Source of the DNA: a bacterium
Lineage (GTDB): Bacteria > BMS3Abin14
Direction: 5' to 3'
NCBI GenBank assembly: GCA_029210545.1
Contig: JARGFV010000057.1
Span: 1-15,670, forward strand
Length of the DNA: 15,670 nucleotides
Made by a program: the position numbers and the translations under genes. The notes below the pieces were generated by a model. That model ran no database searches, was not told the origin of the DNA, and was given only the letters and a program-made list of their open reading frames with translations. Shown here one piece after another: positions 1-15,670 of this stretch. The stretch's first letter is position 1; every line of letters begins with the position of its first letter.

Positions 1-1
1 C

Positions 2-52
2 GGCGCCCCCTACCTGCCCTTGCACAGGATCACCATGGTCCAGGCGCCCTAG
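2..52 (+). CDS. 3' end of an unidentified gene (partial)
   Basis: The window opens inside a frame that stays open for 16 codons and ends at TAG (50-52). The visible C-terminus reads GAPYLPLHRITMVQAP. The stop lies 15 bases before the start of the histidine kinase gene and in the same frame, as is common inside an operon. Too little is present to name a family, and a chance open frame cannot be excluded. Confidence 0.4.
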   Translation, partial: GAPYLPLHRITMVQAP

Positions 53-67
53 CGCTTCTTCCCCGCC

Positions 68-1894
68 ATGGCCCGCACAACGATCCGGCGAAGGCTGACC
101 CTGCTTTTCGGCACCACCATCGTCCTCGTCGTCGCCCTGGTGGGATGGTTCGTCTCCCGCCAGATGGCGAGGGAGATGTTCATCCAGGCTCAGCGCACCG
201 GCCTGGCTCTGACCGGGAGCATCGCCGCCACGGCCTCCAACGATTTTTTCAGCTACAACTTCATGGCCCTCGAGCAGAAGGCCGACGAAGCGGTGCGGGA
301 CCCGGACATCGCCTATGTCATCCTCTACGACAAGGAGGGCCAGGTCGCGGCCTTCTCGGGCCAGGGCCGGCCCGGCATGGGACAGAGCGTACCGTCCCTG
401 CCCCCGTTCGGGTCAGGCGCCGGAGGAGCGGAAGTCACAGACCATCTCCTTTGGGGCGAGCCCGGCAGGGGGATGGATATCATTGTACCGGTCACCATGC
501 CCGGCAGCGGTGAACGATGGGGGGCGGTCCGTCTCGGGATGCGGCTGGACCGGATCTACAGGCAGATCAACCGCACGAAACTGGCCATTTTCGTTCTGGG
601 GCTGGCAGGGACCCTCCTGGGATGGATCCTGGCCGCCCTTTTCACGAAAAGGATCACCGTACCCCTGAAGGATCTGGTCAAAGCGACCATGGAGGTTTCC
701 GAGGGCAGACACGACGTCGATCTCGATATCCACACCGGTGACGAAATAGAGGAGCTGGCGGTCAACTTCAAGGGGATGGCCGAGCGGATCAGGGAGCAGT
801 GGCAGGCCCTGGAAGCCAACCTCAACCAGATCCAGGAACTCAAGTATTTCAGCGACCTCGTCATCCTTTCCATCACCAACGGCCTGATGATCCTGGACGA
901 ACAGGGCCGGATCGTGACCTTCAACCGTGAGGCCGAAAAGATATTGGCCATGGATTCTGAGGAGGCCAACGGACGCAGCCCCGATGATGTGTGGGGCAAA
1001 GAGAGCGGGATCGCCCGGCTGTCCCAGGAGGGGCTCAGGGGGCACGGTACCGGTTCAGGCCGTGAACTGCGCATGACCATCCACGACACCGAACGTATCC
1101 TGGAGATTACCACGGCGCCCGTGGCCGAAGAGAAGGGACCGCACATGGGCCTCCTGGTCCTCTTCGAGGACCTGACCGAAAGAAAGCACCTGGAAGAAAG
1201 GGTGCGGCGGGCCGATCGACTCGCCGCCATGGGCACACTGGCGGCCGGCCTTGCCCACGAGATAAAAAATCCCCTCACGGCAGTAAGGGCTTTTGTGCAG
1301 ATGCTCCCGGACAAATACAGCAAGGACGAGTTCAGGGATAAGTTCAACCGCATCGTACCGAAGGAGCTCGATCGCGTGAACGGACTCCTTGAAGACCTGC
1401 TGGACCTGGTGCGCAAACCCCGCCTGCGGATCCATACGATAGACGCGTTCAGCGCCATAGATCACGTCCTTGGAACCCTGGAACCCGAGGCCGAAAAGAG
1501 GGGCGTCACGATCAGGTACGCCGGGCGGGAAAGCGGCCTGAAGGTTCTCGCGGACGAGTCCTACCTTGTCAGGGCCGTTCACAACATCGTCCTCAACGCC
1601 ATCCAGGCCATGCCGGGAGGCGGGGTACTTACTATTGAGGCCAGGCAGGCAACTCTCCCAGACCACACGGGGGCCGTTGACATATCGGTCACCGACACGG
1701 GGCCAGGAATCCCATCCGACCAGGTGGACGACATCTTCAACCCCTTCTTCACCAGCAAGGAAAAAGGAACAGGGCTGGGGCTGGCGGTGACCAACAAGGT
1801 GATCGAGGACCAGGGTGGCGCTGTAAGGGTTGTCAGTGAAAGAGCCACCGGCACGACCTTTACGATCAGCCTGCCGGCTCCGGAGGGCCATTGA
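68..1894 (+). CDS. membrane-bound PAS sensor histidine kinase (NtrB-like core)
   Basis: This 608-residue kinase should autophosphorylate on a histidine in response to a periplasmic or membrane signal and pass the phosphate to a receiver domain. Two membrane segments (about residues 12-29 and 172-192) flank a periplasmic sensor domain of about 140 residues that I do not recognise. HAMP follows at about 190-243 and a PAS domain at about 264-375. The H-box is LAHEIKNPLTAVR with the phospho-acceptor at His397. The ATPase domain has an N-box (NIVLNAIQAMP, Asn506), a G1 box (DTGPGIP, Asp543) and a G2 box (GTGLGLA, about 567). All catalytic boxes look intact. The ATG at 68 is the first after an in-frame stop at 50-52 and places the first membrane helix correctly, but I see no clear ribosome site before it. 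The kinase core resembles those paired with NtrC-type regulators, yet the next gene is a lone receiver. The stimulus is unknown. Confidence 0.93.
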   Translation: MARTTIRRRLTLLFGTTIVLVVALVGWFVSRQMAREMFIQAQRTGLALTGSIAATASNDFFSYNFMALEQKADEAVRDPDIAYVILYDKEGQVAAFSGQGRPGMGQSVPSLPPFGSGAGGAEVTDHLLWGEPGRGMDIIVPVTMPGSGERWGAVRLGMRLDRIYRQINRTKLAIFVLGLAGTLLGWILAALFTKRITVPLKDLVKATMEVSEGRHDVDLDIHTGDEIEELAVNFKGMAERIREQWQALEANLNQIQELKYFSDLVILSITNGLMILDEQGRIVTFNREAEKILAMDSEEANGRSPDDVWGKESGIARLSQEGLRGHGTGSGRELRMTIHDTERILEITTAPVAEEKGPHMGLLVLFEDLTERKHLEERVRRADRLAAMGTLAAGLAHEIKNPLTAVRAFVQMLPDKYSKDEFRDKFNRIVPKELDRVNGLLEDLLDLVRKPRLRIHTIDAFSAIDHVLGTLEPEAEKRGVTIRYAGRESGLKVLADESYLVRAVHNIVLNAIQAMPGGGVLTIEARQATLPDHTGAVDISVTDTGPGIPSDQVDDIFNPFFTSKEKGTGLGLAVTNKVIEDQGGAVRVVSERATGTTFTISLPAPEGH

Positions 1895-2081
1895 GCCGGG
1901 TGAACCACCGCACATATCGGCACTTTCTGCACATAATCGGATGCATGCCCTGTCATGGCAGTCAGGCCCGCGTGCTTCAAACCGCCCTGAATCCGCCATT
2001 GCCCGATTTGACATTCTTGGTTCGATTCTTGCTAGTCCTTGACATAAGGTGCGATGGCACCCTTGCACTGAACCGGCAATC

Positions 2082-2105
2082 CCTGAACTTACGCCTGAAC
2101 TTACG
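2082..2105 (+). repeat. exact 12-bp tandem duplication before the receiver gene
   Basis: CCTGAACTTACG occurs twice head-to-tail (2082-2093 and 2094-2105). It ends at the first base of the receiver gene's ribosome site. It could be a slippage product or a pair of binding half-sites; nothing in the sequence decides between them. Confidence 0.6.
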
Positions 2106-2110
2106 GAGGA
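2105..2110 (+). promoter_or_regulatory. ribosome binding site of the receiver gene
   Basis: GGAGGA lies 9 bases before the ATG at 2120 and only 3 bases before an in-frame ATG at 2114. The spacing favours the inner start, so the protein probably begins MKKKIILIVDD. Confidence 0.65.
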
Positions 2111-2119
2111 AACATGCTA

Positions 2120-2473
2120 ATGAAAAAGAAGATCATTCTCATCGTCGATGACAACGAGGCGCTGGTACGCGCACTGGAGACCCTTCTTTCCGATGATTAC
2201 GCGGTTATCACCGCCACCGACGCGTATCAGGCCCTCAATGTGCTGTACCATATGGAACCTTCCCTCATCTTTCTGGACTGTTTCATGCCCGGGTACCATG
2301 GTCTGCAGCTGCTCCGGGAGATCCGTCAGATGAGTCTGAGATCGAGGGTCGTCATCATCACCGCAGCCGAAAGTGACATGGTGGGAGACGAGTTCAATGA
2401 ACTCGGGGTGGATGGCTTCCTCATGAAGCCGTTTAACGTCGCGGATATCGAGGGATTTGCCGCGGCAGCCTGA
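2120..2473 (+). CDS. single-domain CheY-like response regulator
   Basis: A receiver domain with no output domain, about 117 residues. Numbering from the alternative ATG at 2114, the acidic pair is Asp12-Asp13 (IVDDNE), the phospho-acceptor is Asp55 (FLDCFMPG), the switch Thr is Thr83 (VIITAAES) and the conserved Lys is Lys105 (MKPF). All active-site residues are present, so it should be phosphorylatable. Such lone receivers act by protein contact or as phosphorelay intermediates, not by binding DNA. The sensor kinase lies 225 bases upstream on the same strand and is the natural partner, although the gap allows a separate promoter (TTGACA boxes at 2008 and 2039 lack a good -10). The start at 2120 is chosen from ribosome-site spacing; 2114 is possible. 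Confidence 0.9.
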   Translation: MKKKIILIVDDNEALVRALETLLSDDYAVITATDAYQALNVLYHMEPSLIFLDCFMPGYHGLQLLREIRQMSLRSRVVIITAAESDMVGDEFNELGVDGFLMKPFNVADIEGFAAAA

Positions 2474-2479
2474 CGCTCA

Positions 2480-2511
2480 CCCGGAATCCGTGATCGGTTT
2501 GGGCGAGCCCC
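2480..2511 (+). repeat. diverged copy of a repeat also seen at 11789-11820
   Basis: The segment from ACCCGGAATCCG through GGTTTGGGC and the following C-rich bases matches the left arm of the large hairpin at 11789-11820 at roughly 26 of 32 positions with one gap. It starts 7 bases after the receiver stop codon. It seems to be half of a dispersed repeat, because no complementary arm follows here. Confidence 0.4.
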
Positions 2512-2540
2512 TGGTCGGTGCAGCCGAGAGGTCTGTGAAT

Positions 2541-2581
2541 ATTCAGGAGTCTGTCAGAAGTTCAATGACAGGCTCCTGAAT
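2541..2581. repeat. palindromic repeat or hairpin, possible bidirectional terminator
   Basis: Arms 2541-2556 and 2566-2581 pair over 16 positions with a single G-U pair around a 9-base loop. The hairpin lies between the receiver gene (+) and the methyltransferase remnant (-), which converge on it, so it could end transcription from both sides. No long T-run follows on either strand. Its right half (GTTC, then GACAGGCTCCT) resembles the right-end hairpin of the element at 8738-8770, so it may be a solo end of the same repeat family. Confidence 0.6.
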
Positions 2582-2588
2582 CCCTGGA

Positions 2589-2795
2589 TCATTTTCTCAG
2601 CACGACGGCCCGACTGATCATAACCCGGGGCCGTTCCACTTCCGTAAACCCGGCCCTCCGGGCAATCTGAACACTTTTCTCCAGTTCCTCCCCCGTGACA
2701 TGGATCCCCGGCTCAGCCATAAACAGGTGGCCGCCGGGCCGGAGAATGGAGTGAACCTCCCCGAAAGGGGCAGCCTGGTCCGGAACTTCGTGGAT
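2589..2795 (-). pseudogene. 3' remnant of a class I SAM-dependent methyltransferase gene
   Basis: Read on the minus strand from 2795 to the TGA at 2591-2589, this gives 68 sense codons. The translation begins IHEVPDQAAPFGEVHS, continues with LRPGGHLFMAEPG and ends ISRAVVLRK. The pattern 'HEVPDQ...F.E....L.PGG.L...EP' is the end of the Rossmann fold (strand 5, post-motif III region) of small-molecule SAM methyltransferases. An in-frame TGA (2798-2796) interrupts it exactly where the family sequence should continue upstream. The SAM-binding GxGxG motif is absent from the 115 bases before it. This is therefore a 5'-deleted remnant, not a working enzyme. Confidence 0.75.
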
Positions 2796-2940
2796 TCAGA
2801 GCGAGGTACAAGGAAAGAATGTTGGACTCTGGCTCGCGTACCCCCGGCAAAGGCGTGGGGTTTCCCTGAGTACCAATTTACCCCACTTCAATTTCATCAT
2901 GGACTCCTGATGTGCTATTTTTAGGCAATCACCCTTCCAC
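2796..2940. other. gap without a recognised gene
   Basis: Between the methyltransferase remnant and the antiporter ribosome site I find no convincing gene. A minus-strand frame starting at 2984 runs through here, but it lacks a ribosome site and any recognisable domain. The stretch is more AT-rich than the neighbouring genes and probably holds the antiporter promoter, which I could not place. Confidence 0.4.
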
Positions 2941-2945
2941 AGGGG
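2941..2945 (+). promoter_or_regulatory. ribosome binding site deciding the antiporter start
   Basis: AGGGG sits 8 bases before the ATG at 2954. The frame extends upstream to a GTG at 2912 and an ATG at 2948, but neither has a better-placed site. The start at 2954 also puts the first membrane helix about 10 residues from the N-terminus. Confidence 0.5.
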
Positions 2946-2953
2946 CAATGGGC

Positions 2954-4186
2954 ATGACATCGGATCCATCAAACGTCCATCCACTGTTATACCTCGGGAT
3001 CCTGCTGCTTGCGGGATACGCAGGCGGCCGGATGGCCCGGGCCATAAACCTTCCGCGCCTCACCGGATACATCCTCGTGGGCATGGCCCTCAGCCCGTCC
3101 TTGACCGGGATCCTCGATCGAAACTTCCTGGACCACGGTCTGGCCCTCGTTACCGATATTGCACTCGGTATTATCGCTTTTACCATCGGCGGTGCCCTCG
3201 AACTGGACAGGATCAGGAAACTCGGACGTCAGATCCTTGTCATCACCATGTTTGAGTCCCTTTCCGCTTTTGTCCTGGTCTCCCTGGCGGCGGCGTTTCT
3301 TTACCCTCTGTTCCATAGCCGGGAGCTCGGGTCCCCGGCCACAAACGCCTCGGTGGCGCTTCTCCTTGGCGCCATGTGCGTTGCCACCGCTCCGGCGGCT
3401 GTTCTCGGGGTCATTCACGAGTACAAGGCCAAAGGTCCCATGACCACCACCATCCTCGGGGTGGTCACCCTCGACGATGGAGTCGCCCTGGTTCTGTTCA
3501 GTGTGGCGAGCGGGATAGCCGGAAGCCTGGGAGGAGGGGACGCGTCGTGGGTCCGATACGTTTTCCTCGAACCGGGACGGGAGATCGGTCTTTCCCTGGC
3601 CATCGGCGGCACGATGGGGCTGTTCTTCAAACTGGTCATCCCCACGGTCCGCAGGAAGATGTCGCTCCTGGGGATCTCACTGGGCGCCATCTTTACCGCC
3701 AGCGGCCTCGCCCTGACCTTCCACGCTTCCCCCCTGCTGACGTGCATGATGCTGGGCTTTGTCATGGCCAACATCATGAACCACCCTGAACAGTGGTTCG
3801 AGGCCGTGGAACGGGTCGAAGAACCTGTCATGGCCATGTTCTTCGTCGTCGCGGGCGCCCATCTGGACATATCGGCCATCACAACGGCAGGGGGGCTGGC
3901 GGCGATCATCACCACCATGAGAGCCTTCGGGAAATACTCCGGCGGGTTCCTCGGCGCGGTTGCCTCCGGGGCCTCCCTCGAACTCCGCCGCTACCTGCCC
4001 ATGGGGCTGCTGCCCCAGGCCGGGGTGTCCATCGGCCTCGTACTGGCCGCCAAGGAGTTCATTCCGGATCCTCAAGTGGCCGGGGTCATGGTCAACGCTG
4101 TGCTCGCTTCGGTCATCGTTAATGAACTTGTCTCTCCCGTCCTTGTCAGGTTCGCTCTGACAAAGGCCGGAGAGGTTGGACTATGA
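2954..4186 (+). CDS. cation/proton antiporter, Na_H_Exchanger (CPA) family
   Basis: About 410 residues and almost entirely hydrophobic, with an estimated 11-13 membrane helices, as expected for the Na+/H+ or K+/H+ exchanger fold (PF00999). The N-terminal INLPRLTGYILVGMALSP is typical of CPA2/KefB-like members, where a helix pair frames the transport path. The segment TLDDGVALVLF (Asp174-Asp175) fits the conserved acidic pair of the ion-binding helix and suggests an electrogenic, two-Asp type. There is no cytoplasmic RCK/TrkA domain, so this is the short form. The CBS-domain gene downstream on the same strand, 228 bases away, could supply a regulatory subunit. The transported ion cannot be told from the sequence. 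Confidence 0.88.
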   Translation: MTSDPSNVHPLLYLGILLLAGYAGGRMARAINLPRLTGYILVGMALSPSLTGILDRNFLDHGLALVTDIALGIIAFTIGGALELDRIRKLGRQILVITMFESLSAFVLVSLAAAFLYPLFHSRELGSPATNASVALLLGAMCVATAPAAVLGVIHEYKAKGPMTTTILGVVTLDDGVALVLFSVASGIAGSLGGGDASWVRYVFLEPGREIGLSLAIGGTMGLFFKLVIPTVRRKMSLLGISLGAIFTASGLALTFHASPLLTCMMLGFVMANIMNHPEQWFEAVERVEEPVMAMFFVVAGAHLDISAITTAGGLAAIITTMRAFGKYSGGFLGAVASGASLELRRYLPMGLLPQAGVSIGLVLAAKEFIPDPQVAGVMVNAVLASVIVNELVSPVLVRFALTKAGEVGL

Positions 4187-4260
4187 CAGGGTCGCAAAAA
4201 GTTTCTTCGCTCCATTTTGCATGGTGGTGGACGGGCTGAAATAGTTGTTTTTCACCTCAT

Positions 4261-4339
4261 ACCCCCTCTCCCCACCGTGGCGGTTCGCCAAGCTCACCAT
4301 CCCGAGCCTGTCGAGGGAGAGAGGTCCGGGGCGAGGGGT
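4261..4339. repeat. REP-like element with C-rich and G-rich ends and an inner hairpin
   Basis: A left arm ACCCCCTCTCCCC (4261-4273) and a right arm GGGGCGAGGGGT (4328-4339) can pair with one bulge and one mismatch. Between them, TGGCG-GTT-CGCCA (4278-4290) forms a perfect 5-bp hairpin with a 3-base loop, followed by CCCGAGCCTGTCGAGGG. This composite layout is typical of dispersed intergenic repeats in high-GC Proteobacteria. It lies between the antiporter and CBS genes and may cap or attenuate the shared transcript. An open frame runs through it from 4217, but the repeat composition shows that this part is not coding. Confidence 0.55.
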
Positions 4340-4414
4340 AAGAAGAGTAAGGGCGGCGGATTATTTAAGCCCACACGGGGCGCGTTGACGGCTTTTTGTG
4401 TCAGGAGAAGAATG

Positions 4415-4876
4415 ATGTGTGCTGACAGGAAAAAGGAAAGGTCCGCAGAGATCAGGCTGGTCCGGGACGTGGCAGCGAAACACAGCCGGCGCGAGGTCCC
4501 GGTCGCCCGGGCGTCAACTCCTATCGTGAAGATGGCCGAAGCCATCGAGTGGTACCGCCATAGCCGGCAGCTTTACGTGGTGGATGAGACTGGACGCCTC
4601 CTGGGGAACATCACCCTGGCCCGTCTTGTCATGTACACCTTCGCTCACAGCCAGGGAGCGAACATGGCCCCGCGCCACGTCCTGGATCTCATCACCTGCG
4701 AAACCGCCGCGGACCTCATGGAAACGGGCACCCTGGCAGCGGGGATGGACGATAACCTGGACGATCTTCTCGACCGCATGGTGGACCGGAACCTGGAGGA
4801 GGTTCCGGTGCTGGATGATGAAGGAAAAGTGATCAGCGACCTGACCATGATCGACCTGCTGAGGGCTCTCAGCTGA
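4415..4876 (+). CDS. two-CBS-domain protein
   Basis: About 153 residues made up of a CBS pair (Bateman module), a fold that usually binds adenosyl ligands and regulates a partner. The first CBS spans roughly residues 18-80, with QLYVVDETGRLLGNITLARL as its strand-strand-helix signature. The second spans roughly 90-153, with EVPVLDDEGKVISDLTMIDLL. There is no membrane segment or catalytic domain, so it should act in trans. The antiporter upstream on the same strand is the obvious candidate partner. AGGAG (4403-4407) lies 7 bases before this ATG and 4 before the adjacent ATG at 4412; the frame opens as far up as 4217 but crosses the repeat element. The stop overlaps the convergent gene by 8 bases. 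Confidence 0.85.
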   Translation: MCADRKKERSAEIRLVRDVAAKHSRREVPVARASTPIVKMAEAIEWYRHSRQLYVVDETGRLLGNITLARLVMYTFAHSQGANMAPRHVLDLITCETAADLMETGTLAAGMDDNLDDLLDRMVDRNLEEVPVLDDEGKVISDLTMIDLLRALS

Positions 4877-6752
4877 CCTTTCTCCTCCTTCTCTTTCCAA
4901 GCACCGTCCCTCCGGCAGCTGTCAGGATCACCAACAGGGGCATTAAGCCGATATTGGCGAACTTGATGATCGCCTCAAGCCTCTCGATGTCCTTGTCGAG
5001 TTCGTACTGTACGCTTCGAAGTTCCTTCCTGACCTTCACCTTTTCCTGCCGGATATTTTCCAGCTCTTTCTCCTGTTCGGGAGTCAGTTCCGGTGATTCG
5101 GGGTCTTCCCTCCTGGACTGGAGTTCATTGAGTTTCTCCTCTGCCTCGTCAAGACGGTCGAGGAGCTGCTTTTCCTTCGTTCTGTAGGCAAGCTCCGCCT
5201 CCTGAGCCACCTGGTCGAGCAGCGTGAACGGCCTTACCACGGTGGAGCGTCCCCTCAAGCCGATGAGGTCCGGGCTCCCTCCCAACTGATCGAGAGCGTT
5301 CATGACCAGGTCTGCGTTGTCAGCATATGGCAGAGCGATGCGCTGCCCGAAGAAATTCTGCACTTGCACCCAGAACTGATCCTGCAGAAGGTCGGTGTCG
5401 GCAACCACGATAACGTTGATGTCACCCCCGGACTTCTCCAGGTGGACGTGGTCCGGTTTTACCTCACCGTCGCTGTCTTTCGCGGAAGGGGGAGGGCCGT
5501 CCGGGAAGGCCGATCCAGCCGGCCCGATGATGCGGGCCGCCATGGTGTAGCTCTTCCCGCCGGGAGAAAATTCGGACAACAGCCTGCCCGGGTCGGGCAT
5601 GAATGCGATCTTCTGCCCGTCGATGAGCATGGAACGTGACGAGGAGGTCAGGATCGGCACGAAACTGGTGACGGCTCCCTCCGCCTTTGTCAGGGAACCC
5701 GCACTGGCGAGGTTGATCGTTTCCAGGCCGGAGGCAAACAGTTCCTCGTGGTTGATGTGATCTCCGCGAAGGCTGAGCCAAGGCAGGTAATTCGCGGTCT
5801 CGGTGCGGGACCGTCCCCGATAGCTGACGCGTTGGGAGACCTCCAGGTCGCCCACCACCTGCCCCTCCTCCATTTTCACACCCCAGGCAGCAAGGAGGGA
5901 TACCGCGCCGTTTTCCCCTGTACCGGCCCTGCTGAACCCCTGGGGTCCGCTGAACTCGCTGACGGGATCCGTGAAAACGAGGGCCCTGCCGCCGCCCAGG
6001 ACATACTGATCCACCTGGTAAAGGGCTTCCGGACCCAGGTCGCGGGGACGCACCACCATGAGGACGTCGATCCCTTCGGGGATGCTGTCGCCCTCATCGA
6101 TAACCTTGAGATCGAACTGTTTATGCAGCTGGTCGGTGATCATCCACGGCGGCTCCGACTGGAAAGGGTTTTGCGGTGAAGGGCCGCCCGTCAAGGGAAA
6201 GGCGCTCAAAAGGCCGACACCCACCTTGCCGGGATGGGAAAGGGAATTGATCATCTGGCTGATATCGTACTCCAGGAACTGTTCCCTGTCCGGCTGGAGG
6301 AAGGGGATGACCATCGTGCGGCCGTCGGCGTGTTTGCCCGCAAGGCCAAGGTATACCGTTGCGCGGCTTCCTCGCACCGGAGCCCCGGTGAGGCCCAGGC
6401 TGACCGCCTCATCCTCCTTTTCAGAAAAAGGTTCCGGGTCGACGACTGCCACACGGATATTTCCCTTGCTTCGCGTCTCGTACTCCTCCAGAAGCTCTTT
6501 CACCCGGCTCCCGAAGAGGTCGATACCCGGCAGGTCCCGCGTCTGGCTCCTGGACCAGTAAAGGGTCAGATCCATCGGCAGTTCCAGCCCCTTGATGATG
6601 TTGACGGTTCCATGGGAAAGAGTGTGAAGTTTTCCCTCCGTCAGATCGACACGGGCTGCCCTGAGAACAGGTGAGGCAACGAGGTTGACGACTACAAAAA
6701 GGGCAACGGCGACAGCAAGGAGTGCCGGGGCAAAAACATTTCTTTTACTCAT
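4869..6752 (-). CDS. gldG: GldG-like auxiliary subunit of an ABC-2 transporter
   Basis: About 627 residues. It has a membrane helix near the N-terminus (about 7-29), a large extracytoplasmic GldG/ABC_transp_aux region containing DLTEGKLHTLSHGT, a charged coiled coil (about 514-595) and a C-terminal helix (about 601-619) followed by KRRRRKVS. This architecture is that of GldG, which in Bacteroidetes works with GldA and GldF in gliding and secretion. In other phyla the same trio occurs without gliding, and its substrate is unknown. The gene starts 15 bases after the permease gene. AGGAG lies 8 bases before the ATG at 6752, which is why I prefer it to the GTG at 6761. The symbol denotes family membership, not proven gliding function. 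Confidence 0.85.
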   Translation of the reverse strand: MSKRNVFAPALLAVAVALFVVVNLVASPVLRAARVDLTEGKLHTLSHGTVNIIKGLELPMDLTLYWSRSQTRDLPGIDLFGSRVKELLEEYETRSKGNIRVAVVDPEPFSEKEDEAVSLGLTGAPVRGSRATVYLGLAGKHADGRTMVIPFLQPDREQFLEYDISQMINSLSHPGKVGVGLLSAFPLTGGPSPQNPFQSEPPWMITDQLHKQFDLKVIDEGDSIPEGIDVLMVVRPRDLGPEALYQVDQYVLGGGRALVFTDPVSEFSGPQGFSRAGTGENGAVSLLAAWGVKMEEGQVVGDLEVSQRVSYRGRSRTETANYLPWLSLRGDHINHEELFASGLETINLASAGSLTKAEGAVTSFVPILTSSSRSMLIDGQKIAFMPDPGRLLSEFSPGGKSYTMAARIIGPAGSAFPDGPPPSAKDSDGEVKPDHVHLEKSGGDINVIVVADTDLLQDQFWVQVQNFFGQRIALPYADNADLVMNALDQLGGSPDLIGLRGRSTVVRPFTLLDQVAQEAELAYRTKEKQLLDRLDEAEEKLNELQSRREDPESPELTPEQEKELENIRQEKVKVRKELRSVQYELDKDIERLEAIIKFANIGLMPLLVILTAAGGTVLGKRRRRKVS

Positions 6753-6767
6753 GGCAACCACTCCTTT

Positions 6768-7496
6768 TCAGCTTCGATGCTGATCCACGGCCCAGGCCCC
6801 GACATAGAGCCAGAGGGCGATGAAGGTTGCGAAATAGAGGATGTCTCTGAGGTCCAGGATCCCCCTGAGAATGGATTCGAAATGGCTGAGGAACCCCAGG
6901 GACGCCATGAAGGTGAGGACGGGTTCCGGCATCCACGGCCGGAACAGGTCCAGGATGAGGGGAAAACCAAGAAGCAGGAACGCAAAACACAGGACCACGG
7001 ACATCACGAAGGCGATCACCTGGTTCCTGGTCGTGGCCGACACGGCGGCTGAGACAGCGAGGTAGGCGCCTGACACGAGGAGGCTCCCGAGATAGCCGGC
7101 AAGGATGACACCGTTGTCGGGGTCACCAAGGAAATTGACGGTGATCCACATGGGGAAAGTGAGGGCGAGGGAAACGGCTATCATGGTCCAGGCTGCCAGG
7201 AATTTGCCCAGCACGGCGTCAACCATGGAGACCGGCAGCGTCAGAAGCAGTTCGAAAGTTCCGGTCTTCCGCTCTTCGGCCCACAACCTCATGCCAAGAG
7301 CGGGAGCCAGGATCATGTAAAGCCACGGGTGCCAGGTGAAAAAAGACGCCAGGTCGGACTGGCCGCGGGTGAAAAACCCGCCCACGTAGAAAGTAAAGAT
7401 CCCCGTGAGCATGAGAAAAATAACGATGAAGATGGCGGCCAGAGGCGTCGAAAAGTAGCTTTTCATCTCCCTTCGGTAAATTGGAAGAACGTTCAC
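6768..7496 (-). CDS. gldF: ABC-2 type permease (GldF-like)
   Basis: A 242-residue membrane protein with about six helices. Features typical of the GldF/NosY group are the start MNVLPIYRREMKSYFSTPL, the cytoplasmic loop MRLWAEERKTGTFELLLTLPVS after the second helix, and the later SAAVSATTRNQVIAF. It forms the channel driven by the upstream ATPase. The start is GTG at 7496, which overlaps the ATPase stop (GTGA). A strong ribosome site, AAAGGAGGT, lies 6 bases before it, inside the ATPase coding region. Translational coupling is therefore very likely. Confidence 0.88.
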   Translation of the reverse strand: MNVLPIYRREMKSYFSTPLAAIFIVIFLMLTGIFTFYVGGFFTRGQSDLASFFTWHPWLYMILAPALGMRLWAEERKTGTFELLLTLPVSMVDAVLGKFLAAWTMIAVSLALTFPMWITVNFLGDPDNGVILAGYLGSLLVSGAYLAVSAAVSATTRNQVIAFVMSVVLCFAFLLLGFPLILDLFRPWMPEPVLTFMASLGFLSHFESILRGILDLRDILYFATFIALWLYVGAWAVDQHRS

Positions 7497-8464
7497 GCCG
7501 CACCTCCTTTGACACTTTCGCCTCCGGGATCGGCTGTCACGTCCCGGAATACTTCGTCAAGCCTCCCTGTCTCCTGGCGCAGCTCAAAAACCTCGAAGTG
7601 CTTTTCTCTCAGGAGATCGGCCACCTCCTGGATGATGGGCCTCCCTGCTGCCGGGAAAGCCGTGATCTGGCCCTGTCCGTGGCCCGCCGTCTTCTCGACC
7701 CCCGATACCGTATCAAGAGAATCGAGTTTTAAAGCCAGCGCGTCTGTTTCACCGGATGCAAGGCGGATGGTCACAGCGTTGTGGTACCTGGACATGGCCG
7801 CCAGTTCTCCAGGCGTTCCGTCGGCAACGATCCGTCCCTTGCCGATAATGAGAGCCCTTGAGCAGACAGCGTTGACCTCTTCAAGGATATGGGTCGAAAC
7901 GACAATGGCCTTTTCCCTGGCCATGGTACGGATCAGGTCCCGGACTTCACGTTTCTGGTTCGGGTCCAGGCCGTCGGTCGGTTCGTCGAGGATGAGGATG
8001 TCCGGGTCGTGGAGGATCGCCTGTGCAAGACCGAGACGCCTCTTGTAACCTTTGGACAGGGTTTCCACAGGCTGGGTCCAGACTTCGCCGAGGTTGACCA
8101 TATCCGACACCTGGGCCATGCGATCGGACAGGGCGGCCCCCGAGAGCCCGCGGCAGGCTCCAACAAAGGCCAGCAGATCCGCTGGAGTCATTTCCGGGTA
8201 CAGTGGCGCTCCTTCGGGCAGATACCCGATGTGTCTCTTGGCCTGGACAGGGGAACTCAGCATATCGATACCACAGATGGAAACGGAGCCTCTTGTCGGC
8301 CGCAGATATCCCGTGAGCATCCTCATTGTGGTCGTCTTCCCGGCCCCGTTGGGGCCAAGGAAGCCCAGGACCTCTCCTATATCAACATCCAGGGAGATAT
8401 CCTCCACCGCGGTAATGGGGCCGAAAACCTTGCGCAGATTTTCAGCGCGAATGATGGAAGCCAT
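7493..8464 (-). CDS. gldA: ABC transporter ATPase (GldA/CcmA-like)
   Basis: A 323-residue ATPase that powers the permease and auxiliary subunit encoded downstream. It has Walker A GPNGAGKTT (37-45), the signature LSKGYKRRLGLAQA (136-149; the LSKGY form is usual for this subfamily), Walker B ILILDEP (Asp160, Glu161) and the switch His192 in VVSTH. The C-terminal ~110 residues form the additional domain found in GldA-type ATPases. The ATG at 8464 is preceded by AAAGGAGGT at a spacing of 6, which rules out the longer in-frame start at 8527. A sigma70 promoter lies about 60 bases upstream. The three genes are tightly packed and form one operon. Confidence 0.92.
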   Translation of the reverse strand: MASIIRAENLRKVFGPITAVEDISLDVDIGEVLGFLGPNGAGKTTTMRMLTGYLRPTRGSVSICGIDMLSSPVQAKRHIGYLPEGAPLYPEMTPADLLAFVGACRGLSGAALSDRMAQVSDMVNLGEVWTQPVETLSKGYKRRLGLAQAILHDPDILILDEPTDGLDPNQKREVRDLIRTMAREKAIVVSTHILEEVNAVCSRALIIGKGRIVADGTPGELAAMSRYHNAVTIRLASGETDALALKLDSLDTVSGVEKTAGHGQGQITAFPAAGRPIIQEVADLLREKHFEVFELRQETGRLDEVFRDVTADPGGESVKGGAA

Positions 8465-8484
8465 GGCGCACCTCCTTTGGCAAT

Positions 8485-8496
8485 AATTCATGAATT
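8485..8496. promoter_or_regulatory. 12-bp perfect palindrome in the gldA leader
   Basis: AATTCATGAATT is self-complementary and lies 20 bases before the gldA start codon, between the transcription start region and the ribosome site. It could bind a dimeric regulator, but a chance AT-rich palindrome is also possible. Confidence 0.3.
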
Positions 8497-8511
8497 TGAG
8501 TACAGGTATTC

Positions 8512-8523
8512 CGGAAATTTCCG
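8512..8523. promoter_or_regulatory. 12-bp perfect palindrome at the predicted transcription start
   Basis: CGGAAATTTCCG is self-complementary and covers the position (about 8523) where the promoter at 8530-8558 should start transcription. A protein bound here would block initiation, so it is a candidate operator for the ABC operon. Confidence 0.4.
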
Positions 8524-8529
8524 ACAAGA

Positions 8530-8558
8530 AAAATAAACCCGGATCAAGGTATTGTCAA
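8530..8558 (-). promoter_or_regulatory. sigma70 promoter of the gldAFG-like operon
   Basis: On the minus strand a perfect -35 TTGACA (8558-8553) is followed, after exactly 17 bases, by TATTTT (8535-8530). Start is predicted near 8523, giving a leader of about 60 bases. The -35 lies 5 bases from the end of the inverted-repeat element at 8564. Confidence 0.7.
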
Positions 8559-8563
8559 CCTCT

Positions 8564-8770
8564 AGCAGCGTGTCGGAAAACCTCTTGACACGCTGCTGTA
8601 AGTTTTTCGGAAAGCCCTTTTTTGGGTCTTTTTTTGAAAACAGGAGCATTAAACCGGTGAATAACTCCAGTGAATTACCAAATGTGCCATATATTTGTTC
8701 TTTTCGGTCTAAATGCTACTTCCGAAAAACTATATCCAGGAGCCTGCATGGGGTTCTCCGACAGGCTCCT
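8564..8770. mobile_element. MITE or IS remnant with hairpin ends and nested inverted repeats
   Basis: The ends 8564-8582 and 8752-8770 are inverted repeats matching at 16 of 19 positions. Each end is also its own hairpin: 8564-8574 pairs with 8587-8597 (11 bp, perfect), and 8738-8746 pairs with 8762-8770 (9 bp, perfect). A further perfect 12-bp inverted pair lies inside (8601-8612 with 8720-8731). CTAG is found at both borders (8562-8565 and 8769-8772), as a 4-bp target duplication would leave. The interior is AT-rich and encodes nothing. It lies between two minus-strand operons, and its right hairpin could end transcription of cbiO. A related half-copy appears at 2541-2581. The element class is inferred from structure only. 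Confidence 0.55.
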
Positions 8771-8801
8771 AGGAGATGGGTAACCGCAGGTTGAAATCCC
8801 T

Positions 8802-9572
8802 TCAGGGAAACGGCGGCCTGGCACCGCCCCGACACACCGGGCACGGTCTCAGCCCCAGCGGCCTTTCCAGGTTACTGGAGGCCAGCAGCTCTTCATCAGC
8901 CATGATCTCCCCTGTTGGGCCGTCGGCGATGACGAGCCCCTCCCTGATCACCAGGGTCCGCTCACACAGGTCCATGACCATGTCCAGGTCGTGGGTGGCG
9001 ATGATCTTCGTGTGCATGAAACTTTTCAGGAGTTCGATGAGCAGGCGCCTCGCCCGGGGATCCAGATTGGAGGTCGGTTCATCCATGACCAGGATGTCCG
9101 GCGACATGGAAAGCACCGTGGCGATGGCCACAGCCCTTTTCTCACCGCCCGAGAGCCTGTAAGGCGGCCGCTCCGCAAGGTGCAGCGCTCCCACCGTATC
9201 GAGGGCCTCCCTGACGCGTTCTTTGACCTCGGGCTCTGGAAGCCCCATGTTCAGCGGACCGAAGGCCACGTCGTCGAAGACGGTGGGCATGAACAGCTGG
9301 TCGTCGGGGTCCTGGAACACCATCCCCACTGCCCTGCGCACGATCTTCAGGTTCTCCCGCACCAGGGGGCTGTCACCGATGCGCAGGACACCGCTGGTAG
9401 CTGAAAGGTAACCGTTAAGCTGCAGCAGGAGCGTGGACTTGCCGGCCCCGTTGGCGCCCACGATGGCCACCGATTCACCGTGGGTGATGCGGAAGGAGAT
9501 GCCGCGCAGAACCTCGGTACCGTCGGGGTAGGAAAAATGCAGGTCCCGCGCTTCAACGATATGGTGACTCAT
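8802..9572 (-). CDS. cbiO: ECF transporter ATPase CbiO/NikO (nickel/cobalt uptake)
   Basis: This 256-residue ATPase drives nickel or cobalt import together with the membrane subunits encoded just upstream. It has Walker A GANGAGKST (39-47), the Q-loop VFQDPDDQLF typical of ECF/CbiO ATPases (Gln87), the signature LSGGEKRAVAIA (140-151), Walker B LVMDEP (Asp164, Glu165) and the switch His194. The ATG at 9572 overlaps the cbiQ stop (ATGA), so the longer frame running up to 9731 is only the opposite reading of cbiQ. The tail is odd: LRPCPVCRGG (Cys244, Cys247) near the C-terminus could hold a metal. Only one ATPase gene is present, consistent with a homodimer, as in dedicated group I ECF systems. 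Confidence 0.93.
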   Translation of the reverse strand: MSHHIVEARDLHFSYPDGTEVLRGISFRITHGESVAIVGANGAGKSTLLLQLNGYLSATSGVLRIGDSPLVRENLKIVRRAVGMVFQDPDDQLFMPTVFDDVAFGPLNMGLPEPEVKERVREALDTVGALHLAERPPYRLSGGEKRAVAIATVLSMSPDILVMDEPTSNLDPRARRLLIELLKSFMHTKIIATHDLDMVMDLCERTLVIREGLVIADGPTGEIMADEELLASSNLERPLGLRPCPVCRGGARPPFP

Positions 9573-10381
9573 CCCACGAACTCCACGATGAGGCCCTCCA
9601 GGAGGAGGGGAAGGTTGACAAACCTGAACACGACGAACAGGGCTACCCATCCGAAGATGAAGACGAACTCCCTCCGGCCCATGGACAGAGGCTTCATGAT
9701 CCGGATCGTCCCATCGAACCCCCGGCACCACATGGCCGAGTGGATCCTCTGGGCACGGTCGAGGGTCCGCAGCAGGAGGTGCCCGAGCAGGGAGCTGTAG
9801 GCGGAAAGGCCCATCCCCTTTCCTTCAAAGACACGCAGGGAGCGCGCCCTGACCATCCTCACGGCCTCTTCCACGAGGACGAAAAGGTATCGGTACAGGA
9901 AGAGAAGCTGGATGGCGAAGAACCTGGGCGTTCCAAGCCTTTCCAACGCCATGCAGGCGGAATTAAACCCGGTAACAGCCACGAAGGTCATGGCCGCACC
10001 CACCGTGAGGGTGAACCTCAGGAGGATGGAGGTGAAGGAGACCCACCCCCCCGAAACGGACAGGCCCCCTATGCTGAGGAGCGTTTCCTGGTCCAGCAGC
10101 GGGTTGAAGATACCCACCATGACAGCGAAGGGCGAGACCAGGATTATCTTTTTGATGATATAGCCCGGGGGAAGGTTTCCCGCCGCGAGGAGATAGACCG
10201 GATAGAATGCAAAGGGAAGGAGAGCCGATATCTCATACTTGCCGAAGGAAACGACGGTGGCGATAAACACGAGGGTTGTGATCAGCTTGGCCCTGGGATC
10301 GATACGGTGGATCGCCGTGTCCTGGGCGGCCAGGGTGTCCAGCAGGCCGATGTCGTAGAAATGGTTCTCTATTCTGCCCAT
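9569..10381 (-). CDS. cbiQ: ECF transporter transmembrane subunit CbiQ/NikQ
   Basis: A 270-residue membrane protein with about five or six helices, the T component that couples the ATPase to the metal-binding subunit. The two cytoplasmic coupling motifs are present: RARSLRVF around residue 180 and AMWCRGFDG (217-224). The N-terminal region containing HRIDPRAKLI is typical of CbiQ. The stop codon overlaps the cbiO start by 4 bases. The ATG at 10381 has no clear ribosome site. A 280-base repeat-rich gap with a strong hairpin separates it from the upstream cbiM-type gene, which is unusual for this operon. Confidence 0.93.
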   Translation of the reverse strand: MGRIENHFYDIGLLDTLAAQDTAIHRIDPRAKLITTLVFIATVVSFGKYEISALLPFAFYPVYLLAAGNLPPGYIIKKIILVSPFAVMVGIFNPLLDQETLLSIGGLSVSGGWVSFTSILLRFTLTVGAAMTFVAVTGFNSACMALERLGTPRFFAIQLLFLYRYLFVLVEEAVRMVRARSLRVFEGKGMGLSAYSSLLGHLLLRTLDRAQRIHSAMWCRGFDGTIRIMKPLSMGRREFVFIFGWVALFVVFRFVNLPLLLEGLIVEFVG

Positions 10382-10401
10382 GTTAGATCAATTCCAAATT
10401 T

Positions 10402-10420
10402 CAGATTCCAGATTCCAGAT
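10402..10420. repeat. 7-nt tandem repeat CAGATTC, 2.7 copies
   Basis: CAGATTC-CAGATTC-CAGAT lies 21 bases before the cbiQ start codon. It belongs with the other short tandem repeats in gaps of this window, such as the ACTTCGC run at 12464-12491. Confidence 0.5.
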
Positions 10421-10435
10421 GGTTAAAAGCAATAA

Positions 10436-10465
10436 CACAGAGGGCCGCAGGAAGCGCCCTCTGTG
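10436..10465 (-). terminator. perfect 10-bp hairpin between nikMN and cbiQ, terminator-like
   Basis: CACAGAGGGC (10436-10445) and GCCCTCTGTG (10456-10465) pair perfectly around a 10-base loop. On the minus strand the stem is followed by TTATTGCTTTT, a broken T-run, in the direction of cbiQ. It could reduce read-through from the nikMN gene, or be one of the repeats filling this gap. Confidence 0.45.
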
Positions 10466-10661
10466 GGCGCCGTCGCAGAGTACCGCTGTAAAAACCCTGA
10501 ATCAGGATTGGATTCCTGTATTACGTTTAACTGCGTAACCCTGCGAATCGCGCGGCCTCCCAGTGAGCCGCCTCTGCGCAACTCTTCTGCGTTATAGCTT
10601 CTATCGCTTTTACATGAACCAGTTGCTGCCAAGTGGTAGGCCGTTTTCAACTTCGTTATGC
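10466..10661. other. repeat-rich gap with no gene
   Basis: No convincing gene is present; a minus-strand frame (10650-10423) crosses the hairpin at 10436-10465 and has no ribosome site or domain. Several diverged CGCAG-type words recur at uneven spacing, suggesting the remains of a short tandem repeat. Confidence 0.35.
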
Positions 10662-11702
10662 TCAGGTCCGGACTCTTCGCCAGCGCAACAGCACACCTGC
10701 CGCTCCGGCGAGGAGAAGTGTCAGCATGCCCCCGAGGAGTCCCGAGACGGAGGTGCCGACGGCGGCGCCGGGAACACGGTCAGTCCGCCCCGCGGATCCA
10801 GGCTCCCTCTCCCCGGTTCCTTCCCTGAAACCGTAATCCGGGAGGATAGCTGTCCGGTCCTGGAGATTCCCCAGGGAGCGGTGCATCCCTTCGTCGGCCC
10901 CTTCAAGCGTGTCGGATCCGATTGTATGGGCAATGGACCATTCGAGTCCGTCCGGGTTACTGGAAGCGAACCAGCTCAGGCCGGCTCCCATGGCAATGGC
11001 CGCCGCCAGGAGAGCCGCGGCCAGACCGCGGAGTGGAACAGGTCCGGACCCTTCGGCGCCCTGCGCCGCTTCGAGGATCTCCGGGCGGGCCCTGAGGACG
11101 AAAAGGACCACCGCGGCCGTCACCGCCCCCTCTACAAGGCCGATGGCAAGGTGGACAGGCTGCATAACCAGGAGAAATGTCCAGAAGGGAAGCTCTGTAA
11201 CACCGGACATGGTGGTTTCCACAACCACGGCAGCTGAGCCCAGCTGCAGCCCGATGAGGGCGGCGATCCCAGAAGCGGCAACGATTCGCCACCTGCTCTT
11301 ATGGCCGCCCGCGATCTTGCGGTAGATAAAGGGGTAGGCGACAAAGCAGGGGAAAAACCCCAGGTTGAAGATGTTGCAGCCAAGGGCGAGGAGACCGCCG
11401 TCCGCAAAGAACATGGCCTGGACAGTGAGGACCGACGCCAGGGTGAGGAAGGCGGCTTGCGGTCCCAGGAGGATGGCCAGGATCAGCCCGCCGCCGAGGT
11501 GTCCGCTTGACCCGGTGGCCGGGATGGTGAAATTGATCATCTGGGCGGCGAAGATGAACGCTCCGAGGACACCCATTAGGGGGATCCTCCTGTCGTCCAT
11601 CCCGTCACGGAGCTTTCGGGAAGAGTAACCGATGAGGCCGGCCGTGGCAGCCCACGCTGTCCCGCCCACCGCGGGTGAAAGGAGTGCGTCAGCCATGTGC
11701 AT
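10662..11702 (-). CDS. nikMN: NikM/CbiM-PDGLE fusion, substrate-binding membrane subunit of an ECF nickel/cobalt transporter
   Basis: The 346-residue substrate-capture component. The CbiM part (about 1-205) starts MHMADALLSPAVGG; the N-terminal Met-His is the known metal ligand of this family. His68 in ATGSSGHLGGG is a second conserved ligand position. A second part (about 225-346) has a membrane helix, the motif NPDGLEWS (PDGLE domain, 250-254), an extracytoplasmic loop and a final helix at about 318-339. It replaces a separate CbiN/NikN subunit. M-N fusions with PDGLE are usual for nickel systems, and the NikR-like operator before the gene supports nickel over cobalt. GGAGG lies 6 bases before the ATG at 11702. 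The other subunits follow downstream on the same strand. Confidence 0.9.
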   Translation of the reverse strand: MHMADALLSPAVGGTAWAATAGLIGYSSRKLRDGMDDRRIPLMGVLGAFIFAAQMINFTIPATGSSGHLGGGLILAILLGPQAAFLTLASVLTVQAMFFADGGLLALGCNIFNLGFFPCFVAYPFIYRKIAGGHKSRWRIVAASGIAALIGLQLGSAAVVVETTMSGVTELPFWTFLLVMQPVHLAIGLVEGAVTAAVVLFVLRARPEILEAAQGAEGSGPVPLRGLAAALLAAAIAMGAGLSWFASSNPDGLEWSIAHTIGSDTLEGADEGMHRSLGNLQDRTAILPDYGFREGTGEREPGSAGRTDRVPGAAVGTSVSGLLGGMLTLLLAGAAGVLLRWRRVRT

Positions 11703-11728
11703 GATGAACCTCCGGAAGGACAGTATTC

Positions 11729-11756
11729 GTGTTACGAATTATAATTTTCGTAACAC
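11729..11756. promoter_or_regulatory. NikR-type operator before nikMN
   Basis: A perfect palindrome with arms GTGTTACGAA and TTCGTAACAC around 8 AT bases fits the form GTGTTAC-N14-GTAACAC, which I recall as the predicted nickel-responsive NikR site of deltaproteobacteria. It lies 26 bases before the nikMN start codon and covers a TATAAT (11743-11738 on the minus strand). Nickel-bound NikR should therefore shut the transporter off. No nikR gene is in the window. Confidence 0.75.
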
Positions 11757-11770
11757 TATATACATCAGAA

Positions 11771-11776
11771 TGTCAA
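11771..11776 (-). promoter_or_regulatory. possible -35 box of the nikMN promoter
   Basis: A consensus TTGACA on the minus strand lies 14 bases upstream of the palindrome. A -10 at normal spacing would fall inside the operator, but the hexamer there (TTACGA or TACGAA) is poor, so the promoter is not resolved. Confidence 0.35.
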
Positions 11777-11788
11777 CGGAGGTTACAC

Positions 11789-11860
11789 ACCCGAAATCCG
11801 CAATTGGTTTGGGCCGACCCCGAAGCCCAAACCAAAGGACATTTCCGGCGGATTTCGGGT
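11789..11860. repeat. large two-tier inverted repeat between the nikMN promoter and the DUF1499 gene
   Basis: An outer perfect 13-bp pair (11789-11801 with 11848-11860) encloses an inner perfect 11-bp pair (11804-11814 with 11825-11835) with a 10-base loop. The left half matches the sequence at 2480-2511. It could terminate transcription from the DUF1499 gene before the nikMN promoter, or be a palindromic mobile repeat. No T-run follows on the minus strand. Confidence 0.6.
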
Positions 11861-11863
11861 ATG

Positions 11864-11919
11864 GTTCCCCCTCCGGAACACGTTACCCGACTACGGGACT
11901 GTCGTTCCCCTTCCGAAAC
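11864..11919. repeat. two 16-bp direct repeats at a 40-bp interval
   Basis: GTTCCCCCTCCGGAAC (11864-11879) recurs as GTTCCCCTTCCGAAAC (11904-11919) with two differences. They lie between the large inverted repeat and the DUF1499 stop codon. No function can be assigned. Confidence 0.35.
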
Positions 11920-11975
11920 TCACCCAAGAACGAGGATAGAAGGAAATTGCAGGGCACTCCATCAATCTTCTGAAC

Positions 11976-12419
11976 CTACTCCGCTACCAGATATAGTTTT
12001 CGAATTCGGTTCACTCGCCTGCGGTTTACCCCGAGATCCCACTTGCCCGTCCTCGACGCTGAGCGCACGTGGATGACCCCCTCATTATCAGAGAGAACAA
12101 ACAGGACATCGTCGACGAAACCCAGGAAGGATCGGAACTCGACCTGGAGCATTGTCCCGGAGTCAGAAACGATGGTCGTTCGAGGTATGGATGATACGAC
12201 CCTGGTCAGCCGCTCCATGGACATGGCAGGCCCATCAACGACAGGGAGGGGATCCACCCGTTTCGCCACGTCGGTGGACTGGCTGGACACACAGTTGGGA
12301 GTGCCGGGGCATGGAGGCAATAGACTCTTTTCGGTTATCATGGAATCTCCAATTCCGTATCCACACCATCCTGGCATGAAAAAGATCAGCAGGAAAACGG
12401 GCAACTGGCGCCGGAACAT
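11976..12419 (-). CDS. DUF1499 family protein
   Basis: About 147 residues. It shows the family signature CPGTPNCVSSQ (37-47), with its two conserved cysteines, and the closing motif VRSASRTGKWDLGVNRRRV (118-136), so the core domain is complete. The function of DUF1499 is not established. A hydrophobic N-terminal stretch (residues 7-19, ending GWC) suggests export or membrane attachment, but Trp before the Cys makes a standard lipoprotein signal unlikely. The start is uncertain: the ATG at 12419 is chosen because it opens directly on the hydrophobic stretch. An ATG at 12464 is the alternative, and neither has a ribosome site. The frame continues upstream into a 7-nt repeat and the glycine-rich end of the next gene, which is not coding in this frame. 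Confidence 0.75.
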   Translation of the reverse strand: MFRRQLPVFLLIFFMPGWCGYGIGDSMITEKSLLPPCPGTPNCVSSQSTDVAKRVDPLPVVDGPAMSMERLTRVVSSIPRTTIVSDSGTMLQVEFRSFLGFVDDVLFVLSDNEGVIHVRSASRTGKWDLGVNRRRVNRIRKLYLVAE

Positions 12420-12463
12420 GGAGAAAATCACAGAACCAGAGCACAAAGGAGTTCTGCCGATCA

Positions 12464-12491
12464 TCTTCGCACTTCGCACTTTGTACTTCGC
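12464..12491. repeat. 7-nt tandem repeat ACTTCGC, about four copies
   Basis: Four units of ACTTCGC type, one degenerate (ACTTTGT), fill the gap between the DUF2207 stop and the DUF1499 start region. They touch the alternative start of DUF1499 and argue against the longer reading frame. Confidence 0.5.
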
Positions 12492-12499
12492 GCTGCCGA

Positions 12500-12516
12500 G
12501 CCGCGCAACGCGCGGC
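12500..12516 (-). terminator. GC-only hairpin right after the DUF2207 stop codon
   Basis: GCCGCGC-AAC-GCGCGGC is a perfect 7-bp stem with a 3-base loop, starting at the base after the TAG of the DUF2207 gene. No T-run follows on the minus strand, so it may slow or end transcription only weakly. It has the same 7-3-7 design as the hairpins in the array at the right end. Confidence 0.45.
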
Positions 12517-14406
12517 CTACCAGCCTCCTCCCCCTCCACCCCCTCCGCCGCCGCCGGAGCTGCCCCCGCCTCCAAACCCGGAAGAGGAGCCTGGAGCCTG
12601 CGCGGATGATGAGATGGCCGAGGAGAAGGAGGACGCCAGGTTTGAGCTGAACTGCCCCGTGTTCATTCCGTCCCAGTGGCGTCCATGATACCAGCTTGGG
12701 GAATAATCCTCGTGGGCCGCGGCCCTGTAAAGAACACCGGCGAACTTCTCCGACCACTGCTGGTCCACCTCCAGGGCAAGGGCGTAGGGCAGGTACTTCT
12801 CGAACAGCTCCGGGGTCTTGTCTGGAGGGTGGAGTTTTTCCAGGCGGTGTTCTTCGGCTGTGGAAAGATACATTTTAAAACCTTCCACCTTGTCCATGAC
12901 CCGTCGGCCCAGGCTTGTGGGCGCCTTGAGAAGAAGGTAGAAGACGATATTCACCGCGACATATAAGAAGATCGTGGCGATGAACACAAAGGATGTTGAA
13001 GCGCCAAAAGCACTCGTGGCCATGACCAGGAAGAAGGTGAAGATGGCGGCCATGAAATACTTCCTGGTTTTCCACAGGGCAAAGGTGGCTATGGACCAGG
13101 GCATAAGCCACAGGACGATAAAGAGGGTGGGCGGTCCACCCGGCCTCATTCTCCCCGTAAAACCGGACAGGAAAAGGGCCGCCAGGGTGATGAGGACTCC
13201 GGGCACCATGTAACCCGCGTTATTTGCAAAATGGGCCTTCCGGTACTCGCCTTCCAGCATCTCCTTGAGGGCTTCGACGGCGCCTGAGATCTTCTGGTGG
13301 TTCTTCTGCTCCAGCTTGAGGGTCATGCTGTTTCCCGGGAACAGCTTTCTGGCGATCTTCTGCTCTCCCTTCGACAGGGCGGCCTTTGGCTCTTTACTCG
13401 TCCTTTTCAGGGTGTAGGTCCTGATCAGCCCCAGCGCCTTTGTGTCATCGTGGATGGTAATGTAACCTTTAACCGCTAAATTAATGATCGCACTCGCAAG
13501 AGTGCGATCGTCGAACCCCATTTCCATGATGTAACGCATGGCTGCGGGGGACATATCCCCCGGTGGCGTGAATTGGGGGATGACTGTACCCTTTTCCGGG
13601 TCCTTCCCCACCTTTATCCAGACGATGACATAGTAAAGGATGAGTAGGACAAGACCCGCCACGCTGGAAACCAGGTGTCCGTTGTCACCCAGGAACTGCC
13701 GGGTCTTTTCTGTCCTGTCGGGCTCAGCGATAACTCCCTTGGGCCACCCGAGGACGATGGTCAGCCCCTCCCGGGAGTTCAGGGGCCGTCCGCCGGTAAA
13801 ACGCGCCTTGCCCGGGCCGGCGGCCTCCCAGGTGACATTCCTATCCCGACTTCCCTGGGGACCGACGTACCCTTCCATCCTCAGAACATCTGAGGAAACA
13901 GGCTCCGGAAGTGTTACCGTGGCTGTTGCCTCGCGGATAACAAAATCCCAGCCGTTGCCGGTCACGTTCCAGTAAAGCTCGTCGTGACTTTCGAAAAACC
14001 CCAACTGCCGGTCTGTGCGGTAGGAGATGGTGTAGGTGTATTCAGCGGGTTTCAGGAAAACCGACTTCTGACCAAGGTAGACCCGCACCCCGTTGCTGAG
14101 GCTTTCCGTGTGATACGGTTCGGGGTGTCCGTCCCGCTCTACGGAGAGGAGGTCGAACCCGATGGTGACCCGGTTGCCGGCCCTGTCACGGTAGGTGATG
14201 GGAAAGTCCCTGTAGATCCCTCGCTTGATCTGGTCCCCTTCGGCGCGGACCTTGATCGTTTCGGTCACCGTCATGGAACCGTCCGAGGCAACCTCGATAT
14301 CACTGTGCCAGTCGAGGATCTCTTCGACGGCGGCGCTTGTTCCCGGGAAGAGAAGGACAAGGCCAGCCAGTAGGGCGAGGGTCGTTACAGAGCGTCGGGC
14401 GGCCAT
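12517..14406 (-). CDS. DUF2207 predicted membrane protein with glycine-rich tail
   Basis: 629 residues. A signal peptide (about 1-26, ending TSAA) leads into the extracytoplasmic DUF2207 domain (about 28-225), which contains KRGIYRDFPITY, a hallmark of the family. One membrane helix follows (about 247-265), then a cytoplasmic stretch, a hydrophobic group of about four helices (about 398-495) and a cytoplasmic part. The end is an unusual low-complexity tail, GSSSGFGGGG followed by a run of 11 glycines and a final Trp. Such Gly-rich C-termini are known from this family. DUF2207 proteins are regularly encoded beside LemA; the function is unknown, with roles in membrane or envelope maintenance suggested. 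The start ATG overlaps the lemA stop by one base (TGATG), so translation is coupled. Confidence 0.9.
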   Translation of the reverse strand: MAARRSVTTLALLAGLVLLFPGTSAAVEEILDWHSDIEVASDGSMTVTETIKVRAEGDQIKRGIYRDFPITYRDRAGNRVTIGFDLLSVERDGHPEPYHTESLSNGVRVYLGQKSVFLKPAEYTYTISYRTDRQLGFFESHDELYWNVTGNGWDFVIREATATVTLPEPVSSDVLRMEGYVGPQGSRDRNVTWEAAGPGKARFTGGRPLNSREGLTIVLGWPKGVIAEPDRTEKTRQFLGDNGHLVSSVAGLVLLILYYVIVWIKVGKDPEKGTVIPQFTPPGDMSPAAMRYIMEMGFDDRTLASAIINLAVKGYITIHDDTKALGLIRTYTLKRTSKEPKAALSKGEQKIARKLFPGNSMTLKLEQKNHQKISGAVEALKEMLEGEYRKAHFANNAGYMVPGVLITLAALFLSGFTGRMRPGGPPTLFIVLWLMPWSIATFALWKTRKYFMAAIFTFFLVMATSAFGASTSFVFIATIFLYVAVNIVFYLLLKAPTSLGRRVMDKVEGFKMYLSTAEEHRLEKLHPPDKTPELFEKYLPYALALEVDQQWSEKFAGVLYRAAAHEDYSPSWYHGRHWDGMNTGQFSSNLASSFSSAISSSAQAPGSSSGFGGGGSSGGGGGGGGGGGW

Positions 14407-14957
14407 CAGAACTGGACCTTCGGCGCCTCCCGCTCGGTGGCAAGCTCGATCTCGAAATACTCGGCGGGAGGGAACCTGAAGGCGTTGGCGATGAGGTTGG
14501 ACGGGAACGACTGGACCAGGATGTTCATGTCCCTGGCCGCTCCGTTGTAGTAGCGCCTCGAGAACTGGATCTGCTCCTCGATCTCGGCGAGCTGTCCCTG
14601 AAGATCCAGGAAGTTCTGGTTGGCCTTCAAGTCCGGGTATGCCTCAGCAAGGGCAAAGACCTGCCGCAGCATCCCGGTGAGGGCCGTTTCGATGGGAGCC
14701 TTCTCGGCGGCTGTCTGTGCCTTACCGGCCGCGTTTCTAAGCTCCACGACCCTGGTCAGGACCCCCTCCTCGTGACTGGTGTACCCCTTGATCGTCTCTA
14801 CAAGGTTGGGGATGAGATCGTAGCGGCGCTTGAGCTGGACGTCGATGCCGCTCCACCCTTCCAGTACGAGGTTCTTGTTTCTCACCAGCCTGTTGAAGAC
14901 AGCCACCGCCCACAGGACGGCAAGAACGATGACACCAAGAATGATCAGACCGACCAT
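14406..14957 (-). CDS. lemA: LemA family protein
   Basis: 183 residues. A single N-terminal membrane helix (about 3-20) is followed by the helical LemA domain, with conserved EGWSGIDVQLKRRYDLIPNLVETIKGY (32-58 as two adjoining blocks) and, near the end, YYNGAARDMNILVQSFPSN. The protein is membrane-anchored; the molecular role of LemA is not established. AAAGGAG lies 6 bases before the ATG at 14957. It is the first gene of the lemA-DUF2207 pair, a widespread arrangement. A possible minus-strand promoter (TTGATT at 15168-15163, N18, TACTAT at 15144-15139) would give a leader of about 175 bases; the match is only moderate. Confidence 0.93.
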   Translation of the reverse strand: MVGLIILGVIVLAVLWAVAVFNRLVRNKNLVLEGWSGIDVQLKRRYDLIPNLVETIKGYTSHEEGVLTRVVELRNAAGKAQTAAEKAPIETALTGMLRQVFALAEAYPDLKANQNFLDLQGQLAEIEEQIQFSRRYYNGAARDMNILVQSFPSNLIANAFRFPPAEYFEIELATEREAPKVQF

Positions 14958-14999
14958 GGCCCGCTCCTTTCCCTGGAAAACCTGTTACACTCTGGCAGT

Positions 15000-15030
15000 A
15001 TCCGGGCGCCCCCGGTCGGAGTGCCCGGAT
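15000..15030. repeat. 8-bp inverted repeat in the lemA leader
   Basis: ATCCGGGC (15000-15007) and GCCCGGAT (15023-15030) are perfectly complementary around 15 bases, upstream of the lemA start. It may be a leader hairpin. No other gene or site is visible between 14958 and 15138. Confidence 0.35.
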
Positions 15031-15185
15031 CAATGGCCCGGCATTGCAGGTCACTGATCTGTGAGGAGAGCGACAATGACGCTTTTCCTCTTCCGTTGAG
15101 CCAAAAGTCCCGCCCGGACTATTGACGATCCTGGCAGGATAGTAACTGGGCCGGCCGGTAATAATCAACCGAAACGGTTCGACAA

Positions 15186-15214
15186 TTGACACCCTATGGC
15201 GCTTTTGCTATATA
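15186..15214 (+). promoter_or_regulatory. strong sigma70 promoter reading into the tRNA-like array
   Basis: A perfect TTGACA (15186-15191), a spacer of exactly 17 bases and TATATA (15209-15214) form a near-consensus promoter. Start is predicted around 15221, only 5 bases before the first repeat unit, as expected for a promoter of a tRNA or small-RNA transcript. A small palindrome AACCG-AAA-CGGTT (15167-15179) lies just upstream. Confidence 0.7.
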
Positions 15215-15225
15215 AATCCGTCTTC

Positions 15226-15670
15226 TATTCCCCGGTCCCGCCTGTGGCGGGATCCCGCTTTAGCGGGATAGAGTCACGCGTTCCGCGTGATTAACCACTT
15301 TGTCGCTATCGGTTGAATATAGAAGTAAAGGTGGATCAGTATTCCCCGGTAGCTCAGTCGGTAGAGTCACGCCGCTGGCGTGATTAACCACTTTGTCGTA
15401 TCGGTTGAAATAGAAGTAAGGTAACATCAGTATTCCCCGGTAGCTCAGTTGGTAGAGTCACGCGTGCCGCGTGATTAACCACTTTGTCGCTATCGGCAAA
15501 AGTTGAAGGAACGCAGTACCCGTATTCCCCGGTAGCTCAGTTGGTAGAGTCACGCGTGCCGCGTGATTAACCACTTTGTCGCTATCGGCAAAAGTTGAAG
15601 GAACGCAGTACCCGTATTCCCCGGTAGCTCAGTTGGTAGAGTCACGCGTGCCGCGTGATTAACCACTTTG
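15226..15670 (+). repeat. tandem array of tRNA-Asn-like repeat units (runs off the window)
   Basis: Five units start with TATTCCCCGG at 15226, 15340, 15431, 15523 and 15615; lengths are 114, 91, 92 and 92, the last being cut by the window end. Units 3 and 4 are identical, and the visible part of unit 5 agrees with them. Each unit reads like a tRNA 5' half: acceptor strand TCCCCGG, TA, and the D-arm GCTCAGTTGGTAGAG. Next comes a 7-bp, 3-loop hairpin (TCACGCG-NNN-CGCGTGA), then TTAACCACTTTGTCG, which resembles the anticodon-loop 3' side and variable region of tRNA-Asn. The 3' acceptor strand CCGGGGA is missing, so no unit can fold as a normal tRNA. Units differ after the TATCGG that follows TTAACCACTTTGTCG. 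A strong promoter precedes the array. Function is unknown; decayed tandem tRNA-Asn copies or a structured RNA are both possible. Confidence 0.75.
15236..15269. repeat. double palindrome replacing the D-arm in array unit 1
   Basis: TCCCGCC-TGT-GGCGGGA (15236-15252) is followed directly by ATCCCGC-TTTA-GCGGGAT (15252-15269), sharing one base. They take the place of the TAGCTCAGTTGGT found in the other units, while the flanking CCCCGG and AGAG are kept. This explains why unit 1 is 22-23 bases longer. It looks like insertion of, or replacement by, a small palindromic repeat. Confidence 0.65.

Follow-up and report, generated by a model that had tools for sequence, protein, structure and literature searches.

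Tandem partial copies of tRNA-Asn carrying palindromes behind a tRNA-Asn promoter: a putative pre-tRNA leader in a bacterial draft genome

The tail of a bacterial contig (15229-15670, forward strand) consists of five head-to-tail units of 114, 91, 92, 92 and at least 53 bp that are built from partial copies of tRNA-Asn. On balance, we lean towards reading this array as the promoter-proximal leader of a tRNA-Asn transcription unit, filled with tandem, partial and inactive copies of the tRNA and probably under selection. A tRNA gene copy normally either works or soon disappears. Here, defective copies remain upstream of what seem to be single-copy tRNA-Asn and tRNA-Phe genes, and they change in number while their non-tRNA parts are as strictly conserved as the promoter. 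If transcribed and selected, they would represent a novel type of pre-tRNA leader; otherwise, they would point to a local process that repeatedly duplicates tRNA 5' halves and sets palindromes at one fixed point. The window analysed is the entire contig C57 (15670 bases), one of the 241 contigs that make up the 2.72-Mb draft genome G000. An initial annotation had the array continuing beyond this window; it does run off the end, but the window edge is itself the contig end, and the count of five units is therefore a minimum. The annotation's observation was confirmed with small corrections and its interpretation partly supported; it overlooked both a sister array at tRNA-Phe and the replacement of anticodon-arm and D-arm sequence by palindromes.

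The tandem structure, first described as five units of 91-114 bp, is real: TRF finds a repeat in the window (period 92 bp, 4.4 copies, 15269-15670), and the units start at 15229, 15343, 15434, 15526 and 15618, unit 5 being incomplete. Units 2 to 5 start with the tRNA-Asn 5' half, and the 24-mer that had been quoted for every unit start holds for these four of the five. Unit 1 (15229-15342, 114 bp) instead starts with TCCCCGGT, followed by two palindromes where the D arm would be (TCCCGCCTGTGGCGGGA at 15236-15252 and TCCCGCTTTAGCGGGA at 15253-15268); a further palindrome (15274-15290) replaces the 5' side of its anticodon arm. The corresponding palindromes lie at 15367-15383 in unit 2 (15343-15433, 91 bp), 15458-15474 in unit 3 (15434-15525, 92 bp), 15550-15566 in unit 4 (15526-15617, 92 bp) and 15642-15658 in unit 5 (15618-15670), which the contig end truncates. 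No difference separates units 3 and 4, and the available part of unit 5 matches them exactly. With both T arm and 3' acceptor strand missing, no unit can be a tRNA: the units have no closed acceptor stem, no T arm and no tRNA covariance-model match, and CCGGGGA, which would close the acceptor stem, is absent from the plus strand, as had been noted for the units. The proposed RNA-family check gave a concordant answer, ARAGORN finding no tRNA in the window and Rfam no match; a known RNA family was likewise rejected for the units, which have no Rfam match up to E 10. The 24-base unit pattern has seven matches in the genome and none for the reversed control, so chance can be excluded; six of the seven lie in the Asn and Phe arrays, and the remaining one is a tRNA-Thr with three mismatches.

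In front of the array stands the promoter TTGACA-N17-TATATA (15186-15214, plus strand). Both boxes (15186-15191 and 15209-15214) and their spacing of 17 are as originally annotated, but the tRNA-like start lies 14 bases beyond the -10 box instead of the annotated 11. Judged by its sequence, this is the native promoter of tRNA-Asn, as the same element lies 14 bases before intact tRNA-Asn in relatives of the same family. It directly precedes the intact gene, with no units, in G003, G006, G001 and G004; in G011 the order is promoter, two units and intact tRNA-Asn, and in G009 and G010 one unit is followed by the intact gene. A search of relatives, as had been suggested, thus recovered units in G011, G009 and G010 (Asn) and in G002 (Phe), and unit number differs among genera from 0 to at least 5. 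Among the 36 tRNA matches above the Rfam cut-off in the G000 assembly, none is tRNA-Asn. Given the order in the relatives and the lack of tRNA-Asn elsewhere in the assembly, an intact tRNA-Asn is very probably situated immediately beyond the end of C57. The suggestion of a decayed, expanding tRNA-Asn locus survives to the extent that tandem partial copies do stand behind the tRNA's own promoter, with a relative carrying the intact gene at the array end. A search of the array found no terminator-like site. Upstream of the promoter and in the opposite direction, the window carries LemA and DUF2207 genes (12517-14957), which also precede tRNA-Asn in G006; G003 and G011 have other neighbours there.

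The second array of G000 lies on contig C46, where an intact tRNA-Phe is preceded by no fewer than three tRNA-Phe units, one of 87 bp, one of 101 bp and a third interrupted by an N gap. Two Phe units stand at the syntenic locus before the intact tRNA-Phe of G002, an assembly consisting of a single 2.16-Mb contig. In G003 the tRNA-Phe segment occurs twice: one copy has the promoter and an intact tRNA with no unit, and the second segment has one unit and a tRNA broken in its T arm. Apart from tRNA-Phe, no upstream 5' copies were found at the other assembled tRNAs of G000. Based on the promoter-units-tRNA order in G011 and on the genome's own array in C46, the units can be classed as tRNA-derived tandem repeats of a tRNA transcription unit (the rtT-like kind), the adjacency to tRNA-Asn in G000 itself being very probable. 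Such arrays provide a possible explanation for breaks at tRNA genes in draft assemblies and for the apparent lack of tRNA-Asn in them.

In Asn and Phe units alike, the 5' side of the anticodon arm has given way to a 16-17 bp palindrome; its left junction is the same in both (after GGTAGAG), and its right junction falls within the anticodon loop. First units carry additional palindromes in the D arm. Two palindrome types are dispersed in the genome, TCACGCCnnnGGCGTGA and TCCCGCCnnnGGCGGGA, together with variants, and the motif TCnCGC-(3-8)-GCGnGA occurs at 112 places as compared to 16 for the reversed control; those places outside the arrays that we inspected have mixed contexts. These palindromes therefore occur as dispersed elements in many copies with a conserved stem, like REP and RPE. 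Rickettsia palindromic elements and REP-type palindromes are short and dispersed, with a constant stem and a variable loop, and are inserted in genes; those described here differ in being only 16-17 bp long and in sitting at a fixed point of tRNA copies. When seven units were compared, every palindrome cell was paired and two of the seven pairs had changed on both sides. This co-variation may stem from new insertions or from hairpin-templated mutation and, because the sequences are few and fresh insertion is possible, the pairing is no proof of selection at the RNA level. The intergenic DNA of G000 also has recurrent runs of 7-base units such as ACTTTGG, AACTGTA and CTGAGAT (L042:196-234, L046:75-120, L015:2276-2324).

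Comparison between genera provides an argument for selection. UvrC of G000 is 63% identical to that of either G011 or G002 at the protein level, and its fourfold sites are 32% (G011) and 38% (G002) identical, which corresponds to saturation. At this distance, unit 2 of G000 matches unit 1 of G011 at 87/91 ungapped positions and unit 1 of G000 matches unit 2 of G011 at 105/113; the two genera thus share two Asn unit types in opposite order. The resemblance extends to what is not tRNA: the spacers agree at 32/35 and 32/37 positions, and 30/32 match in the part of the Phe unit that follows the palindrome (alignment z about 11), so that the non-tRNA unit parts are 86-94% identical while synonymous sites are saturated. 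The promoters align with z of 10.5 (Asn, G000 against G011) and 4.9 (Phe), the flanking controls give -2.8, 0.5 and 1.5, and flanking DNA does not align between the genera. Either selection keeps these unit parts or units have been exchanged between genera, and horizontal exchange could mimic the conservation of the Asn units. At tRNA-Phe, the evidence favours selection over recent exchange, because the locus is syntenic and the first 72 bases of one unit are conserved while its tail (16/28) is not.

The same data bear on the strongest alternative, neutral decay, in which duplicated tRNA pseudogenes without any role would be littered by selfish palindromes and expanded or collapsed by recombination. 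Tandem direct repeats arise and collapse readily, and this reading accommodates the variable unit number, the many genera without units, the genome-wide scatter of the palindromes (112 places against 16 in the control) and the broken gene in the unit-bearing tRNA-Phe segment of G003. It sits poorly with non-tRNA parts conserved like a promoter despite saturated synonymous sites, and with the fact that the palindromes occupy the same places in units of both tRNAs and of a distant lineage. We regard it as possible, though doubtful.

For the reading that we prefer, a selected leader, we propose the following steps. A segment that begins at the tRNA start and extends into its body would have been duplicated in tandem behind the native promoter, with the intact tRNA kept at the array end; this arrangement is visible in G011, G009 and G010 and presumed in G000. 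In the copies, palindromes have taken the place of the 5' anticodon arm (and, in first units, of the D arm), presumably by overwriting, and T arm and 3' acceptor strand are missing. Recombination between units would then alter their number, as the identical units 3-5 and the range of 0 to 5 or more suggest. RNase P releases tRNAs from their precursors; judging from the promoter position, the absence of terminators and what is known of pre-tRNA processing, array and tRNA would be transcribed as one precursor in which each unit forms its own hairpin and from which RNase P would free the tRNA that follows the last unit. Finally, as the weakest step, the folded array may be kept by selection as a cis-acting leader affecting the processing or stability of the precursor, a suggestion made because the non-tRNA parts are conserved. 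Several observations run counter to this model: the units are dispensable, being absent from several genera; the intact tRNA-Asn is not seen in the G000 assembly; and the array of G002 is predicted to disrupt the acceptor stem of the tRNA, which would be costly unless co-transcriptional folding differs.

Each unit is predicted to fold as a single long, imperfect hairpin, with the tRNA 5' half, D-arm sequence included, paired to other sequence of that unit; the exception is unit 1, which folds as separate palindromes. Fold z-scores are -3.2, -2.2 and -2.7 for Asn units 1, 2 and 3, -4.1 for Phe and -4.7 for the distant genome G035. We considered that self-folding units might insulate the tRNA. 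Equilibrium folding of the G011 precursor is compatible with this (acceptor stem pairing of 0.93 with the array and 0.94 without it), but in G002 pairing falls to 0.007 with the array against 0.99 without it, and because of this an insulating role is not supported in general; folding during transcription may differ from the equilibrium prediction. The hairpins also bear on the proposal that the array is a decoy or sponge, multi-copy tRNA-like hairpins binding a tRNA enzyme, a nuclease or a small RNA in trans. The units are multi-copy and structured, stand behind a tRNA promoter and retain the acceptor 5' strand and D-arm sequence. However, T arm, 3' acceptor strand and anticodon are gone, the D-arm sequence is paired in the fold so that little tRNA shape is left, and long hairpins are not cloverleafs and match no known RNA family. 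We find no support for such a decoy beyond copy number and, from the sequences, it seems unlikely.

Across 386 genomes, clear units are restricted to this family and one distant lineage. The GGTAGAG-palindrome pattern was found in four of the 386, one of the four not being an array; the match in G304 was set aside, having an imperfect palindrome and no tRNA context. A covariance model of the units scores 62-80 bits in G000, G002, G010 and G035, and nearly all other matches reach at most 47 bits. We rejected the latter as units: those inspected are ordinary tRNA-Asn genes, and most matches in this range are of tRNA-Asn length. G035 belongs to another family, related at the domain level only, and its array also ends at a contig end; at the start of a second contig of this genome, an open frame, possibly the terminal part of a GIY-YIG protein judging by its sequence, precedes a tRNA-Asn-like stretch with a palindrome. 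Tentatively, these arrays may represent a new class of structured RNA, in which tandem tRNA 5'-half hairpins with a palindrome in place of the anticodon arm would serve as selected leaders of tRNA-Asn and tRNA-Phe in one family, and which would have arisen, or been acquired, independently in the lineage of G035.

The units could also be taken for tiny, non-autonomous mobile elements of 91-101 bp that insert in the D-stem/anticodon region of a tRNA and bring a new tRNA 5' part; unit boundaries that restore an intact tRNA, the GGTAGAG junction common to Asn and Phe units and the similar units in a distant lineage fit this picture. Nevertheless, after the palindrome the Asn units carry on with tRNA-Asn sequence, TTAACCACTTTGTCG, and for this reason they are copies of the tRNA and not foreign DNA. 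No unit was found away from tRNA loci within this family, and viral contigs gave no match to the units, on which ground a viral origin was rejected; insertion by mobile elements is thus improbable. An assembly artefact from collapsed or chimeric repeats, a worry raised by the initial annotation and by identical 92-mers at a contig end and the N gap in the tRNA-Phe array, is hardly credible, as independent genomes, the single 2.16-Mb contig of G002 among them, have homologous arrays with an intact tRNA at the end, and concerns only the exact unit number.

We found no description of such arrays in the literature searched. The closest known case may be the repeats of the E. coli tyrT operon, which encode rtT RNA and reportedly lie downstream, measure about 178 bp and contain about 19 bp of the tRNA 3' end. 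As there, the arrays are tandem repeats in a tRNA transcription unit, each with a piece of that tRNA; here, however, the units lie between promoter and tRNA, contain the 5' half and carry palindromes. The rtT family gave no Rfam match up to E 10, and the repeats are not downstream of tRNA-Tyr. Polycistronic tRNA operons likewise place several tRNA-derived units behind one tRNA promoter, but in the arrays only the last member is a tRNA and the other units form no cloverleaf. Genomic islands that integrate repeatedly can leave tRNA or tmRNA gene fragments behind, as at ssrA in Dehalococcoides (PMC3146451). Partial copies beside an intact RNA gene are common to both situations; as that account of ssrA has it, the fragments come with islands, whereas here the copies are less than 115 bp long, have no genes between them and lie upstream of the intact gene. 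At a spacing of 91-114 bp there is no room for integrase or island genes, which speaks against accretion of integrative elements.

Several minor observations concern the surroundings of tRNA genes. In genomes of the family, 8 of 19 small GIY-YIG genes (7 at tRNA, 1 at tmRNA) lie within about 1.5 kb of such a gene (L163, L174, L175, L177, L180, L181, L188, L191), and a decayed tRNA-Asn copy in inverted orientation separates tRNA-Asn from a GIY-YIG frame in both G004 and G011. As a present explanation for the array, GIY-YIG nucleases were rejected because G000 carries only UvrC. Many tRNAs of G000 are close to contig ends. On C46, a 96-bp repeat after the tRNA-Phe terminator (L002:1868-2063) runs off the contig end; it includes part of the tRNA-Phe 3' half in inverted orientation, along with a palindrome. 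Inverted T-arm pieces occur 54-79 bases downstream of tRNA-Arg(tct), tRNA-Thr(cgt) and tRNA-Pro(ggg), and tRNA-Arg(tcg) and tRNA-Arg(cct) are immediately followed by tandem repeats (62 bp and 85 bp; L049:5474-5619, L051:1-162) that also run off contig ends. Lastly, a module consisting of CATTCGACGC, a terminator and TTTTTGCTCATGrCCTCCGGCCCCGA recurs behind tRNA-Arg and tRNA-Asn genes of different genera, as seen downstream of tRNA-Asn in G001 (L212) and at L049:5347-5619 in G000.
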